Shown here in pieces: positions 1 through 64,000 of a stretch of 64,000 nucleotides of DNA. Numbering within the stretch: position 1 is the stretch's first letter; each line of letters begins with the position of its first letter. The position numbers and the translations under genes were made by a program. Origin of the DNA: Moorella sp. E308F (GTDB lineage: Bacteria > Bacillota > DSM-521 > Neomoorellales > Neomoorellaceae); assembly GCF_006538365.1 (NCBI RefSeq), contig NZ_BJKN01000001.1, positions 1-64,000 on the forward strand. The letters run 5' to 3'. The notes below the pieces were generated by a model. That model saw only the letters and a list, made by a program, of their open reading frames with translations, searched no databases and had not been told where the DNA came from.

Positions 1-163
1 TTTGCTGGCGCAATCTTAGAATGATGTTTGTCTATATCCGGTTTAATCTGAGAAACTTTATTCTTTTGCTGCTATCTTCGTCTAATTTATTGTGAGAAGC
101 TTTTCCGAATTAAAGTGAGAATCTACACTTTTGTAAGTATCATTATTGTAAGTATCTTTCCCT

Positions 164-601
164 TTAAATTTTTTGAAGTCTAGACTTTAAAATTTTTAAA
201 GTCTGTTGAGTTTCAAGGCTTTCGGGTTCTTTTTTGTACGTGTCTATTTCCTCTAGAATTGGCTTCATAATGTATATAACCTTGGATTGTCCCCGTCCAA
301 GGTTTATTTCCTGGATGAGATCATATTTTGCCAATTCTTTCATGACTTTGACCGCCGTAGGTATGGAAACACCCAGATCTTCCGCAATTTCCTCACGTGC
401 GTACTTCACGTAAACACATCCCTTATCGTCCCACCAACCATTTTTCCTTGAAAGCTCCATACGGTCCAATAGTAAGCCGTAAGCAAGCTTTGCCGCAAGG
501 CTTAACTCTTTATATTTCGGATTTTTCAATAACACTTTGGGCACCATAACGAATCGAATAGAGTTTACTTCATTGACTTTGAAATACTCTCCCAAAATCA
601 T
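164..601 (-). CDS. Replication initiator protein A (RepA_N domain), short form
   Basis: A 145-residue protein whose first ~115 residues match the N-terminal domain of RepA_N replication initiators of Gram-positive plasmids and integrative elements: a winged-helix DNA-binding domain with the typical phrases AKLAYGLLLDRMELSRKNGW, then a Val-Tyr-hydrophobic strand and an HTH around SIPTAVKVMKEL. Full-length family members usually have a further C-terminal half, so this copy is short. Its stop at 164 is followed by AT-rich DNA containing two direct TGTAAGTATC repeats, which may be the decayed C-terminal part. The start follows a GGGAGGG ribosome binding site. A tRNA-Leu 3' fragment lies 270 bases upstream, so I infer that it belongs to an integrated element extending left of the window. 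Function as an initiator is family knowledge; whether this short form is active cannot be told. Confidence 0.8.
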   Translation of the reverse strand: MILGEYFKVNEVNSIRFVMVPKVLLKNPKYKELSLAAKLAYGLLLDRMELSRKNGWWDDKGCVYVKYAREEIAEDLGVSIPTAVKVMKELAKYDLIQEINLGRGQSKVIYIMKPILEEIDTYKKEPESLETQQTLKILKSRLQKI

Positions 602-866
602 AGCCCTCCCATTTAAAGGAGAGCTAGCTATCTTATTTGGTTTTATAGTTGCTGTCTGCTAGAATATTGGTAGTGCTAACTTTTTTACTGGGTGGCTCCC
701 CTTATTTTTTTAAATAAAAACCGCAAACAAAACCGCAAACAGATGTAATAATATTGAGCAACCCAGAAGGGTACAGGAAAAATTATTTGTCACGTGAAAC
801 CTAGAAGAATCAACACTTGCAGGGATTAGAAGGTACTGTCGAATACTGTCGAAACCCTAATCTTTA

Positions 867-924
867 GGACTCAAAATCCGGTGGCCGCGAGGCCGTGCGG
901 GTTCGACCCCCGCCTTCGGCACCA
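867..924 (+). other. 3' half of tRNA-Leu(CAA), probable attachment site of an integrated element
   Basis: The stretch reads as the 3' part of a leucine tRNA: anticodon loop CTCAAAA (anticodon CAA), a long variable arm (GGTGGCCGCGAGGCC), a T arm with GTTCGAC, the acceptor strand CTTCGGC and an encoded CCA at 922-924. The matching 5' acceptor strand GCCGAAG and the D arm are absent upstream, where the sequence is AT-rich and carries a repeated ACTGTCGAA motif. This is what an att site looks like when an integrase recombines into a tRNA gene and the far copy keeps only the 3' segment. The RepA gene at 164-601 supports this. A decayed tRNA pseudogene is the alternative. Confidence 0.75.
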
Positions 925-926
925 AT

Positions 927-958
927 AATACCAAGGCGTGAGAGCCTTGGTATTTTTC
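927..958 (+). terminator. Intrinsic terminator after the tRNA-Leu fragment
   Basis: An 11-bp perfect stem (AATACCAAGGC paired with GCCTTGGTATT) with a 6-base loop is followed by a T run. It sits three bases after the encoded CCA and so would terminate transcription of the original tRNA. Confidence 0.8.
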
Positions 959-974
959 TTTATATAGATATAGA

Positions 975-1010
975 AAAATGCCAGTAGCCGGGAGCAGCTG
1001 CTGGCATTTT
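975..1010 (-). terminator. Intrinsic terminator downstream of the cbiM remnant
   Basis: The stem AAATGCCAGTAGC pairs with GCTGCTGGCATTT with one mismatch, and on the minus strand it is followed by TTTTTCTATA. It ends the transcript of the DUF134/cbiM-remnant unit and could also act on the plus strand. Confidence 0.7.
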
Positions 1011-1031
1011 CCGTAATTTCCTATAACCTAG

Positions 1032-1535
1032 TTAATGGGCGTGCAGGTGAAAATAGCCCTGGTGGTGGTGCTCATGAAAGGCTGCGTCAATAAGGTTGCC
1101 CTGCATTAAAAGCTTCAGGAAAATAGCTATAATTATCCCCAGTCCCACCAGGGCTGACAGAATATAACCCAGGGCCTCGGCCCCAAAACTGCCTGCCAGC
1201 CTAGGAACGGTATAATCCGGGAAGAGGGTATGGGACCAGCTGGCGGCCAGTTTAACCATCCCGGCCGGGACAAAACCCAGCATCTGCTGTAACTCTTCCG
1301 GTGCCCATTCGCCCCAGGCCGTACTGCTAGCCAAGATTCCCAGTGGTGACAGCAGGATCAGGATACCCAGCCCTGTAGCCAGTCCCTTGAGGCCAGGGGC
1401 GCCGGCCCCGGCCGGAGCTGCCGGCCTGGCCTCCGGGTAAAGTTGCAGTAAGCCGGGGTTAGCCCGTTCAAGGTAGCGGACCACCAGGCCGGTAACTATC
1501 CCCTCGGCCGGGCCGGCCACCAGGAGATGGGCCAA
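1032..1535 (-). pseudogene. cbiM: 5'-truncated cobalt/nickel ECF transport protein CbiM with PDGLE domain
   Basis: The 167 codons match only the C-terminal half of CbiM/NikM-type proteins: the last CbiM helix (AHLLVAGPAEGIVTGLVVRYL region), then a PDGLE domain with two membrane segments and the phrase LLSPLGILASSTAWGEWAPEEL nearby. The usual ~200-residue N-terminal membrane part with the metal-binding start is missing. The C-terminus is His-rich (HEHHHQGYFHLHAH), consistent with metal binding. The fragment lies in the same frame directly after the TGA stop of the DUF134 gene; its first possible start is TTG at 1535. CbiM is the substrate-capture membrane subunit of cobalt ECF transporters, and no cbiN, cbiQ or cbiO is present. 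I read it as a deletion remnant rather than a functional gene. Confidence 0.75.
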
Positions 1536-1547
1536 AGGAGCCTTGGG

Positions 1548-2003
1548 TCAGGAAGGTTCTGAAGTGCGCCTCCTTTCCTGCCAGCCGTGACGCCGGCAAC
1601 GGCCCCTGCCCGGGCCGGCGATATCTGTACTGCCGCAATGGGGGCAGGTTCCAGTCTCCTCAGTTTCCGGTTCCCATTCATAACCACATTCTTCACAGCG
1701 GGCCTTTGCCCCTGCCAGGCGGTAAACCCCGCCTTCTACCCGGATAGCTTTGCCATTAATCAGGGCGTCGGCCACCTTACTCCGGGCTGCGCCGAGGATA
1801 CGGAAAAAGGTAGGCCGTGAGACCCTCATCCTGGCCGCGCATTCCTCCTGCTCCAGGCCTTCTATATCCTTCAGGCGAATGGCTTCCAGTTCTTCCACTG
1901 CCAGGACAACTTCTTCCAGTTGGCGTAAAGGTACGGCTGCCGGTTTAAAATAAGTAATCCCTGGTATAAATTCTACCCGCCGGCACTTGGGTGGCCTCGG
2001 CAT
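1548..2003 (-). CDS. DUF134 family HTH protein
   Basis: A 151-residue protein beginning [12 protein letters not shown] with the conserved N-terminus of the DUF134 family, which is common in anaerobes beside nitrogenase-cofactor-like and Mrp/NBP35 genes. Residues 30-100 hold a sigma-factor-like helix-turn-helix ([19 protein letters not shown], then SRPTFFRIL), so DNA binding is likely. The C-terminal part is a zinc ribbon with two Cys pairs (CEECGYEW and CPHCGSTD). The start is preceded by a GGGGGA ribosome binding site and a consensus promoter. It is followed in the same frame by the truncated cbiM. Its role is uncharacterised; a regulator is inferred. Confidence 0.85.
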
Positions 2004-2037
2004 GATGGTCCCCCGCTTTCAAGCTTTACTTTACCTT

Positions 2038-2066
2038 ATCATAACCTCAATGTGGACTTATGTCAA
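2038..2066 (-). promoter_or_regulatory. Sigma-A type promoter of the DUF134 gene
   Basis: On the minus strand TTGACA and TATGAT are separated by exactly 17 bases, about 35 bases upstream of the DUF134 start codon. Confidence 0.75.
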
Positions 2067-2100
2067 CCATTAGGAAAGAATGTCCAATTACAACTCTACG

Positions 2101-2349
2101 TTATTTTTGCCGATGCGGGTAGACCTCATTCCCAACTATAACTAATTGACCATCACGATGCAAAACAACCGGCGCAATGACAGTCCTGTCCAGGGTTTCG
2201 GAGGCCGGCAGCAAAAACCCGCCCATCACGTTGGCGGCCGGGATTAAAAAGCGGTGGTCGCCGTCAATCACCCGCCGCAATAGGTGCGGCCCTACCAGGC
2301 CGATAAAGCCGATAATGCCCAGAAAAGAAACCACTTCGTCCACAATCAC
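2101..2349 (-). pseudogene. Remnant of a FecCD/BtuC-type ABC transporter permease
   Basis: Eighty-two codons match the C-terminal part of iron-siderophore/cobalamin permeases: the motif [12 protein letters not shown], the following DHR tripeptide, a loop and helix region ([15 protein letters not shown]) and then the family's PxELPVG site, which here reads PVVLHRDG and drifts out of register. About 250 N-terminal residues and the last helix are missing. It lies directly behind fmdE on the same strand, as a metal transporter would, but no ATPase or binding protein accompanies it. I infer a deletion remnant of a larger metal or cofactor uptake operon. Confidence 0.7.
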
Positions 2350-2363
2350 AACTACCGGAAAGG

Positions 2364-2981
2364 TTACTTTACCCCCCAGCCGCGGCTGTAATTTTCAGCG
2401 CAGGGGATGCAGGCATACCGCCCCTCCTTTACCCTGGCTCGGACTTCTGCCACCAGCTCCCCGCAATAAGCGCAGGTCACGGAGTTAAAAAGGCGGGCTT
2501 TCGCTGGCATGGCGAGCTTCACATGTTCTGTTTTAAATATTTCCTCCTCCGGCGCCTCCAGGATAAATTGCAAGCGCTGTTCCTGGTAACGGTCAAAGAG
2601 CTCCTTTTCCGCAGGTGTGGCCTGGCCGTTAAAAACCCTCTCCCGCAAGTTCCGGTAATTCTCGTCTTCCTGCCATGCTCCACTTTTTAAGGCTACCCGG
2701 ACGGCAGCACCAGTCTTCCTATCACCAATAGTAAATACATGCTTGCCGTAGTCCCGGTAAAGGAGATTGCCTTTTCCCAGCGTGCAGCCAGTAAGCACCT
2801 GGATGGCATCCACCCCGCAGGCATCGGTTTCTACAATGGCCACCAGCTCTTCATCGCCTGCCCGGCCGGCAGCCAGTTCCCGCAGGGCTATTTTTGCCGC
2901 CCTGTAGCCAATGGCCAGGCCCGGGCAGCTATGCCCGTGAAAGGCCACGGCCCTTTCCCAATCGTTGGTAATTGGTTCCAT
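2364..2981 (-). CDS. FmdE family protein with C-terminal zinc ribbon
   Basis: A 205-residue FmdE-domain protein. The N-terminus has the hallmark [15 protein letters not shown], then [21 protein letters not shown] and a lysine/arginine-rich segment, all typical of the FmdE domain named after a protein encoded with molybdenum formylmethanofuran dehydrogenase. Residues ~170-195 form a zinc ribbon (CAYCGELV and CIPCAENY). It is probably cytoplasmic and metal-binding; a role in Mo/W enzyme maturation is suggested by family context but not proven. The start has an AAGGAGA ribosome binding site. Its leader contains two hairpins (see 3011-3066 and 3074-3090). The next gene downstream is a broken FecCD permease. 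Confidence 0.85.
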
Positions 2982-3010
2982 GATTTAAATCTCTCCTTTT
3001 CTCCCATCTA

Positions 3011-3066
3011 GAAAATAAAAATAACCACTTCAGGCGCCCCTTCTGGGGCACATACCCTCCGTGGTT
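3011..3066 (-). terminator. Leader terminator/attenuator upstream of fmdE
   Basis: On the minus strand the outer stem AACCAC/GTGGTT encloses an inner GCCCC-AGAA-GGGGC hairpin and is followed by ATTTTTATTTT. It sits in the 5' leader only ~30 bases before the fmdE start codon, so it looks like an attenuator rather than the end of malQ transcription, although the latter is possible since malQ lies upstream on the same strand. Confidence 0.5.
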
Positions 3067-3073
3067 ACATCTT

Positions 3074-3090
3074 ACAACCTCCATGGTTGT
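3074..3090 (-). promoter_or_regulatory. Small hairpin ACAACC-ATGGA-GGTTGT in the fmdE leader
   Basis: A 6-bp stem with loop ATGGA. The same loop with a compensated stem (AGAACC/GGTTCT) occurs at 32418-32434 in the leader of a metal-transporter gene. Function unknown; see findings. Confidence 0.35.
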
Positions 3091-3130
3091 TAAATATTTT
3101 ATTCGCCATGCAAAGCTAAAATCCTGCCGC

Positions 3131-5163
3131 TTAATCCCCATCCCGCAGGCGGTTGACTTCTTTAAACAGGGACACTATTTGCGACATCCCGCTGAATTCC
3201 TCCAGGCTGTAGCGCGTTTTCCGCCGCCAGTTGGGGTAACGGTTTCCCGTACCCGGGACATTCTGGGGCTCTCTTTCCAACCATAGATCCTCAAGGTTGA
3301 CGAGAAGAAGCTGCGCCCGGCTTGCGGCTAGATAGGCTAGGCAACCACGTAAAAGGCTGCCAGCCTCCGTCGTGGCTACTGACAAAAAACCTTGATGATA
3401 CAGGAAAAGGGGGAGAGCCGCCTTTAGACGGCCGCCTTGTCCGCCAAAAAGAAGCAAAGGGCGGCATGTCGTGGGTACTCAGGCCGGCCAAACACCCGGC
3501 ACGCACCGGTGCCAGGGCCCGGCTCGGCTTTCCGGTGTATTCGGTGGCCAGGATATACATGCGGTTGACCTTGTGCCGCTCCATGGCACGGCGGACGTAA
3601 CCCGGCACCGTACCCAGGTCTTCACCGACAAGTAATGCTTTATGGCGCCGGGATTCTAAGGCCAAAATTGCGTAAAATTCCTCAGCGTGATAGCGAACGT
3701 AAACTCCTTCCGCGGCTGTAAGCCCTTTCGGTATCCAAAAAAGGTGGTGCAAACCCATGACGTGATCCAGGCGCAAAATACCTGCATGGCGCAGGTGATG
3801 GCGCAGGCAGGCTATATAATAGCGGTAGCCGTCTTCCCGTATTCCTTCCGGGTGCAGGGGAGGAAATCCCCAGTCCTGTCCCTCGCGAAAAAAAGCATCG
3901 GGCGGCGCCCCGCTGCTGGCCGCCAGGCAAAAATTCCGGCGGTAGCGCCAGACGTCGTATCCCTCGCGGTGGACTCCCAGGGGCAAATCGAGATACAAAT
4001 TGCCTTTGGCCAGGGATTGAAACTGGCGATAGGCCTGCCATTGGACATACAAATGATACGCCGCGACTTCCCGATCATAATCGCCCTCTTTTAGAAAACC
4101 GTCCCGCATTCGTGCCGGCCACGCCGTCCAGCCGGCACGCCTTTTTTCCACGGCGGCCAGAAACCGGGCGTAATCTAGAACTTCCCTTTTGCCGGCCACC
4201 CAGGTGGCTAATTCCGCCTGTCCTTTTACGTTACTGTTATAAAATTCACGGGCACAGATTGCAAAGACTTTTCTCTTGAGAGCCATTACCCGTCGATAAT
4301 CGACAAAAGATGTTTTCCGTAAAAAAGCCGCTTCGTCCTGGAATTCCTTCGAGTTTAAGAAATCCCGGGCCTCTCGGGATTTCTGCACTTCTTCCAGCTG
4401 AGAAACGTCCAAATAAAACTCATTCCAAAAAAGGCGGCTTACGGGCTGATAGGGACTGGGCTCCATGGGTTCATCCAGAAAAGCAGCCAGGAAGGGTAGA
4501 GTGGCGACAAAACTGCCGCCCAGCCGTTCCACCCAATTAGAAAAGGCCTCCAGGTCTCCGAAATCACCGGATCCCAGGCTGCGCTGCGAATGAAGGGCAT
4601 ATAGGGGCACAAAGCAGCCCCATATTTTTTCCCGGCCTTTCGGCAGGTTCCATGCCTGAAAAGGGGCGGAAATCAGCATTACCTCTTTATCGTCCCCGGC
4701 AAAACTTAAAGACAAGCGGTGATAGCCCCAGGGTAATTTTATAGGCAGCCGCAACAGCCGGGCTTCATAAACAGCTCCTTCCACCACGGCTGCCCGGGTT
4801 AGGGGGAGGGAAGAGGGTACATGCTATACCGCCACAACCCGCCTCCTTCTAAATGTAGTTTGCATTCCAGGCGGCTAGCAATCTTTGCCGCAGGCAGGCG
4901 GAGTTCTAAGCAGGGACTACTACCGGACCAAACCACGGTTACCGGCTCACAAAATTTACGCCAGCGCTCCTGACGTCGCTCCCGCACGGCCCTTAAGACG
5001 TCGGCCATATTAGCCACCGGCGCTCCCAGGGCCTGTAAAACCGCCAGCAACGTTTCCGGTTCAGCCGTCTGGAGGTTACCCTCACCATCGCGATAGGCGG
5101 GCTCTACGCCATATAGGCAGCAAGTTGGTACAAAAGATGCAATTCTTTTTCGCGTCTAACCAT
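3131..5163 (-). pseudogene. malQ: 4-alpha-glucanotransferase (amylomaltase, GH77), frameshifted
   Basis: The gene can only be read by changing frame at least three times: near 5110 (after the N-terminal LLYQLAAYM), near 4820 (before VPSSLPLTRAAVVEGAVYEA) and near 3430. The long central ORF (3291-4787) keeps the GH77 catalytic signatures: nucleophile region RLDHVMGL, acid/base region GEDLGT and the third acid in STHDMPPF. After FASFWR the chain jumps directly to the helix LKAALPLFLYHQGF in another frame, so ~40-50 residues of the family are also deleted. An N-terminal beta domain precedes the barrel as in long MalQ forms. MalQ transfers glucan chains between malto-oligosaccharides. No other glycogen genes are nearby. 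Multiple lesions plus a deletion indicate true decay rather than one sequencing error. Confidence 0.8.
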
Positions 5164-5216
5164 CAATTATTACCTGCCAGGCGATGTTATTAAATATAAT
5201 TTTCCCCTTCCCAAGG

Positions 5217-5645
5217 TTATTCAATTTTTCTTTTTCCCTCCCGGCACTTCGCGCACAAGCCGTAAACTTCAAAACAATGTTCCGTCGGCAAGAACCCTTT
5301 GCGGTCCAATTCCTGTATTAATTCTTCCATGGGACAAAAGTCAACGGCAAAATAAGCGCCGCACATTTTACACACGGCGTGATGATGGTGTCCTTCCTCC
5401 CGCCGCAGTTCGTATAAATCGGCACCTGTCTGGGAAGAAACGCGGCATAAAAGCCCTTTTTCGAGCAATAAATCTATGTTGCGGTAAACGGTAGAAAAAT
5501 TTGTTCCGGGAAGAATTTCAATGACCTTTTGGAACAGATCTTGAGCGCTTAAAAAAGAGCGGGTGTTTTTAAGGACCGCCAGGATGGCCTTTCGCTGGGG
5601 AGTTACCCTGAGGTCGTTTTGCCTTAACAGTTCTTCTACATCCAC
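5217..5645 (-). CDS. Fur family metal-responsive repressor (probable Zur)
   Basis: A ~142-residue Fur-type regulator: winged helix (RVTPQRKAILAVL, then TNFSTVYRNIDLL), the His-rich hinge EGHHHHAVCKMCG and a C-terminal structural zinc site of two CxxC motifs (CKMC and CAKC). I place the start at GTG 5645 (MDVEELLRQ), which has a GGAAAGGAG ribosome binding site and overlaps the end of the permease gene by ~10 bases; a longer upstream reading is unlikely. It is the last gene of the znuABC-like operon, so zinc-dependent self-regulation is the simplest guess (inference). A second Fur paralogue lies on the other side of the operon. Confidence 0.85.
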   Translation of the reverse strand: MDVEELLRQNDLRVTPQRKAILAVLKNTRSFLSAQDLFQKVIEILPGTNFSTVYRNIDLLLEKGLLCRVSSQTGADLYELRREEGHHHHAVCKMCGAYFAVDFCPMEELIQELDRKGFLPTEHCFEVYGLCAKCREGKRKIE

Positions 5646-6445
5646 TTTTTTATTACTCCTTTCCCAACCATAACTGCCACCAGCAACCCCGCCGCAATAA
5701 GCACAATAGTCCCCCCGGGGGCCAGATCGAAAATAAACGAAGCGTACAGGCCGCAAGTCACCGAAATAAGGGCCGCCAGGATGGCTATAACGAAAGTTTC
5801 TTTGAAACTGCGGGCAACCTGCAGGCTCACCGCCGGCGGTATTACCATTAAGGCCGACACCAAAAGGGTCCCCACCACCCTTACCGCCAGGGCGACGGTC
5901 AGGGCAGTGAGCAAGGTAAAATAAATGCTCACGGCAGTGACCGGTATTCCCGCCAGGCGCGCCGCCTCTTCGTCAAAGGTAATGGCAAAAAGCTCGCGAT
6001 GTAGAAGCGTTACGGACATAAGGATAAATATGCCGGCACCGGCAATGACCGCCACATCCCTTGGGGATACGGCCACCAGGCTGCCGAACAAATATGAAAA
6101 GAGATCGGCGTTAAAGACCTTTTTTAAGCTGATCATTATCACAGCCAGGGCCATGCCGCCGGACATGACTACCGCCAGGGCTACTTCGGCATAGCGAGGA
6201 AAGGCCCGGCGGATAAACTCGATGATTAAAGCGGCGCCGGCCGCCGCAAGTAGGGCGCCGTAAAAAGGATAAAAACCCAAGAGCATCCCTCCGGCGACGC
6301 CGGCCAGGCTGGCATGGGCCAGACTGTCACCCACCAGGGATAACCTTCTAAGTACAATAAAGACACCCAGGGTGGCGGCCAGAACGGCGGTAATCATACC
6401 GGCTATCAAGGCCCGCTGCATGAAATCAAAGCTAAAGATCCACAT
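5636..6445 (-). CDS. znuB: Metal ABC transporter permease (ZnuB/TroC type)
   Basis: About 270 residues with eight or nine predicted membrane helices, beginning MWIFSFDFMQRALIAGMITA, and with the family phrase RRLSLVGDSLAHASLAGVA typical of zinc/manganese ABC-3 permeases. It forms the membrane channel of a high-affinity divalent metal importer with the neighbouring ATPase and lipoprotein. The start overlaps the ATPase stop; ATG 6451 is also possible behind the AGGTGAT site. Co-transcribed with znuC, znuA and the Fur-family gene. Confidence 0.88.
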   Translation of the reverse strand: MWIFSFDFMQRALIAGMITAVLAATLGVFIVLRRLSLVGDSLAHASLAGVAGGMLLGFYPFYGALLAAAGAALIIEFIRRAFPRYAEVALAVVMSGGMALAVIMISLKKVFNADLFSYLFGSLVAVSPRDVAVIAGAGIFILMSVTLLHRELFAITFDEEAARLAGIPVTAVSIYFTLLTALTVALAVRVVGTLLVSALMVIPPAVSLQVARSFKETFVIAILAALISVTCGLYASFIFDLAPGGTIVLIAAGLLVAVMVGKGVIKKWM

Positions 6446-7193
6446 AATCATCACCTATACGGTAACCGAGAACGTCGGCGATGTGGTTCTGGTCCACTTC
6501 ATTTATTTGCTCATGAATGTAGACGTGTCGATCGCGAACACAGCCAATTTTTTGGGCCCTAGTAAAAGCCGCCCCTATATCATGGGTTACGATAACTATC
6601 GTCATGCCCCTTTCCCGGTTTAGATGGGCGAGAAGGCGATAAAAATCTTCCCGTGCGGCGGCATCTATGCCGGTGGTAGGCTCGTCAAGGAACAGAGCCG
6701 CCGGCTTTTTGGCCAGGGCCCGCGCGAGAAAAACCTTCTGGCGCTGGCCGCCGGAAAGTTCGCCAATGAGGCGACCCGCCAAATCTCTAATACCCACCAA
6801 TTCCATGGCTTCGTCTATATTATCTTTTCTGGCGCGTCTATCCAAAAACCCTTTCAAGCCCCCGTAATACCCGGAAGCCACTACCTCGGCCACTGTTGCG
6901 GGAAAAGAAGCATTGATATCGCCGGCATTCTGGGAAATGTAACCTATCAAGCCCCAATCCCGAAAGTTCCTAATGTCCCTGCCAAATAGCCTTACTTCCC
7001 CGACCTTCGGCCTAAGAAGACCCACCATTATTTTAAGCAGGGTGGACTTGGCGGCGCCGTTGCGCCCGATAAGGGCAAGAAAATCGCCGCAGTTCACCTT
7101 TAGATTGACCCCTTCAAGGACGGGGATGCCGTTATAAGCAAAGGTGACATCGTTCATGCGAACTACTTCTCCACATTCAAGGCAACGGTCCAT
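6432..7193 (-). CDS. znuC: Metal ABC transporter ATP-binding protein (ZnuC type)
   Basis: A 253-residue ATPase: Walker A GRNGAAKST (the usual Gly before Lys is Ala here), Q-loop at YISQN, signature LSGGQRQK, Walker B ALFLDEPTTGID and switch His in IVTHD. It energises zinc-type uptake together with the adjacent permease and binding protein. The ribosome binding site AGAAAGGAAA lies before ATG 7193. The substitution in Walker A is mild and does not suggest loss of function. Confidence 0.88.
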   Translation of the reverse strand: MDRCLECGEVVRMNDVTFAYNGIPVLEGVNLKVNCGDFLALIGRNGAAKSTLLKIMVGLLRPKVGEVRLFGRDIRNFRDWGLIGYISQNAGDINASFPATVAEVVASGYYGGLKGFLDRRARKDNIDEAMELVGIRDLAGRLIGELSGGQRQKVFLARALAKKPAALFLDEPTTGIDAAAREDFYRLLAHLNRERGMTIVIVTHDIGAAFTRAQKIGCVRDRHVYIHEQINEVDQNHIADVLGYRIGDDYVDL

Positions 7194-7207
7194 AATGATT
7201 TTCCTTT

Positions 7208-8107
7208 CTACTCCAGGGCTTTTTTGAGGGCCGCCAGATTTTTTGCCATAATGGAAAAGTAGTCTTCGCTGGCCTCCATCTCTTCCTTAGTCAATCCGCC
7301 GATAGGATTTAAAACCAAAGTCCCCGCTCCCGCCTCCCGTGCCAGGGCTTCGGCCAGTTTAGGACTGGCCAGGGTTTCAAAAAAGATATATTTTACGCCT
7401 TTGCTGCGGCAAAGGGTTATGAGCTCCGCCATCTGCTGGGCCGACGGTTCCTGCTGGGGTGAAAGCCCGCTGATAGGAATCTGGTTGAGGCCGTAACGCC
7501 TGGCAAGATAACCGAAGGCGGCATGGGAGGTTACGATATCTCTTCTAGTAACGGCGTTCAGGGTATCCCGGTACTCACGGTCCAGCATGGCAAATTTTTT
7601 ATCCAATTCATGGTAATTTTTTTCATAATAACTTTTATTATCGCCGTCTACCGTCGCCACTGCTTCAAATATCCTCCTGGCTATCTCCCGGGCAAGGAGT
7701 GGATCCAGCCATATGTGGGGGTCATTGTTTTCTATCAGACCTTGGCCCGCTTCCAAGGTCACGACTCCCTTCTCCTGCAGCTGGCCCTCAATTTTCTTTG
7801 CCCAGGCATCCATGGGTTCACCTAAAAAAATAAATAATTTCCCGCTGTAAATCGAAGCAATCTGCCGGGGCGAAGGCTCATAATCATGGGGTTCGACACC
7901 TGCAGGTTGTAGATTCTCTACCACGGCTCTATCCCCAACTATCTTTTTAGTGAAATCATAAAGGGGATAAAAGGTAGTATAAATTTTTAAAGGGCCGCTT
8001 TCCGCCGGCACTAGACCTTCCTTTTCCCGACAACCTGCAATAAAAAAAATGAGGGCGATAACCAGTAATTTTAAGACGATGCCCCGCGATTTGTAACCGA
8101 CTTTCAT
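7208..8107 (-). CDS. znuA: Metal ABC transporter substrate-binding lipoprotein (ZnuA/TroA type)
   Basis: A 299-residue cluster A-I solute-binding protein. Residues 1-25 form a lipoprotein signal (LLVIALIFFIAGC). Metal ligands typical for the family are visible: His in VEPHDYEPSP, His in NNDPHIWLDP, His in VTSHAAFGYLARRYG and the acidic residue near the C-terminus. It lacks the long His-rich loop of some zinc proteins. It captures Zn or Mn outside the membrane and delivers it to the permease. First gene of the znuACB-fur operon, behind a consensus promoter with an AT-rich operator-like stretch. Confidence 0.88.
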   Translation of the reverse strand: MKVGYKSRGIVLKLLVIALIFFIAGCREKEGLVPAESGPLKIYTTFYPLYDFTKKIVGDRAVVENLQPAGVEPHDYEPSPRQIASIYSGKLFIFLGEPMDAWAKKIEGQLQEKGVVTLEAGQGLIENNDPHIWLDPLLAREIARRIFEAVATVDGDNKSYYEKNYHELDKKFAMLDREYRDTLNAVTRRDIVTSHAAFGYLARRYGLNQIPISGLSPQQEPSAQQMAELITLCRSKGVKYIFFETLASPKLAEALAREAGAGTLVLNPIGGLTKEEMEASEDYFSIMAKNLAALKKALE

Positions 8108-8152
8108 TTAACCTCCCGGCCTCCTGCAATCGATTTGCATTTGCATTATAAT

Positions 8153-8181
8153 TATATAACTTTTCTCTTAAAAAATGTCAA
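8153..8181 (-). promoter_or_regulatory. Promoter of the znuA operon with adjacent operator-like AT-rich stretch
   Basis: TTGACA and TATATA are 17 bases apart on the minus strand. Immediately downstream lies AATTATAATGCAAATGCAAA, containing repeated ATGCAAA and resembling Fur/Zur-type operators in base composition, so metal-dependent repression at this site is plausible but inferred. Confidence 0.55.
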
Positions 8182-8187
8182 TGAATT

Positions 8188-8607
8188 TTATTCGCGGCAG
8201 GCCGGGCAGTAACCGAAAAAGATTGTAGAGGTGCTTAGGACTTCAAACCCTTCCTCATTTGTATATTTCCCTAGAGGCTCTTGCATTCTCTGAAACTCGT
8301 AGGTACGACTGCACTTTAAGCAGACAAAGTGGCTGTGGGGGCTTCTATTCATCTCATATCTGGCCGAACCGTTAAGGGTCGGAGCCTTAACAATAATCCC
8401 CATCTGGGTAAATAAATCCAATGTCCGATAAACGGTCGCCCTTCCAACCGTCGGGCAGTACCGGCGCGCCGCATGGTAAATGGTTTCTGCCGTAGGGTGT
8501 TCCCGGGACAGTTCCATAAAGGCCTTTAGAACCGCCTGCCGCTGGGGGGTTAAACGCCGATCGCTTTCTTGAAATTTTTCCAGGTGTAAAGAGGTAATGA
8601 CAGGCAT
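8188..8607 (-). CDS. Fur family transcriptional regulator (PerR/Zur-like)
   Basis: A 139-residue Fur-family protein: DNA-binding part RLTPQRQAVLKAF and VGRATVYRTLDLF, regulatory His residues in SPHSHFVCLKCS, and CxxC pairs CLKC and CPAC that hold structural zinc. It is a paralogue of the regulator at 5217-5645 and is transcribed just upstream of the znuA operon on the same strand, three bases after the IscU gene. Which metal or peroxide it senses cannot be decided from sequence. Confidence 0.85.
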   Translation of the reverse strand: MPVITSLHLEKFQESDRRLTPQRQAVLKAFMELSREHPTAETIYHAARRYCPTVGRATVYRTLDLFTQMGIIVKAPTLNGSARYEMNRSPHSHFVCLKCSRTYEFQRMQEPLGKYTNEEGFEVLSTSTIFFGYCPACRE

Positions 8608-8610
8608 TTC

Positions 8611-8988
8611 CTAACCCCCTTCCTTAAACTTTCTTTGATAATCGCGAATTGCTTCATGCAGGGCGCTGGCTCCCAGGTTGGAACAGTGTAGCTTAACTTC
8701 CGGCAGACCGCCAATTGCCGCCGCCACATCGGCGTCGGTAATTTTAAGGCCTTCTTCCAATGTCTTACCTCTGGCCATTTCCGTAAGAATGCTGCTGGTA
8801 GCTATGGCCGCCGGGCAACCGTAAACCTGAAATTTAACGTCTGCCAGCCGGTTATCCTTTACTTTTATATAAATACAGAGATAGTCGCCGCAGTCAGGGT
8901 CGCCTATAGTGCCAATGCCATCCGCATCTTTTATGACGCCTACATTACGCGGGTTTATAAAATGATCGAGAAGCAGTTCGCCGTACAT
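8611..8988 (-). CDS. iscU: Iron-sulfur cluster assembly scaffold IscU/NifU-like
   Basis: A 125-residue scaffold with the three conserved cysteines in GDPDCGDYL, VYGCPAAIATSS and LHCSNLGASALHEAI, and the typical MYGELLLDHFINPRNVG N-terminus. I choose ATG 8988 because AGGGGG precedes it; an upstream ATG adds only a non-conserved tail. It assembles Fe-S clusters that are passed to apoproteins. No iscS is adjacent; the neighbour downstream is a Fur regulator in tight spacing, suggesting co-regulation by metal status. Confidence 0.88.
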   Translation of the reverse strand: MYGELLLDHFINPRNVGVIKDADGIGTIGDPDCGDYLCIYIKVKDNRLADVKFQVYGCPAAIATSSILTEMARGKTLEEGLKITDADVAAAIGGLPEVKLHCSNLGASALHEAIRDYQRKFKEGG

Positions 8989-9084
8989 TATCTCTAGCCC
9001 CCTGAGAATCAGCTTCAACTTGCTTTTGGACATTTGTTCATTATTATTATATCCGCCTTATGGCCCCATGTCAATAAATATTAA

Positions 9085-9146
9085 AGGCCTTGACGCCGTA
9101 GCCGGCAGCCTCAGTTCGAGCGGCGTTCAAGGCAATCGCAGCGCAT
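9085..9146 (-). pseudogene. Internally deleted remnant of a DUF1847 gene
   Basis: The minus strand reads ATGCGCTGCGAT (MRCD, the start of the DUF1847 copy at 12044) and then jumps to CTTGAACGCCGCTCGAAC, coding LNAARTEAAGYGV, with the rest missing. The ~45 bases around 9091-9135 are nearly identical to 11868-11915. It is too short to encode a domain and is a deletion scar. Confidence 0.65.
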
Positions 9147-9160
9147 TATTTCGTATAGCG

Positions 9161-9859
9161 CTACAAGCCAAAGAGCTTGTAGCAGTTGGTACACGGCGGG
9201 GGAGGCGCCGGTACTTCCGGATTATCCAGGAGAAAAGGGTTGGTCAGGTCCAGCCGGTAACGAAAGGGCTGTTTAAATTCCCGGGCGGCTTTATTTTTAA
9301 TCACCCTGGTCAAGCCTTCAGTAATTTTGCCATAATTAAAAGGAGTAAAGGGCGCTTCCTGCCGGCAAAAGTAACGGGGTGCTACACCTTTATAGGGCAG
9401 TCCAAGGTAAACACAAGGGGCTACCTCGCCGTGGCTATTGATGAAAATATGTTTTAAGGGCCAGGCATCGCAGACCATGACGTCAAGATTAAACTGCAGT
9501 GGATAAACTCTTAAATTAAGGCCCAGACGCCCGGCCTGCTCTTCGGCAGCCTGAACAGCAAAAAGGTAGTCTCCAGGAAGTGCTTCTCCCGGACAAGCAA
9601 ACACCCTTAACTCTTCCATCTCCGGGGAAAGGGTGAGATCCAGGTTGGTGGCCACCACTTCATCAGCCCCGGCGCTGGCCGCAAGTTCTATGAAGGCCGG
9701 GAGTTCAAGTAAATTTTTCCTGGTCATCAGGTAAGAACAGATAATTTTGGGTAAAGGGCTACCTCGCTTTTGTTTGATATCTGCCAAGCGGCTAATATTA
9801 GTAAGCAATCGCTTGAGACTTGTAATATGAGCCTCGCATGTCCTGTATGTAGTTAACAA
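9161..9859 (-). pseudogene. Radical SAM/SPASM protein lacking its N-terminal radical SAM cluster motif
   Basis: The 232 codons cover the second half of a radical SAM enzyme: barrel strands (IICSYLMTRKNLLELP, AGADEVVATNLDLT) and a SPASM-type C-terminus with cysteines in VCDAWP, VAPCVYLG and PPPCTNCYKLFG that would bind an auxiliary Fe-S cluster. The first ~100 residues with CxxxCxxC, needed for SAM cleavage, are absent. The reading frame begins inside the 3' end of the MBL gene (overlap of 7 bases), which fits a deletion that fused the two. It is unlikely to be catalytically active. Confidence 0.75.
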
Positions 9860-10695
9860 TCGAACCTGAAGGTACGTCCTGCTTCATTGTAAATAAACTT
9901 ATCTCCCAGGGCCTGGTAGAGGGCGGCACTGGCCCGAAAACCGGTACAGTGGCAGGCTACCAGGTACTGGAGACCAAACCGCGGTAGAGTCTTTATCGTC
10001 TCCTCTAGCCGCTCCGGGCCGGCGTCCTTCAAGTGGGTACCGCCGATGACGGCGAAGATGCGGCTGGCACCGGTAATGTCCAGGACGTGCTCCAGGGTAC
10101 TGATCAAGCCGGAGTGGGCGCAGCCCAGGAGCACCAGCGGCCCTTCCCTGGTAGTGATGATTAAAGACTGGTCGTCCCAGAGGCTGTCCTGGAGGTATTC
10201 GCCACCGGCAAGGAGGCGAAATTCCCGGCTTATAGCTTCAAAAGCCTGTCGACGACGGATTTCGCCGGTTAAAAAAATTCCTTCCCCCAGCTCGACGGGT
10301 TGCCGGGAGAGGTGAAATACCGCACCGCTTGCCTCTAATTCTGCCCGCGACCAGGGGATGCCGATATACCTGGCTTCCTCCCCTTCCCGGAGGCGGTATT
10401 TAGCCACGAAGATATCGGGGTGGGCGTATACGGGAAGGGGGCCAGTAATCTCGCAGATCTTTTTCAGGCTTCCGGTATGGTCGTCATGGCCGTGACTCAG
10501 GGCAATAGCTGTAATTTCCCGCGGATCGAGGCCCAGGCTCAACATGTTCTGGACAACGGCACCCCCGGCCCCGGTATCGAAAAGGATGGTCCTTTTCCCG
10601 GTTCGTACCAGGAAAGCCAGGCCATGCTCGGCTATCAAGCCCCTGGAGGTGACCGTATTGTCTACCAGGTTGATAATTTCAATGGTTCCGGCCAT
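9853..10695 (-). CDS. MBL-fold metallohydrolase (dihydropterin/RFA-P synthase-like subgroup)
   Basis: A 280-residue metallo-beta-lactamase-fold protein with the metal-binding motif LSHGHDDHTGSL, an upstream FDTGAGG strand, a further ligand in GCAHSGL and a C-terminal ACHCTGF. This subgroup resembles the archaeal protein once annotated as an aminobenzene 5'-phosphate synthase and is frequent in anaerobe clusters with DUF134, FmdB and MOSC proteins, as here. The substrate is unknown. The start follows GGGGAGGG. A 51-base piece of a second, diverged copy is present at 21492-21542. Confidence 0.82.
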   Translation of the reverse strand: MAGTIEIINLVDNTVTSRGLIAEHGLAFLVRTGKRTILFDTGAGGAVVQNMLSLGLDPREITAIALSHGHDDHTGSLKKICEITGPLPVYAHPDIFVAKYRLREGEEARYIGIPWSRAELEASGAVFHLSRQPVELGEGIFLTGEIRRRQAFEAISREFRLLAGGEYLQDSLWDDQSLIITTREGPLVLLGCAHSGLISTLEHVLDITGASRIFAVIGGTHLKDAGPERLEETIKTLPRFGLQYLVACHCTGFRASAALYQALGDKFIYNEAGRTFRFDC

Positions 10696-10714
10696 TCTTA
10701 TTTACCCTCCCCTT

Positions 10715-10939
10715 TTAACCGTGGCAGCAACCGCCGGGCGTGCAGCCTTCCGGCCGGGAATCCCTCCCGCAGCACAGGGTTTTGCCACCCGCCTCGGGAC
10801 GGCTTTTTACTATATGCGGCGCCGAGAATATCCTTACTAATCTCGTACTGCCGCAGTTAGGACAAATATCCGCATCTTCTCGCTTGCTAAATGTACTTAT
10901 AGCCCCGCAATCGCTGCATTTGAATTCAAATTCCGGCAT
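10715..10939 (-). CDS. FmdB-type zinc ribbon protein
   Basis: A 74-residue protein starting MPEFEFKCSDCGAI, the conserved FmdB/CxxC-CxxC regulatory zinc ribbon with the second pair in CPNCGS. The C-terminus is extra Cys-rich (CCGRD, GCTPGGCCHG), which may bind another metal. Transcribed from its own consensus promoter (10965-10993), upstream of the MBL gene in the same orientation with 19 bases between. Role uncertain; small regulatory or metal-binding protein. Confidence 0.82.
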   Translation of the reverse strand: MPEFEFKCSDCGAISTFSKREDADICPNCGSTRLVRIFSAPHIVKSRPEAGGKTLCCGRDSRPEGCTPGGCCHG

Positions 10940-10963
10940 TTACTGTTCACCCCCGCTTGACTC

Positions 10964-11034
10964 TAGTATAAATCTATAAAGAACATATGTCAATATTGTG
11001 TTGCAAAAAAGCCCCCTTGCCACACAAGGGGGCT
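10964..11034 (-). repeat. Terminator-promoter repeat module, copy 1
   Basis: A ~71-base unit that recurs at 15212-15286. On the minus strand it contains a strong terminator, a short linker and a promoter TTGACA-N17-TATACT (10965-10993). It ends the transcript of the 11055-11306 gene and starts that of fmdB. The two copies differ at a few bases in the linker and in the terminator loop, the terminator stem staying paired. Confidence 0.75.
11005..11034 (-). terminator. Intrinsic terminator after the Gly-rich zinc ribbon gene
   Basis: AGCCCCCTTG pairs with CAAGGGGGCT around a five-base loop, followed on the minus strand by TTTTTTGC. Confidence 0.85.
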
Positions 11035-11054
11035 ACCGGGAAAATTATACTCCT

Positions 11055-11306
11055 TCAATTCCCCTTAATCATTCTTGCCCCACATTGGGCGCAGATTGTG
11101 TCAACACAGGGCTTCCCCAGTTGGTGCGGCACCTGCAGGCCACACTGAGGACAAACGCAATTTCCGGCCCAAGAGCTCTGGCCCTTCCCGCCTGTGGATG
11201 AGATGCCTTGGCCCCTACCCCTGCCTCCTCCCATTCTTCTCCCTCTGCCGCCACCTGTAACCCTTCCCCATCCGCTCCCCATTCCTGCACTCCAACCGCC
11301 TGGCAT
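11055..11306 (-). CDS. Small Gly/Arg-rich protein with C-terminal zinc ribbon
   Basis: An 83-residue protein: residues 1-45 are low-complexity Gly-Arg-Met repeats, and residues 50-80 form a zinc ribbon (CPQCGLQVPHQ, GKPC, ICAQCGARM). This architecture is typical of small proteins found next to NifB/NifX-like, Mrp ATPase and DUF134 genes in anaerobes. Function is unknown; Fe-S or zinc handling is inferred. An alternative start inside the Gly-rich part cannot be excluded. Confidence 0.65.
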   Translation of the reverse strand: MPGGWSAGMGSGWGRVTGGGRGRRMGGGRGRGQGISSTGGKGQSSWAGNCVCPQCGLQVPHQLGKPCVDTICAQCGARMIKGN

Positions 11307-11330
11307 ATTTATTCCCCTTTCGTTTTAAGT

Positions 11331-11765
11331 TTACGTAATTATGGTTACCCGGTCACCTGTTTTTACCCAACCGCTTTTTATCACCCGGCAATAAATACCT
11401 TCGGTCTTCAAAGGCGCCGGCCCCGGAAAAAAGAGGCTTGAAGGTTCATCTTCCTGCTTACCGATTTGTGTAACCTCAACCATTGCTTCTCCTACTAAAA
11501 GTCTAGCCCCTACCCCAACTCCCTCTAAATTAATGCCCTGGACGGTAATGTTTTCGGCAAAATCACCCGGTTGAAAGGGAAGGCCTAAGGCCTCGGCCAT
11601 TTCTTCAGCCCTTTCAGCCATAAAAACGCTCACCTGCCGGCTTGTTCCCGCATGGGCGTCCCCTTGCAAACCGTAATCAGCCAGCAAATAACCTGAACCA
11701 ACGTTAATTTTCTTTATTCCTCTCCGCGCACTAAGATTAACACCGATAACTTTGCCTGTCGACAT
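11331..11765 (-). CDS. MOSC domain protein
   Basis: A 144-residue protein that is essentially a single MOSC (Moco sulfurase C-terminal) domain: GKVIGVNLSARRG at the N-terminus, GLQGDAHAG in the middle, then FAENITVQGINL and a C-terminal RVIKSGWVKTGD. MOSC domains are thought to handle sulfur or bind molybdenum cofactor. The start has an AGGTGAGG ribosome binding site. Neighbours are zinc-ribbon proteins and a broken DUF1847 gene. Partner enzyme not identifiable here. Confidence 0.85.
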   Translation of the reverse strand: MSTGKVIGVNLSARRGIKKINVGSGYLLADYGLQGDAHAGTSRQVSVFMAERAEEMAEALGLPFQPGDFAENITVQGINLEGVGVGARLLVGEAMVEVTQIGKQEDEPSSLFFPGPAPLKTEGIYCRVIKSGWVKTGDRVTIIT

Positions 11766-11806
11766 ACTCTCTGCCTCACCTTTACAAATTAAAAATTAGC
11801 AGGGTT

Positions 11807-12044
11807 CTAAGGTTCGTAGATTTTAAAGGGTGAAAACTCCATGATTTCTTCCAACCGTGTCCAGACGCCGTAGCCGGCAGCCTCTGTTCGAGCGGCGTTC
11901 AAAGCAATTTTTTATCTCCGGCTTTTGGTATTCAGCCCTGGCTTCCTGATAAATGGTGTCGTTCTCCTGCATGGGACAATTAGCCGGTAATCGCTGCAGT
12001 TCCCCAGTCCTACAGGCATAAACTCCACCTTGATCACAGCGCAT
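11807..12044 (-). pseudogene. DUF1847 family protein, frameshifted and 3'-truncated
   Basis: The N-terminus MRCDQGGVYACRTGELQRLP followed by ANCPM is the Cys-rich start of DUF1847 proteins. After KPEIK a one-base change in an A6 run shifts the frame; in the other frame the family sequence continues as ALNAARTEAAGYGVWTRLEE, IMEF and then stops at 11807. Full-length members have about 100 more residues with a second Cys-containing domain. A second remnant lies at 9085-9146. Confidence 0.7.
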
Positions 12045-12060
12045 TTTTTAAAAAGCCTCC

Positions 12061-13222
12061 TTACTTGTGTTGATAGTCCGTTATACCCGGTCGAAAGATC
12101 CACCACATGCCCAAGGAGGCCAGCATACCTGCTACGCCTCCGAAGTAGAAGGGCGCCTGGGGACCGAAGGTATCCCACAAAAAGCCGGCCAGGGTGGAAG
12201 CCGGCAGAAGGCCTATGCCCACTACGGTGGCGTGGAGGCCGATAAGGGTTGCCTTCTGCTCCGGAGGCGCTATATCCGCCACCAGAGCCTTTTCTACACC
12301 TTCGGTAAAACCGTTATAGAGGCCGTATATGGCAAAGAGCCAACACATAGCCGACGGGTTCTGAGCCACCGCAAAACTTAGATATACCAGGCCATAAACC
12401 AGGTAACCGAGGACCAGCAACGTCCGCCGGCCGATGCGGTCCTGCAGGCGACCGGCGGGGTAAGAAACCAGGCTGTAGACGAGGTTATAAACGAAGTATA
12501 AGAGTATGACCGTTTCCGGGGCAAATCCCAGATTCTCGGCCCGCAACAGCAAAAATTGGTTGGAGGAGTTACCCAGGGTAAAGAGGAAAACAACCACCAG
12601 GAGGGATCGTAAGCGTGGGTCAAGGACCCGCCAGTTAAAGGATATTTTCTTCGCCTGGAGGCCGGCGAAGCCCCTTTCCCGTACCAGCAACAGGACGGCA
12701 ACCCCTAAAACGGCGGGGATAAGGGAGTACAAGAAAACCGCCCGGTAATCCCCTCGGTAGCCTGTCAAGAAATAATAAGCCAGCACCACCCCCAGGCTGG
12801 CCCCTAGGGTATCCATGAGCCGGTGCAAGCCAAAGGCGGCCCCGCGCTGCCCCGCCGCGGCAGCTTCAGCGATAATGGCGTCTCTGGGAGCAGTGCGCAC
12901 CCCTTTGCCAAAGCGGTCGGCCAAACAGCCGGCCAACACCCAGCCCCAAGAGGTCGCCAGGACGAGAAAGACCTTGCCCAGGGCTGAAAAGCCGTAGCCG
13001 CCGATAGCCAAGGTTTTTCTGCGTCCCAGACGATCGGAAATAGCGCCGGAAAAAACCTTGAGGATGCTGGCCAGGCTTTCGGCCAATCCTTCAATAATAC
13101 CGACGATAGCAGGGCTGGCCCCCCAGGGCCGTGGTCAGGTAAAGGGGTAACAAAGGATAAACCATCTCCGTGAAAATATCAGTCAGCAGGCTAGTGAGGC
13201 AGGTGATGAGGACGTTAAACAT
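12061..13222 (-). pseudogene. MFS transporter interrupted by a one-base frameshift
   Basis: An open frame of 341 codons (12061-13086) covers helices 2-12 of a major facilitator, with the loop motif SDRLGRRKTL and a second GRLQDRIGRRTLL. The missing first helix (MFNVLITCLTSLLTDIF) lies upstream in another frame starting at ATG 13222. Both parts join if one base in the G6 run near 13120 is changed. The protein resembles permeases of the YfcJ/nickel-resistance type but the substrate is unknown. A homopolymer indel could be a sequencing error, so the gene may be intact in reality. Confidence 0.65.
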
Positions 13223-13261
13223 GAAAAGAACCCCTTGCAATTTAATGAGCCGTCCAAAGAT

Positions 13262-13743
13262 TTAACGGTTCTTTCCCATCTCTGGCAAGGCTTTATACAC
13301 TATAACCGCTATAACCCCTCCTGCCAGGGCCGTGAGCAATTGGGGAATCTGGAAAGCCTGCGCCAGCTTGGGGGGCAAGACCAGAATGAATTTCAGCGCT
13401 AACACGAAGACCCCATACTTGCATACCGCGGCGGCAATGACGCCGACCCAGGGTTAAATCTTACCAGCAGGCCGAAGACTATCACCAGCGTAGCGTTGGC
13501 TGCCATTATGAACGGCGTTATGGGCTGGGCGAGCGGGGGCACGATGCCCCGCATGAGAGCGATCCACGGCGTCAGGGCGCCTATGACGACACCGCCCCCC
13601 ATGCCTACGGTTAAAGTCGCGAGGAACAGCATCGCGTTTACTAGCGGGCCTGTCCCCGGCTGTGGGAGCCCGACCATCTGAACTGCGACCGTCAGCGCCA
13701 AAAGCAGGGCGGTCGTAGTCAGAAACCTGGTATTTCGCCACAT
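13262..13743 (-). pseudogene. ECF transporter S component, frameshifted
   Basis: From ATG 13743 (MWRNTRFLTTTALLLALTVA) the frame encodes four membrane helices of an ECF-type vitamin-binding S component. At 13453 the frame is lost; one base away the protein continues as WVGVIAAAVCKYGVFVLALKF and ends KALPEMGKNR at 13262. Together ~160 residues, the family's normal size. S components bind a vitamin or metal and share the EcfAAT energy module, which is not in the window. The upstream codons 13744-13830 (DVEALLQAFGRKW) belong to something I do not recognise. Confidence 0.65.
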
Positions 13744-13903
13744 GACATACCTCGCCTCCTCAGTTTTTCCAGCAGCGTCCCATTTCCTTCCAAACGCCTG
13801 CAACAGCGCTTCTACGTCTCCCTCCTCCACCGCTTCTGGCCTATGGACAGGCGGCCGGGAACCAGCGCATCATCTCATAAACACGTTCTAACAGTTGTCG
13901 TCT

Positions 13904-14827
13904 TTACTGTCGAACTCTATAATAAACCTCTTCCTTGTAAACCGCTTGGATAAGGCCAGTTTCTACCAACCGGCCAATATATTTTGTAACCTCCGCCTGA
14001 TGTAAGCCGGTTAAAAAAGCAATTTCCGTCAAGGTACAGGGGCGCCGCCCCAAAAGGGTCACAATCTCCCTTTCGATATCCTGCTGGCTCCCGTCCCCGT
14101 ACACCTTGCCGGCAAAATGGCCAATAATCTCTGTCCTATTACCCAGTCGGGCAGCTATTCTTTCCATTTGCTCCCGTTCCAGGGGCCTGGCAAATGCCTC
14201 CGCCGGGGGGCGACTAACGGTATTAAGCTGGATCTTCTCTGCCGGCAGATCTTTTAAAACGGCAGCGAGGGCAGCAATCTCTTCTTCCCCATCATTGAGC
14301 CCGCGGACCAGCATCACTTCTATCCAAAGGCGGCCCCTGAACATGTCTGCGAAATCTTGCAACCCTTTGATAACCTGCTCTAAACTAATCTGATCGCAGG
14401 GTCGGTTGACTCGCTTAAAGGCCGGAACTGTAGCCGCATCGAGGGAAGGTATCACCACATCTGCCGTCGCTAACTCTTCCCGTATATTCTGATCATGCAG
14501 GAGTGATCCATTGGTTAGCACGGCCACCGGTATGGACGTTAATTTTTTTAAACCCCGGATTACCCGGCCGAGCCCTGCATTAAGGGTGGGCTCACCGGAG
14601 CCAGAAACTGTTACATAGTCCGGTCGGTGATTTCCTTTAAGTTTTGTCTCTATTTCCTGTAGCACAGCCGCTACCGGTACATATTCCTTGCGTTGGACGG
14701 TATGTAATGTGGTTCGGCCCAACTGGCAGTAAATGCAATCATAGCTGCAGGTTTTAAAGGGAACAAGGTCGATACCCAGGGACCACCCCAGCCGCCGTGA
14801 CGGGACAGGGCCAAAAACATAACTCAT
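13904..14827 (-). CDS. Radical SAM protein with C-terminal winged helix
   Basis: A 307-residue radical SAM protein from ATG 14827 (MSYVFGPVPSRRLGWSLG), with the cluster motif CSYDCIYC, a SAM-binding GSGEPT and the strand AVLTNGS. Residues ~250-307 form a helix-turn-helix (TLTEIAFLTGLHQAEVTKYI). This is a conserved family of unknown reaction in anaerobic bacteria and archaea. The start has GGGGGAGAGG spacing. It is followed on the same strand by decayed genes, and preceded by DUF4405 with 23 bases between. Confidence 0.85.
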   Translation of the reverse strand: MSYVFGPVPSRRLGWSLGIDLVPFKTCSYDCIYCQLGRTTLHTVQRKEYVPVAAVLQEIETKLKGNHRPDYVTVSGSGEPTLNAGLGRVIRGLKKLTSIPVAVLTNGSLLHDQNIREELATADVVIPSLDAATVPAFKRVNRPCDQISLEQVIKGLQDFADMFRGRLWIEVMLVRGLNDGEEEIAALAAVLKDLPAEKIQLNTVSRPPAEAFARPLEREQMERIAARLGNRTEIIGHFAGKVYGDGSQQDIEREIVTLLGRRPCTLTEIAFLTGLHQAEVTKYIGRLVETGLIQAVYKEEVYYRVRQ

Positions 14828-14850
14828 TTTCCCTCTCCCCCTTTTTAGCA

Positions 14851-15159
14851 TTAGCGCAACTTATCCCTGCCGCCGAAAACACGCCTGGTCATACCTGCAA
14901 TCCAGTCCCAGTGCAAGTAAAGATGAACTAAAACCAGGACCACCGTCACTATCGCCAGCCAGCGGTGTATCGCTCCCCATTCCTGGCGGCTAAAAATAAA
15001 AGTGGGAGCAAAAGCTTGTCGGCCATATCTCCCTGCCGGGAGAATTAGCCACGGGATAAAACCAGAAAGGGCTACCCCCAGGGCACTCAGGAAAAGGGCT
15101 AAATCGACAAAATAATTAACTTTCCATTTATACAACTTCCCACTTCCTTCCCGGATCAC
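14851..15159 (-). CDS. DUF4405 membrane protein (cytochrome b-like)
   Basis: A 102-residue protein with three membrane helices and histidines in GAIHRWLAIVTVVLVLVH and LYLHWDW, arranged like haem-ligating histidines of small cytochrome b-type membrane proteins. The family (DUF4405) is uncharacterised. It has its own TTGACG-N17-TATACT promoter within the repeat module at 15212-15286. Role in membrane electron transfer is a guess. Confidence 0.75.
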   Translation of the reverse strand: MIREGSGKLYKWKVNYFVDLALFLSALGVALSGFIPWLILPAGRYGRQAFAPTFIFSRQEWGAIHRWLAIVTVVLVLVHLYLHWDWIAGMTRRVFGGRDKLR

Positions 15160-15211
15160 ATTCTAAATTCAGGATGGCATATAACTTTGCTATATCATCC
15201 CTAACCGTTTC

Positions 15212-15286
15212 CAGTATAAATCTATAAAGAACATACGTCAATATTGTGTTGTAAAAAAGCCCCCCTGCCAAAAAAGAGGGGGGCTA
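15212..15286 (-). repeat. Terminator-promoter repeat module, copy 2
   Basis: Second copy of the unit at 10964-11034. On the minus strand: terminator for the flavoprotein gene at 15347-16690, linker, then TTGACG-N17-TATACT (15213-15241) for DUF4405. The promoter part is identical except one base in the -35 box. Confidence 0.75.
15252..15285 (-). terminator. Intrinsic terminator after the NADH-oxidase-like gene
   Basis: AGCCCCCC pairs with GGGGGGCT around an 11-base loop, followed on the minus strand by TTTTTTAC. Confidence 0.85.
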
Positions 15287-15346
15287 TCACAAAAATTGTA
15301 TCCCTGAAAAATCGTGCTCCCTGAAGGAAAGTTTGATAGGCTGGAA

Positions 15347-16690
15347 TTAGCTCCTTAACTTTAGCACGGCATCCTCGGCGGCATTGGTTACCTGATAGGC
15401 AATAGGCGAGGCGGTAAGGGCCGGGTGGGTCCCTACCTGCATGGTTTCCAGCTCGTCAGCCCGCATCTTATGCTGCACGGCAGCCGCCAGCAGGTTGGTC
15501 AGCTCGCCCACCGCAGTACCGCCGTAAGCCTGCCCGCCTACAATTACACCAGTATCTTTAGTAAAGATCAACTTTACGCCCAGCTCTCTGGTCCCCGGCA
15601 TACTCCCCGGATGCCTGTCAGGCGCCTTGGCGTTACCATTTACGACCTCAATACCCGCTTCCCGGGCCGCCCTTTCCGTCAGGCCTACCGACCCCAGGGC
15701 CAGGTCGCCGACAATCGTCGAAAACACTCCTACTGCCGCCCCCCTGGCCCGCCTGAGGCCGAACAGGTTGGCCCCCGCTACGCGGGCTTCATGGGTGGCT
15801 ACGGAAGCTAGTTTGATGAGGGATGGCCCGTGCCCGAAAAATGAGCTTTTTTCGGCGCAATCGCCAATGGCAAAAATACTTGGGTCACTGGTACGCATAT
15901 AATCATCAACCCAGATGCCGAAGCGATTGTTAACTTTCAGTCCCGCCTTTTGGGCCAGTTCAATATTGGGCGCCACGCCGATGCCAAAGATAACAACGTC
16001 AGCAGGCAGGGTTTCGCCGTTGGCAAGTCTCACCTGTTCTACTTTACCGTCTCCCAGAAACTCTTCTACTTTCGTTCCAGTAATAATGTTTATTCCCTGT
16101 GAGCGCAGCTTATCCTCCGCCAGGGTGCAGACCTCATCATCAAATGCCAGGGCCAGGCAATGGGGCAAAAGTTCGACGACGGTAACATTCAACTCCCGCC
16201 CCTTCCGGCACTCATCGGCAAACTCAACTCCTATAAACCCTCCACCGACGATCACCAGATTTTTCGCTTTATCCAGGGCATTTTTGAGATTCTCAAGATA
16301 GGCTACGTCTTTTTTGACGACGAAAACACCTTCCAGGTCAGCCCCTTTTACCGGTGGAACAACAGGAGACGACCCGGTAGCCAGGACGAGTTTGTCATAA
16401 GCTATGCTACCAGAGTTCACCGTAGAAACAGCCTTGCTTTGGCGGTCAATCCCTATAACTTCATCGATCACCAGTTCTATGCCGTTATTAACCAGTGTGG
16501 CGTCCGGGATGAGGTTCTTGTCGGGGCTCCCCACAGTACCGAAAATGTAAGGGATACCGCAGGGTACCAAAACCTTTTCTTCTTTACGTACCACGGTTAC
16601 CTTTTTGTCCTTAAAATACATTTTGGCAGTAATAGCTGCCGTAAGGCCCGCCGCACTCCCGCCGATAACTAGTACATCCGTACCCTTCAA
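15347..16690 (-). CDS. NADH oxidase / CoA-disulfide reductase-like FAD-dependent oxidoreductase
   Basis: A 447-residue two-dinucleotide-binding flavoprotein: FAD site VIGGSAAGLTAAI, the redox Cys in VPCGIPYIFG (about residue 44) as in Nox and CoA-disulfide reductases, the ATG motif LATGSSPVVP, NAD site IVGGGFIGVEFADEC and C-terminal FAD contact FAIGDCAEK. The dimerisation domain follows. It oxidises NAD(P)H and reduces oxygen, disulfides or polysulfide; which one is not evident. Own promoter at 16745-16773. A paralogue at 43558-44793 has the Cys motif altered. Confidence 0.87.
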   Translation of the reverse strand: MKGTDVLVIGGSAAGLTAAITAKMYFKDKKVTVVRKEEKVLVPCGIPYIFGTVGSPDKNLIPDATLVNNGIELVIDEVIGIDRQSKAVSTVNSGSIAYDKLVLATGSSPVVPPVKGADLEGVFVVKKDVAYLENLKNALDKAKNLVIVGGGFIGVEFADECRKGRELNVTVVELLPHCLALAFDDEVCTLAEDKLRSQGINIITGTKVEEFLGDGKVEQVRLANGETLPADVVIFGIGVAPNIELAQKAGLKVNNRFGIWVDDYMRTSDPSIFAIGDCAEKSSFFGHGPSLIKLASVATHEARVAGANLFGLRRARGAAVGVFSTIVGDLALGSVGLTERAAREAGIEVVNGNAKAPDRHPGSMPGTRELGVKLIFTKDTGVIVGGQAYGGTAVGELTNLLAAAVQHKMRADELETMQVGTHPALTASPIAYQVTNAAEDAVLKLRS

Positions 16691-16744
16691 ACCAGCCGCC
16701 CCTTTCCATGTTTTTTGTTAATACTAGAACTTAGTTTTTTAAAT

Positions 16745-16773
16745 AGCATAGTATTTATTAGGTCATATGTCAA
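16745..16773 (-). promoter_or_regulatory. Promoter of the NADH-oxidase-like gene
   Basis: TTGACA-N17-TATGCT on the minus strand; the -35 box is extended as TTGACATATG, the same ten bases seen in the promoter at 10965-10993. Confidence 0.7.
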
Positions 16774-16824
16774 TAATAGATAGAGAAAAAATCTCCGTTA
16801 GTATAATCGGTTTTAAATTTATAG

Positions 16825-17448
16825 CTACACTCTAACCTTTGTCAAGGACCACCTATTCTCCCACATGGGCCACAATGCCTCCGCCGCCTCCACCAGCACA
16901 GCATCGAACTGGATGGCTTTGTTGGCAACAACTTCTTCCCAGCAGTGGTGCCAGGTAAGGGCCGGGCGGTAAGGCCTTTCTGAGGTCATGGCATCAATGG
17001 CATCGCATAAGGCAATAATCCGTGAGCCTAAAGGGATGGCCTCGCCTTTTAAACCAGCCGGGTAACCCTTACCGTCCCAGCGTTCGTGATGGTAAAGGAC
17101 CAATCGAGCTATCGAGCTCAATCGCCGCGATTTGTTCAAGATTTTATAGCCTATCTCGGGATGGCGCTTGATCATTGCCCATTCGTGAGGTAAAAGGCGG
17201 CCCGGTTTGCGCAAAATCTGGTCCGGGACGCCAATTTTCCCGATATCATGCAAATGGGCAGCCATATGTATATTCTCGAGTTCTGCGCCCTTAATCCCAA
17301 CTCTCCTGGCTAGGTCAAAGGCCATATCAGCCACGCGTTGCGAATGGTCTTCACTATAATGATCCCTGGCTTCCAGGGCAGCCGTTAAACATTCAATAAT
17401 GTCATGGTAGACCCCATGCAGGGTATGCCCGCATATCCAGGAAAGCAT
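16825..17448 (-). CDS. HD-GYP domain phosphodiesterase
   Basis: A 207-residue single-domain HD-GYP protein: metal ligands in RDHYSEDHSQRVA, the HD pair in AAHLHDIGKIGVPD, RHPEIGYKIL and YHHERWDGKGYPAGLKGE, which contains the GYP triplet. Such enzymes hydrolyse cyclic di-GMP. No sensory domain is present, so it is probably a free-standing enzyme or partner of another sensor. Start behind GGAAGGGGA. Neighbouring DUF2325 is 29 bases upstream on the same strand. Confidence 0.88.
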   Translation of the reverse strand: MLSWICGHTLHGVYHDIIECLTAALEARDHYSEDHSQRVADMAFDLARRVGIKGAELENIHMAAHLHDIGKIGVPDQILRKPGRLLPHEWAMIKRHPEIGYKILNKSRRLSSIARLVLYHHERWDGKGYPAGLKGEAIPLGSRIIALCDAIDAMTSERPYRPALTWHHCWEEVVANKAIQFDAVLVEAAEALWPMWENRWSLTKVRV

Positions 17449-17477
17449 CCCGGTTCCCCTTCCCCGTCGCCGCTATT

Positions 17478-17768
17478 TTAGCCGTTTATAAAGCCCTTCC
17501 AGGCTTTAGCTATATAGGCCCAAGAACGCCGGGCAAAAATAGTTCTAACCCCCTTTTTCCGGGCATCCTTTTTGATCTTTGCGGCCAGCCCATGGTTGAC
17601 ATAGTCAGTAAACACCAGCACGACATCAATCTCGTGGGGCAAATCTACAGCTATATGGCCAATTTTACGCCCGCTTAAGTGTTCGATTTCAGTGAAACCC
17701 AGGCTTTTGAGGTTATCAGGGATGTTCCCCAAACGGTCACCGCCAACGATTAAAATAGACAAAGCCAT
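17478..17768 (-). CDS. DUF2325 domain protein
   Basis: A 96-residue protein of the DUF2325 family: LIVGGDRLGNIPDNLKSLG at the N-terminus, then EHLSGRKI and a central DVVLVFTDYVNHGLAAKIK. The fold is Rossmann-like. Family members are frequent near metal and feo genes in Firmicutes, but no biochemical role is established. Here it follows the feo locus on the same strand. Confidence 0.8.
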   Translation of the reverse strand: MALSILIVGGDRLGNIPDNLKSLGFTEIEHLSGRKIGHIAVDLPHEIDVVLVFTDYVNHGLAAKIKKDARKKGVRTIFARRSWAYIAKAWKGFING

Positions 17769-17893
17769 GTCCCCCTTTGTCTAAGTTGATAATTTTTCTC
17801 ATTTGTTCCTGTTAAAATAAGGGGTTAATTTCCTCAGCAGAGAAGGTTGGCAGTTCAGGCTTCCCTCCTGAGGTCCCCTTCAGACTGTAAAGG

Positions 17894-18049
17894 CTACGGG
17901 TTATATTGTCTTCCCGATCTGGCTCCTTGACCACCGTTACAAACTTGATCACAACGTGGGCAGCCTGCCCCTCTGGCAGTTTCCAACAGATGACGCGCCA
18001 GGATGGCACCTGCTATAATACCTGCTCCGGCTAAAATGGTTATCTCCAT
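17894..18049 (-). CDS. FeoB-associated small Cys-rich membrane protein
   Basis: A 51-residue reading frame: MEITILAGAGIIAGAILAR forms one membrane helix, then a short basic stretch and the cysteines GCPRCDQVCNG. One N-terminal helix followed by a Cys cluster is the layout of the FeoB-associated Cys-rich membrane proteins that follow feoB in many Firmicutes. It lies 47 bases after the feoB stop on the same strand. The overlapping 65-codon frame at 17812-18009 has no recognisable sequence and I reject it. The ribosome binding site is weak. Confidence 0.7.
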   Translation of the reverse strand: MEITILAGAGIIAGAILARHLLETARGAGCPRCDQVCNGGQGARSGRQYNP

Positions 18050-18096
18050 CGCTTTCCGTCTCTTTTAACCATGCTTAAACATTCCGGGTGCCCGTT

Positions 18097-20148
18097 TTAG
18101 CCAAGCCCGAGGAGCCTGCCTACCTGGAAGACCAGCACCGCCATCACCCAGCCCAGCAGCAAACTGTAGCCGATGGTAAAGGCAGTCCAGCCCCAGGAAT
18201 TGGTTTCCCGGCGGATGGCGCCAATGGCCGCCACGCAGGGGATGTAAATCAGGGTCATAACCATAAATGCGTACGCTGAAAGGGGCGTCCAGGATTGAGC
18301 GATGGCCGCTGTCAAGCCGTCTTCCTCTACGCCGTAGAGGACGCCCAGGGTGCCGACGACCACTTCTTTAGCCAGGATGCCAAATACCAGGGCTACCGCC
18401 GCTTCCCAGGTGCCAAAACCGGCCGGTTTAAAGACCGGCGCCAGTATAGTTCCCAATCTCCCGATCAGGCTCTCCTGGCTGGCGTATTCCACACCCAGTG
18501 GTAAGTTGGAAAGTACCCAGATAAGCACCACGACACCGACAATAACGGTACCGGCTTTACGGACAAAGGAACTGCCTCGCTCCCACATGTGAATCATCGT
18601 GCCTTTAAGTGTCGGTACCCGGTAAGGCGGCAGTTCCATGACAAAGGGAGCTGTTTCTCCTTTAAAAAGAAAGGTCTTAAAGATTTTTCCCATGATAATA
18701 GCCAACACAATACCTAAAAGGTACAGGGAAAAGATTACCCATCCCTGTTTAGCCGTAAAGAAGGCGCCGGTGAAGAGGACGTATACCGGTAAGCGGGCCG
18801 TGCAGGACATCAAAGGATTAATAAGGATAGTAATCAAGCGGTCCTGCCGGCTTTCCAGGGTTCTGGTAGCCATGATGCCCGGGACGTTGCAGCCAAAGCC
18901 GATTAAAAGCGGGACAAAGGATTTGCCGTGCAGGCCCAGGGCGTGCATCAGACGGTCCATGATATAAGCAGCGCGGGCCATATAACCGCTGTCCTCCAGG
19001 AGAGAAATGGCCAGGAAGAGCAAGAAGATGGGGGGTATAAAGACAAGCACCGAACCCAGACCGCCGATTATCCCATCAGCTATGAAGGAAGTCAGGAGTT
19101 GCGGGGCACCCAGGGCTTCCAGCCAGCCGGTAGCAAGGCCGGTTAACCCCTCAAAGGCGCTTTCCACCCAGCCAATCATGGGGTCACCCAGCTTAAAGGT
19201 AAATTGAAAGACAGCCCACATAGTCAGGAGAAAAATCGGCAACCCCAGGTATCGATTAGTTACTATGTTGTCAATCTTATCAGATAAAGTAAGCCTTTCT
19301 TCCAGGGTCTGGCGCCTGGTAACAGCCTCTTTTACCAGGCCGTTGATAAAACCATAGCGCCGATCGGCAATAATGGCTTCTACTTCTTCTCCTAAAATCT
19401 CATGCAGTTGTTTTTTGCTTTTAGTTGCCGCATCAAGGACCTGCCTGGCCCCTTCTTTTTGCAGCTCTGCCTCTAAGCGCTCATCGTCTTCTAAGAGTTT
19501 TATCGCCAGCCACCGGGGAGGGTATTTCGCTGCCAGCTTAGCGTCCTGCTTAATGATTTGTTCTAATTTATCTAGTTCGTTTTCAATTTCCCGTCCGTAG
19601 TTAACTTTTAGCGGCTGGCATATTGTCTCCTGGACCCTCTTCGCAACCGTAGCCACAAGTTCTTTTATACCCTCGTTACGTGTGGCTACGGTCGGCACCA
19701 CCGGCACTCCTAGAGCTTGCGCCAGGCGGGGGATATTGATTTCGATCTTGCGTGCCCGGGCCTCATCAACCATATTTAAGGCGACGACGACGTTGGCCCC
19801 CATCTCCAGCAATTGGGTAGTCAAGTACAAGTTGCGTTCCAGGTTGGAGGCGTCGACGACATTGATAACGGCCTCAGGTTTATCAAAGAGGATAAAATTG
19901 CGGGCGATAAGCTCGTCCTCACTGTAAGCACCAAGGCTGTAAGTCCCAGGCAAATCAACAATATTGAAAGTTTGTCCTTGATAGCTAAGCTTCCCTTCTT
20001 TTTTCTCCACCGTCACGCCTGGCCAGTTGCCAACATGCTGGCGGGCGCCAGTCAGATCATTAAAAATACTGGTCTTACCTGAATTGGGATTGCCGACCAG
20101 GGCGATAACCTTTTCCCTTTCAGGTTTAGCCATTGCTACTGCCTCCAT
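18097..20148 (-). CDS. feoB: Ferrous iron transport protein B
   Basis: A 683-residue FeoB: N-terminal G domain ([16 protein letters not shown], switch [14 protein letters not shown], then the helical GDI region to ~290) and a polytopic membrane domain with two Gate motifs (around [20 protein letters not shown] and the second near [11 protein letters not shown]). Cysteines in [16 protein letters not shown] are typical. It imports Fe(II). The ATG has AAGGAGGGG. It is downstream of two feoA genes behind a Fur box, with a small Cys-rich partner downstream. Confidence 0.93.
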
Positions 20149-20264
20149 GGGTTCCCCTCCTTAAAATGCCAGTTCCCAACGAAAAGTGTTAAGTATGCCT
20201 AACATCAACTTACATCATCTTGCTGACATATACTCCCTGCCTGCAAAAAGGATTACCCTTGCCC

Positions 20265-20516
20265 TTAACCTACTTCTTCTACCATAATCTTATGGGCCAT
20301 ACCTCTCCCGATTGCCAGGCGGCCGCCCCCTGAACCATTCCCTAGCGAAACAATTATGGGTCCAAAGTTATCATTGCGGATAATCTTAATGGTTGACCCG
20401 CGTACCAGGCCCAGCTCTGTTAGCCGGCGACGCAAACTTATGCCGCCAGCGACTTCTTTAATAACTGCCTCCCGGCCTGTATTTAAAAATTCCAGGGGTA
20501 ATAACCTGCTGCCCAT
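20265..20516 (-). CDS. feoA: FeoA family protein (second of two)
   Basis: An 83-residue SH3-like FeoA domain, from ATG 20516 (MGSRLLPLEFL) behind AAGAGGTG. Conserved features are LRRRLTELGLVRGSTIKI and GGGRLAIGRGMAHKIMV. FeoA binds FeoB and modulates iron uptake. Two adjacent feoA genes precede feoB here, as in several Clostridia. Confidence 0.88.
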   Translation of the reverse strand: MGSRLLPLEFLNTGREAVIKEVAGGISLRRRLTELGLVRGSTIKIIRNDNFGPIIVSLGNGSGGGRLAIGRGMAHKIMVEEVG

Positions 20517-20535
20517 AACTGAACACCTCTTAACA

Positions 20536-20790
20536 TTAATTGAGTTGCTCGACAAAAATAGCGGCTGCTTCTTTTTTGCGTAAGCTCAAATGGTAACCCT
20601 TTACTTTTACTTCTATAGGGTCGCCCAGAGGAGCTGCTCCTGCGACAGCCACTTCAGTACCAGGAACTACTCCCATGTCCAAGAGCCGGCGGCGGAGTTC
20701 GCCGGTAGCGGTAATTTTAATCACCCTGCCGCGAGAGCCCTTCCCCAGTTCGCTTAAGGCCCGTGTGCTAATGGTTTCTAAAGCCTCCAT
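20536..20790 (-). CDS. feoA: FeoA family protein (first of two)
   Basis: An 84-residue FeoA domain from ATG 20790 (MEALETISTRAL), with a strong GGAAAGGAGG site. Motifs: GSRGRVIKITATGELRRRLL, DMGVVPGTEVAV and YHLSLRKKEAAAIFV. First gene of the feo operon; spacing to the second feoA is 19 bases. Iron repression is suggested by the Fur box upstream. Confidence 0.88.
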   Translation of the reverse strand: MEALETISTRALSELGKGSRGRVIKITATGELRRRLLDMGVVPGTEVAVAGAAPLGDPIEVKVKGYHLSLRKKEAAAIFVEQLN

Positions 20791-20847
20791 GACAACAGCC
20801 TCCTTTCCTTCTTTAAGCAAATTAAGGTTGCTTAATTTTCATTAAAA

Positions 20848-20910
20848 GATAATGACATTCATTCTCATTAGGTTAATAAAAAAATACCACACAGGTAAAT
20901 AAATTGTCAA
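20848..20910 (-). promoter_or_regulatory. feo promoter with Fur box
   Basis: GATAATGACATTCATTCTC at 20848-20866 matches the 19-base Fur box GATAATGATAATCATTATC at 16 positions. Just upstream on the minus strand is TTGACA (20905-20910) with an 18-base spacer to TATTTT. The box lies at the expected transcription start, where Fur would block transcription when iron is abundant. Confidence 0.7.
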
Positions 20911-21032
20911 GCCCTCGCCCGGTAATGCCGCACACCTCCTATCTGGCGCAAATAATGTGCAATATTGACTAGCTATAACTTGGGATATAATTATGGTAAG
21001 ACGCGACTTACTTTTGTGGAGGTGTAGTAAAA

Positions 21033-21346
21033 TTGCAGGGTATGATAAAAGTATCCAGCAAAGGCCAGATTGTGTTACCTGCCAAATTAAGGAAAAAGCA
21101 TGTATAAAAAAAGGTGATATTTTAATTGTTAACCTGGTGGGCGATAAAGTTGTAATTGAACCACTTAATAAATCCAAAAAAGAAGATTGGCAGCAGATAC
21201 TTGAAGAAACAGCAGGAATATGGCCACATGTAGACTCAAAGTATGTCGAGGAACTCCGTTTAGCCGCACAAAAGAGATTGGAGAAAACGATGGATCAGTT
21301 CCATAACCGTTATGGAATTATATGCCGCGCCGCATATTACGGCTGA
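21033..21346 (+). pseudogene. AbrB/SpoVT-type antitoxin, frameshifted
   Basis: From TTG 21033 (GGAGGTG eight bases upstream) the frame reads MQGMIKVSSKGQIVLPAKLR and KKH and then stops. Deletion of one G restores the family continuation GIKKGDILIVNLVGDKVVIEP in the next frame. The C-terminal part (EDWQQILEETAGIWPHVDSKY) is a typical linker of AbrB antitoxins that pair with PIN toxins. It is followed by the remains of such a toxin. Confidence 0.65.
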
Positions 21347-21488
21347 ACAGCAAGAAAAAATGGCCCTGCTGTTCGAGGGCTTAAATGGGATAGCGGCAAC
21401 AGCATTACATCTGGACGCTGTTCTCGCCACAAAGAATAAAAAGCATTTTGATTTTATCCCTGGAATTGTTGTTGACTGTCCTTATTAA
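21312..21488 (+). pseudogene. PIN-domain toxin with large internal deletion
   Basis: The frame contains VMELYAAPHITAEQQEKMAL (middle of a PIN toxin) joined to AVLATKNKKHFDFIPGIVVD (the C-terminal end), while the first acidic Asp region and the central catalytic part are missing. It overlaps the antitoxin remnant. Together they are a dead AbrB-VapC-type module. Confidence 0.65.
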
Positions 21489-21491
21489 AAC

Positions 21492-21542
21492 CGCAGCCTA
21501 AGAGCACCAGCGGCCCTTCCCTGGTGGTAATGATTAAAGACT
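21492..21542 (-). repeat. 51-base remnant of a second MBL-fold hydrolase gene
   Basis: Matches 10119-10169 with 4 mismatches; that segment codes for LIITTREGPLVLLGCA of the MBL hydrolase. Here it lies between two toxin-antitoxin modules and has a stop in frame. The mismatches are mostly at third positions, so it comes from a diverged paralogue rather than a recent copy. Confidence 0.65.
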
Positions 21543-21584
21543 AATCACCGGAGAAGACCCTTCCAGAGATCTTCTGTTTTCGAG

Positions 21585-21995
21585 CTACACCTGCGACGAC
21601 GAGAGGGAGGCGGGGGTAAGCACTTCTAGCCCGGGTACCCGTTTGAAATGTTCTACGTTTAATGTAAACAGGGGCAGGTTGCGCGCCAGACAGATGCCGG
21701 CAATGAGGGTATCAGGCACCCCAATTACCTCCCCGCCAGACCGCAATCTATTTTCGATCATAGCCGCTGCCATGGCTGCCTGGCCATCAAAGGGCAAGAT
21801 GGTAACCTGCTGAAAAAATTTAGCCAGCAGCCTTTCCCTTTTACTGTTGGCAGCAAGACCTACCTGGAGTTCAAAAACTGTTATAGCTGTTATGGTAAGC
21901 GTACCATTTCTTAAAGCATGCTCGACATAATCAACTTCCGGCTGGTGACCCTTCAAAAAGCCAATAATTATCGAAGTATCGGTTACGACTCCCAC
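21585..21995 (-). CDS. vapC: VapC-type PIN-domain toxin
   Basis: A 136-residue PIN-domain ribonuclease: acidic residues in VVTDTSIIIGFLKG, a Glu in TAITVFELQVGL and an Asp in GVPDTLIAGICLARNLPLFT complete the metal site. C-terminus NVEHFKRVPGLEVL is typical. It cleaves RNA when not neutralised by the antitoxin. It overlaps vapB by 13 bases, giving translational coupling. Seems intact. Confidence 0.88.
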   Translation of the reverse strand: MGVVTDTSIIIGFLKGHQPEVDYVEHALRNGTLTITAITVFELQVGLAANSKRERLLAKFFQQVTILPFDGQAAMAAAMIENRLRSGGEVIGVPDTLIAGICLARNLPLFTLNVEHFKRVPGLEVLTPASLSSSQV

Positions 21996-22225
21996 CGCGA
22001 CCAGAACTCCTTCACCCTGGCTGCATATTTTGGGCCTTCTTCTTCGCTTAAACTACCGGCAAGTTTTAGAATCTCGTTAATCTCTTTTTCCCGGTTCTCC
22101 GCCCTTGCTAAATATTCCTCAAGGGCTTCATTTACTATTTCTGAATAACCCCGTAAACCTCGCCTGGCCGCCAGGGCCATAAGTTTAGCCCGGGTTTCAT
22201 TGCTGATTTCAATGGTAGTGCGCAT
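21983..22225 (-). CDS. vapB: VapB-type ribbon-helix-helix antitoxin
   Basis: An 80-residue protein: residues 1-40 form a ribbon-helix-helix (MRTTIEISNETRAKLMALAA, then YSEIVNEALEEYLA), and the acidic C-terminus with EEEGPKYAARVKEFW would wrap the toxin. It probably represses its own promoter through the inverted repeat at 22247-22275. Confidence 0.85.
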   Translation of the reverse strand: MRTTIEISNETRAKLMALAARRGLRGYSEIVNEALEEYLARAENREKEINEILKLAGSLSEEEGPKYAARVKEFWSRWES

Positions 22226-22246
22226 GTTTAATCACCTCATATAAGT

Positions 22247-22275
22247 ATTCTAGTATGCAAATACTTACATGTCAA
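22247..22275 (-). promoter_or_regulatory. vapBC promoter and probable operator
   Basis: TTGACA-N17-TAGAAT on the minus strand. The inverted repeat AAGTATTTGCATACTAGAAT plus ACTT overlaps spacer and -10 box, a usual position for antitoxin autorepression. It overlaps the last codons of the ABC ATPase gene reading in the same direction. Confidence 0.65.
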
Positions 22276-23339
22276 TAATGCGGGAAAACATTAATGGCGG
22301 CCGGCGGGATAGTGCAGTAAACTGTGCTGCCCGGCGACAGGGAACAACCTTTATCTTCCCTGGCAACAACCAGTGCGACAAGCCTTTCGCCGGCATCGAT
22401 TATTACCCTGGTCAGTAAGCCCCGTGGGTAAACCGCGAGCACCTTTCCCGGCAGGCAGTTCCCGGGCCGCGGCAAACTGCTCACCAGGATATGTTCCGGC
22501 CTGACGGAAAAACCCGCCCGGCCGGTTAATTGCGTCTCTACCTGCAGCAGCGCCCCTCCAAGGGTGACGTATTTCCGGCCGCCGCGCAGGATAATATCGC
22601 TATAATAAATATTTTCCACCCCGACAAAGCGGGCAACCGCCGCCGTCCGCGGCCGAGTAAAAATTTCCTCCGGTGAGCCCACCTGGAGCAAACCGCCTCC
22701 CATGAGAACCCCGATGCGGTCGCCCAGGTATAAGGCTTCTTCAAAATCGTGGGTTACATGAACAATCAGGGTACCGGTAAACCGGTGCAGGCGCTTTAGC
22801 TCCTGCTGAAGCGTCTCCTTTGTACAGGGGTCCAGGGCTGATAGGGGTTCATCCAGTAAAAGGACCCGGGGCTTCATTATTAAAGCCCGGGCCAGGGCCA
22901 CCCGCTGCTGCTCGCCGCCGCTTAAAGTATATGGAAGACGCCGGAGAAGGTGGGCGATACCAAGCAGGGACGCCACGGCTTCTAATTCCCTTTTTATCTC
23001 GCCCGGAGGTAATTTTTTGTTTTTGAGCCCGAAGACAATATTTTCCCTGACGTTTATATGGGGGAATAAGGCATAATCCTGGTAAACAAAACCAAAGCGC
23101 CTCTTTTCCGGCGGCCAGGCGGTTATATTTTCTTCCCCCAGCCATATCTCGCCGGCATCCGGCGCGTGCATGCCGGCAATAACCTCCAGGAGAACGGTTT
23201 TGCCGGCACCCGTCGGCCCCAGGATAACGAAGTATTCTTCCGGAAAGACTTCTAGAGATATATCCCGGAGTTGAAACTCGCCTATCTTTTTAGTTATCCG
23301 GAATAGCCGCAGCGAACGCCCAGACAATCGTTCTTTCAC
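22272..23339 (-). CDS. modC: Molybdate/tungstate ABC transporter ATP-binding protein
   Basis: A 355-residue ATPase: Walker A GPTGAGKT, signature LSGGEQQRVALARA, Walker B LLLDEPLSALD, switch His in VTHDFEEA, and a C-terminal regulatory TOBE region (residues ~285-350, SVRPEHILVSS). This layout is that of ModC/WtpC. It energises oxyanion import. The start overlaps the permease stop by four bases. Last gene of the operon controlled by the riboswitch at 25825-25938. Molybdate versus tungstate cannot be separated by eye. Confidence 0.85.
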   Translation of the reverse strand: MKERLSGRSLRLFRITKKIGEFQLRDISLEVFPEEYFVILGPTGAGKTVLLEVIAGMHAPDAGEIWLGEENITAWPPEKRRFGFVYQDYALFPHINVRENIVFGLKNKKLPPGEIKRELEAVASLLGIAHLLRRLPYTLSGGEQQRVALARALIMKPRVLLLDEPLSALDPCTKETLQQELKRLHRFTGTLIVHVTHDFEEALYLGDRIGVLMGGGLLQVGSPEEIFTRPRTAAVARFVGVENIYYSDIILRGGRKYVTLGGALLQVETQLTGRAGFSVRPEHILVSSLPRPGNCLPGKVLAVYPRGLLTRVIIDAGERLVALVVAREDKGCSLSPGSTVYCTIPPAAINVFPHY

Positions 23340-24133
23340 AGGCCCGGCACCCGCTCGTACAGCTTTACTCCTGCCCGTTCAAAAACGGCCAGGGAAATCA
23401 CGGCGATCAGGATCAGGATGGCAGCCGAAGCCATCAGGGCCTCCATGTCGCCGGTAGCCATATTTAAGTAAAGGGAGATGGGCAGGGTTTCCGTTTTAAA
23501 CCTGGTGGCGCCGGCCAGCATAAGCACCGCCCCAAATTCCCCCAGGGCTTTACCCCAGGTAAGAACCAGGCCGGCAAGGATATTATTACGTATTAACGGT
23601 AACGTCACCTTCAGAAAAGCCCGGGACGGGGTACAGCCCAGGGTCCTGGCCACATATTCCAGGCGGATATCCACGGCCTCGATAGCAGCCTTTAGAACGG
23701 TAATCAGGGAAGGAAGATTGACGAAAAATTGGGCCAGGATAATCCCGGGTACGGTAAACACAAAACGTAAACCCATCCTGGTTAGGATTTCGCCAAAGGT
23801 CGTAGTGCCAAAAAGCAGGAGCAGGCAAACGCCGGAGACAACTGGCGGCAGGGTTAAAGGGATTCTTAAAAGATTGGCTGCTATACCCTGGCCCGGCAGG
23901 TTGTAGCGGGCCAGGGTATAGGCCACCGGCATAGCTACCAGCAGGCAGGCGGTTGTTGAAACTATAGATGTTATCAGGCTGAGCCTGATGGCGAAGACCA
24001 GTTCCGGCGCCTTCAGAGAGGCAGGAATGTAAGGAATACCCCTTATCAGCACAGTACTTACGGCTGCTAAAATAAAGAGCACTACCATTGAAGTTATCAA
24101 CACGTTAACCATTTTAAAAAGTTTTGCCCCCAA
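23336..24133 (-). CDS. modB: Molybdate/tungstate ABC transporter permease
   Basis: A 265-residue permease with six helices and the EAA loop (LPLIRNNILAGLVLTWGKAL, then GEFGAVLMLAG) that contacts the ATPase. Sequence resembles ModB/WtpB. It couples to modC (4-base overlap) and follows the binding protein by 19 bases. Confidence 0.87.
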   Translation of the reverse strand: MGAKLFKMVNVLITSMVVLFILAAVSTVLIRGIPYIPASLKAPELVFAIRLSLITSIVSTTACLLVAMPVAYTLARYNLPGQGIAANLLRIPLTLPPVVSGVCLLLLFGTTTFGEILTRMGLRFVFTVPGIILAQFFVNLPSLITVLKAAIEAVDIRLEYVARTLGCTPSRAFLKVTLPLIRNNILAGLVLTWGKALGEFGAVLMLAGATRFKTETLPISLYLNMATGDMEALMASAAILILIAVISLAVFERAGVKLYERVPGL

Positions 24134-24152
24134 GGTTTTCCCCCCTGAAACC

Positions 24153-24968
24153 TCACGGGTTAACCGGCTTGTAACCCCATTTTTGCCAAATCTGGTAGGC
24201 CGGTGGTGAAGTTATAAATTCGGCCAGCTGTTGGGCCAGCTCCTTGTCTTCAGAACAATTCAGCACTGCCACAGGTACTGTTTTGACGTAATCCTTTAGT
24301 TCGGGTACTGGCACCAGATCGAGCCTGTCTTTTGCCCCCTGGTAATTTTCCTCCCAGATGACGGCGGCGTCGGCTTGTTTGGTGCTTAAATATACCACCA
24401 GTTCGTTTACCGTCGGCGTCCTGACCACCACATTTTTATTGACTGCCTCCAGAAGGCCGTGCTTTTGCAAGAGCTGGTCGGCCAGCTTGCCGATAGGATT
24501 GGCCTGGGGATCACCCAGGGCTACTTTCACTCCCGGCCGCCCCAGATCGGCTAATTTGTGGATGCCGGCAGGGTTGCCCTTCGGTACCGCCAGCACCGGG
24601 ATGTGATAAACAACATTCTTTTCCCATGCTACCAGGTTTTTCTCTTTAATAGGCTTTAATTCCGCTATATCCCCCGGCAGGTAGACGTCTCCCTGCCCGG
24701 TTAACAGGATCTGGTTGTTGAGCTGGGCCGCGCCGCCAAAGGTATAGGTAACCTTTATCCCTGCTTTGGCTTGAAAGGCGGCACCAATTTCCTCGACCGG
24801 GTTTTTGAGGCCGGCGCCGCTATAGACTAAAAGGGAGCGCCCGGCAGCGTTGTCCGCCTCCTTATTATTACCTCCCAGCTGGCTTTGGCTTTTACCGCAG
24901 CCGGCCAGCACCAGCAACCCAAATAATAGTAAGCCCAATAATAATGTTACAGATTTTGCAAGCCTCAC
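24153..24968 (-). CDS. modA: Molybdate/tungstate-binding lipoprotein
   Basis: A 271-residue extracellular binding protein of the ModA/WtpA type. I place the start at GTG 24968 (MRLAKSVTLLLGLLLFG), eight bases after GGAGGAGG; the signal ends in a lipobox LAGC. Conserved parts are LLVYSGAGLKNPVEEIG, FGGAAQLNNQI, and VALGDPQANPIGKLA. It captures the oxyanion for import. DUF364 lies upstream, 26 bases away. Confidence 0.87.
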   Translation of the reverse strand: MRLAKSVTLLLGLLLFGLLVLAGCGKSQSQLGGNNKEADNAAGRSLLVYSGAGLKNPVEEIGAAFQAKAGIKVTYTFGGAAQLNNQILLTGQGDVYLPGDIAELKPIKEKNLVAWEKNVVYHIPVLAVPKGNPAGIHKLADLGRPGVKVALGDPQANPIGKLADQLLQKHGLLEAVNKNVVVRTPTVNELVVYLSTKQADAAVIWEENYQGAKDRLDLVPVPELKDYVKTVPVAVLNCSEDKELAQQLAEFITSPPAYQIWQKWGYKPVNP

Positions 24969-24994
24969 TGTTGTTTCCTCCTCCATTCCAACAA

Positions 24995-25723
24995 TCAATG
25001 CCCAAAAGAACAATACTGCTCGTAACCGGCCAGGCGGGCAATACCGCTGATGGTTACCCCGTAAAAGATAACCGGTTTCCGGCCCACTATCGCTGTCAGG
25101 GTATCATTTACCGCTGTCGTACCGGTCGCCAGTACCAGGTCGCTCCATTCAATAATTTCCTCTGTATACCGGGCGTCTTCTATCATAACCCCGTTTTTGC
25201 GCTGACCGACATTATCCGGGTCCAGGTCGGTTACCCGGATGGGAAAATGACCGGCCAGGCTGGCCACCATGGCCGGCTGCAGGCCGATAAAAGCAATCCG
25301 GGGGTTGCCGAAACGCTCCCGGACATATTCTACCAGGCGGGCAGCACACAGCCCCGGTTCTTGATCACGGCAGTGGATGGTCTTGTCTACCAGCTTGAAA
25401 TGCCGCATCACGGCGTTCAGGGTGGCTATAAATATGGCCCGTTCGTAGTTGTTACGCAGTGGTAGGGAAAGGACATCCTTCAGGGTGCCCTGGTAATTCC
25501 CCGGCATATCGGTATATGCCTGCCCCACCGCGCCAGCAAAGGTGGCCTGGAGCATCACTTCTTTACCTTTCAAGAGAGGGAAGTCCTGGCGTTCCGGCCG
25601 GCCGATGGCTTCTTCAGGCGTGAGGGGTCGGGCGCTGACCACCTGGATTTCTTCCTCACCGCTCAGGTGCCTGTCTTTTACCAGCCTGTAAAATTTTTCT
25701 CTGATGCCTTCTAAGAAATGCAT
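24995..25723 (-). CDS. DUF364 family protein (putative heavy-metal chelation)
   Basis: A 242-residue protein with an N-terminal DUF4213-like part and a C-terminal DUF364 Rossmann-like part: IAFIGLQPAMVASLAG, VTDLDPDNVGQ and DLVLATGTTAVNDTL. The family is annotated as putative heavy-metal chelation and commonly lies with molybdate/tungstate or iron transporters. First gene of this operon behind the riboswitch, so a role in Mo/W sensing or storage is inferred. Confidence 0.83.
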   Translation of the reverse strand: MHFLEGIREKFYRLVKDRHLSGEEEIQVVSARPLTPEEAIGRPERQDFPLLKGKEVMLQATFAGAVGQAYTDMPGNYQGTLKDVLSLPLRNNYERAIFIATLNAVMRHFKLVDKTIHCRDQEPGLCAARLVEYVRERFGNPRIAFIGLQPAMVASLAGHFPIRVTDLDPDNVGQRKNGVMIEDARYTEEIIEWSDLVLATGTTAVNDTLTAIVGRKPVIFYGVTISGIARLAGYEQYCSFGH

Positions 25724-25762
25724 CGAAGCTATCTCCTTTCCTGTTAATCAGCAATAAATTAA

Positions 25763-25792
25763 AAACCCCGTCTCCACGGCGGAGCGGGGTTT
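25763..25792 (-). terminator. Riboswitch expression-platform terminator
   Basis: AAACCCCG pairs with CGGGGTTT around a G/C-rich loop, followed on the minus strand by TTTTTAATTT. It sits between the aptamer and the DUF364 start, 40 bases upstream of the gene. Confidence 0.85.
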
Positions 25793-25824
25793 AACTTAAA
25801 AAGCGAGAGCTCTCTTATAGCCAA

Positions 25825-25938
25825 CCCCCTCCTTTTCAATACCTGGAAGGCATACCCGTTTCCCGGTACACCCCGTGGACCAGCGGTCCAGGCCAACCTG
25901 CCATGGGTTATTCCTTTAGGCAGGATGGCTCGGAGGAT
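25825..25938 (-). promoter_or_regulatory. Molybdenum/tungsten cofactor (Moco/Tuco-type) riboswitch
   Basis: On the minus strand: a closing helix CCTCC/GGAGG, the segment GAGCCATCCTGCCTAAAGGA, then CCATGGCAGGTTGGCC pairing back to it, a further arm (GGACCGCTGGTCC), then CCGGGAAACGGG and TGCCTTCCAGGT, and AAAAGGAGG. This order and these conserved strings agree with the Moco RNA motif as I remember it. Position and gene context (DUF364-modABC, terminator just downstream) fit control by Moco or tungsten cofactor. Promoter boxes further upstream are weak. Whether the aptamer prefers Moco or Tuco cannot be seen. Confidence 0.75.
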
Positions 25939-26067
25939 GTAAATATTTAAGCATATGTTCTTTATATTATTCGCTGTAAGATAGCAAATTCCTGCCGGTA
26001 GTTCTAATTTTATAATACCGCCTAAAACAGATTCCCTGGTGCTGCTGTGGGAGGTGGCAAACAGAGT

Positions 26068-26103
26068 AAAAAATAACCCCTGGCATCTATTCTATACCAG
26101 GGA
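26068..26103 (-). terminator. Intrinsic terminator after tusA
   Basis: CCCTGG pairs with CCAGGG around a 13-base loop, followed by GTTATTTTTTAC on the minus strand, ~25 bases past the tusA stop. Confidence 0.75.
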
Positions 26104-26125
26104 TTTCATATTGAAGGAAGCCAAT

Positions 26126-26344
26126 TTAGCTTTTATTGGGGGTCAACAATAGCCGGTAGCCACCGGCCATCTTTTCCACCTGAACCTGATAACCCCGGTT
26201 TTCTGCCAGGCGGGATACGTTTTCTTTGGTGGTCTCGTTATCGGTCAATACTGCCAGGGTTTGGCCCGGGTTTTGTTCCATGGCCTTTTTCGTCTTTACT
26301 ACAGGTATGGGACAGGAAAGCCCGCGCACATCAACTTCCACCAT
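26126..26344 (-). CDS. TusA/SirA-family sulfur (selenium) carrier
   Basis: A 72-residue TusA-type protein from ATG 26344 (MVEVDVRGLSCPIPVVKTK) with an AAAAGGAGGAG site; the longer frame upstream is not conserved. The active Cys is in CPIP. Such proteins carry persulfide; in clusters with YedE and DUF3343, a selenium role has been proposed from comparative genomics. Here it ends the yedE-DUF3343-kinase-tusA operon, so selenium or sulfur trafficking is the best reading. Confidence 0.85.
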   Translation of the reverse strand: MVEVDVRGLSCPIPVVKTKKAMEQNPGQTLAVLTDNETTKENVSRLAENRGYQVQVEKMAGGYRLLLTPNKS

Positions 26345-26372
26345 AAAAACATCTCCTCCTTTTATTCTGAAG

Positions 26373-27251
26373 TTACCTCGTGCAAATACCGCTCCAGCTG
26401 CAGAGATTTTCCCTGAAAACGACTGGCAACTGGTCGATGATTTCAGCAACACTGGTGGCAGGCGTCGGGTTTGCCCTCTGGCCTGCTACCCGGTTGGCTT
26501 TTGCGCTGATGCTGGCCGCCTGGTCCGGATCCAGTTCAGCATAAGCAAAAGCAGTGACCATACCGGTGATGGTATCGCCCGTGCCGCCTATGCACTCCAT
26601 TTGGGGGATATCCGGCTCTTTAATCTCATCAACGATAACCCCATCTTTTACTATATAATCGACAGCTCCTTTAACCAGGAGGCATTTGGCCGCACCCCCG
26701 TTAGCATAAGCGTGTTTAATTAGTTCTGGTACGCGGGCGAAGGCATCCTCGAACAGATGGCGGCTGATATAAGCCGGGTGAACGGCTTCCGGGTCGGCCA
26801 GGAAAGCAATTTCACTGGGGTCCGGGGTGAAAATATCAAAGTGGGGCGCTACACCTGCCGCCTTTGCCGCATACATGGAGCCGGCATCGGCAATTAGCAC
26901 CGGCCGGGGGCGGCATTTTTCTACTGCGGTATAGAGCTTTTGCATTAACGTAACGATGGGTAGACAATAATGGAGAGCTAAAACCCTGGGCGCCAGCTCC
27001 TCTATATGTTCTATTAGATACTGATAAATCAACCTGCTTCCTTTTCCTGTGCCAATATCGCCTGCCAGCAATACCCGGGGCGGTTCCAGCCCGAGGTGAC
27101 AGGTAGTGGCCAGAGCCGCACTTACCATGGCCATTGTCCCCTGGGTACAGGGCAAATAATGGCCGTCGACCCGAAGTTTTTCTCCTTCCTTTTCCACCCG
27201 GCCAAGGATCAGGGGCATGTCTGTTACTGGGACGGTCCCGGCAATAAGCAT
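26373..27251 (-). CDS. Carbohydrate-kinase-like protein (selenium cluster)
   Basis: A 292-residue protein from ATG 27251 (MLIAGTVPVTDMPLILGRV) behind AAAGGGG, of the carbohydrate kinase / NAD(P)H-hydrate dehydratase-like fold: GDIGTGKGSRLIYQY, IADAGSMYAAKAAG, TPDPSEIAFLAD and the catalytic GGTGDTITGM. The upstream frame to 27407 is not conserved and overlaps DUF3343. Kinases of this type lie in the selenium-trafficking cluster with yedE and DUF3343 in several anaerobes; the substrate is unknown. Confidence 0.8.
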   Translation of the reverse strand: MLIAGTVPVTDMPLILGRVEKEGEKLRVDGHYLPCTQGTMAMVSAALATTCHLGLEPPRVLLAGDIGTGKGSRLIYQYLIEHIEELAPRVLALHYCLPIVTLMQKLYTAVEKCRPRPVLIADAGSMYAAKAAGVAPHFDIFTPDPSEIAFLADPEAVHPAYISRHLFEDAFARVPELIKHAYANGGAAKCLLVKGAVDYIVKDGVIVDEIKEPDIPQMECIGGTGDTITGMVTAFAYAELDPDQAASISAKANRVAGQRANPTPATSVAEIIDQLPVVFRENLCSWSGICTR

Positions 27252-27802
27252 CAATTGAGCGCTACCCCTTTCCAAATTTCTAAAGCCTTTTCCAGGGCGC
27301 GGTCGAGCATCAGGGCGCACAGGGTACGGCCTTCGTCCTTGGGCCGGGGGGCTGCAGCCAGGTGGGTGCCCACCAGCCTGGTATAAAGATAGGGGATATC
27401 GGGACACCCTCCACCGGAAATATTAACTATCACACCTGTCTTTATATCAAAAACAAGTTTCATATTACCTAACTTTATCATAATGTGCTCGGCAAACCGG
27501 GTTACTTTTTCTACCTGTAGGGGTTCCATCTCGCCCTTGAAGGGATAAATACCCATGAAGGACACCCTGCCGGTAAGGGTCCTGGCTACTGCCGTTTGCT
27601 CGACCAGGTCGATTTCCAGGGCCAGGTCGCAGCCTTTGCGCATATCGGGCGGGGGCGCTACCAGTTTGCAGTCGAAGCCGGCTTTTTTCAACACCTTTTC
27701 GGCTTTCATAGCTTCCTCCACCGTAGTGAAAATCACCAAACCCCTGGCGTCAGCAGTTCCGGCCCGGGCCTCTAAGCTTTTTTTCAGCCAGCTTAAAACC
27801 AT
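27251..27802 (-). CDS. DUF3343 protein with C-terminal extension (selenium/sulfur carrier-like)
   Basis: A 183-residue protein. Residues ~20-75 are DUF3343 (LVIFTTVEEAMKAEKVLKKA then APPPDMRKGCDLALEI), with a Cys in RKGCDLAL as in the family's proposed Se/S carrier site. Residues ~95-180 form a second domain with ISGGGCPDIPYLYTRLVG and EGRTLCALMLDRALE. Lies between yedE and the kinase; its stop overlaps the kinase start by one base. Confidence 0.78.
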   Translation of the reverse strand: MVLSWLKKSLEARAGTADARGLVIFTTVEEAMKAEKVLKKAGFDCKLVAPPPDMRKGCDLALEIDLVEQTAVARTLTGRVSFMGIYPFKGEMEPLQVEKVTRFAEHIMIKLGNMKLVFDIKTGVIVNISGGGCPDIPYLYTRLVGTHLAAAPRPKDEGRTLCALMLDRALEKALEIWKGVALN

Positions 27803-27825
27803 TTGGCATTCCCCCGCTTATTACG

Positions 27826-28887
27826 TTAATCTAGACTCTCCCGCATAAAGAACCCGACGCCGGCGGCGAAAACCAGACCTATTATTACAGCTGTGGGCCC
27901 GAAGGGGCCGGGGCCCTGGGGGCTAGAGGCAATTTGGAAATTGTGGGCAAAGGCAGCCCCTGCCAGCATGCCCATTATAACCACTCCCGCGTCGGTGTCA
28001 CCTTCACCGGCGAGAACTGTTTGCCGTAATGGACAGCCGCCCAGCAAGGTAGCGGTAAGTCCGGCCAGGGCCATTCCTAAAAAATTCCATAATTGATTTG
28101 TATGGGCCACGGGCTGGCCCGCAAAACCTATGTTAATTTTACCAAGGATGGCGTTAACTACAAGAGCCCCCGCAAAAAAGGCCGCGATGCCACTGAAGAG
28201 GTAGGTATCCTTTACCAGGAAAAGATCGCGCCAGCCGCCGACAAAACACATCCTGGTTCTCTGGGCTAAAAAACCGATAATTAAACCTGCCGCCAGGGAT
28301 ACTCCCAACAGGGCATGGGCAGCGCCGGGGCCTTCCTTGCTGAAGAAAATAAATGAGGGTTTGGCAATAGCAAGAAGGAGCAACCCCAGCATAAAGAGCG
28401 GCATCAACCAGCCGGCCGCTGTATAGGTAGATTGCCAGCGGCCCAAGTTGAAACCTTTCTTAAGAAAATAAATGCCCACCAGGGCGCCTGCCACTACCCC
28501 CGCCAAGCCGGCGACAGCGTTCAAGTCACCGCCGGCAAGGCGCAATACAGCCCTTACCGGGCATCCTAAAAACACCAGGGCACCTATCATGAAAAAGGCG
28601 CCCAAAAAGAACCGCACCAGGGGTGCTGAGCCACCGCGGGCCCGGAATTCACCGAAAACAATGGCGGACAGGAAGGCCCCTAAAGCGATCCCCATAATTT
28701 CCGGCCGCAAATACTGGACTATCGCTGCCCGGTGCAGACCCAGGGCGCCGGCAATGTCCCGGTAGAAACAGGCGATACAAATGCCCATATTGGCGGGATT
28801 GCCAAGGTAGCTCATAAAGGCTGCCAGGGCACCGCCAACAAACCCTGCCATAATCATGAAGTTTTTTGGTGAAAAAACCCTATTCAT
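27826..28887 (-). CDS. yedE: YeeE/YedE family selenium or thiosulfate transporter
   Basis: A 353-residue membrane protein with about ten helices arranged as two repeats, each with the family Cys site: LGCPVRAVLRLAGGDLNA and LGGCPLRQTVLAGEGDTDA. Related proteins take up thiosulfate; the YedE subgroup is linked to selenium by gene neighbourhood. Start ATG 28887 with GGAGGTG. First gene of the operon; a TAGACA-N17-TCGAAT promoter may lie ~100 bases upstream. Confidence 0.87.
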   Translation of the reverse strand: MNRVFSPKNFMIMAGFVGGALAAFMSYLGNPANMGICIACFYRDIAGALGLHRAAIVQYLRPEIMGIALGAFLSAIVFGEFRARGGSAPLVRFFLGAFFMIGALVFLGCPVRAVLRLAGGDLNAVAGLAGVVAGALVGIYFLKKGFNLGRWQSTYTAAGWLMPLFMLGLLLLAIAKPSFIFFSKEGPGAAHALLGVSLAAGLIIGFLAQRTRMCFVGGWRDLFLVKDTYLFSGIAAFFAGALVVNAILGKINIGFAGQPVAHTNQLWNFLGMALAGLTATLLGGCPLRQTVLAGEGDTDAGVVIMGMLAGAAFAHNFQIASSPQGPGPFGPTAVIIGLVFAAGVGFFMRESLD

Positions 28888-29093
28888 TTATTTAAAACAC
28901 CTCCGGTTATAAAATTAATAGGGATAAATATAAAATGATTAAAGGATTTGCCACCCCCCCTTGCCTCCTTTTATTCGATCGGTATATTGGTCACTTGTCT
29001 ATAACCATTTCTATCCGCCGGAAGGATATTCCTTCATATTTTATATGACTTTTTGTTATACCTATGAAACAAAACAGAGCTCTAAAAATAAAA

Positions 29094-29144
29094 AATGGTT
29101 CAGAGACCTTTTAAACAAACTCTAAAAGGGTCTCTGAACCGTAC
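29094..29144 (-). terminator. Intrinsic terminator after the methyltransferase gene
   Basis: GGTTCAGAGACC(C)TTTTAGA pairs with the complementary TCTAAAAGG(G)TCTCTGAACC around a short loop, followed by ATTTTTTATTTTT on the minus strand. Confidence 0.8.
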
Positions 29145-29170
29145 AAAAAATCCTGCTGGTAGTTTAGCGA

Positions 29171-29776
29171 TTACTCATACCTCGCCTTGAACCCAGATGC
29201 CAGGTAATAATCAAGACCCTCGTCAATCTCTATTTCCGTTAACCCGGCAGCTACCAGCATACCCATCATTTCGTTGCCCGGCGGGATCTGGTCCCCGGCT
29301 ATAACGCCCCCCAGGGATCTATGCAAATTATTTATGGTTTCCCTTGCTTTCGTATGGCAGATAACCACCCGCCCGCCTGGTTTCAACACCCGGGCCATCT
29401 CTTTTAAGGCCTTAAGTTTATGGGGAAAATGGGGGAAAGCCGAGTTGCAGATAACCTCGTCGAAAGTAGCATCCGGATAGGGTATGGAAACAACGTCGGC
29501 GCAAATGAACTCCACATTAGCGGGGAACCCTTTACTTTGCGCCCGTTCCAGCATGGCCTCGGCTATATCCAGGGCCACTATCCGGCCAGCAGGGCCTACG
29601 GCAGCCAGTAAATAGGGAATTAATATCCCTGTGCCGCAACCCACATCTAACACCGTGCTGCCGGGAGCAATGTTCAATCCTTTAATAATTGTTTCCAGCT
29701 TGGCTTTTTCTTCCGGCGCACACAGGCTGTCCCAAATATCAGCCTTGCTGTTAAAATACTCGCGGTGGGTAAGCAT
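29171..29776 (-). CDS. Class I SAM-dependent methyltransferase
   Basis: A 201-residue methyltransferase from ATG 29776 (MLTHREYFNSKADIWDSL), GGAGGGA five bases upstream. Motif I VLDVGCGTGILIPYL, acidic motif II ALDIAEAM, motif post-II CADVVSIPYPDATFD and motif III LKPGGRVVICHTKAR. It lies last in the operon of a zinc/manganese-type ABC transporter, its start within 41 bases of the permease stop. Substrate unknown; co-occurrence with a metal importer suggests a metal-ligand or cofactor pathway (inference). Confidence 0.85.
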   Translation of the reverse strand: MLTHREYFNSKADIWDSLCAPEEKAKLETIIKGLNIAPGSTVLDVGCGTGILIPYLLAAVGPAGRIVALDIAEAMLERAQSKGFPANVEFICADVVSIPYPDATFDEVICNSAFPHFPHKLKALKEMARVLKPGGRVVICHTKARETINNLHRSLGGVIAGDQIPPGNEMMGMLVAAGLTEIEIDEGLDYYLASGFKARYE

Positions 29777-29816
29777 ATAACTCCCTCCTGCGCTCGCATA
29801 TTGTTTTAACCCGCAA

Positions 29817-30641
29817 TCACTCATTTTCTTGCCACTGTTTTACCTTGCGTTTCGGGGAGAAAATTGTTGCCAGGACAAAAATAACCGCCGAAGTAAGGAC
29901 TATCGCCGCCCCGCTGGGAACATCCAGGATATATGAAACACCAAGCCCGGCCCAGCAGGAAAGGACACCAAAAAGCGCCGCCAGGAAGAACATGCGTTTC
30001 AAGCTATAGGTGAGTTGGTAAGCAGCGGCTGCCGGATTTAAAATCAGATTAAAAATTAACAGCCCGCCAATGCTGCGCAGGGAAGCGGTTACCGTTGCTC
30101 CGGTAAGAAAAAGGATACTGTAAAAGATGGCGTCGGCAGGTATGCCTACCGCCCGGGCCATTTCCCGGTGAAAGATAACCGCCTGGATCTCTTTAAAAAA
30201 CATGACAACCAGCCCGGTAACTATGATCGTCACCACGGCCAGTAGCCAGAGATCCGCTGTCGTGACCGTCAGGATACTGCCCCATAGGAGTTCTAAGGCC
30301 TGGGTTTTGGGACCGGGCAATAGGCCCATAAAAAGGAAAGCCAGACCCATAGTTATGGAAAATATGATGCCGATGGGCGTATCGAGGTTAAATTCGCCCC
30401 GGTCGGCCAGGGGCCCGATGACAGCCGCCCCTATCAGGCTGAAGAGTATGGCTCCCAGCAATGGTTCAAAGCCCAGCCAGGTAGCAAAGAGGGCCCCGGC
30501 AAAGGCGGCATGGGAAAGGGAAACCCCAATAAAAGAAAGGTGCATAGTAACGACAAAAACGCCGATTAAGGAGCAGGCTACGCCGGCCAGCAGGCCGGCC
30601 AGCAAGGCCTCCTGCATAAACTTGTAGCTTAAAATACACAT
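29817..30641 (-). CDS. Metal ABC transporter permease (ZnuB type), second system
   Basis: A ~274-residue ABC-3 permease from ATG 30641 (MCILSYKFMQEALLAGLLAG) behind AGGAAG. Phrases typical of zinc/manganese permeases are MHLSFIGVSLSHAAFAGALFA and GGLLIFNLILNPAAAA. Eight or nine helices. Paralogue of the permease at 5636. Operon order: binding protein, ATPase, permease, methyltransferase. Confidence 0.87.
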   Translation of the reverse strand: MCILSYKFMQEALLAGLLAGVACSLIGVFVVTMHLSFIGVSLSHAAFAGALFATWLGFEPLLGAILFSLIGAAVIGPLADRGEFNLDTPIGIIFSITMGLAFLFMGLLPGPKTQALELLWGSILTVTTADLWLLAVVTIIVTGLVVMFFKEIQAVIFHREMARAVGIPADAIFYSILFLTGATVTASLRSIGGLLIFNLILNPAAAAYQLTYSLKRMFFLAALFGVLSCWAGLGVSYILDVPSGAAIVLTSAVIFVLATIFSPKRKVKQWQENE

Positions 30642-30733
30642 TTCCTGCTTCTTCCTAAAATTAATTTGAAACACCCAGGCCGGCAGGCGGCACTACGAGA
30701 GGATGAAAATGGCAGTTGCTATTTTCAAGCAAG

Positions 30734-31459
30734 TTAAAATAGCTGCTCCAGCACCCTGTCCTGGAGAAGCTCTTCCGGGTTTCCTGTTTTCCAAATACGC
30801 CCTTTTTTCATGAGCACCAGGCGGTCGCACAATTCAGTCAACCCTGTCAGGGAATGGGTAACCATTAAAGTAGTTAAGTTGCGTTCCTTATGAATACGTT
30901 GTACCAGCTGTAATATCTGCTGCTGCGCCCGCCGGTCCAGGGAAGCGGTGGGTTCATCCAGCAGGAGAATTGACGGTTCCTGGGCCAGGGCGCGGGCGAT
31001 GGCTACCCGCTGTTGTTCGCCGCCGGAAAGATGGCCGATGGGACGCCCGGCCAAAGCCGTCATACCTACCAGCTCCAGCATGCGGTCTACTACCTGCCAA
31101 TCGCCGGGTCCCGGCCGGCGGAAAAAGCCCAGCCGTCCGTAACGCCCCATCATGACTACTTCCCTGGCCGTTACCGGCATCCGGGGATCGATGGCCGGCA
31201 ACTGGGGGACGTAGCCGATTTTACTGCGCAGGGCCGCCGGGCAGCCACGAGCCAGGTTATGGCCCAGCACCCACACTTCTCCCTGGAGCAAATGTCCCAG
31301 GCCATTGACCAGAGTTAGCAGTGTCGTTTTCCCGGCCCCATTGGGACCAATGATCCCTATTAGTTCCCCTGCTTTAACTTCTAGCGACACGCCACGCAGC
31401 GCTACATCTTCACGATAGGACACCACGGCATTTTTAATTTTAATAACTACTGGTACCAT
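30734..31459 (-). CDS. Metal ABC transporter ATP-binding protein, second system
   Basis: A 241-residue ATPase: Walker A GPNGAGKTT, Q-loop GYVPQLP, signature LSGGEQQRVAIARAL, Walker B ILLLDEPTASLD and switch His in MVTHS. Ends 92 bases before the permease start. Belongs to the zinc/manganese importer family. Confidence 0.88.
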   Translation of the reverse strand: MVPVVIKIKNAVVSYREDVALRGVSLEVKAGELIGIIGPNGAGKTTLLTLVNGLGHLLQGEVWVLGHNLARGCPAALRSKIGYVPQLPAIDPRMPVTAREVVMMGRYGRLGFFRRPGPGDWQVVDRMLELVGMTALAGRPIGHLSGGEQQRVAIARALAQEPSILLLDEPTASLDRRAQQQILQLVQRIHKERNLTTLMVTHSLTGLTELCDRLVLMKKGRIWKTGNPEELLQDRVLEQLF

Positions 31460-31471
31460 TGCTTTTCTTCC

Positions 31472-32326
31472 CTATTTGGGGAGGGCCGCCAGCAGCAATT
31501 CGACGTTTTTTTGTAAAGCCTGGTCCCATTTATCTGTTCCAGGGAGGCCGCCGGGAAAGTTGGAAATAGTAACCCTGGGTATTCCCAGTTCCTTAGCAAT
31601 ACCGGCGCCGGCATCCGGCCCGCTCTGGAGATTATCAATTATTAATTGCACACCTGCCTGCCGGCCCTTATCTACCAGTTCCTTTACCCGCTGCGGTGTA
31701 AGTTCTTCCGGACGGCCATAAGTACCTATAACCTGGAAACCGGCCCAGCGAACAAAGTCCTCTTGCTGGTCGGAGCAAAGAACTTTCAAGTTCCCCGCGC
31801 CCGCTGCCTGCAGGCGGGCCTGCGTTTCTTGTCCCACCCTGGCTGCCTGGTCAACAGCTTCCTGGGCCTTAGCCTTATAGTAATCTTTATTAGCCGGGTC
31901 TTTCTCTGCGAGTATACTGGCTACTGCCTGTAACGCCTGCTGCCATACCGGTGGTGCCATCCAGTTACCCTTTACTGCCACCGGAACTACTTCTAACTGG
32001 GGATTATTGGCGGAAGCCACCAATTCTTTGGTAAAAAGTTTACCCTGCCAGTCATGCATCAGGAAAACCCGGGCCTGGCTAAGTACGGCTACATCGGAAG
32101 GCTTGATGTCGAAGTGTCCGGGGCAGGAAGCCGGCGGGATAATATTCTTTACTTCCACCTTGTCCTTACCTACTTCCTGCACAGCAGTCATCAAAAGAGA
32201 GGTGCCGGTTACTACCTTAAGCTTATTACTCGTCTGCCGGGAATTACAACCAGTAACAACAAATAGCAAAAGGAACAGTAAAACGATATTGGCCATGAAA
32301 CGAGCCATATTTCTTGAGGAAAACAT
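31472..32326 (-). CDS. Metal ABC transporter substrate-binding lipoprotein, second system
   Basis: A 284-residue TroA/ZnuA-like protein with a lipoprotein signal (LLFLLLFVVTGC). Metal-site candidates are the His in SCPGHFDIKPSD, the His in FLMHDWQGK and carboxylates near IIDNLQSGPDAGA. The Cys in ASCPGH is unlike the usual zinc proteins (normally PHxYEP) and could be a ligand, so the metal may differ from that of the first system. Behind an unusual 5' leader with a terminator. Confidence 0.82.
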   Translation of the reverse strand: MFSSRNMARFMANIVLLFLLLFVVTGCNSRQTSNKLKVVTGTSLLMTAVQEVGKDKVEVKNIIPPASCPGHFDIKPSDVAVLSQARVFLMHDWQGKLFTKELVASANNPQLEVVPVAVKGNWMAPPVWQQALQAVASILAEKDPANKDYYKAKAQEAVDQAARVGQETQARLQAAGAGNLKVLCSDQQEDFVRWAGFQVIGTYGRPEELTPQRVKELVDKGRQAGVQLIIDNLQSGPDAGAGIAKELGIPRVTISNFPGGLPGTDKWDQALQKNVELLLAALPK

Positions 32327-32383
32327 AATATCGACCTCCCAAAACTTTGGAATGCAGTTCTGGCCCGGAGCCTATTCCTGGCA

Positions 32384-32432
32384 AACAAAAAACCATGGAA
32401 GCAGCTCCGCGCCGGCGAAGAACCTCCATGGT
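32384..32432 (-). terminator. Leader terminator upstream of the metal-binding protein gene
   Basis: ACCATGGAGG pairs with CTTCCATGGT around a G/C-rich loop that itself can pair, followed by TTTTTTG on the minus strand. It sits ~60 bases before the start codon, inside the 5' leader, indicating transcription attenuation. Confidence 0.65.
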
Positions 32433-32600
32433 TCTCTTTTTACCCTGGCTACCTGCCAGGTAATTTACCCGTTAGTTATATTCGTCACTGGTTTAAAAAT
32501 TCCTCCTTTGGAGGCTTCTGAACAGCAAAAAACGGCCCTTTCCCTCATTTGTGCTGATGCCCCCGCCGTCACGGCACCGCCGGTGAAAAACGTTTAATGC
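32418..32600 (-). promoter_or_regulatory. Uncharacterised 5' leader of the second metal transporter operon
   Basis: From roughly 32600 to 32432 the leader contains stems GCCGTGACGGC, CCTCC-AAA-GGAGG and CCTGGCAGGTAGCCAGG, and the hairpin AGAACC-ATGGA-GGTTCT (32418-32434), which is mutually exclusive with the terminator at 32384-32432. A seven-codon ORF (GTGACGAATATAACTAAC...) lies behind GGAGGA. It does not match a riboswitch class that I recognise. A weak TTGATT-N17-TTAAAC promoter could start the transcript. Confidence 0.45.
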
Positions 32601-32616
32601 CCCAGTACCGGGTGAA

Positions 32617-32664
32617 TCAAAAAATGCCTCGCATAAGAGGTTTTATCTCTCTATGCGAGGCTTT
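32617..32664 (-). terminator. Intrinsic terminator after the FadH-like gene
   Basis: GCCTCGCATA pairs with TATGCGAGGC around a 16-base loop that forms a further stem, followed on the minus strand by ATTTTTTGATT. Confidence 0.85.
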
Positions 32665-32683
32665 AACTATACGTGAATAAAGA

Positions 32684-34639
32684 CTATACTTGCCAGGCTG
32701 CCTGGAAACCGCTGGAAACCGCATCAATGATTTTACCAACATTCCCAGCGTCTCCAATCACTCTTACAGGAATACCTTTATCCTCCAAAGCTTTATTAAG
32801 TTCTTTTCCTACAGGTGACTGTCCAATAGCTAATACAACCCTACGGCCGCGTATGAAGTCCTGTTTTCCTTCTTTACCAACTACAGATACACCTTCAGGA
32901 GTGATCTCAGTAACCATATTGCTTGTCCTTATTGTGATACCGAGCCTGGTGAGTTGCTGCATTATATCAAAGCGGCTGATCGGCTCCATATCTATAGCTA
33001 CATCGGGTAACATTTCAACCACAGTAACTTTGGCTCCTTTTTCAGCCAGATAATGGGCAGTTTCGCAACCTACTAATCCCCCACCAACGACAACAACTTC
33101 TTCATCTTTTTCGAAAGATAGCTTCCCGGCAAGTACATCCCATGCCTGGACGACAAACGTACTTTCACTCTCCGCACCTTTAATCCTGGGTACTACAGGT
33201 TCAGACCCCGTAGCAAGGATCACATAGTCCGGGGAAAGCGCTGCAATAGTCTCAGCCTCGGCAGCAACACCGCTTCTGATTTCTACGCCCGCCCTTGAAA
33301 GCTCCGCCTCAAGCCAATCACGGAACCAATTAATTTTAGCTTTCCCTGGCGCCGCCGAAGCAATCCCCAGCTGCCCCCCCAGTTGTTCCCTTTTTTCATA
33401 GAGGATAACCTGGTGACCTCGTTTGGCTGCCGTAATAGCTGCCTGCATACCTGCCGGGCCTCCACCGACAACTACCACTTTCTTCTTTACAGGGGCTTGC
33501 TTAATCTCACTGTATACACCCTCGTGGCCCGTCACTGGGTTAACCGTACAACGGAGGCGGAGATTATGGAACACTCGACCGCCTATACACCCAATGTTGC
33601 AAGAAATACACTTTCGTATCTCATTGTGCCGTCCCTCTTTAGCTTTCTGAGCCCATTCCGGATCAGCGATCAAGCCACGACCAATAGCTACAAAATCCGC
33701 TCTTCCTTCAGCAATGACTTTTTCAGCAAACTCCGGTTCACGAATCACGCCCACTGTAATTACCGGGATACTGACTACCTTCTTGATTTCTTCTGCCAGA
33801 TATACTCGCCATCCCTGTTCGAACCTCGAAGTCTCCAGAAGTGTAGGCATTGATTCATATATGCCCGAACTTACATGTAATACATGGACGCCTGCATCCT
33901 CTAGCATCTTAGCTATTTGTTTGCCCTCTTCTAAAGTATTGCCGTCCTCGACAAATTCGTCAGCGCTGAAGCGGAAACTGATCGGGTAGTCTTCTCCCAC
34001 AGCTTCCTTAATCCTTCTGATTATCTCCAACGGGAAGCGCATCCTTCTCTCAAAGCTACCGCCATATTTGTCGACTCGCCGGTTTGTCCGCGGTGACATG
34101 AACTGTCCAATAAGATACCCATGGGCGCCATGCAGTTCTATCCCGTCAAACATGGCTCCTTTAGCTCTCACAGCCGTATTAACGAATTTCTGGATTAACT
34201 CTTCGATTTCGTTGATTGTAAGCTCCCGCGGTTGAGTACCAAGAAATGAACAAGGAACCGGAGAGGGAGCTACCGGTTGAAGCCCCTCTGTTATACCAGG
34301 AGTGGTCTGACGACCAGCATGGTGTATCTGCATAAAGATTTTAGCACCATAGTTGTGGACAGCTTCTGCCAGCTCAAAAAATCCGGTCATGTACTTATCA
34401 TCATCGAGCCGCAACTGACAAGCAATATTTTTGCCCCGGGGGTAATCTATCTGTACATTTTCTAAGATTATAAGTCCTACCCCACCCCTCGCACGTGCTA
34501 CGTAATAGTCAATAAGCCTCTGGCTTACTGATCCGTCCTCATTGGCAAGATTTGTGGCCATCGGTGGCATGACAATGCGGTTCCGGATTACCAGGTTTCC
34601 TATTTTACCTTCCGAAAAAAGGTTTGGAAAGTATGTCAT
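32684..34639 (-). CDS. NADH:flavin oxidoreductase, 2,4-dienoyl-CoA reductase (FadH) type
   Basis: A 651-residue three-domain flavoenzyme. Residues 1-350: old-yellow-enzyme FMN barrel (FSEGKIGNLVIRNRIVMPPM, HHAGRQTTPG, HGAHGYLIGQFMSPRTN). Residues ~340-370: [4Fe-4S] cysteines in CISCNIGCIGG and RCTVNP. Residues ~385-650: FAD and NAD domains (VVVGGGPAGMQAA, VVVVGGGLVGCETA, ATGSEPVVP). The family reduces activated C=C bonds, e.g. dienoyl-CoA or enoates. Consensus promoter at 34678-34707 and its own terminator: a monocistronic unit. Confidence 0.87.
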   Translation of the reverse strand: MTYFPNLFSEGKIGNLVIRNRIVMPPMATNLANEDGSVSQRLIDYYVARARGGVGLIILENVQIDYPRGKNIACQLRLDDDKYMTGFFELAEAVHNYGAKIFMQIHHAGRQTTPGITEGLQPVAPSPVPCSFLGTQPRELTINEIEELIQKFVNTAVRAKGAMFDGIELHGAHGYLIGQFMSPRTNRRVDKYGGSFERRMRFPLEIIRRIKEAVGEDYPISFRFSADEFVEDGNTLEEGKQIAKMLEDAGVHVLHVSSGIYESMPTLLETSRFEQGWRVYLAEEIKKVVSIPVITVGVIREPEFAEKVIAEGRADFVAIGRGLIADPEWAQKAKEGRHNEIRKCISCNIGCIGGRVFHNLRLRCTVNPVTGHEGVYSEIKQAPVKKKVVVVGGGPAGMQAAITAAKRGHQVILYEKREQLGGQLGIASAAPGKAKINWFRDWLEAELSRAGVEIRSGVAAEAETIAALSPDYVILATGSEPVVPRIKGAESESTFVVQAWDVLAGKLSFEKDEEVVVVGGGLVGCETAHYLAEKGAKVTVVEMLPDVAIDMEPISRFDIMQQLTRLGITIRTSNMVTEITPEGVSVVGKEGKQDFIRGRRVVLAIGQSPVGKELNKALEDKGIPVRVIGDAGNVGKIIDAVSSGFQAAWQV

Positions 34640-34677
34640 ATTACTCCCACCCTACTTTGTGATTGTTACTACTATCT

Positions 34678-34707
34678 ACTATAACTTAAGGTAGAAGCTA
34701 TTGTCAA
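34678..34707 (-). promoter_or_regulatory. Promoter of the FadH-like gene
   Basis: TTGACA-N18-TATAGT on the minus strand, 39 bases before the ATG. Confidence 0.65.
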
Positions 34708-34726
34708 TTATTTTTCCCGTTTAGTT

Positions 34727-35458
34727 CTAATTTCTAACATCTACCTTGTGAATAAATGGATGCAATTTTTGCGCCATGCTCTGCAAGGTTGCCCCTGGAT
34801 AAGGCCGGAGCGCCTGGAAATCTGCATCCAGTAACGTTCCGGCGGGCTGGTACTGCTGTAGTACGTAACGCCGTGCTCCACGCAGCAGCCGGCCTATGGC
34901 CAGGAAATCTTCCTCCATTAACAGGCCGGGAACTACCGTGGTACGAAATTCATAAGCAACCCGGCTGTTTTTAATGAGAGCAATACTTTCCTTTACAGCC
35001 TCCAGGTTCGCCCTGGTGCCGGTTAAAAGGTCATACTTCTCCGGCGGCGCTTTTATGTCCATGGCCACATAGTCCAGGAGGTCACCGGCCAGCAGCCTGG
35101 CTATAACATCAGGCTGTGAACCGTTGGTATCCAGTTTGACTTTAAAACCGTGGGATTTCAGTGACCGGATAAATTCCTCCAGGCCCGGCGCCAGGGTTGG
35201 CTCACCCCCGGTTATACAAACGGCCTGCACCCAGGAGCGGCGCCGAAGCAACAGGTTTAAAACCTCCGCCGGGCTGACTTCCGGCAAAGTAGCAGGGCGC
35301 AGCACCAGGTCGGCATTGTGGCACCAAGGGCAGCGGAAATTGCACCCGCCCAAAAAGACGGTAGTGCAAACCTCGCAGGGGAAGTCCACCAGGCTCGTTT
35401 GCTGGATGCCTCTAATGGCGATAGGGATCATTTCCTTAAAACAGGCAATGGCCGTCAT
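34727..35458 (-). CDS. nrdG: Anaerobic ribonucleotide reductase activating protein
   Basis: A 243-residue radical SAM activase: cluster motif CNFRCPWCHN, then ITGGEPTLAPGLEEF and KLDTNGSQPD. It uses SAM to place a glycyl radical on NrdD. The start ATG 35458 has GGAAAGG; a later ATG (MIPIAIRGIQQ) is possible. It follows nrdD by 15 bases under the same riboswitch. Confidence 0.9.
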   Translation of the reverse strand: MTAIACFKEMIPIAIRGIQQTSLVDFPCEVCTTVFLGGCNFRCPWCHNADLVLRPATLPEVSPAEVLNLLLRRRSWVQAVCITGGEPTLAPGLEEFIRSLKSHGFKVKLDTNGSQPDVIARLLAGDLLDYVAMDIKAPPEKYDLLTGTRANLEAVKESIALIKNSRVAYEFRTTVVPGLLMEEDFLAIGRLLRGARRYVLQQYQPAGTLLDADFQALRPYPGATLQSMAQKLHPFIHKVDVRN

Positions 35459-35473
35459 ATTATCCAGCCTTTC

Positions 35474-37591
35474 CTAAACTGCCGCCTGGCGTGTTTGTTC
35501 GTCGTCGCAGGAGACAGGACGGAAGCCACGCCGCTCCCGGAACTCCTCCTGCTTGCCTTTATTCCAGTTCTTCACCGGCCGGTAATAGCCGACGATCCGG
35601 CTCCAGACCTCCGTTTCCCGGCCGCAGGCCGGGCATGTCCACTGCTCGCCGGAAAGATATCCGTGCTCGGGGCAGATGCTGAAGGTAGGAGTAATGGTGA
35701 AATACGGCAGGCGGAAATTATCCATCACCGTCTGCAGAAAACGCCGGCAGGTTGCTGTATCTGTCACCCTTTCCCCCAGGTAGGCGTGAAAGACCGTACC
35801 TCCGGTATATTTTAGCTGCAGCTCGTCCTGGTGCTCCAGGGCGGTAAACACGTCGTCGGTGTAGCCGACCGGCAGATGGGTGGAATTGGTATAATACGGC
35901 TCCTCTGTTCCGGAAGTGAAGATGTCGGGATAATTGCGTTTGTCCAGCCGCGCCAGACGGTAGGACGTCCCCTCCGCCGGCGTGGCTTCCAGGTTGAAGA
36001 GCTGGCCGGTTTCTACCTGGTAGGTGGCCAGGACAGAACGCATGAAGTCCAGGATTTCTAAAGCCAGACCCCTTCCCTCGCGGGTATTAATACCTTTCCC
36101 TATAAAATTCAGGAGGGCCTCGTGCATGCCCACGATACCGATGGTGTTAAAATGGTTCTCCCAGTACCTGCCGAAGCGTTCTTTAACCTGCCGCAAATAG
36201 AACCGGGAGTAAGGATAAAGCCCTTGCTCAGTAAATTTTTCCAGGATATTGCGTTTGAGAAGCAAGCTCTCTTTTGCCAGGTCCATCTTCGCTTTGAGGC
36301 CGGTGAAAAATTCTTCCTTCGTTTTAGAAAGATAACCCAGTCGGGGCAAATTTATGGTGACTACACCTATCGACCCGGTGAGGGGGTTGGCCCCAAAGAG
36401 ACCGCCGCCGCGTTTCTTGAGTTCCCGGTTATCCAGACGCAGGCGACAGCACATACTCCGCACGTCTTCGGGCTTTAAATCGGAATTGATAAAATTGGCG
36501 AAGTAGGGGATGCCGTATTTGGCCGTCATGGCCAGGATTTTTTCTACCACCGGGCTTTCCCAGGGAAAATCCGGTGTGATATTGTAGGTAGGTATGGGGA
36601 AGGTAAAAATGCGGCCCCGGGCGTCTCCCTCCATCATCACCTCGCAGAAGGCCGTATTCAGCCAGTCCATCTCCTGCTGGAAGTCGCCGTAACATTCTTT
36701 CCTGCGCTCGCCGCCGATAATCACCGGCTCGTTAGCTAAAATCTGCGGCACAACCACATCCATGGTCAGGTTGACAAAGGGCGTCTGGAATCCCACCCTG
36801 GTGGGTACATTGAGGTTAAAGATGAATTCCTGCAGGGCCTGCTTGACTTCCCGGTAGTCCAGGCCGTCGTAACGGATAAAAGGGGCGAGGTAAGTATCGA
36901 AGTTGGAAAAGGCCTGGGCACCGGCAGCTTCTCCCTGCAAAGTATAAAAGAAATTGGCTATCTGCCCCAGGGCCGTCCGGAAATGCCTGGGCGGCGCGCT
37001 TTCTACCTTCTGCCCCACGCCGGCAAAGCCGCTTTCCAGTAAATCGGCCAGGTCCCAGCCACAGCAATAGGGCGCCAACAACCCCAGGTCGTGGATATGG
37101 ATATCGCCCCTTTCATGGGCCTCGCGGATAGCCGGCGGGTAGACCTTTTCCAGCCAATACCTGGAACTGACGGCGGCGATGATATGGTTGTTGAGGCCCT
37201 GGAGGGAATAATTCATGTTGCTGTTCTCATTAATCCGCCAGTCCTGGCCGTCCAGGTAGCCCTGGACCATTTCCTGCACGTTGACCAGAAGGTGGCGGAA
37301 ATCCCGCCATTCCGCATGTTGTTGCCGGTAAAGGATATAAGCCTTGGCCGTCCGGGCATGGCCATTCTCAATCAATACTTTTTCCACCAGGTCCTGCACG
37401 TCTTCGACGGTAGGCAGCCTGTCGGCAAATTTTTCCGCCAGAAGGGCCGTCACCTGGTTGGCCAGCTGGCTGGCCTGGCGGCGGTCCTGGCCCCCGACAG
37501 CCTGGGCCGCTTTGTAAATAGCATTGATTATCCTCTCCTCGTCAAAGTCCACTACCCGGCCGTCGCGCTTGATGATCTTCTTGGGTATCAT
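35474..37591 (-). CDS. nrdD: Anaerobic (class III) ribonucleoside-triphosphate reductase
   Basis: A 705-residue class III enzyme. Residues 1-95: ATP-cone (IIKRDGRVVDFDEERIINAI). The barrel holds active-site cysteines in the family regions (YCCGWDLADLL and RSMCCRLRLDN). C-terminal zinc site SICPEHGYL with CPACGRE, then the glycyl radical loop RIVGYYRPV. It reduces NTPs to dNTPs without oxygen or B12. The transcript begins with a cobalamin riboswitch and terminator, so B12 would switch it off, presumably in favour of a B12-dependent class II enzyme elsewhere. Confidence 0.92.
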   Translation of the reverse strand: MIPKKIIKRDGRVVDFDEERIINAIYKAAQAVGGQDRRQASQLANQVTALLAEKFADRLPTVEDVQDLVEKVLIENGHARTAKAYILYRQQHAEWRDFRHLLVNVQEMVQGYLDGQDWRINENSNMNYSLQGLNNHIIAAVSSRYWLEKVYPPAIREAHERGDIHIHDLGLLAPYCCGWDLADLLESGFAGVGQKVESAPPRHFRTALGQIANFFYTLQGEAAGAQAFSNFDTYLAPFIRYDGLDYREVKQALQEFIFNLNVPTRVGFQTPFVNLTMDVVVPQILANEPVIIGGERRKECYGDFQQEMDWLNTAFCEVMMEGDARGRIFTFPIPTYNITPDFPWESPVVEKILAMTAKYGIPYFANFINSDLKPEDVRSMCCRLRLDNRELKKRGGGLFGANPLTGSIGVVTINLPRLGYLSKTKEEFFTGLKAKMDLAKESLLLKRNILEKFTEQGLYPYSRFYLRQVKERFGRYWENHFNTIGIVGMHEALLNFIGKGINTREGRGLALEILDFMRSVLATYQVETGQLFNLEATPAEGTSYRLARLDKRNYPDIFTSGTEEPYYTNSTHLPVGYTDDVFTALEHQDELQLKYTGGTVFHAYLGERVTDTATCRRFLQTVMDNFRLPYFTITPTFSICPEHGYLSGEQWTCPACGRETEVWSRIVGYYRPVKNWNKGKQEEFRERRGFRPVSCDDEQTRQAAV

Positions 37592-37623
37592 GATAAAATT
37601 TAAATCTCCTTTCGCCTGCCTGA

Positions 37624-37658
37624 ATGAAAAACCCCAACCACGCCTGCGTAGCTGGGGT
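37624..37658 (-). terminator. Cobalamin riboswitch expression-platform terminator
   Basis: ACCCCAGCTACGC pairs with GCGTGGTTGGGGT and is followed by TTTTTCATT on the minus strand, between the B12 aptamer and nrdD. Confidence 0.8.
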
Positions 37659-37707
37659 AAATCCTCCCTTACCTCACCTTCACCATGGCCGTGGTTTAAC
37701 GGTGAAA

Positions 37708-37938
37708 TCTCACGGGCAGGTCTCCTGGCTCGGGTTCAACGCTCCCTGCTGCCTTCCCAGTCCAGCACTCAGCTCCTTTAGATGCACTACTCCGGGTACT
37801 TCTTAATACTATAAGAAATTAACCCGTAGCTGTAAATATCTTGCTGAGTGCTGGACCAGTGGCTCCTTTAGCAGGTACTCCCCCTCACAGTGGCGGCACC
37901 GCGCCGGACTTGCACCGGCTTCCCTGGCACCCGCGAGA
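37708..37938 (-). promoter_or_regulatory. Cobalamin (B12/AdoCbl) riboswitch
   Basis: On the minus strand: closing helix TCTCGCGGG/CCCGTGAGA, GGGAAGCCGGTGCAAGTCCGG, GCCGCCACTG, GGGAAGGC and the B12 box AGCCAGGAGACCTGCC. Between CCACTG and TGGGAAGG there is a long extra arm with 14-bp pairing (GTCCAGCACTCAGC with GCTGAGTGCTGGAC). Downstream TTTCACCGTTAAACCACGGC may form an antiterminator against the hairpin at 37624-37658. It controls nrdDG. Confidence 0.88.
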
Positions 37939-38069
37939 ATCCTTTTCTGGTAATGTTCAACACAGTAATCTTCGACAAAGATGAGGCAAAATCCTGCCGC
38001 TATATAACCTTCTCATCCCCCGGTTAAGCACTGTTTTTATTCACCTGGGGCTATTTTTCCTTGCTGGAA

Positions 38070-38453
38070 TTACTTTGTTTCCTGTTTTCTATGGGGGCAG
38101 GTATTACAAAGGGAGGGATCGTCAAAGGAGATCTGGCAGTAAGTCCCTTCCTCCTTCCAGCATGGCTTGGCGCACCCTATGCGTTCAGTCTTCCGGGAGC
38201 AGGCCGGGCAGTCCTCGTATAACCAGCAAGGATAGAAGGCCAGGTAGTGTTTGATGGAGTTTAAATTGAAGCCTTTATCGATGAGCTTTTGAATGAAGCG
38301 CAGCCGTTTCAAGTCATTATTTGAGTAAAGGCGCCGCCCGTTCTTGCGTGCGGGCTGGATGAGTTTATGTCTTTCCCAGACCCGCAGGGTGCCCGGCTGT
38401 ATGCCCAGTAAATCGGCGACCACGCTGATGGTATATAACATTTGTTCAGGCAT
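38070..38453 (-). CDS. MerR-type regulator with Cys-rich effector domain (paralogue A)
   Basis: A 127-residue protein: residues 5-75 are a MerR winged helix (YTISVVADLLGIQPGTLRVW, ARKNGRRLYSNNDLKRL). The tail has 8-9 cysteines: FYPCW, CPAC, GCAKPCW, TYC and CNTC. The pattern PCW...C...PCW...YC is shared with the divergently transcribed paralogue at 38676 and looks like a metal or Fe-S site. Placed head to head with the Hdr operon across a 220-base gap; it may regulate it. Redox sensing is inferred. Confidence 0.78.
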   Translation of the reverse strand: MPEQMLYTISVVADLLGIQPGTLRVWERHKLIQPARKNGRRLYSNNDLKRLRFIQKLIDKGFNLNSIKHYLAFYPCWLYEDCPACSRKTERIGCAKPCWKEEGTYCQISFDDPSLCNTCPHRKQETK

Positions 38454-38608
38454 TAAAAGCCGCCTCGCTTAACAATCAGTTTATAAATTATTGGCAGTTT
38501 TATTTTACGTTAACTTATCATCCCAGATCAAGTATCGCTTTTCTCCTATCTGAAAACATAATTTTGCTATATCTAAATAACTTTGTTGTAAGATTTTTTA
38601 TAAGTTTA

Positions 38609-38637
38609 TTGACATGGGTTTGTTCAACAAATATGAT
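38609..38637 (+). promoter_or_regulatory. Promoter of the MerR-Hdr operon
   Basis: TTGACA-N17-TATGAT. The spacer contains the inverted repeat TTTGTTCAACAAA, a candidate MerR operator although MerR promoters usually have 19-20-base spacers. Confidence 0.7.
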
Positions 38638-38675
38638 ATAAGTAAGATCAATAGTAAGCGGGGCGAAGAAGGCCG

Positions 38676-39005
38676 GTGTATCCCATCGGTATGGTTATCC
38701 AGGTCTTAGATATTTCTCCCCACCGCCTGCGTCGCTGGGAACGAAAGGGACTGGTTGTTCCCATGAGGAAAAACGGCCGGCGCTGCTATTCGGAACTGGA
38801 CTTACAACGGTTAATGTTTATTAAACGCCTCCTTGATGGCAAACATTGCCGGCTCGCAAACCTCCCTAATTACCTCGCCTTTTACCCCTGCTGGCAGGAT
38901 GGCAAATGCATAAGCACCCCTTTAGAAGAGCCAAAGGAAGGGGCGCGTCCCTGCTGGCAAAAGAAAAACTGGTATTGTGGCTACCAGTTCCACCGGAAAG
39001 TATAG
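38676..39005 (+). CDS. MerR-type regulator with Cys-rich effector domain (paralogue B)
   Basis: A 109-residue MerR protein starting at GTG 38676: helix-turn-helix VLDISPHRLRRW, wing RKNGRRCYSELDLQRL, and C-terminal cysteines in FYPCWQDGKC, RPCW and YC. These four positions match paralogue A; the last two Cys pairs are absent. It is the first gene of the transcript leading into the HdrCB-HdrA-flavoprotein genes, ~80 bases upstream of the next start. The ribosome binding site is weak. Confidence 0.72.
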   Translation: MYPIGMVIQVLDISPHRLRRWERKGLVVPMRKNGRRCYSELDLQRLMFIKRLLDGKHCRLANLPNYLAFYPCWQDGKCISTPLEEPKEGARPCWQKKNWYCGYQFHRKV

Positions 39006-39083
39006 TCAGGGTTACAAGGCAAGGAAATATCCGTTTTTTAACTTCTAGCACCATTCATTAAATTTTATCCAGGAGTGTTGTTT

Positions 39084-40298
39084 ATGTCCATTTTGCTGGC
39101 TACAGAAGCGCCTGGCCTTGCAAAAATCTCCCGGGCCATGGGCGGAGCCAGCCTGCAGACCTGCCTGGCCTGCGGCGTGTGCACCGGCGGCTGCCCTACC
39201 GGCGACATCGGCGCCCCCGTAGACCCCCGTAAAATGGTGCGCCTGCTCCTTTTGGGGATGGAAGACCGGCTCCTGGCGTCAGATATGATCTGGCTCTGCA
39301 CCATGTGCGGCCGCTGTACAGTCTACTGCCCGGTGGGCGTGAATATGGGCGACCTGGTCCGGGCCATGCGGTCGGAACTGGCGGCAGAAGGCCGCGTCCC
39401 CGTAAACCTGCAGAAAGTGGTAGACCTGGCTCTAGAGTCTGGCAATAATATGGGGATCAGCCAGGAGGATTACCTCGACACCCTGGACTGGATGCAGGAA
39501 GAGCTCCAGGCGGAGTTCGGCAGTGAGGCGGAAATACCCGTTGATAAGAAGGACGCCAGGATATTGTACGTTATCAACCCGCGGGAAGCGAAGTTCTTCC
39601 CCCTCTCCATTCTAGCGGCGGCCAAAGTGTTCCATGCCGCCGGCGAAAGCTGGACCCTTTCCAGCCGCTACTGGGACGCGACCAACTACGCCCTTTTCTC
39701 CGGGGACGACAAAGCCGGCGCTATCCTGGTGCAACGCCTGGCCGATGAGGTGGAGCGCCTGGGCTGCCAGGAGTTGATCATGACCGAGTGCGGCCATGCC
39801 TTCCGCGCCATTCGCTGGGGGCCGGAGCAGTGGCTGGGGTACAAACTCCCCTTCAGCGTGCGCAGTATCGTCCAGCTCATGGCCGAATACCTGCAAGACG
39901 GCCGCATCCGCCTTGACCCCTCCCGCAACAGCGAACCGGTAACCTATCACGATCCCTGCAATCTAGGCCGCAAGGAGGGCATTTTTGAAGAACCGCGGCA
40001 GATACTCCGGGCGGCGGTAGCAGATTTCCGGGAGATGACACCCAACCGTGAGAATAACTACTGCTGCGGCGGCGGTGGCGGCCTGCTCTCTTTGAGCGAG
40101 TTTGGCCAGGAACGCATGGCTAAAGGAAAGGTGAAAATAGAACAGATCCGGCGCACGGGAGCAAAGATTATCGCCACTCCCTGCCATAACTGCGTTGACC
40201 AATTGAACGATTTATGCCGTCATTATCACCTCGATGTTAAGGCGAAAAACATAGTCGAGCTGGTAGCCGACGCTCTCGTAATTAATGGCAAGGAGTGA
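39084..40298 (+). CDS. HdrC/HdrB-like (DsrK-type) iron-sulfur protein
   Basis: A 404-residue protein from ATG 39084 (AGGAG eight bases upstream). Residues ~25-85: two [4Fe-4S] motifs, CLACGVCTGGCP and CTMCGRCTVYCP, as in HdrC. Residues ~160-400: CCG-type domain as in HdrB/HdrD/DsrK, with HDPCNLGR, NYCCGGGGGLL and TPCHNCVDQ; the first CCG-like element is weak (TECGHAFR). It is a fused HdrCB-like unit able to reduce or oxidise a disulfide-type or quinone-linked partner. Downstream is the HdrA-like flavoprotein, eight bases away. Substrate not evident. Confidence 0.82.
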   Translation: MSILLATEAPGLAKISRAMGGASLQTCLACGVCTGGCPTGDIGAPVDPRKMVRLLLLGMEDRLLASDMIWLCTMCGRCTVYCPVGVNMGDLVRAMRSELAAEGRVPVNLQKVVDLALESGNNMGISQEDYLDTLDWMQEELQAEFGSEAEIPVDKKDARILYVINPREAKFFPLSILAAAKVFHAAGESWTLSSRYWDATNYALFSGDDKAGAILVQRLADEVERLGCQELIMTECGHAFRAIRWGPEQWLGYKLPFSVRSIVQLMAEYLQDGRIRLDPSRNSEPVTYHDPCNLGRKEGIFEEPRQILRAAVADFREMTPNRENNYCCGGGGGLLSLSEFGQERMAKGKVKIEQIRRTGAKIIATPCHNCVDQLNDLCRHYHLDVKAKNIVELVADALVINGKE

Positions 40299-40305
40299 GG
40301 TATTG

Positions 40306-43300
40306 ATGGTTAAAAATGGTTCGTTGCCGGTAGCCGTACTGGGAGCAGGTATCGCCGGGGTCCAGGCGGCTCTAGACCTGGCCTGCCTCGGCTACCAGGT
40401 AATCCTGGTAGAACGCGCTGCCCGGCCGGGCGGCAAGCTGGCTATTTTACCCAAGACCTTTCCCACCAACGACTGCAGCGCCTGCGCTATGACGCCCTGG
40501 AATGGTTTCTTCTGTATACGCTCCCCGCACTTTATCAGGCTGGCCGGGGAAGATAAAATCGTACTCTTGACCGGTGCTGAAGTTAAAAACTTAACCGGGA
40601 AAGCAGGCCATTTTTGTCTCCATCTTAACCGGCAGGGCCGGGAAGAAACCATCAATGTGGCTGCCATCATCCTTTGTCCCGGTTATGAGGAATATTTACC
40701 CCCTAGTTTAAACGCCCGTTACGGTTATGGCCGTTATAGCGGTGTCTTGACGGGCCTGGAGCTGGAGCAACAGCTGGCTAACAGTGGGTACCCGCACCGT
40801 CCCCCGGGCAAAGAGCCGGTGCAACGGGTGGCTTTCATCCAGTGTGCCGGCTCCCGCGATCCCGCCAACGGAGTGGCTTACTGCTCGGCCGTCTGCTGTA
40901 TGTATGCCCTGAAGGAGGCCCTGATGCTTTATGAGACCGCTGCTAATTTGAAACTCCCTTTACCGCAAATAACCCTGTTTTACATGGACCTGCGTACCTA
41001 CAGCAAAACTTACCAGGAATATCTGGAGAAGGCCCGGCGGGAATACGGATTAAGGCTTGTTCGTTCCCGCATTCACAGCATTATCCAGTCTCCAGGAGAA
41101 CCCCGGCTGGTCATTCGCTATGCCCGGGAAAACGGCCAGATCAACGTCGAAGAATTTGACCTGGCAGTACTGGCTACCGGCTTGCGACCGCCGGATGGCG
41201 CCCGGGACCTCGCCGCCAAGCTGGACATTAAGGTCGATACCTATGGTTTCTGCCAGTCCCCTACCCTTTCTCCCTTGGCCACCACACGGGAAGGAGTATT
41301 TGTCGCCGGCGCCTTTAGCGGCCCCTGCGACGTAATCGATGCCGTCACCCAGGGCTCGGCCGCTGCCGCTGCCTGCGCTTCCTGGCTAAAAGAAGCAGGT
41401 TTATTTTATAGGAGTTCCCTGCCCCCTAAAATACAATTGGTTTCACTTCCTGGCGGCAATAGTATCCCGCCGCGGACCGGCGTCTTTGTCTGCGGGTGTG
41501 ACCAGTTGTCTGCCGGCCTGGATTTAAAGGAGCTGGAAGAATATAGCCGCTCCTTGCCTGGGGTTGCCTGGGTGGAAAGATTATTCCTTTGCGCCGGGGG
41601 GGCAGGCGAACAATTACGCCAGGCCATAAAGGAACATAGCTTAAACCGTATTGTAGTAGCTGCCTGCAGCGCGCGTGCTCTGGAACCCCTGGTAAAAACT
41701 TATCTGCGGCAGGCCGGCCTGCCGGGCCATGTAGCAAAGGTGGTTAATGTCCTGGATCATGCGGTCCGGATTTACAGTGGCAGGAAAGATCGCGCTACCA
41801 GAAAAGCCAGGGACCTGGTGCGGATGGCAGCGGCCAGGGCATTGACTGCTCCTGCCGGCATGGTGGAGGAATGGTCAATAACACCCGCCGCCCTGGTAAT
41901 CGGGGGTGGGGTGGCCGGCATGGTTGCCGCCCTTACCCTGGCCGATCTAGATTTGGAAGTCCACCTGGTAGAAAAGGAGGGACGACTGGGTGGTAATGCC
42001 CTTCGCCTGCAGTACACCTTACAGGGCGCCGACGTTGAGGCATATCTGGCCAGGCTAAGCCAGCGTCTCAGCAAACACCCCCGCATCCATATCCACCTGA
42101 ACGCTCAAGCCAGGACCATAACCGGCCGGCTGGGAAGTTTTACTACAGAGATAGAAGGCACAGGCGGGCTAAAGGAGAACATCCGGCACGGCGTAATTAT
42201 TATTGCCACCGGTGCTGCAGAAAAGAAGCCGCGGCAGCACTTGTATGGCCAGCACCCGGCAGCAATTACCGGCCTGGAGTTAGAAGACCTGCTTAAAACC
42301 CGGAGCCGGCGGCTGGAGAGCCTGCAAAAGGTTGTCTTTATTCAATGCGTAGATTCCCGCGATGACTCTCATCCTTACTGCAGCCGGATCTGCTGCAGCG
42401 AAACTTTAAAAAATGCCCTGGAACTCAAGAAAATCAACCCGGAAGTTGATGTATACGTGCTCAACCGGGATATTATGACCTACGGCCTACAGGAACAGTG
42501 GTACGAGACCGCCCGCTCCCAGGGCATCCTGTTCCTGCGTTATAACCTGGAAGTGCCGCCGGAAGTAACGGTGCCCGCAAAGAAAGCAGGACCAGAGGGC
42601 AAAATACAAGTCAGGGTTTACGATCCCATTCTGGGCGAAGAAATTGTCATTGATGCCGATCTCCTGGTGCTGGCGACCGGGATGGAGCCACGGGCGGAGA
42701 ATTGGTGCCTGGCGTCTTTATGCCACATCCCCCTGGACGAGAATGGTTTCTTTGCTACCAGCCATCCCAAATTAAAAACTGTTGAGACGCCGGTGCCAGG
42801 CATCTTCACCTGCGGGCTGGCAGAAGGGCCTAAAAATCTCGAGGAAGCCATAGCTTCAGCGCAGGCCGCGGCCGTAAAGGCGGCCGCCCTCCTGGTGCAA
42901 GAGCGCCAAACCCTTCCCGAACGGGTAGCCCGGGTAGAAGGCGCCTGCGCGGCCTGTCTTACCTGTGTGCGTGTTTGTCCCCATGGTGCCCCTGCAATTA
43001 AGGAACACCGTTCCTATATCGATCCCCTGCTCTGCCAGGGATGCGGCGCTTGCGTGGCGGCATGCCCGGCGCAAGCCATTACCCTTACAGGTTACAGTCA
43101 TACTGAAATGGAAGCTGAACTCAAGGCCCTGCCAGATGAGCCAGGGAAGGTGCTGCCTACCGTTATCTTCACCTGCAGCTACTGCGCTTATGCCAGCTTT
43201 GAAAATGCTGCTGGCCTGGAGTGCCAGAATGACGTTTTTGTATTGCAGGTACCGTGTTTAAGCCGGATTGGCACCCTGGAGGTGCTTAAGGCCATTGAAG

Positions 43301-43536
43301 CCGGCGCGCAGAAGATTTGGCTGACGGGCTGCATTGAAGGCCAGTGCCACTTCCGGCCGGCCAGGGCCTTCGGCAGCCAGCGCTCTGGACCCGACCCTAT
43401 GCTTTGCCAGGAGCAGGCCTGGCGCCGTGTCAAGAAGATACTGGGTGAAATCGGGATTGACGAAGAAACGGTAAAGGTTCTGCGTCTCCCTCCACCAATG
43501 CCGGATAACGGGCGCCTGGCCAGTTGCCTGGGTTAA
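40306..43536 (+). CDS. hdrA: Tandem HdrA-like flavoprotein fused to MvhD
   Basis: A 1076-residue protein from ATG 40306 (AAGGAGTGAG). Order: HdrA FAD module 1 (AVLGAGIAGVQAAL, TNDCSACAM, QCAGSRDP, VCCMYALKEA), middle HdrA Fe-S domain at ~385-500 (FVCGCD, ACSARALEP), FAD module 2 from ~530 (VIGGGVAGMVAAL, QCVDSRDD, ICCSETLKNA), two [4Fe-4S] ferredoxin motifs at ~880-925 (CAACLTCVRVCP, CQGCGACVAACP) and an MvhD domain at ~960-1076 (CSYCAY, LTGCIEGQCHF). HdrA is the flavin bifurcation centre; MvhD passes electrons from a hydrogenase or dehydrogenase. No gene for such a partner lies here except the flavoprotein downstream. Confidence 0.85.
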   Translation: MVKNGSLPVAVLGAGIAGVQAALDLACLGYQVILVERAARPGGKLAILPKTFPTNDCSACAMTPWNGFFCIRSPHFIRLAGEDKIVLLTGAEVKNLTGKAGHFCLHLNRQGREETINVAAIILCPGYEEYLPPSLNARYGYGRYSGVLTGLELEQQLANSGYPHRPPGKEPVQRVAFIQCAGSRDPANGVAYCSAVCCMYALKEALMLYETAANLKLPLPQITLFYMDLRTYSKTYQEYLEKARREYGLRLVRSRIHSIIQSPGEPRLVIRYARENGQINVEEFDLAVLATGLRPPDGARDLAAKLDIKVDTYGFCQSPTLSPLATTREGVFVAGAFSGPCDVIDAVTQGSAAAAACASWLKEAGLFYRSSLPPKIQLVSLPGGNSIPPRTGVFVCGCDQLSAGLDLKELEEYSRSLPGVAWVERLFLCAGGAGEQLRQAIKEHSLNRIVVAACSARALEPLVKTYLRQAGLPGHVAKVVNVLDHAVRIYSGRKDRATRKARDLVRMAAARALTAPAGMVEEWSITPAALVIGGGVAGMVAALTLADLDLEVHLVEKEGRLGGNALRLQYTLQGADVEAYLARLSQRLSKHPRIHIHLNAQARTITGRLGSFTTEIEGTGGLKENIRHGVIIIATGAAEKKPRQHLYGQHPAAITGLELEDLLKTRSRRLESLQKVVFIQCVDSRDDSHPYCSRICCSETLKNALELKKINPEVDVYVLNRDIMTYGLQEQWYETARSQGILFLRYNLEVPPEVTVPAKKAGPEGKIQVRVYDPILGEEIVIDADLLVLATGMEPRAENWCLASLCHIPLDENGFFATSHPKLKTVETPVPGIFTCGLAEGPKNLEEAIASAQAAAVKAAALLVQERQTLPERVARVEGACAACLTCVRVCPHGAPAIKEHRSYIDPLLCQGCGACVAACPAQAITLTGYSHTEMEAELKALPDEPGKVLPTVIFTCSYCAYASFENAAGLECQNDVFVLQVPCLSRIGTLEVLKAIEAGAQKIWLTGCIEGQCHFRPARAFGSQRSGPDPMLCQEQAWRRVKKILGEIGIDEETVKVLRLPPPMPDNGRLASCLG

Positions 43537-43557
43537 AAACCGGAAAGGGGTGCAGCT

Positions 43558-44793
43558 ATGAAACGGACGGATGTGCTGGTTGTGGGCGGGGGTATTTGCG
43601 GGTATACGGCAGCGCTGGCTGCCAGGCGGTACTATGGCGGCAAAAAGATCACCCTGGTGCGTAAAGAAGTCCGGGCTTTAATTCCGTGGTGCCTTGCTTA
43701 CAATTGCGCCAAAGGTACGCTCTATAACAATGTCTTGCGGGACGACCGTCTTTATGATGAGGGAATTGAACTGGTAATCGATGAAGTGACAGCCATTGAC
43801 CGCCAGGGCAAATGCGTCACCACCGCCTTTGCTGAAGATATTATTTATGATAAATTAATTCTGGCTACCGGTTCCCTCCCGGCAACGGCTTTTTTTAAAG
43901 GCGCCGACCTGCAAGGCGTGTTTGCCTTAAAAAAAGAGTTCCCCTACCTGGAAAACATTCGCGCTTCTCTGGCTTCTGCCAGGTCCCTGGTCATTGTGGG
44001 TGCCGGACCCGCCGGTATAGAGTTTGCCGAGGCATGCACCGCCAACCGGCAGTTAAACATCACCATGATAGAACTTCTCCCCCACTGCCTGGCCTGGGCT
44101 TTTGACGATGAAATTTGCACCCTGGTGGAGGAAAACCTCCGGCTGCGAGGTATCAACATTATAACCGCAACCGGAGTAGAAGAATTGCAGGGCAATAAAC
44201 GGATTGAACAGGTGAAGCTCACCAGCGGCCGGACTTTACCTGCTGATACGGTTATTCTGGCCACAGGTGTCGTGCCCAATACCAGGTTGGCCCGAGAGGC
44301 CGGTCTGGCAACCGACGAACACGCTGGCATCCTCGTTGATGAGTATATGCGCACCAGTGATGGAGATATCTTTGCCGTTGGCGATTGTGCCGCGAAATGC
44401 TCTCTTTCCGGTCCCGGGGGCGCTAATGCCAGACGGGCTATAGAAGGCGGCCGCGAGGCCCGCGTGGCCGCCGCCAATCTCTTCGCCCTCAAGCGCCCCA
44501 GGGAAATAGCTTTAGAGAAGTTCTCTGTCACCATTGGCGATCATGCCTTTGGCTCCGTGGGTCTCATTCAAAGAACGAACCCGGAAACGGCTAGAGAAAT
44601 GCTAACAGTCGATATTGCTCCTGGCGTGATAGCCAGAGATGTGGCGGTAAAGGTGGCTTATGCCCGGGAAACCGGGGCAACTATTGGTGCTCAAGTCCAC
44701 GGTAAGCCTCTGGGCATGGTCCGGGAAATAATAGATCGGTTAGCGACTGCAATTCAACATCAAGCCCGTTTCGACGAGCTGGCCCTGGCCTGA
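43558..44793 (+). CDS. NADH-oxidase-like FAD-dependent oxidoreductase with altered Cys motif
   Basis: A 411-residue pyridine nucleotide-disulfide oxidoreductase, a paralogue of the protein at 15347: FAD site VVGGGICGYTAAL, LATGSLPATAF, NAD site IVGAGPAGIEFAEAC, VGDCAAKC. At the redox position the usual PCGIPY reads IPWCLAYNC, moving the Cys by one and adding a second. The C-terminal dimerisation part is shorter. GGAAAGGGG before the start and 21-base spacing from hdrA suggest it gives NAD(P)H electrons to the Hdr complex (inference). Confidence 0.8.
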   Translation: MKRTDVLVVGGGICGYTAALAARRYYGGKKITLVRKEVRALIPWCLAYNCAKGTLYNNVLRDDRLYDEGIELVIDEVTAIDRQGKCVTTAFAEDIIYDKLILATGSLPATAFFKGADLQGVFALKKEFPYLENIRASLASARSLVIVGAGPAGIEFAEACTANRQLNITMIELLPHCLAWAFDDEICTLVEENLRLRGINIITATGVEELQGNKRIEQVKLTSGRTLPADTVILATGVVPNTRLAREAGLATDEHAGILVDEYMRTSDGDIFAVGDCAAKCSLSGPGGANARRAIEGGREARVAAANLFALKRPREIALEKFSVTIGDHAFGSVGLIQRTNPETAREMLTVDIAPGVIARDVAVKVAYARETGATIGAQVHGKPLGMVREIIDRLATAIQHQARFDELALA

Positions 44794-44820
44794 TAAACTT
44801 CAAAGGACCCTACCGTTCTA

Positions 44821-44848
44821 AAAGGTGGCGTTAATTTACGCCACTTTT
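44821..44848 (+). terminator. Intrinsic terminator after the Hdr operon
   Basis: AAAGGTGGCGT pairs with ACGCCACTTT (one bulge) around TAATTT, followed by TCTTGTTTTTC. Confidence 0.8.
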
Positions 44849-44921
44849 CTTGTTTTTCTGTTTCCCAGGCAGGAGTGCATGTACCTCCAGGTCGTTACGT
44901 GTTGAAAAGGCAGGCAAGTTT

Positions 44922-46739
44922 TTATTTTAGCCGGCGCAAATAAATATCGTTCTCAACTATACCGGCAGTCGTGGTTATATACAGCCATTCTCTTTCCTGC
45001 CGCCACGTCAGATGATGGCCGATCACGCGATAAGGGTGACCGCCAGTGTAGACGGCTACCGTCAGGTCGGCCAGGCCGGCCTTATTCCGAAGCTTTATTA
45101 CCCAGCCTGCTGGTTCCTGGTTAAAGGTGGCTTCTGTTTGTTCATGGCGGTTTAAAAAGGCAGCAAACCGGCTCATAGGCCAGACCAGCAAGCGTTCTTC
45201 TTCCTGATCCCGGGCCGCCCGGTTGGCGAGGTGAGCCAGGGCCTCCAGGGCATACTCCTTTTTGTTGGCGTGGGTATAAATCAAGCGGATGACGTGTTCT
45301 TCTTCAATAAAATTAAGGAGGTCATCGAACCAGCCTTTAACCTCCGCCAGGGGTACACCGGCGGTCATTAATTCCTCCAGGGCGGCATACTCCTGGTAAG
45401 GAGTGATTGGAAATGACCACAAGTTGCCGCTCACCTGGCGGCCGTGAAAAATGCTCCGGGTAGGGCTGGAGCCGGTATCCCCGGGGCTGTAGTAAGCCAG
45501 GACGCCATGTTGCTGTAGCCACTCATTGACAAAGGGAGGATGATTCCCTGAGGGAGCGCTGTATTCCAGCACCGGCCGGCCGGTAATCCTGGTCAAGGTA
45601 TCGCAATTCAAGGCCAGGTAGCGCCAGACCTCCTGGCGCGGCATTTTTTTAAGGTTGGCCGCAAAATAATTATGGATCCAGCCGCCGTGGGAACCGATGG
45701 CCCCGTATTTCTGCATCAGTTCCACCCAGGGCCGGCCTTTGAAGGGCGAGGCGGCATCAAAGCCGTAGCCATCTCCTGGCCGGTATGTATCCGGGCCGGC
45801 GGTGATGTGAATGGAATACTGGAGGTCGGGCCGGAAGACCCCCCGCTGGATCATGGCCCGCAACGGTCCGATATGGGCATTGCTGTCCAGGTGAAAGTTG
45901 ACTACCAACCCGCCTTTACCCTGGGGAGTATTGACCAGGCGGGGCAGGTGGGCATATTTGATTAAAAATGTCCGGAGAACGGAACGTAAGGGAAGGTCGT
46001 CGGACATTTGCTTGTAAAAACCCAGGGGTATGTTAACAAAAATCACCACGCCCCCGGAGGGGTAAGATTTTTCAGTGATAACGGGATTTAAGCCTGCCCG
46101 GCTGTCATAGGCTATCAGCCGGGCATCCAGAAGCCTTGCCCGGTTATGGCGGTAACGTAACCGCCCGTACCCATAGCTGCTGACAGCATTGTCCCGGTCA
46201 AGCTTACCGGGTGTGATCCCCCAGGATACCGCCAGCCGGGGCGTGGGGAACTGCCAGTAGCCGTCATCATAGGTTTTCTGGTCCCCACCCGGGGCCGGGC
46301 CGTAATTTACCCCGGCAAGGCCAGCCAGGACCGGCTCGGGTAGCCTTTCCCCGCCGGCCCCCCTGGTACCCGGGTCATAGACCAGTAAAACCTTGCCTCC
46401 GGATAGGACATAGTCGGTTAATACCCGGGGTAGCGGCGACGGTAAAACCTGGTTTAACCCTTCCGGCAAAATCATGGCCGGGTAGCGCGCTACCAGTTCC
46501 CCGGGAGGAAGGTTCAGGTCCCCAGGGCCAATTTCCACCCAGGGAAAACCTTCTTCCTTTAAGACCGCCGCATAAGCCGCCAGGGTGCCCTGATCTGTCC
46601 CCGGCGTCGTAATTAAGAGCCCCGCCCGTACCTGATGGGTTGCCGCTTTTGGTTGCAACCATCCGGTACTCGCCGCTATGGGCAAGAGTAAAAACGCTGT
46701 TAAGCTTAAAAAATAACGCCGTAATTTAATTTTAACCAT
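44922..46739 (-). CDS. Secreted or membrane-anchored polysaccharide-deacetylase-like protein
   Basis: About 605 residues from ATG 46739 (MVKIKLRRYFLSLTAFLLLP), which gives a signal sequence or anchor. Residues ~40-250 resemble a glutamine-amidotransferase-like fold (ARYPAMILPEGL, GGKVLLVYDPG) as in cell-surface proteins. Residues ~290-520 resemble a glycoside hydrolase/deacetylase barrel: VVNFHLDSNAH, IGSHGGWIHN, YSAPSGNHPP and IRLIYTHANK. The His/Asp residues suggest a metal-dependent carbohydrate deacetylase but classic NodB motifs are imperfect, so activity is unsure. Plus-strand neighbour minC is divergent. Confidence 0.6.
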   Translation of the reverse strand: MVKIKLRRYFLSLTAFLLLPIAASTGWLQPKAATHQVRAGLLITTPGTDQGTLAAYAAVLKEEGFPWVEIGPGDLNLPPGELVARYPAMILPEGLNQVLPSPLPRVLTDYVLSGGKVLLVYDPGTRGAGGERLPEPVLAGLAGVNYGPAPGGDQKTYDDGYWQFPTPRLAVSWGITPGKLDRDNAVSSYGYGRLRYRHNRARLLDARLIAYDSRAGLNPVITEKSYPSGGVVIFVNIPLGFYKQMSDDLPLRSVLRTFLIKYAHLPRLVNTPQGKGGLVVNFHLDSNAHIGPLRAMIQRGVFRPDLQYSIHITAGPDTYRPGDGYGFDAASPFKGRPWVELMQKYGAIGSHGGWIHNYFAANLKKMPRQEVWRYLALNCDTLTRITGRPVLEYSAPSGNHPPFVNEWLQQHGVLAYYSPGDTGSSPTRSIFHGRQVSGNLWSFPITPYQEYAALEELMTAGVPLAEVKGWFDDLLNFIEEEHVIRLIYTHANKKEYALEALAHLANRAARDQEEERLLVWPMSRFAAFLNRHEQTEATFNQEPAGWVIKLRNKAGLADLTVAVYTGGHPYRVIGHHLTWRQEREWLYITTTAGIVENDIYLRRLK

Positions 46740-46989
46740 CCTGCTTTTGCCCCTGCCAGGAAAGTTAACCAAAGATTAATAGCTTATTATTCACCTGAAG
46801 AGATGTGAATCCTTTTTTGCCTTTAAAACATCGACAAGGCTTTACATCTATTTTACCCGCATTGGTCCCGGCAACAAATAGCGGCAACTTTTTTACCTGC
46901 AGCAGGAAAAATGGTTTTTCAAGGCGAATCTTTCCAGGAAGATGTAATTTACTAGCGAAGACTTTCCTTCCCCGGAAAGGAGCAGCCAC

Positions 46990-47691
46990 ATGGCGCAGGA
47001 TTGTATCACCTTTAAAGGGACCCGCGGCGGCCTGCTGATTTTGCTGGATGCCAGCCGGGATTTTAATGAACTGCGGGCTAACCTCGCCGCTAAATTCGCC
47101 GCAGCCCGGGGCTTCTTTCAGGGCGCTTCCTTTGCCCTGGTACCAACCTCCCCTTTAAGCAGCCGGGAAACAGCCGAACTGGAAGCTATCTGCCGGGCAC
47201 ACGGCCTGGTTCCGGGAAAAAATATACCTTTGCCGGACCGCTACCGGCCCCACATAAAGCGGGAAAGACCCGCCCCTGCCACTAATGTAGCAGGGGTCAA
47301 TTATGACGAGGTAGCGCCTGCTCCTGCCGTAGCCGACGCAGCTGAACTCTCTACCCTGCTGGAAGAAGGGAATCTCCGTAACGGCCAGGAACTAACTTAT
47401 AACGGCCATGTGGTGCTGGTGGGTAACGTCCATCAGGGCGCCACCATTAAAGCCGGCGGCAACATCCTGGTCATGGGAACGCTCCTGGGCAGCGCCCATG
47501 CCGGAGTCTCAGGTAACAGGGCAGCCGTTATTGTTGCCCACCGGCTGGTCCCGGAGCAACTCAGTATCGCCGGGATACTCGCCCGCTCCCCCGAAGAAAA
47601 AATAAGGAGGGCCTATCCGGAGATAGCCCGCCTTGTTGGTGACAAAATTATCGTTGAACCATATTTAAACCGTAAAGCTCCCCGTAATTGA
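46990..47691 (+). CDS. minC: Septum site-determining protein MinC
   Basis: A 233-residue MinC: N-terminal domain (CITFKGTRGGLLILLDASRD), a Pro/Ala-rich linker and a C-terminal beta-helix with NVHQGATIKAGGNILVMGTL, GSAHAGVSGN and PEQLSIAGI, the hallmark of the MinD-interacting half. It inhibits FtsZ at wrong division sites. GGAAAGGAG precedes the ATG. minD and minE/divIVA are not adjacent. Convergent with DUF169; the genes nearly touch. Confidence 0.9.
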   Translation: MAQDCITFKGTRGGLLILLDASRDFNELRANLAAKFAAARGFFQGASFALVPTSPLSSRETAELEAICRAHGLVPGKNIPLPDRYRPHIKRERPAPATNVAGVNYDEVAPAPAVADAAELSTLLEEGNLRNGQELTYNGHVVLVGNVHQGATIKAGGNILVMGTLLGSAHAGVSGNRAAVIVAHRLVPEQLSIAGILARSPEEKIRRAYPEIARLVGDKIIVEPYLNRKAPRN

Positions 47692-47694
47692 ATT

Positions 47695-48471
47695 TTACTT
47701 GTCTTCCAGGTCTTCCGGCTGCATGGTATAGGCCGGTACCATAGTTGGTGTGTAATTGTTAAAGGGTGCGATGGGGTAGAGCTGACCGTGGCCCATGAGC
47801 AGGCTCTCCATATTTTCGACTATTGTTTCCAGCAAACTGTAAGGCGCTGCGAAAACCAGCTCATCCTTCTGGGTGCCCCCGAAGGTGCGGTCGCCGGCAC
47901 AGGGGAAGCCAATGATAGGCTTTTGTTCTTTCAGGGCAAAGGCAATGGAAGAACAGAGAGCCGCTTCAGCTACCGTATCAGCCTTGACCGGTTCCCCGGT
48001 TTCATGTAGGCAGCAATGAACCAGGCGCATAACCTGCGCCGGGTTGGCGTAAATGACCACCACATCGGGGTCTTCTTGGGTAAAGCCTTCTACCGGGGCC
48101 ACAAAAATACCGTCGTATATTTTACCGGCATCCCCCAGTTTATACGTATTGGCCATAAAGCGCCGGCCGGCTTCGAGATCGGCTACATAGCGGCCCAGGG
48201 GGGCTTTACCGCTGGTGAAGCGCTCCGGGGTCTTGATGAGGCCGGTGCAGGCCGCGCCAATGGCGCAGACCATCAGGTCCGGCGTACCGGCACTGGCCCG
48301 GCCCTGGTAGCGGGCCGCCGCCACCTGCTGGCAGATGTTGATCTTCCAGTTGTACGGCCGCCGGGGCAGGTCCTTTCTATTTTTATAGAGCTTTACTCCA
48401 ACGATACCCGTGTCCAGGCGCAGGACTTCAGTCAACCTTCTGGCCATAGTGGTTTTGTCTAAATCGGCCAT
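47695..48471 (-). CDS. DUF169 domain protein
   Basis: A 258-residue DUF169 protein with conserved CQQVAAARYQG, AIGAACTGLIKTPER, VVIYANPAQVMRLVHC and GFPCAGDRTFGGTQKDEL. The family is widespread in anaerobes and archaea, with conserved cysteines, and no known reaction. GGAGG-like site before the start. It lies 20 bases downstream of the carboxyltransferase gene and may be cotranscribed. Confidence 0.85.
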   Translation of the reverse strand: MADLDKTTMARRLTEVLRLDTGIVGVKLYKNRKDLPRRPYNWKINICQQVAAARYQGRASAGTPDLMVCAIGAACTGLIKTPERFTSGKAPLGRYVADLEAGRRFMANTYKLGDAGKIYDGIFVAPVEGFTQEDPDVVVIYANPAQVMRLVHCCLHETGEPVKADTVAEAALCSSIAFALKEQKPIIGFPCAGDRTFGGTQKDELVFAAPYSLLETIVENMESLLMGHGQLYPIAPFNNYTPTMVPAYTMQPEDLEDK

Positions 48472-48491
48472 GGTTTCTCCTCCTTTTTAAT

Positions 48492-49886
48492 TTATGCCGG
48501 GTAATATGCTTCCCTGGCTGCAGCTACCAGTTCGTAATCCACCCTGGTACTTGCGGCCAGGCGCTCGGCCAGGAATTGTTTAGCTACTGCCGGAAAAATG
48601 GCGTAAGAGAGGACGTCTTCTTCCTTCTCCATGTAGGGCGCTATTTCCTTGCGGGCCGCTGACAGCTGGGGTTCCAGCAGGTCGGCGGGGCGGCAGGTAA
48701 TAGGTTCTTCATCACCAATGATTTTACGGCGGACCTCTTCATTGACCGGTACCGGTGGCTGGCCATAGAGACCCCGCATGTAATCCTTCACTTCCCGGGT
48801 GACCATCTTGTAGCGTTCCCCGGCCAGGACATTCAATACTGCCTGGGCACCAACCATCTGGCTGGAAGGGGTAACCAGGGGCGGGTAGCCGAGATCGGCC
48901 CTTACCCGCGGTACTTCGGCCAGCACTTCCGGCAGGCGTTCCAGGGCATTCTGCCGGGCCAGCTGGGATATAAAATTGGAAAGCATTCCGCCCGGGATCT
49001 GGTAGCGCAATACGTTGGCGTCAACAGTACCGTCGCTTACGTCAAATTCCCGGTACTTCTTGCGAACCTGGCGAAAATATGCGGCTATTTCGACCAGCTT
49101 ATCCAGTTCGAGGCCGGTATCCCATGGAGTTCCGGCCAGGGCGGCCACCATGGTCTCGGTAGCCGGCTGGGAAGTACCCAGGGCCAGGGGAGACATGGCC
49201 GTATCCAGGACATCGACGCCGGCTTCGACGGCTTTGAGATAAGTCATGGCCGCCATGCCGCTGGTATAGTGGCAGTGAAGCTGGAGGGGCAGGTCTACTT
49301 CGGCCTTAATTTTCTGCACCAGCCGGTAGGCATCCGCCGGGGTGAGGAGGCCGGCCATATCTTTCAGGCACAAGGAATCGGCGCCCAGGTCGGCCAGCTT
49401 GCGGGCCAGGCGTAAATAATACTCATCGTCATAAACGGGTCCCAGGGTATAGCAGATAGTAGCCTGGACATGGCCGCCTTCTTCCTTGGCTACCTTCATA
49501 GCCAGGGCCATATTGCGGACATCATTCAGGGCATCGAAGATGCGTAAGATATCGATGCCGTTTTTTATACTCATTTTTACAAATTCGGTAACAACGTCGT
49601 CGGCATAATGGCGATAACCCAGGAGGTTCTGCCCACGGAGAAGCATCTGCAACCTGGTACGGGGCATGGCCTGGCGTAAGGCCCGCAGTCGTTCCCACGG
49701 GTCTTCATTTAAAAAACGCATACAAGCATCAAAAGTGGCACCACCCCATACCTCCAGGGAATGAAACCCGATAGCATCCATCTGGGCCGCTATGGGGAGC
49801 ATATCCTCTGTTTTGAGTCGGGTGGCCAGTAACGACTGGTGGCCATCCCGCAGGGTTGTATCTGTTATACCCACCCTCCGGGGCAT
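48492..49886 (-). CDS. Pyruvate/oxaloacetate carboxyltransferase subunit (OadA/PycB, no biotin domain)
   Basis: A 464-residue carboxyltransferase: TIM barrel with metal ligands in DTTLRDGHQSLLATRL and the HCHYTSGMA motif, WGGATFDACMRFLNEDPW, then a C-terminal PYC_OADA-type conserved helical part ending LSYAIFPAVAKQFL. Unlike many OadA/PycB proteins it stops before the biotin-carrier domain (AMKM motif absent), so it must use a separate biotinyl protein. It makes oxaloacetate from pyruvate or the reverse. Neighbours pyk and pfkA place it at the pyruvate node. Confidence 0.87.
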   Translation of the reverse strand: MPRRVGITDTTLRDGHQSLLATRLKTEDMLPIAAQMDAIGFHSLEVWGGATFDACMRFLNEDPWERLRALRQAMPRTRLQMLLRGQNLLGYRHYADDVVTEFVKMSIKNGIDILRIFDALNDVRNMALAMKVAKEEGGHVQATICYTLGPVYDDEYYLRLARKLADLGADSLCLKDMAGLLTPADAYRLVQKIKAEVDLPLQLHCHYTSGMAAMTYLKAVEAGVDVLDTAMSPLALGTSQPATETMVAALAGTPWDTGLELDKLVEIAAYFRQVRKKYREFDVSDGTVDANVLRYQIPGGMLSNFISQLARQNALERLPEVLAEVPRVRADLGYPPLVTPSSQMVGAQAVLNVLAGERYKMVTREVKDYMRGLYGQPPVPVNEEVRRKIIGDEEPITCRPADLLEPQLSAARKEIAPYMEKEEDVLSYAIFPAVAKQFLAERLAASTRVDYELVAAAREAYYPA

Positions 49887-49920
49887 AAGCTTCCTCCTCT
49901 CGCGAAATTAGCTTCTTACA

Positions 49921-51669
49921 TTATAACACCCGCGTCTGGCCGCGGTAGACCAGGCCCCGGACAACATCAACAGTTACAATCATACCGTCGGCCAGCTTTT
50001 GGGTTGCACCTTTAGCTCCCACCACGACAGGGATTCCCAGGCTGAATCCATTGACGGCTGCGTGGGAAGTCAAGCCTGCGGCCTCGGTGATAATGGCTGC
50101 TGCCCTTTCCATAGCCGGCAGGAAATCGGGTCCGGTTTCTGCCGTAACCAAGATATCGCCCTTTTGGACCCTCGCTATGGCCTCGGCCGCCGTCTTCACC
50201 AGGCGCACCGGGCCGCTGGTCACCTCCCTGCCGATCCCCCGGCCCCGCACTAGCACCTCGCCCACGATATGTACTTTGAGCAGGTTGGTCGTGCCGGGCA
50301 CCCCGGCAGGTACACCGGCGGTAATGACGACCAGGTCGCCCTGTTTGACCCGGCCCGAAAGTATAGCTGCTGCTACGGCCGCGTTGACCATTTCATCGGT
50401 ACCGCTGGTGGGCTCGACAAGCAGGGGTTCGACGCCCCAGACCAGGCAGAGCTGGTTCAGCACCCTTTCATCTGGGCTGGTAGCCAGGATGGGGGCCTGG
50501 GGGCGGTATTTGGCCACCCGCCGGGCCGTAGACCCGGAAGCTGTTGGGGTAATGATGGCTGCTGCGCCCAGCTCATAGGCGATGGTACAGCTGGCATGGC
50601 TGATGGCATCGGTTGCCGTCCGTTCGGCGGCCAGTCCCTTTTTCAGCAAAAGGTCACGGTAGGGCAATTCCTTTTCCGCCCGGCGGGCAATGCGCGCCAT
50701 GGTGGCCACCGCCTCTACCGGATAACGGCCCATGGCCGTTTCCCCGGAAAGCATGATGGCATCGGTGCCGTCGAAAATGGCGTTGGCTACATCGCTGGCC
50801 TCGGCCCTGGTCGGCCGCGGGTTATGGATCATGGACTCCAGCATCTGGGTGGCCGTTATTACCGGCTTGCCGGCCCGGTTACAGGCCTCAATAATCTTTT
50901 TCTGGACCAGGGGTACTTCTTCTACCGGGATTTCTACTCCCAGATCACCCCGGGCCACCATGATCCCGTCGGCCACCTGGAGTATTTCCTCCAGGTTGTT
51001 TACACCGGCCCGGTTTTCGATCTTGGCGATAAGCGCCACCCTGGCGCCGCGTTTCTCCAGCTCTTTGCGCGCCGCCATGACGTCGGCAGCCGTACGGACA
51101 AAGGAAAGGGCGATAAAATCTATCCCCTGCTCCAGGCCAAACTCCAGGTCTTTAATGTCCTGTTCCGTTAGGGCCGGCAGGCTTATCTCGGCTCCGGGAA
51201 CGTTAACACCTTTATGGCTGGAAATAACATCTCCATGGCGAACCCGGCAGCGAATTTCGGTGCCGGTGGTATCCAGTACTTCCAGCTCAATTAAGCCATC
51301 ATCTAATAATATTGTCTGGCCGGGCCGGACGTCCCCGGGCAGGCCGGCAAAGCTTACCGGCAGGCGGCGGGCATCGCCGATAATGGGTTCCGTGGTGAGT
51401 ATAACTTCGTCCCCATCCTTGAGGGTTACCTCGCCTTTGATTTCTCCCAGGCGGATTTCCGGGCCTTTATTGTCCAGCAGCAGGGCCACCCTGACACCAA
51501 GTTCCGCCGCTGCCTGGCGGACGGCAGCCATCCGCGCGCCGTGCTCGGCATGGCTGCCGTGGGAAAAATTGAAACGGGCTACATTCATGCCCGCCCGGAT
51601 CATTTCTTTGATAATATCAACCCGGGAACTCGCCGGGCCCAAGGTGCATACAATTTTGGTGTGGCGCAT
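49921..51669 (-). CDS. pyk: Pyruvate kinase with C-terminal PEP-utilising domain
   Basis: A 582-residue pyruvate kinase: TKIVCTLGPASS at the N-terminus, the active-site barrel FNFSHGSHAEH and the signature KIENRAGVNNLEEI, MVARGDLGVEIP, then VITATQMLESM. Residues ~480-582 are the extra phosphohistidine-type PEP-utilising domain (GLTSHAAVNG). This long form is common in Bacilli and Clostridia. Converts PEP and ADP to pyruvate and ATP. Adjacent pfkA is 19 bases upstream on the same strand, an operon. Confidence 0.95.
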   Translation of the reverse strand: MRHTKIVCTLGPASSRVDIIKEMIRAGMNVARFNFSHGSHAEHGARMAAVRQAAAELGVRVALLLDNKGPEIRLGEIKGEVTLKDGDEVILTTEPIIGDARRLPVSFAGLPGDVRPGQTILLDDGLIELEVLDTTGTEIRCRVRHGDVISSHKGVNVPGAEISLPALTEQDIKDLEFGLEQGIDFIALSFVRTAADVMAARKELEKRGARVALIAKIENRAGVNNLEEILQVADGIMVARGDLGVEIPVEEVPLVQKKIIEACNRAGKPVITATQMLESMIHNPRPTRAEASDVANAIFDGTDAIMLSGETAMGRYPVEAVATMARIARRAEKELPYRDLLLKKGLAAERTATDAISHASCTIAYELGAAAIITPTASGSTARRVAKYRPQAPILATSPDERVLNQLCLVWGVEPLLVEPTSGTDEMVNAAVAAAILSGRVKQGDLVVITAGVPAGVPGTTNLLKVHIVGEVLVRGRGIGREVTSGPVRLVKTAAEAIARVQKGDILVTAETGPDFLPAMERAAAIITEAAGLTSHAAVNGFSLGIPVVVGAKGATQKLADGMIVTVDVVRGLVYRGQTRVL

Positions 51670-51688
51670 GGTTGCCTCCTTAACTTCC

Positions 51689-52651
51689 TTACAAAGCCAG
51701 CACTTCGGCCAGGCGGTATAAATCAGGATTGATGGTCTTTTTTTCCTGGATGACTGTTTCCAGATCCCGGTTTACCAGTTCATTGGCCGCGATACCAACC
51801 ATACGGCTGCTGGCACCGGAAGCTAGCAGTTCTACCGCATAGGCACCCAGGCGGCTAGCCAGCAGGCAGTCAAAGGCCGTTGGCGCTCCTCCCCGCTGGA
51901 TATGGCCGAGTATTGTTACCCGGCTTTCCAATTTGGTGCGCTTGCCGATTTCCTGACTAACTTCAAGGGCACTACCCACACCCTCAGCTACCACAATAAT
52001 GCTGTGGAGCTTGCCCCGGTGGCGGCCCCGCTCAATGCGTTCGACCACCTGGTCATAATCGACGGGATATTCCGGTATCAGGATGGACTCGGCGCCCCCG
52101 GCAATGCCGGCTGCCAGGGCAATCTGGCCTGAATGGCGCCCCATAACTTCAATGATAAAAATTCGTTCGTGGGATGTTGCCGTATCCCGGATGCGGTTGA
52201 TGGCTTCCACGGCCGTATTGACCGCCGTATCGAAGCCAATGGTATGATCGGTACCTGCTATGTCGTTGTCGATGGTACCGGGAATACCAACTACCGGTAC
52301 TCCTTTTTTTGCCAGGTGGACAGCGCCACGGAATGAACCATCGCCACCGATGACCACCAGGCCTTCAATACCTTCCCGCCTGAGGTTGTCCAGGGCTATG
52401 GCCCGACCTGCTTCCGTGCGAAATTCCTCTGACCGGGCCGTTAATAAAATAGTACCGCCCCGGTGGATAATGTCAGCCACCGAACCGGTATTGAGGCGGC
52501 GAAAGTCACCCTGGATTAATCCTGCGTAACCCCGGGCAATGCCGATTACCTCCATGTCCAGGGCGGCAGCCTGGCGGACTACCGCCCTGATGGCCGCATT
52601 CATTCCCGGGGCATCACCACCGCTGGTCAGTACTCCTATGGTCCGCAACAA
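51689..52651 (-). CDS. pfkA: 6-phosphofructokinase
   Basis: A 320-residue ATP-dependent Pfk[33 protein letters not shown] (the Gly that marks ATP use), [20 protein letters not shown] with the catalytic Asp, and [10 protein letters not shown]. Phosphorylates fructose-6-phosphate, the committed step of glycolysis. Start at ATG 52651; downstream pyk forms the classical pfkA-pyk operon. Confidence 0.95.
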
Positions 52652-52705
52652 GTTCCCTCCTAAAAACTAAATGGTTTTCGCGGGGGTATATATCCCCGTC
52701 ACTTT

Positions 52706-52906
52706 TTATCGTACCAGGGCTGTATTTAATATTTCATTGGCTTCTTCAGCTTCCGATTCGGGGACCAGGAGCTCATACCCCGCCAGGTCTTCCATCTGGC
52801 AGGAGCCAATGGGCCGCAAGTTTACCATGATACCCTCCCCGGTCAATATCTCTTTCAGGCGCAAGGCCTGTTTCCGGTTGGACGCAATGTAGATCACAGT
52901 CCACAT
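52706..52906 (-). CDS. Small DUF2007-like protein
   Basis: A 66-residue protein from ATG 52906 (MWTVIYIASNRKQALRLKEI), preceded by GGGGGAGTGAG. The sequence MVNLRPIGSCQMEDLAGYELLV with the ending SEAEEANEILNTAL fits the ferredoxin-like fold of DUF2007-type signal-transducing proteins. It starts right behind the mtrB stop. Function not known. Confidence 0.65.
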   Translation of the reverse strand: MWTVIYIASNRKQALRLKEILTGEGIMVNLRPIGSCQMEDLAGYELLVPESEAEEANEILNTALVR

Positions 52907-52911
52907 ACCGC

Positions 52912-53145
52912 TCACTCCCCCGCTTCTAAACTCCCGTATTTGGTGAGCACCAGCGCCCGGCCGCGGATTTTCATAGCAGAGGTATGCTCGGTAAACTGGG
53001 CAATCATGATTTCTCCTTTATCTAGTTTTTCGGAGTGATGAAACTTAGTATCCTTGCCCCGCGTCAAGCCAATGATGGTTACCCCGTTCTCCAGGGCTTT
53101 AATGGCAATAAAATCGGCAGCGGTCACATTGTCCCTAACCTCCAT
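52912..53145 (-). CDS. mtrB: Tryptophan RNA-binding attenuation protein (TRAP)
   Basis: A 77-residue [24 protein letters not shown] and [18 protein letters not shown] are close to the Bacillus protein, including the lysines and arginine (K-K-R) that bind GAG/UAG repeats and the tryptophan pocket threonines. It forms an 11-mer that, when loaded with tryptophan, terminates trp leader transcripts. No trp operon or anti-TRAP gene lies in the window. It is encoded between coaD and the small DUF2007-like gene, with 19 bases to coaD. Confidence 0.9.
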
Positions 53146-53164
53146 TTATAGCCTCCACCTCCTT

Positions 53165-53647
53165 TTACAAAAATCCGTAGCGTTGTAATAAAGCACGTTC
53201 TACTTCCGGCGGTACCAGGCCGCGGATGCACCCTCCCAGGGAGGCTGCCTGGCGAATAATGCTTGAACTAATGAAGGAGTATTCGGTAGCTGTCATTAAA
53301 AATATAGTCTCCAGGTCGCCGGCCAGTTTTTTATTCATGATGGACATCTGGAACTCATATTCAAAGTCGGAAACAGCCCTTAGACCCCTGACGATGGCCA
53401 CAGCCCCTTCCTGGTGGGCAAAATCAACCAGCAGCCCGGAGAAGGCTTTGACCGTAACCGCAGGCCAATCTCTGGTAACAGCCTTTATTAATTTTACCCT
53501 TTCCTCAAGGGAAAACAGGGTTTCTTTATAATTATCAGCAGCAACGCCTACAATCACCCGGTCAAAGATCCCGATGGCCCGCCGGATGATATCCAGGTGC
53601 CCGTTGGTGATAGGATCAAAGGTACCTGGATATACAGCCACCCTCAA
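53165..53647 (-). CDS. coaD: Phosphopantetheine adenylyltransferase
   Basis: A 160-residue CoaD: YPGTFDPITNGHLDII carries the TxGH-type nucleotide site, VRGLRAVSDFEYE and EYSFISSSIIRQ complete the active site. It transfers AMP to 4'-phosphopantetheine in CoA synthesis. Same strand as dnaE upstream and mtrB downstream. Confidence 0.94.
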   Translation of the reverse strand: MRVAVYPGTFDPITNGHLDIIRRAIGIFDRVIVGVAADNYKETLFSLEERVKLIKAVTRDWPAVTVKAFSGLLVDFAHQEGAVAIVRGLRAVSDFEYEFQMSIMNKKLAGDLETIFLMTATEYSFISSSIIRQAASLGGCIRGLVPPEVERALLQRYGFL

Positions 53648-53728
53648 TGGCTCTCACCCCCTTTTCTCCTTAATTTTAGCTAATTCCACTCCTCCATTGA
53701 TATTCCTGCTAAGGAGACTTTAAATTAT

Positions 53729-56700
53729 CTATTTTTCCGGTACTAATTTAACTTTATCTTGCCCACCTAACAGGCGGGCCAAACTTGCCAGCAGGGCCGG
53801 AACCGGTTCAACCCATAGCCGGCGGTGGAGAATAAGGGTCCGCCCCTCGCTGCTCAAGTGCAGGTACACCGGGCAGTCACCTGGAAAAGCCGTCAAAATA
53901 TCCTGCAGTGCTGCCCCCTGCTCTTTTCCCGTCAACTTCAGATACAGGCGCCGACCAGACCTGCGCTCCCCCGCCTTCCCGGTGCCGGTATGGGCAGGCG
54001 GCGCTGCCACTGCCTCCTGGCCGTATGCCCGCTCCCGGCTCACTGCTCCGGTCGACGACGTCTCGACCGGAAGACCGCCGGCCGGTGTTCCTGCCTCGCC
54101 GGGGCCTACCCTTACCGGTTTAACCTGGTCGGCCAGGACCTGGACCCCTTCCTCCTGTTTATCAGTATGGCCATAAACAATAACCGCTCGGTCGGGGGCG
54201 AGCCAGGCGCGGCCCTGGCTGTAGACACGGGGGAAAAGGACGACTTCCCCCTGGCCGCTGAAGTCCTCCAGGGTGAGGATGGCCATGGGCTCACCCTTGC
54301 GGGTGACCAGGCGGCGCAAACCGCTTACCAGACCGCCAAGGACAACCTGGCTGCCGTCGGGTATTTCGGCGAGATCAGCCAGGGTATGGGAAACGAACTG
54401 CTGCAAGGCTGCTGCATAGGGTTCCAGGGGGTGACCGCTTAAGTAGAAGCCCAGGAGTTCCTTTTCCATATCCAGGATATCGGCCCGGGAAAAATCGGCC
54501 AGATCCGGCAGGGGGGGTTCGTTAACTTCTTCCGGTACCATATCCAGTAAAGATATCTGGCCGCTGCGGCGTTCCTCCTGGCGCTGGGCCGCCAGCTCAA
54601 AACAGGAATCCAGGATAGCCAGCAGCTGCCGCCGGTTGGGGTGCAGGGAGTTGAAGGCGCCGCAACGGATGAGGCTCTCCACCACCCTTTTGTTGGCAAG
54701 CCTTGAGTCCACCCGGCGACAGAAGTCCAGGAGGGAAGTAAAGGGACCCCCGGCCTCCCGGGCGGCAATGATGGCCTCCACGGCGGCACGGCCGACATTT
54801 TTGACAGCTGCCAGGCCGAAGCGGATGTGCCCGCCGGCGATGGTGAAATCCACACCAGATTCGTTGACATCAGGTGGCAGGACCTTGATCCCCAAACGTT
54901 GACATTCGGCAAGATAAGGCCCCATTTTGTCCAGGTGTTCGGCCACACTGGACAGCAGGGCGCCCATCAGTTCCGCCGGGTAATGGGCCTTGAGATAGGC
55001 CGTTTGGTAAGCAACCAGGGCATAGGCCGCCGAGTGGCTGGCATTAAAACCGTACCCGGCAAAGTATTCCATGAGTTCAAAGATTTTGAGGGCAATCTCC
55101 TCAGGAAGGCCTTTTTTGACAGCCCCCGCCAGGAAATGCTCACGCTGGGCCGCCAGGACTTCCGGCTTCTTTTTGCCCATGGCCCGGCGCAATATATCAG
55201 CCTGGCCCAGGGTAAAGCCGGCCAGCTCGCTGGCAATGCGCATGACCTGCTCCTGGTAAAGGATGACACCGTAGGTATCCTTCAGGATAGGTTCCAGGGC
55301 CGGGTGGAGGTAAGTAATGGGCTTTAGGCCGTGCTTGCGCTCTATAAAATCCTCTACCATGCCGCTACCCAGAGGGCCGGGCCGGTACAGGGCCACAAGG
55401 GCGATAATATCCTCAAAGCGTTCCGGTTTTAATTCCTTTAAAATGGCCCGCATGCCGCTGCTTTCCAGCTGGAAGATGCCGCTGGTTTCTCCACTTGCCA
55501 GGAGCCGGTAGGTAGCCTCATCATCAAGGGGCAGGTTTTCCAGATCCAGGTCGCGGCCATAGTTCATACGGATAGCCCGGCAGGCCCGGTCGATGACCGT
55601 CAGGGTGCGGAGACCCAGGATATCCATTTTTAAAAGACCCAGTTCTTCTACTACTTGCATAGGAAACTGGGTCGTCACGGCCTCGCCGTTTTTTTGCAAG
55701 GGCAGGTAGTGGGTTAGAGGTTCCTGGGTAATAACAATCCCGGCCGCATGGGTAGAGGCATGGCGGGGCATACCCTCCAGGGCCCGGGCCGTATCCAGGA
55801 GTTCCCGTACGGCCGTACTGCTTTCATAGCTTTCCTTCAATTCTGGCGTTGTTGCCAGGGCCCGGTCCAGGGTAATGCCCAGCTCCAGGGGGACCAACCT
55901 GGCAATCCGGTCGACTTCACTCAAGGGCATCCCCAGGACCCGGCCAACATCCCTGACAGCACCCCGGGCGGCCATGGTGCCAAAGGTAATAATCTGGGCC
56001 ACGTGCTCCCTGCCGTATTTTTCCTGAACATACTGGATAACCTCGTCCCGGCGCTCAAAGCAAAAGTCAATATCTATATCGGGCATACTAACCCGCTCCG
56101 GGTTGAGAAAGCGCTCAAAGAGGAGGTTATAGCGCAGGGGGTCTACGGCGGTTATCCCCAGGCAGTAGGCCACCAGGCTGCCGGCAGCCGAGCCCCTTCC
56201 CGGCCCTACCGGGATACCCCGCCGGCGGGCAAAATTGACTATATCCCAGACAATCAGGAAATAGCCCGGGTAACCCATTTGTTCAATAATGGCCAGCTCA
56301 TAGTCCAGGCGCTGCCGCGCCGTACCGTCATCCCGGGGGTAACGCCTGTTAAAACCCTCATAGCAGAGGCGGCGCAGGTAACTGGCTGTATCCTCTCCCG
56401 CCGGTACCCGGTAGGCCGGCAGGTGCAGCTGGCCAAAGGTGAAGTCGAAGTTACAACGTTCGGCAATGGCCAGGGTATTGGTCAAAGCAGATGGTACTTC
56501 GGTAAAAAGGGCCGCCATTTCTCCAGGGCTTTTTAAATAAAACTGGGTGTTGGGAAAGCGGAGGCGGTTGGGATCGTTAAGGGTTTTACCAGTCTGGATA
56601 CAGAGGAGGATATCATGGACGCGGGCCTGGTCCTGGAAGACGTAATGAACATCATTGGTGGCGACCAGGGGTAAATTTAATCTCCGCCCCAGTTCAATGA

Positions 56701-57268
56701 GACGGCGATTTATTTTGCGCTGTTCCGCCAGGCCCTGGTCCTGGAGTTCCAAGTAGAAATTCTCGCGGCCAAAGACCTCCTTTAGCCAGGCAGCAGCTTC
56801 ATAAGCCTTATCTTCCTGGTCCTTTAAAAGCCACCCCGGTACCTCGCCGGCCAGGCAGGCACTTAAAGCAATGAGGCCCTGGCTATGGCGGCTCAAAAGT
56901 TCCCTGTCCACCCGGGGTTTATAATAAAAGCCCTCCAGGTAGGCGGCCGAAACAAGGGCCGCCAGATTCCGGTAACCGTTAGCATCGGCAGCCAGGAGGA
57001 CCAGGTGGTACTGGTAGTCGTCCCGGTGGGGTTCCCGGTCATGGCGGGAACGGGGAGCCACATAAACCTCGCAGCCAATAATAGGTTTGATCCCTTCTTC
57101 CCTGGCTGCTTTGTAAAATTCCACGGCCCCGTACATAACACCATGGTCCGTCAGGGCCAGGGCGGGCATGCCCATCTCCCTAGCAGCCCTGACCAGATCC
57201 TTAATGCGGCCGGCCCCGTCCAGGAGGCTGTATTCACTGTGGACATGGAGGTGGACAAAGGAATTCAT
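53729..57268 (-). CDS. dnaE: DNA polymerase III subunit alpha
   Basis: An 1179-residue DnaE. Residues 1-270 PHP domain (FVHLHVHSEYSLLDGAGRI, LTDHGVMYGAVEFYKAA), palm with the catalytic acids in GPGRGSAAGSLVAYC and SMPDIDIDFCFERR, fingers and (HhH)2 domain (GYGFNASHSAAYALV), then OB fold (VVLGGLVSGLRRLVT). A Gly/Ala/Glu-rich linker separates the OB fold from the C-terminus. Replicative polymerase of the DnaE1 type. Confidence 0.95.
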   Translation of the reverse strand: MNSFVHLHVHSEYSLLDGAGRIKDLVRAAREMGMPALALTDHGVMYGAVEFYKAAREEGIKPIIGCEVYVAPRSRHDREPHRDDYQYHLVLLAADANGYRNLAALVSAAYLEGFYYKPRVDRELLSRHSQGLIALSACLAGEVPGWLLKDQEDKAYEAAAWLKEVFGRENFYLELQDQGLAEQRKINRRLIELGRRLNLPLVATNDVHYVFQDQARVHDILLCIQTGKTLNDPNRLRFPNTQFYLKSPGEMAALFTEVPSALTNTLAIAERCNFDFTFGQLHLPAYRVPAGEDTASYLRRLCYEGFNRRYPRDDGTARQRLDYELAIIEQMGYPGYFLIVWDIVNFARRRGIPVGPGRGSAAGSLVAYCLGITAVDPLRYNLLFERFLNPERVSMPDIDIDFCFERRDEVIQYVQEKYGREHVAQIITFGTMAARGAVRDVGRVLGMPLSEVDRIARLVPLELGITLDRALATTPELKESYESSTAVRELLDTARALEGMPRHASTHAAGIVITQEPLTHYLPLQKNGEAVTTQFPMQVVEELGLLKMDILGLRTLTVIDRACRAIRMNYGRDLDLENLPLDDEATYRLLASGETSGIFQLESSGMRAILKELKPERFEDIIALVALYRPGPLGSGMVEDFIERKHGLKPITYLHPALEPILKDTYGVILYQEQVMRIASELAGFTLGQADILRRAMGKKKPEVLAAQREHFLAGAVKKGLPEEIALKIFELMEYFAGYGFNASHSAAYALVAYQTAYLKAHYPAELMGALLSSVAEHLDKMGPYLAECQRLGIKVLPPDVNESGVDFTIAGGHIRFGLAAVKNVGRAAVEAIIAAREAGGPFTSLLDFCRRVDSRLANKRVVESLIRCGAFNSLHPNRRQLLAILDSCFELAAQRQEERRSGQISLLDMVPEEVNEPPLPDLADFSRADILDMEKELLGFYLSGHPLEPYAAALQQFVSHTLADLAEIPDGSQVVLGGLVSGLRRLVTRKGEPMAILTLEDFSGQGEVVLFPRVYSQGRAWLAPDRAVIVYGHTDKQEEGVQVLADQVKPVRVGPGEAGTPAGGLPVETSSTGAVSRERAYGQEAVAAPPAHTGTGKAGERRSGRRLYLKLTGKEQGAALQDILTAFPGDCPVYLHLSSEGRTLILHRRLWVEPVPALLASLARLLGGQDKVKLVPEK

Positions 57269-57485
57269 GGGGAGTAATTTCTACATCCAGGCCCAGATTC
57301 CTCTTACTTTTATCTGGCATAGGCCAGCCTCGACGCCCGTATAAATAAGAGCAAGACGCCTGGAATGCGCGAGCTTCTACCGAACGGCGAAGTTGCCGCT
57401 GGCTGAGCCGCAGAGCCGCAGGCCGCTCCGTAAAAGACGGAGAGCGAGCGTAAATAAAGCCAACAAAACCGGAGGTATAATCCCA

Positions 57486-57809
57486 GTGGATGGTTTTTTC
57501 CCCAGGTTGCTGCTCATCTTTTTTACCGCCATGGGAGTCGTCCTGGGAGCCGCAGTAGTCGGCTCCCTCGCGGCCGTCATCGTCGGGCAGCCACCTTTAA
57601 GGACCATGACCCGCCTGGCCCTGGAAATAAAGATCTGGGCCATTGCCGCCGCCATGGGCGGTACCTTCAGCGCTATCGAAATCCTGGGCCAGGGTCTCCT
57701 GGAAGGCCAGTTCCGCGTCCTGGCCAAACAACTATTATTTATCATTATGGCCTTTATCGGCGCCCAGGTTGGTTACTGGCTCATTCAAAACCTGGCCGGA
57801 GGTAAGTAA
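57486..57809 (+). CDS. ytrH: Sporulation membrane protein YtrH
   Basis: A 107-residue protein starting at GTG 57486 with GGAGG ten bases upstream. Three membrane segments (LLLIFFTAMGVVLGAAVVG, LEIKIWAIAAAMGGTFSAIE, LFIIMAFIGAQVGYWLIQN) match YtrH, which acts in the mother cell during spore formation. It overlaps the next start by one base (TAATG). Confidence 0.85.
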   Translation: MDGFFPRLLLIFFTAMGVVLGAAVVGSLAAVIVGQPPLRTMTRLALEIKIWAIAAAMGGTFSAIEILGQGLLEGQFRVLAKQLLFIIMAFIGAQVGYWLIQNLAGGK

Positions 57810-58321
57810 TGCGCTACCTGGCCTTCTTTATCCTTGGTTTTCTCCTGGGCGCCAGCCTGACCAATCTCCTCCTGGCCCGCCAGCAGGAGCAACTCCACCT
57901 GGCCCGGGCGGAACTGGAACAGCGCCTGGCGGCAGCCAGTGAAGAACTGGCCCAATTAAAAGAAAACCTGGACCGGGAAAGCCGCCAGGTAATTGTGGCC
58001 ATCGAACCGGTAATTACTTTTAGCGGCGACAGGCCTCCGGCAGTAGAAGGCCGGGCCGTTACCCAATCCCTTACCCGGGAAATCCAGGACATCCTGGCTC
58101 CCCTTAAGGGCCAGGAAGTGCGCCGTTTAAATCCGGCCCTTGTCCCCGCTATGATTGACGGCCGTACCGTCAAGGTAAACGGCCGCCAGTTTAAACTTAA
58201 AGTTACCCTGCTCTTGATCAGCGATAAGGTAATTGTCCACGTCCAGGCTCAGGGGCTGCCTTCTTCTTCGTCCTCAGCCGTATCCCTGATGGCCGGTTGT
58301 CCCGCCACCGTAGCCATATAG
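57809..58321 (+). CDS. YtrI-like sporulation membrane protein
   Basis: A 170-residue protein: one N-terminal helix (YLAFFILGFLLGASLTNLLL), a coiled coil (residues ~25-60, ELEQRLAAASEELAQLKENL), and a beta-rich C-terminal part (GRTVKVNGRQFKLKVTLLL). Layout and coupling to ytrH fit YtrI. Its last ~24 codons overlap the antisense SASP gene, and the Ser-rich tail there is not conserved, so the true end may be earlier in function. Confidence 0.7.
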   Translation: MRYLAFFILGFLLGASLTNLLLARQQEQLHLARAELEQRLAAASEELAQLKENLDRESRQVIVAIEPVITFSGDRPPAVEGRAVTQSLTREIQDILAPLKGQEVRRLNPALVPAMIDGRTVKVNGRQFKLKVTLLLISDKVIVHVQAQGLPSSSSSAVSLMAGCPATVAI

Positions 58322-58485
58322 GCGGAGCCAATCTTCATCTTTGCCAGTAACCCGCCAATTTTACCGCTTTCCGCCGCGCTCAAGGCCCCCCAGCCCTCCT
58401 TTTCTATTTTGTCCAGCAGGCCCAGTTCGGCGGCCACTTCCAGTTTTAAAGCCTGAGCTTCCGGATCTTCCCTTTTTTTACTCAT
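58249..58485 (-). CDS. Small acid-soluble spore protein, alpha/beta type (minor)
   Basis: A 78-residue SASP from ATG 58485 (MSKKREDPEAQALKLEVAAE): it carries ELGLLDKIEKEGWGALSAAE and GKIGGLLAKMK, the two conserved stretches of alpha/beta SASPs. It would coat spore DNA. The C-terminal 20 residues are an acidic tail (EDEEEGSP). Convergent overlap with the ytrI-like gene. Confidence 0.82.
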   Translation of the reverse strand: MSKKREDPEAQALKLEVAAELGLLDKIEKEGWGALSAAESGKIGGLLAKMKIGSAYMATVAGQPAIRDTAEDEEEGSP

Positions 58486-58515
58486 ATGAATCACCTGCAC
58501 TCTAAATCGTCTTCC

Positions 58516-59670
58516 CTACTGCTGCTCCCGCCCGTTCCTTCTCTCCCATCTATACGCTTCTTTAAGAAGTTTGCGGGCCGGGACCGGGGCCAGGCGCCTT
58601 ACAGGCGCTCTCTGCAAAGTCAGCCCGATTTCTCTTAAGGTGGAATAGGCCAGCGCTCCCAGAAGCAAGAGCCCGGCGTAACCAACCAGGGGGAAAAGGG
58701 TGGCCACCAGGCGGGAAAAGCCGAATTGCGAGGCTACCAGGGCCACAATGCTGGCTCCGATTGCCAGCCAGCGAAAACCGTTTCCTCCCGGCCGCGCTAT
58801 ACGGGCGGTAAAGCCATAGAGGCTGCTGACGGCGGTAGTATAAATCTCTGCCAGCAAAACGGCGCTGTAAACGGTACGTAAAAGAGGGGTGAAACTGCCG
58901 GCTATATGCAGCATGGGTACTTCCAGGGCCGTTACTGCCGGGGCGGTAGTTATCAGCGCCAGGGTAATGGCCATGGCCCCCAGCCCCAGGCCCAGGCCGC
59001 CCAGGGTCGCTCCCGGCAGGAGATGCTCCGGCCGGCCCAGGGCTCCCAGGGGGGCCAGGACTGCTATGGATAGGATCAGGTTATAGGAAGCATACAACAG
59101 GGCCGCCAGGGGCCAGAAGGGCACAGCAGCTCTGGGAACCTGACTCCAGGAAAGGTTGGCCAGGAGAGCAGGTAGATTTTTAGTTACCGTTAGTATGCTT
59201 ATTCCCAAGACAGAGGCTACTAAGACCGGTGCTACCAGGCTAATGGAACCGATTACCTTGTTGATGCCTGCCAGCACGGTGATTAAGGTGATAATCACCA
59301 TCAAGCTGCTGCCCAATAAACCGGGCAGGTGAAATTCCTGGCTGAAAATGGCCCCGGCACCGGCCGCCATGACGGCCAGGGCACCAAAAAGGAAGAAAGT
59401 CGTAATAATATCTACCGCCCGGCCTATCCAGGGGCCGGCGGCCCGGTGCATCACCTCCAGGTGGGATGCGGCTGCCAGTTGATGTCCCAGGCGCAGGACG
59501 GTGTAGCCAAAAAAGATAAACAGGGCCGTAGCCAGGATAAGGCCGAATACCCCCCGCAGTCCGAAGTAGCCAAAAAACTGCAGCACCTCCTGGCCGGAGG
59601 CAAAACCGGCCCCTACAACGGTGCCGATATAGGTTGCGGCGATCTGCCAGGTCGAATATTGTTTAGCCAT
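58516..59670 (-). CDS. YkvI-type membrane protein (APC superfamily-like)
   Basis: From ATG 59670 (MAKQYSTWQIAATYIGTVVGAGFASGQEVLQFFGYFG) about 385 residues with ten helices. The family is widespread in Firmicutes, without known substrate, and distantly related to amino acid transporters. The frame is open to 59742 (MAILWGSSAF...), but the extra 24 residues are not conserved. No clear ribosome binding site for either start. Confidence 0.75.
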   Translation of the reverse strand: MAKQYSTWQIAATYIGTVVGAGFASGQEVLQFFGYFGLRGVFGLILATALFIFFGYTVLRLGHQLAAASHLEVMHRAAGPWIGRAVDIITTFFLFGALAVMAAGAGAIFSQEFHLPGLLGSSLMVIITLITVLAGINKVIGSISLVAPVLVASVLGISILTVTKNLPALLANLSWSQVPRAAVPFWPLAALLYASYNLILSIAVLAPLGALGRPEHLLPGATLGGLGLGLGAMAITLALITTAPAVTALEVPMLHIAGSFTPLLRTVYSAVLLAEIYTTAVSSLYGFTARIARPGGNGFRWLAIGASIVALVASQFGFSRLVATLFPLVGYAGLLLLGALAYSTLREIGLTLQRAPVRRLAPVPARKLLKEAYRWERRNGREQQ

Positions 59671-59822
59671 GGTAAGTTTATTATGCCTTAACCGGGCCGC
59701 GAATAAACTGGTAAAAGCAGAACTCCCCCATAATATGGCCATCCTTTCGCAAATACGGTATGGTTATTAAGGGGATAGACCGGGGGCTAAAAAGCTGTTA
59801 TAGTTTTTATGGGTGATGCCTC

Positions 59823-60719
59823 TTGCTCGATACCCAGCTGCTCGTTTTCAAAGCTGTAGCCGAACAAAAGAGTTTTTCCCGGGCCGCCCGGGTATTGCAC
59901 CTGACCCAGCCGGCCATCAGCCTGCACATCCAGTCCCTGGAAGAATATTTTGGCACCCGCCTCCTGAATCGCAACAACCGCCAGGTTACCCTCACCGAGG
60001 CAGGCCGGGTCCTCTATAATTACGCCCTGGAACTGAGCAAACTATATGACGAAGCCCAAAAAGCCCTGGCCGAGGTCAGCGGGAAAGTGAAAGGACACCT
60101 GGTTGTGGGAGCTACCCTTACCATCGGCGAGTACTTTTTACCCCGTTTTACCGGGCAATTTAAACAGCAATACCCCGAGGTAGAAATAACCTTACAAATT
60201 GCCAATACCCAGGAAATCATCCGCCGGGTTTTAGCTGGTGATCTGGATTTAAGCGTCATTGAAGGCCAGGTTGAGCACCCCAACTTAATCCAGGAAGATC
60301 TCTTCCAGGACGAACTGGTGCTCATCGTTCCCCCGGGACACCCCTGGGGTAGCCGCGGGGAAGTCCGGCCAGGAGAATTGAAGGAGGAACCCCTTATCCT
60401 GCGGGAAGAGGGGTCCGGAACCAGGCAGGTAGCCGAAGCAGGTTTAAGGCAAGCAGGATTAGAACCCTCCAGCCTTAAAGTAATAATGGAATTGGGCAGT
60501 ACCCAGGCCATTAAAGAAGCTGTGGAAGCCGGGCTGGGGGTAGCCATTATCTCCCGGCTGGCAATAAGAAAAGAGAGCAGGCATAACCTGCTCCGGGAAG
60601 TAAGAATACAGGGGGCTGATTTCCGGCGTACCTTCCATCTCGCCTATAACCGTCATAAATTTCGCAGCGCCGCAACCGAAGCCTTCCTTGAGCTTTTGCG
60701 CTCCAGCCGTCCTTTTTAA
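59823..60719 (+). CDS. LysR family transcriptional regulator
   Basis: A 298-residue LysR protein starting TTG 59823 (MLDTQLLVFKAVAEQKSFSR). The HTH is SRAARVLHLTQPAISLHIQ; the effector domain (residues 90-290) starts GHLVVGATLTIGEYFLP. It resembles regulators of the CysL/YwfK type that accompany yeiH. It is convergent with the YeiH-type gene, the two ends overlapping by four bases, and probably regulates it. Confidence 0.87.
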   Translation: MLDTQLLVFKAVAEQKSFSRAARVLHLTQPAISLHIQSLEEYFGTRLLNRNNRQVTLTEAGRVLYNYALELSKLYDEAQKALAEVSGKVKGHLVVGATLTIGEYFLPRFTGQFKQQYPEVEITLQIANTQEIIRRVLAGDLDLSVIEGQVEHPNLIQEDLFQDELVLIVPPGHPWGSRGEVRPGELKEEPLILREEGSGTRQVAEAGLRQAGLEPSSLKVIMELGSTQAIKEAVEAGLGVAIISRLAIRKESRHNLLREVRIQGADFRRTFHLAYNRHKFRSAATEAFLELLRSSRPF

Positions 60720-61741
60720 CTTATCAAGCTGGCAATAACCAGCAAAAGAGTTAAACTAAGTACAACTGAACCCACCAGGCCGGTTACCAGGCCCCTGGTG
60801 CCAACCCTTTTAATCATCTCCAGGCTGACGTTGAGGCCCAAGCCGGCCATGGCCATGGTAAGGAGAAAAACCCCGCCCTGGATCAGGGTCGCTGTCAGGG
60901 AAACCGGCAGAATGGCCATGGTATTGAGGCCACTTAAGGCCAGGAAACCGAAAATAAACCATGGTACCTGCAGCTGGCGCCAGTTCCAACCGGCGCCTGT
61001 TTTATCCCGGGGGGCAAAAATTATACCCAGCAATAGAACTACCGGCACCAGGAGGGCCACTCGTCCCAGCTTTACCAGGATAGCGATATCTGTACTGGCG
61101 TTGCCGCCGACCTGGGCTGCCGCAATGACGTGGGCCAGTTCATGGAGGCTGCTGCCGGAAAATAAACCGTACTGATAAGATGTTAAATTAATTGCTGGAT
61201 AGAGAAGAGTGTAAATTATTGTAAACAGTGTACCAAGCAAGGCGATAATAGCCACCGCCACGGCAGTTTCATCGTCCCGGGACCTGACTACCGGGGCAAT
61301 GGCGGCAATGGCTGCCGCCCCACAAATGCCGGTACCGGCGGCTATGAGGGTGGCTAATTTTTTATTAAGCCCCACCTTCTGCCCCAAAAAAGTAATAACG
61401 ACCATAGCCAGGAAAATGGCAAGGACATCAAGAAAAATCACCTGCGGGCCGGCAGCAACAATTTTAGGTATATCCAGGCGCAGTCCCATAAGGATGATAC
61501 CGTAACGGAGAATTTTTTTGCCGGCGTAATTTATACCCACCTCGGCCGTTTCCGGGACGGCCATGAAGGAACGCCAGGCAATACCTAACAGAATAGCCAG
61601 TACCATGCTGCCCATGATGTTTAATACGGGCAGGGCGGCCAGTTGCCTGGCTACCAGGGCCAGAGTTATAGTCAGGCTCAGCCCCTGGATAAGCCCCAGG
61701 CCCTGATTGCCGCCTGTGGCTATAAGGCTTTTGGTAGACAT
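60716..61741 (-). CDS. YeiH family putative sulfate exporter
   Basis: A 341-residue membrane protein from ATG 61741 (MSTKSLIATGGNQGLGLIQG), AAAGGGGAGG upstream, with ten helices and motifs GTGICGAAAIAAIAPVV, SSLHELAHVIAAAQVGG. The YeiH/PSE (putative sulfate exporter) family is defined only by homology. Neighbouring LysR regulator supports an inducible efflux system. Confidence 0.82.
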   Translation of the reverse strand: MSTKSLIATGGNQGLGLIQGLSLTITLALVARQLAALPVLNIMGSMVLAILLGIAWRSFMAVPETAEVGINYAGKKILRYGIILMGLRLDIPKIVAAGPQVIFLDVLAIFLAMVVITFLGQKVGLNKKLATLIAAGTGICGAAAIAAIAPVVRSRDDETAVAVAIIALLGTLFTIIYTLLYPAINLTSYQYGLFSGSSLHELAHVIAAAQVGGNASTDIAILVKLGRVALLVPVVLLLGIIFAPRDKTGAGWNWRQLQVPWFIFGFLALSGLNTMAILPVSLTATLIQGGVFLLTMAMAGLGLNVSLEMIKRVGTRGLVTGLVGSVVLSLTLLLVIASLIS

Positions 61742-61879
61742 GCTCTTCCTCCCCTTTTGGTCAATTTTAAATCCAGGATAGCATGGGGGAGGGTATGGTG
61801 TAAAATACATAAAACTTATCACGGTCATTAGCCAGCTTTAACATTAACCTTTTACCCTGGTATTTTTTTGATTAATAGG

Positions 61880-61908
61880 TTGACAGGAATGGGTACAATA
61901 TATATAAT
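61880..61908 (+). promoter_or_regulatory. Consensus promoter of the rubrerythrin gene
   Basis: TTGACA-N17-TATAAT, a perfect sigma-A consensus, 54 bases before the ATG. Confidence 0.85.
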
Positions 61909-61962
61909 AAAACCGTAAACATTAACAGTAACCATTACTATTATTGAAGGAGGAAATTAGCA

Positions 61963-62385
61963 ATGGCAGAACTGGTCAATGATGTCAAACTGGGTGTAAC
62001 CAAGGGCACGGTAGTCGAGGATGCCGTCGAGGCCAATTTCAAAGGGGAAACCATGGAGGTTGGCCTGTATCTGGCCATGGCCCGCCAGGCCATGCGGGAA
62101 GGCTATCCCGAGGTGGCCCTGGTCCTGGAAAAAATCGCCTGGGAAGAAGCCGAGCACGCCGCCCACTTTGCCGAACTGAATGGCAAAATTAGCGCCAGCA
62201 CCAAGGAAAACCTGGAAAAGATGCTGGCCGGCGAGCTGGGAGCCAACAAAGGCAAGCGCGAAGCCGCTGTCAAGGCCAAGGAAAACAACATCGACCATGC
62301 CCACGACTTCTTTGACGAGTCCTCCCGGGACGAAGGCCGCCACGCCCTGGCCCTGGAAGGCCTGCTTAATCGCTACTTCAAGTAA
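61963..62385 (+). CDS. Rubrerythrin-type peroxidase without rubredoxin domain
   Basis: A 140-residue four-helix ferritin-like protein with diiron ligands in [31 protein letters not shown] and [15 protein letters not shown]. It lacks the C-terminal rubredoxin CxxC domain, so its electrons must come from elsewhere. It reduces H2O2 in anaerobes. Strong promoter and AAGGAGG site; followed by its own terminator. Similar short forms are called NADH peroxidase-type rubrerythrins. Confidence 0.85.
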
Positions 62386-62420
62386 ATAGGGCTGCATTAC
62401 TGAAAAGGGCGTACACACTT

Positions 62421-62448
62421 AAAGCCGGGGAATATTCCCCGGCTTTTT
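62421..62448 (+). terminator. Terminator after the rubrerythrin gene
   Basis: AAAGCCGGGG AATA TTCCCCGGCTTT: a 10-bp stem with T tract, on either strand; it also lies downstream of the convergent gerKB. Confidence 0.9.
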
Positions 62449-62472
62449 GCCTGGATTTGCCGTCCGGTGCTA

Positions 62473-63567
62473 TCAGGAAGATCCGGCGGGAGGAAAACGT
62501 ATGCTAGCAATAAGATAGAGGATTGCTGGTATAATCAGCAAGTAAGCAAAGCCCAGGGGTTGGAGGAAGAAAAAAAAGCTTTTCACTTCCAGGTTGTTCC
62601 CTGGATGCCGGGCCAGAAAATAGACCAGAGGCAACTGGTAAAAAGCCAGCAGGCGATAGTCTTTTAAATCGAACATGCGCCCGGCCAGGTAAGCGCTGGC
62701 CCAGAGAAGAGCTGCGACCGTAGGAAACGCCAGAATAATCCACAGGGAGATAAAAACCAGGCTGGTGCGTTCAATAAAGGTGCCGGCAAACTCGGCCAGC
62801 TGGGTGACACTTAACCCCGGAATTAAAGCATACTTAAGGAGCTCAATTCCTAAAACTCCCTGGCAGGTGGTCAGGACAGTGATTACGACGACCATTACCA
62901 CCAGGTAACCCCGGCTGGCAGCCTGCCAGGCTTCCCGGGGTTGCTGCAAGAATGGCACCAGGATTAGAAACAAGCTCATTTCTTCGGCATTGCTAATGCG
63001 CCAGAAGGCCAGGCGCAGGACCGGCCAGGGTCCTCTGGGTAATATTGGTAAGAAATTGTCAAAGCGAAGATGGGGCAGGACCAGTAAAAAAAGGATCATA
63101 ATCAACGGTAAAGTGACTATGATGATAATAATGCAGGCGCGCGCCAGGGGTTCCAGGCCCCGGCTGGCTAGGTAGGCTGCCGCAATAAGTAAAGATAAAA
63201 TGATAACTTCGGCCGGCGTACGCGCCAGCAGGGAATTTTTGATTACATCAGTAGTAACCCGCGTAACGTGGGCCGTCAAAGCAAGCCAGTAAAAAAGTAA
63301 ACCTAAACTCAGGGGCCAGGCCACCCAGCGGCCGGCAATTTGCCGGCTGAAGCCGAAAAAATCCTGCCGGGGAAACTTCATGGCCAGGCGGGTAAGAATG
63401 TATATTGCTCCCAGGCTGAAAAAAGTCTCCAGGGGTGAAACCAGCCACATGTCCACCCCCACCTGATCGGCTATGTCCCTGGCGCCGATTAAGGTCCCAA
63501 CTTCGATCATTGCGGCTACAGTTAAAAAGAAGGCCTCGCTGGTACCAATTCTTTCTTGCGATAGCAT
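62473..63567 (-). CDS. Spore germination protein of the GerAB/GerKB family
   Basis: A 364-residue integral membrane protein with ten helices: SEAFFLTVAAMIEVGTLIGAR, AYLASRGLEPLARAC, FWRISNAEEMSLFLILVPF. It is the B component (amino acid permease-like) of a nutrient germinant receptor. The gerKC gene is immediately upstream. Confidence 0.87.
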   Translation of the reverse strand: MLSQERIGTSEAFFLTVAAMIEVGTLIGARDIADQVGVDMWLVSPLETFFSLGAIYILTRLAMKFPRQDFFGFSRQIAGRWVAWPLSLGLLFYWLALTAHVTRVTTDVIKNSLLARTPAEVIILSLLIAAAYLASRGLEPLARACIIIIIVTLPLIMILFLLVLPHLRFDNFLPILPRGPWPVLRLAFWRISNAEEMSLFLILVPFLQQPREAWQAASRGYLVVMVVVITVLTTCQGVLGIELLKYALIPGLSVTQLAEFAGTFIERTSLVFISLWIILAFPTVAALLWASAYLAGRMFDLKDYRLLAFYQLPLVYFLARHPGNNLEVKSFFFFLQPLGFAYLLIIPAILYLIASIRFPPAGSS

Positions 63568-64000
63568 TTAGCTCACCATTCCTGTACCCCTGATGCTTAC
63601 CTTTACCTGTACAGTAACCGGTAGACTGGGGTATATTTGCCGCCACTGCCCTTTCATAGCTTCCCACTGGTGCGGCCTAACTTTTTCCACCTTGCGACCA
63701 AAGCCCAGTACATCAGCCTGGTACTGTTGCTGTAACTTGCCCAGTACCTCCCTGATACGCTCCTCCATTAGTCTGGCCGCCCTGTTTTCCACTTGCTGCA
63801 GGTCGCCAGCTGCAAACAACCTGGGATTGCCCATTTTTTCAGCTATTTTACCTTCAACCTTTATTTTTATAGTAAAACTTAATTTATCTTCTTCTATTAC
63901 AGGCTTTACTTGCGCCTGGAGCTTATTAAATTCTACACTTAATGTTTGCTGTAACTCCGGTACCGGTACTACTAGAATGTCGCAACCTTTAGTTTCCCCG
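63568..64000 (-). CDS. Ger(x)C family spore germination protein, C-terminal part
   Basis: The frame is open to the window edge, so the N-terminus, with its lipobox, lies outside. Visible: a repeat-rich C-terminal domain (GKIAEKMGNPRLFAAGDLQQ and VKVSIRGTGMVS). C component of a GerA-type receptor, with gerKB downstream and overlapping end to start. Confidence 0.82.
   Translation of the reverse strand, partial: GETKGCDILVVPVPELQQTLSVEFNKLQAQVKPVIEEDKLSFTIKIKVEGKIAEKMGNPRLFAAGDLQQVENRAARLMEERIREVLGKLQQQYQADVLGFGRKVEKVRPHQWEAMKGQWRQIYPSLPVTVQVKVSIRGTGMVS

Follow-up and report, generated by a model that had tools for sequence, protein, structure and literature searches.

The leader in front of a metal ABC transporter operon of Moorella sp. 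E308F belongs, judged by its sequence, to a widespread element that has no match in Rfam. It is probably the Moorella copy of an RNA attenuator that governs the acquisition of nickel, and possibly of cobalt, and that would be read by a trans-acting factor at nickel scarcity. Two structures, their covariation and the set of genes that the element precedes are apparent from the compared sequences.

Nickel is required by CO dehydrogenase, [NiFe] hydrogenase, urease and lactate racemase, a dependence most marked in acetogens, syntrophs and sulfate reducers. To our knowledge, nickel sensing in organisms without NikR is a largely open question. The element described here seems to be a common means by which many anaerobic bacteria respond to nickel shortage. 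It yields a candidate regulon comprising importers, FmdE, CobN-like proteins, methyltransferases, LarE and a nickel-free hydrogenase, and it links FmdE-like, DUF3842, DUF4198 and CPGHFD-class ZnuA-like proteins, the functions of which are unassigned, to nickel acquisition.

The leader of the Moorella operon

The operon is located on the minus strand of the window, i.e., the whole analysed stretch of 64,000 nucleotides (contig NZ_BJKN01000001.1, positions 1 to 64,000). Its genes code for a ZnuA-family metal-binding lipoprotein of 284 amino acids, which contains the sequence CPGHFD (31472-32326, PF01297), an ABC transporter ATPase (30734-31459, PF00005), an ABC-3 family permease (29817-30674, PF00950) and a SAM-dependent methyltransferase (29171-29824, assigned by domain search). 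At other loci, too, methyltransferases are repeatedly encoded downstream or in the vicinity of the element.

On the strand of the downstream genes, the leader comprises in 5' to 3' order a putative promoter, the hairpins P1 and P2, an intrinsic terminator and a U-run. The putative promoter (32480-32504), read by script, consists of AGGAATT (32504-32498), an 11-base spacer and GACGAAT (32486-32480), an arrangement that resembles the SigH consensus; a similar AGGAATT...CGAATA block was seen by eye upstream in other Moorella leader copies. P1 (32444-32460, -10.0 kcal/mol) reads CCUGGC-AGGUA-GCCAGG and has a loop of the class ANGNA, while P2 (32418-32436, -7.5 kcal/mol), the proposed antiterminator, reads GAGAACC-AUGGA-GGUUCUU and has a loop of the class AYGRA. 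The terminator hairpin (32391-32433, -26.1 kcal/mol) harbours the P2 loop and the P2 5' stem within its 5' arm and is followed by the U-run evident in the sequence (32387-32392).

An earlier note on this DNA had described a terminator and a competing AGAACC-AUGGA-GGUUCU hairpin before a metal ABC operon, and both are indeed present on the minus strand, in front of the ZnuA-type operon. The mutual exclusion of the two structures, as claimed in the note, is likewise borne out, since P2 (32436-32418) and the terminator (32433-32391) share bases. A possible seven-codon open reading frame did not hold up: its ATG is part of the P2 loop and is replaced by ACG in 39 of the 81 homologous elements listed. 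A leader-peptide attenuator was rejected on the same count, as the start codon is not conserved. Regarding the span of 32384-32600 that had been taken as the leader, its downstream part is conserved, but positions 32533-32600 are unmatched in any other of the 18 family genomes compared.

The 271-base leader folds with a z-score of -2.55, and equally stable folds were obtained in 2 of 200 shuffles. In simulated growing transcripts P1 and P2 form earliest, and the terminator replaces this state once its 3' arm has been made. A motif finder run over the window returned the leader element as a single motif and no second one.

Other features were noted on the minus strand of the window. One is a further strong inverted repeat (GCCTCGCATAGAG...CTCTTATGCGAGGC) at 32619-32661, which precedes T-rich sequence and probably terminates transcription of the FMN oxidoreductase gene upstream. 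A Moco (molybdenum/tungsten cofactor) riboswitch (Rfam RF01055, 86.9 bits) is found at 25812-25947, and a cobalamin riboswitch (RF00174, 95.9 bits) at 37698-37949, some 5 kb distant from the leader element.

Occurrence and covariation of the element

Twelve of 18 family genomes carry DNA matching the leader, the Moorella genome itself included, and one of them (G009) has three copies. Except for two relatives, the family matches start at 32507 or further downstream. Other copies in the family precede FmdE-like, CobN-like and other methyltransferase genes (by eye), the CobN assignment being confirmed for locus L153, and in some relatives the stems of P1 are changed in sequence with the pairing kept. 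The check suggested in the earlier note, namely to gather homologous leaders and look for covariation, thus came out in its favour: the leader is kept in these 12 genomes, and the terminator pairs covary. At one locus in G009 (L038; G009:C1:1697000-1701500), the leader stands before a seemingly truncated ABC permease remnant and a methyltransferase gene (by eye), as if this were a decayed duplicate of the operon. In a close relative (G004:C1:1381786-1382594), the ZnuA-like gene is split into two pieces with stops, and the leader is 95% identical to that of the window.

A covariance model (R1) built on 15 leader copies matched 17 of 22 genomes of the class and 42 of 398 genomes of the phylum at an E-value of 0.001. 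Weaker matches at L065 and L077 contain tandem AUGGA/AUGAA hairpins before cbiM (genes by eye); the AYGRA hairpin is missing from the weak matches L073, L074, L080, L093, L094 and L095, which resemble ordinary terminators. A scan of a named genome collection with the pattern AACCAYGRAGGTT-N(5-35)-TYCRTGGTTTT yielded at least 119 stretches, 80 of which were taken as loci and amount to 81 matches, compared to about one match that would be expected by chance if all bases were equally frequent, as roughly estimated by hand. By title, the matches listed stem mostly from Clostridia and their relatives, but also from Deltaproteobacteria, two Latescibacterota and one Actinomycetota MAG. Up to 10 element matches occur in a single genome, and several of them precede nickel-type operons. 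A 23-base match in contig 2 was dismissed as a chance match, as it lies within a ruvB-like gene (by eye). For the gene searches discussed below, 80 motif-positive genomes were defined as matches of a model termed R2; these were used as called by the model, the E-values of which are rough.

In agreement with the earlier note, which could assign the leader to no known RNA class, a covariance search of the element against Rfam 15 gave no match at gathering score. Matches at loose thresholds were regarded as chance, the best one being mir-302 (E 0.32, 20.1 bits versus 55 needed). Among the open-access PMC papers listed in the literature searches, none described a nickel RNA attenuator, and no paper on a nickel riboswitch or on DUF3842 was returned.

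The general form of the element comprises P1 with the loop ANGNA, or elsewhere NGNA, a variable linker and P2 (AACC-AYGRA-GGUU), the loop and 5' arm of which double as part of the terminator. The pattern classes Y and R allow both variable loop bases to combine freely with their terminator partners, mismatches included. Among the 81 matches listed, the loop Y and the terminator arm form C-G (39), U-A (33) or U-G (9) and never C-A, and the loop R and the terminator arm form A-U (56), G-U (15) or G-C (10) and never A-C. Both positions are therefore pairable in 81 of 81 cases, with 0 mismatches; the corresponding Fisher values of 8e-15 (Y position) and 2e-6 (R position) derive from related sequences and hence are not exact probabilities.

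In alignment A4, which retained 77 of 80 candidates (L106, L144 and L170, judged chance, as well as L120 and two records starting at P1 are not part of it), the terminator helix shows standard pairs in 693 of 693 cells, and P2 is paired in 87.4% of cells versus 79.9% in shuffles. Most of the P2 stem is uninformative, because it is fixed by the search pattern. The fifth P2 pair is Watson-Crick in 54 of the 81 matches listed (29.0 expected from base counts) and G-U in 3, i.e., pairable in 57. The next two pairs are at or near expectation (28 and 19 Watson-Crick pairs versus 25.2 and 20.3), and the one after those is slightly above (25 versus 18.8). The pairing counts for the loop and terminator and for the fifth P2 pair used all 81 matches.

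P1 was evaluated in 76 of the 81 regions, leaving aside L106, L144 and L170 (judged chance) and L167 and L168 (script rules). Over the roughly 110 bases preceding P2, 24 of these regions have a hairpin of at least five pairs with the loop A.G.A (shuffle mean 0.35). The loop.G.A occurs in 16 of 76 (shuffle mean 0.73), a post hoc count, as the tetraloop class was added after viewing the sequences. Both classes taken together account for 39 regions, while 200 shuffles gave 1.3 on average and no more than 5; four control loops were present in 0-1 of 76 regions, and P1 was not found by these rules in 37 of 76. The distance between P1 and P2 varies from about 5 to more than 70 bases. The arm spacing adopts 20 different values from 7 to 35 among the 81 matches listed and is evenly distributed over the helical phase (29, 25 and 27 of 81).

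Genes behind the element and the likely signal

A same-strand open reading frame of at least 80 amino acids starts within 400 bases downstream of 67 of the 81 matches listed, at a median distance of 54 bases. Among the first 25 of 50 Pfam families represented in these 67 first open reading frames are BPD_transp_1 (9), SBP_bac_5 and Methyltransf_25 (6 each), CbiM, DUF3842 and FmdE (5 each), the TonB-dependent plug and the ECF S component (3 each), and [FeFe] hydrogenase, FecCD and ZnuA (2 each). One first open reading frame codes for LarE (284 bits versus a cut-off of 150), the sulfur transferase of the nickel-pincer cofactor. Among the genes behind the element are those for NikA/NikB-like transporters, CbiM, LarE, FmdE, CobN-like, DUF4198 and DUF3842 proteins and [FeFe] hydrogenase, and this range spans Bacillota, Deltaproteobacteria and Latescibacterota. 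In genomes with 5-10 model matches, BLAST to reference clusters placed the motifs before nik-type operons and genes for FmdE, DUF4198, CbiM, DUF3842 and methyltransferases. The NikA/NikB-like proteins match nickel models below the cut-offs, and therefore, their substrate is a presumed one. The [FeFe] hydrogenase behind the element in Syntrophomonas fits a nickel-scarcity response. A purely nickel-related role is countered by some first genes without an evident nickel link, which code for an ABC exporter (L105), DUF1893 (L108) and DUF3450 (L165), and a further case is L169.

Since the other targets of the element are nickel/cobalt-type genes, the signal is likely nickel, perhaps cobalt, and not zinc or manganese; the CbiM and CobN-like targets mean that cobalt could be the signal. 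The zinc- or manganese-responsive RNA envisaged in the earlier note is disfavoured by these same targets, which include nickel/cobalt-type uptake genes, LarE and [FeFe] hydrogenase. Zinc/manganese control was rejected, as the present leader is common to nickel-type genes, whereas another ZnuABC-type locus of the Moorella genome (L262) lies beside two Fur-family genes (by eye), the vicinity of which is the usual place of zinc control.

At a Syntrophomonas locus (L113), a Moco riboswitch and a nickel-type attenuator (373-491 and 752-795) are located less than 300 bases apart on the same strand before [FeFe] hydrogenase. In Clostridium sp. D53t1, the Rfam 5_ureB RNA (RF02514; L096, 2720-3011, plus strand) is found near an element-bearing NikA-like gene, a possible further link to a nickel enzyme. 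Element islands at L246, L249 and L255 (genomes G089, G237 and G368) carry several radical-SAM-like genes and an ABC-2-like permease between NikA-like genes (by eye), and might serve to make or export a peptide-derived metal ligand.

Mechanism, candidate readers and related systems

According to the proposed mechanism, RNA polymerase would make P1 and next P2. Unless P2 is held, its loop and 5' arm would pair with the CUUCCAUGGUU arm further downstream, and the terminator formed in this way would stop transcription. Under nickel scarcity, an RNA-binding factor acting in trans would occupy the two ANGNA-type loops and keep P2 closed, such that termination would not occur and the uptake operon would be transcribed. 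The binding of a factor, nickel as its signal and the direction of the response are what we infer here. Naked RNA should terminate by default, because P2 is far weaker than the terminator (-7.5 versus -26.1 kcal/mol). Given default termination and uptake genes that are on at low metal, the simplest reading is that the factor is active at low nickel. Moreover, two small hairpins at variable distance resemble a protein-binding antiterminator more than an aptamer.

A canonical ANTAR (REC-ANTAR) antiterminator might act instead, the element being a dual-hairpin ANTAR target with shortened loops. The logic is alike, with two small hairpins and the second one overlapping the terminator, and the loop C-AYGRA-G falls one base short of the eut consensus AGCAANGRRGCUY given in an excerpt of PMC3369931. 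ANTAR genes are commoner in motif-positive (64/80) than in motif-negative genomes (138/318), and 24 of 29 carriers obtained via named records, a set that shares one genome with the 80, possess them. Yet, we deem this explanation unlikely: P2 has a pentaloop in the Moorella copies and, by the pattern, elsewhere, a hexaloop A..G.. occurs in 1 of 76 P1 regions (shuffles 0.87), and the search gave no ANTAR match in 16 of the 80 motif-positive genomes, including the near-complete genomes G167, G192 and G309. The broad range of P1-P2 distances also contrasts with the intolerance of EutV for a longer linker, its action being abolished by 20 additional bases in the account excerpted from PMC8934654. 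The sole ANTAR gene found in the Moorella genome adjoins a glutamine synthetase-like gene (by eye).

Were Ni(II) or Co(II) to bind the hairpins directly and promote termination, the leader would be a metal riboswitch. The element does precede metal genes, and metal-sensing riboswitch classes exist, the lithium riboswitch reportedly being an example. However, the conserved part consists of only two separate minimal hairpins at variable spacing, and at uptake genes the metal would need to oppose P2, which already is much weaker than the terminator. We consider a direct metal riboswitch improbable, and it seems less likely than a protein-read antiterminator. Very improbable in our judgement is a DNA operator, in which an inverted repeat is bound by a repressor and the look of a terminator is incidental. 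An operator is disfavoured because the arm spacing varies over all helical phases; in addition, a T-run comes next on the strand of the gene, the element is positioned 3' of the putative promoter, and P1 forms a hairpin of its own with a fixed type of loop. These features stand against the inverted repeat formed by the two arms and the precedent of E. coli, where nickel uptake is under the DNA-binding NikR (excerpt of PMC7055735).

The nickel attenuator read by a trans-acting factor might, as we tentatively suggest, amount to a novel mode of nickel sensing by RNA, in which antiterminators with two hairpins form a family that takes the place of NikR in many anaerobes and is recognised by an RNA-binding nickel sensor of a new kind. 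NikR and DUF3842 were searched for in the stronger 48 of the 80 motif-positive and in 32 of the 318 motif-negative genomes. At the family cut-off, NikR was found in 3 of 48 carriers (1 strong) and in 5 of 32 non-carriers (3 strong). There was no NikR match in the Moorella genome (G000) and none in 45 of the 48 carriers checked, which says little, because NikR is rare in non-carriers too. DUF3842 is present in 46 of 48 carriers versus 16 of 32 non-carriers, and in 28 of the 29 carriers from named records (derived from 30 of the 80 loci). Overall, 73 of 76 distinct carriers possess it, G428 and G216 being the same by the place of DUF3842 and counted once.

DUF3842, a small Rossmann-like protein sometimes encoded by the first gene behind the element, is a candidate for the sensor or the sensor's partner. 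Its predicted fold is Rossmann-like alpha/beta (pLDDT 90.5), with weak matches to the PDB, the best one to a UbiX-like flavoprotein (E 7e-4); by sequence, the search yielded no relative of known structure (best E 0.35). A role of DUF3842 as the RNA-binding protein itself was rejected, as the predicted structure contains no apparent RNA-binding fold. The link to the element is one of association and may reflect shared ancestry, given that half of the motif-negative relatives also have the protein. CsrA was rejected due to a loop mismatch: the CsrA loop is ANGGA, and 56 of the 81 matches listed have A at the fourth loop base (mostly AYGAA).

Among known systems, the ANTAR dual-hexaloop antiterminators (EutV/eut, NasR and AmiR) share with the element two hairpins, a conserved loop A and G and several copies per genome. 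The overlap of the second hairpin with the 5' arm of an intrinsic terminator was tested for and is present in the element as well. In contrast, a test for hexaloops with A1/G4 revealed pentaloops in P2 and penta- or tetraloops in P1 instead; furthermore, the linker is variable, the genes are of the nickel type and not for ethanolamine or nitrogen, and some carriers are without an ANTAR match. The element thus works like an ANTAR target but is not classed as one, because it lacks the hexaloops.

The NikR regulon of Deltaproteobacteria and E. coli, as outlined in an excerpt of PMC545781, resembles the gene set of the element in comprising nickel importers, nikK-type genes and Fe-only hydrogenase, the latter being a predicted NikR target in Desulfovibrio desulfuricans according to the same excerpt. 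Yet, NikR represses by binding DNA at an operator of its own, whereas the control proposed for the element would reside in the RNA. RNA control of nickel/cobalt homeostasis is also a property of the NiCo (czcD) riboswitch, which controls efflux and has a larger aptamer. Finally, in the LicT/SacY RAT and PyrR leaders a protein-stabilised hairpin excludes the terminator; the element follows the same exclusion logic and is set apart from these leaders by their other loop and bulge signatures.
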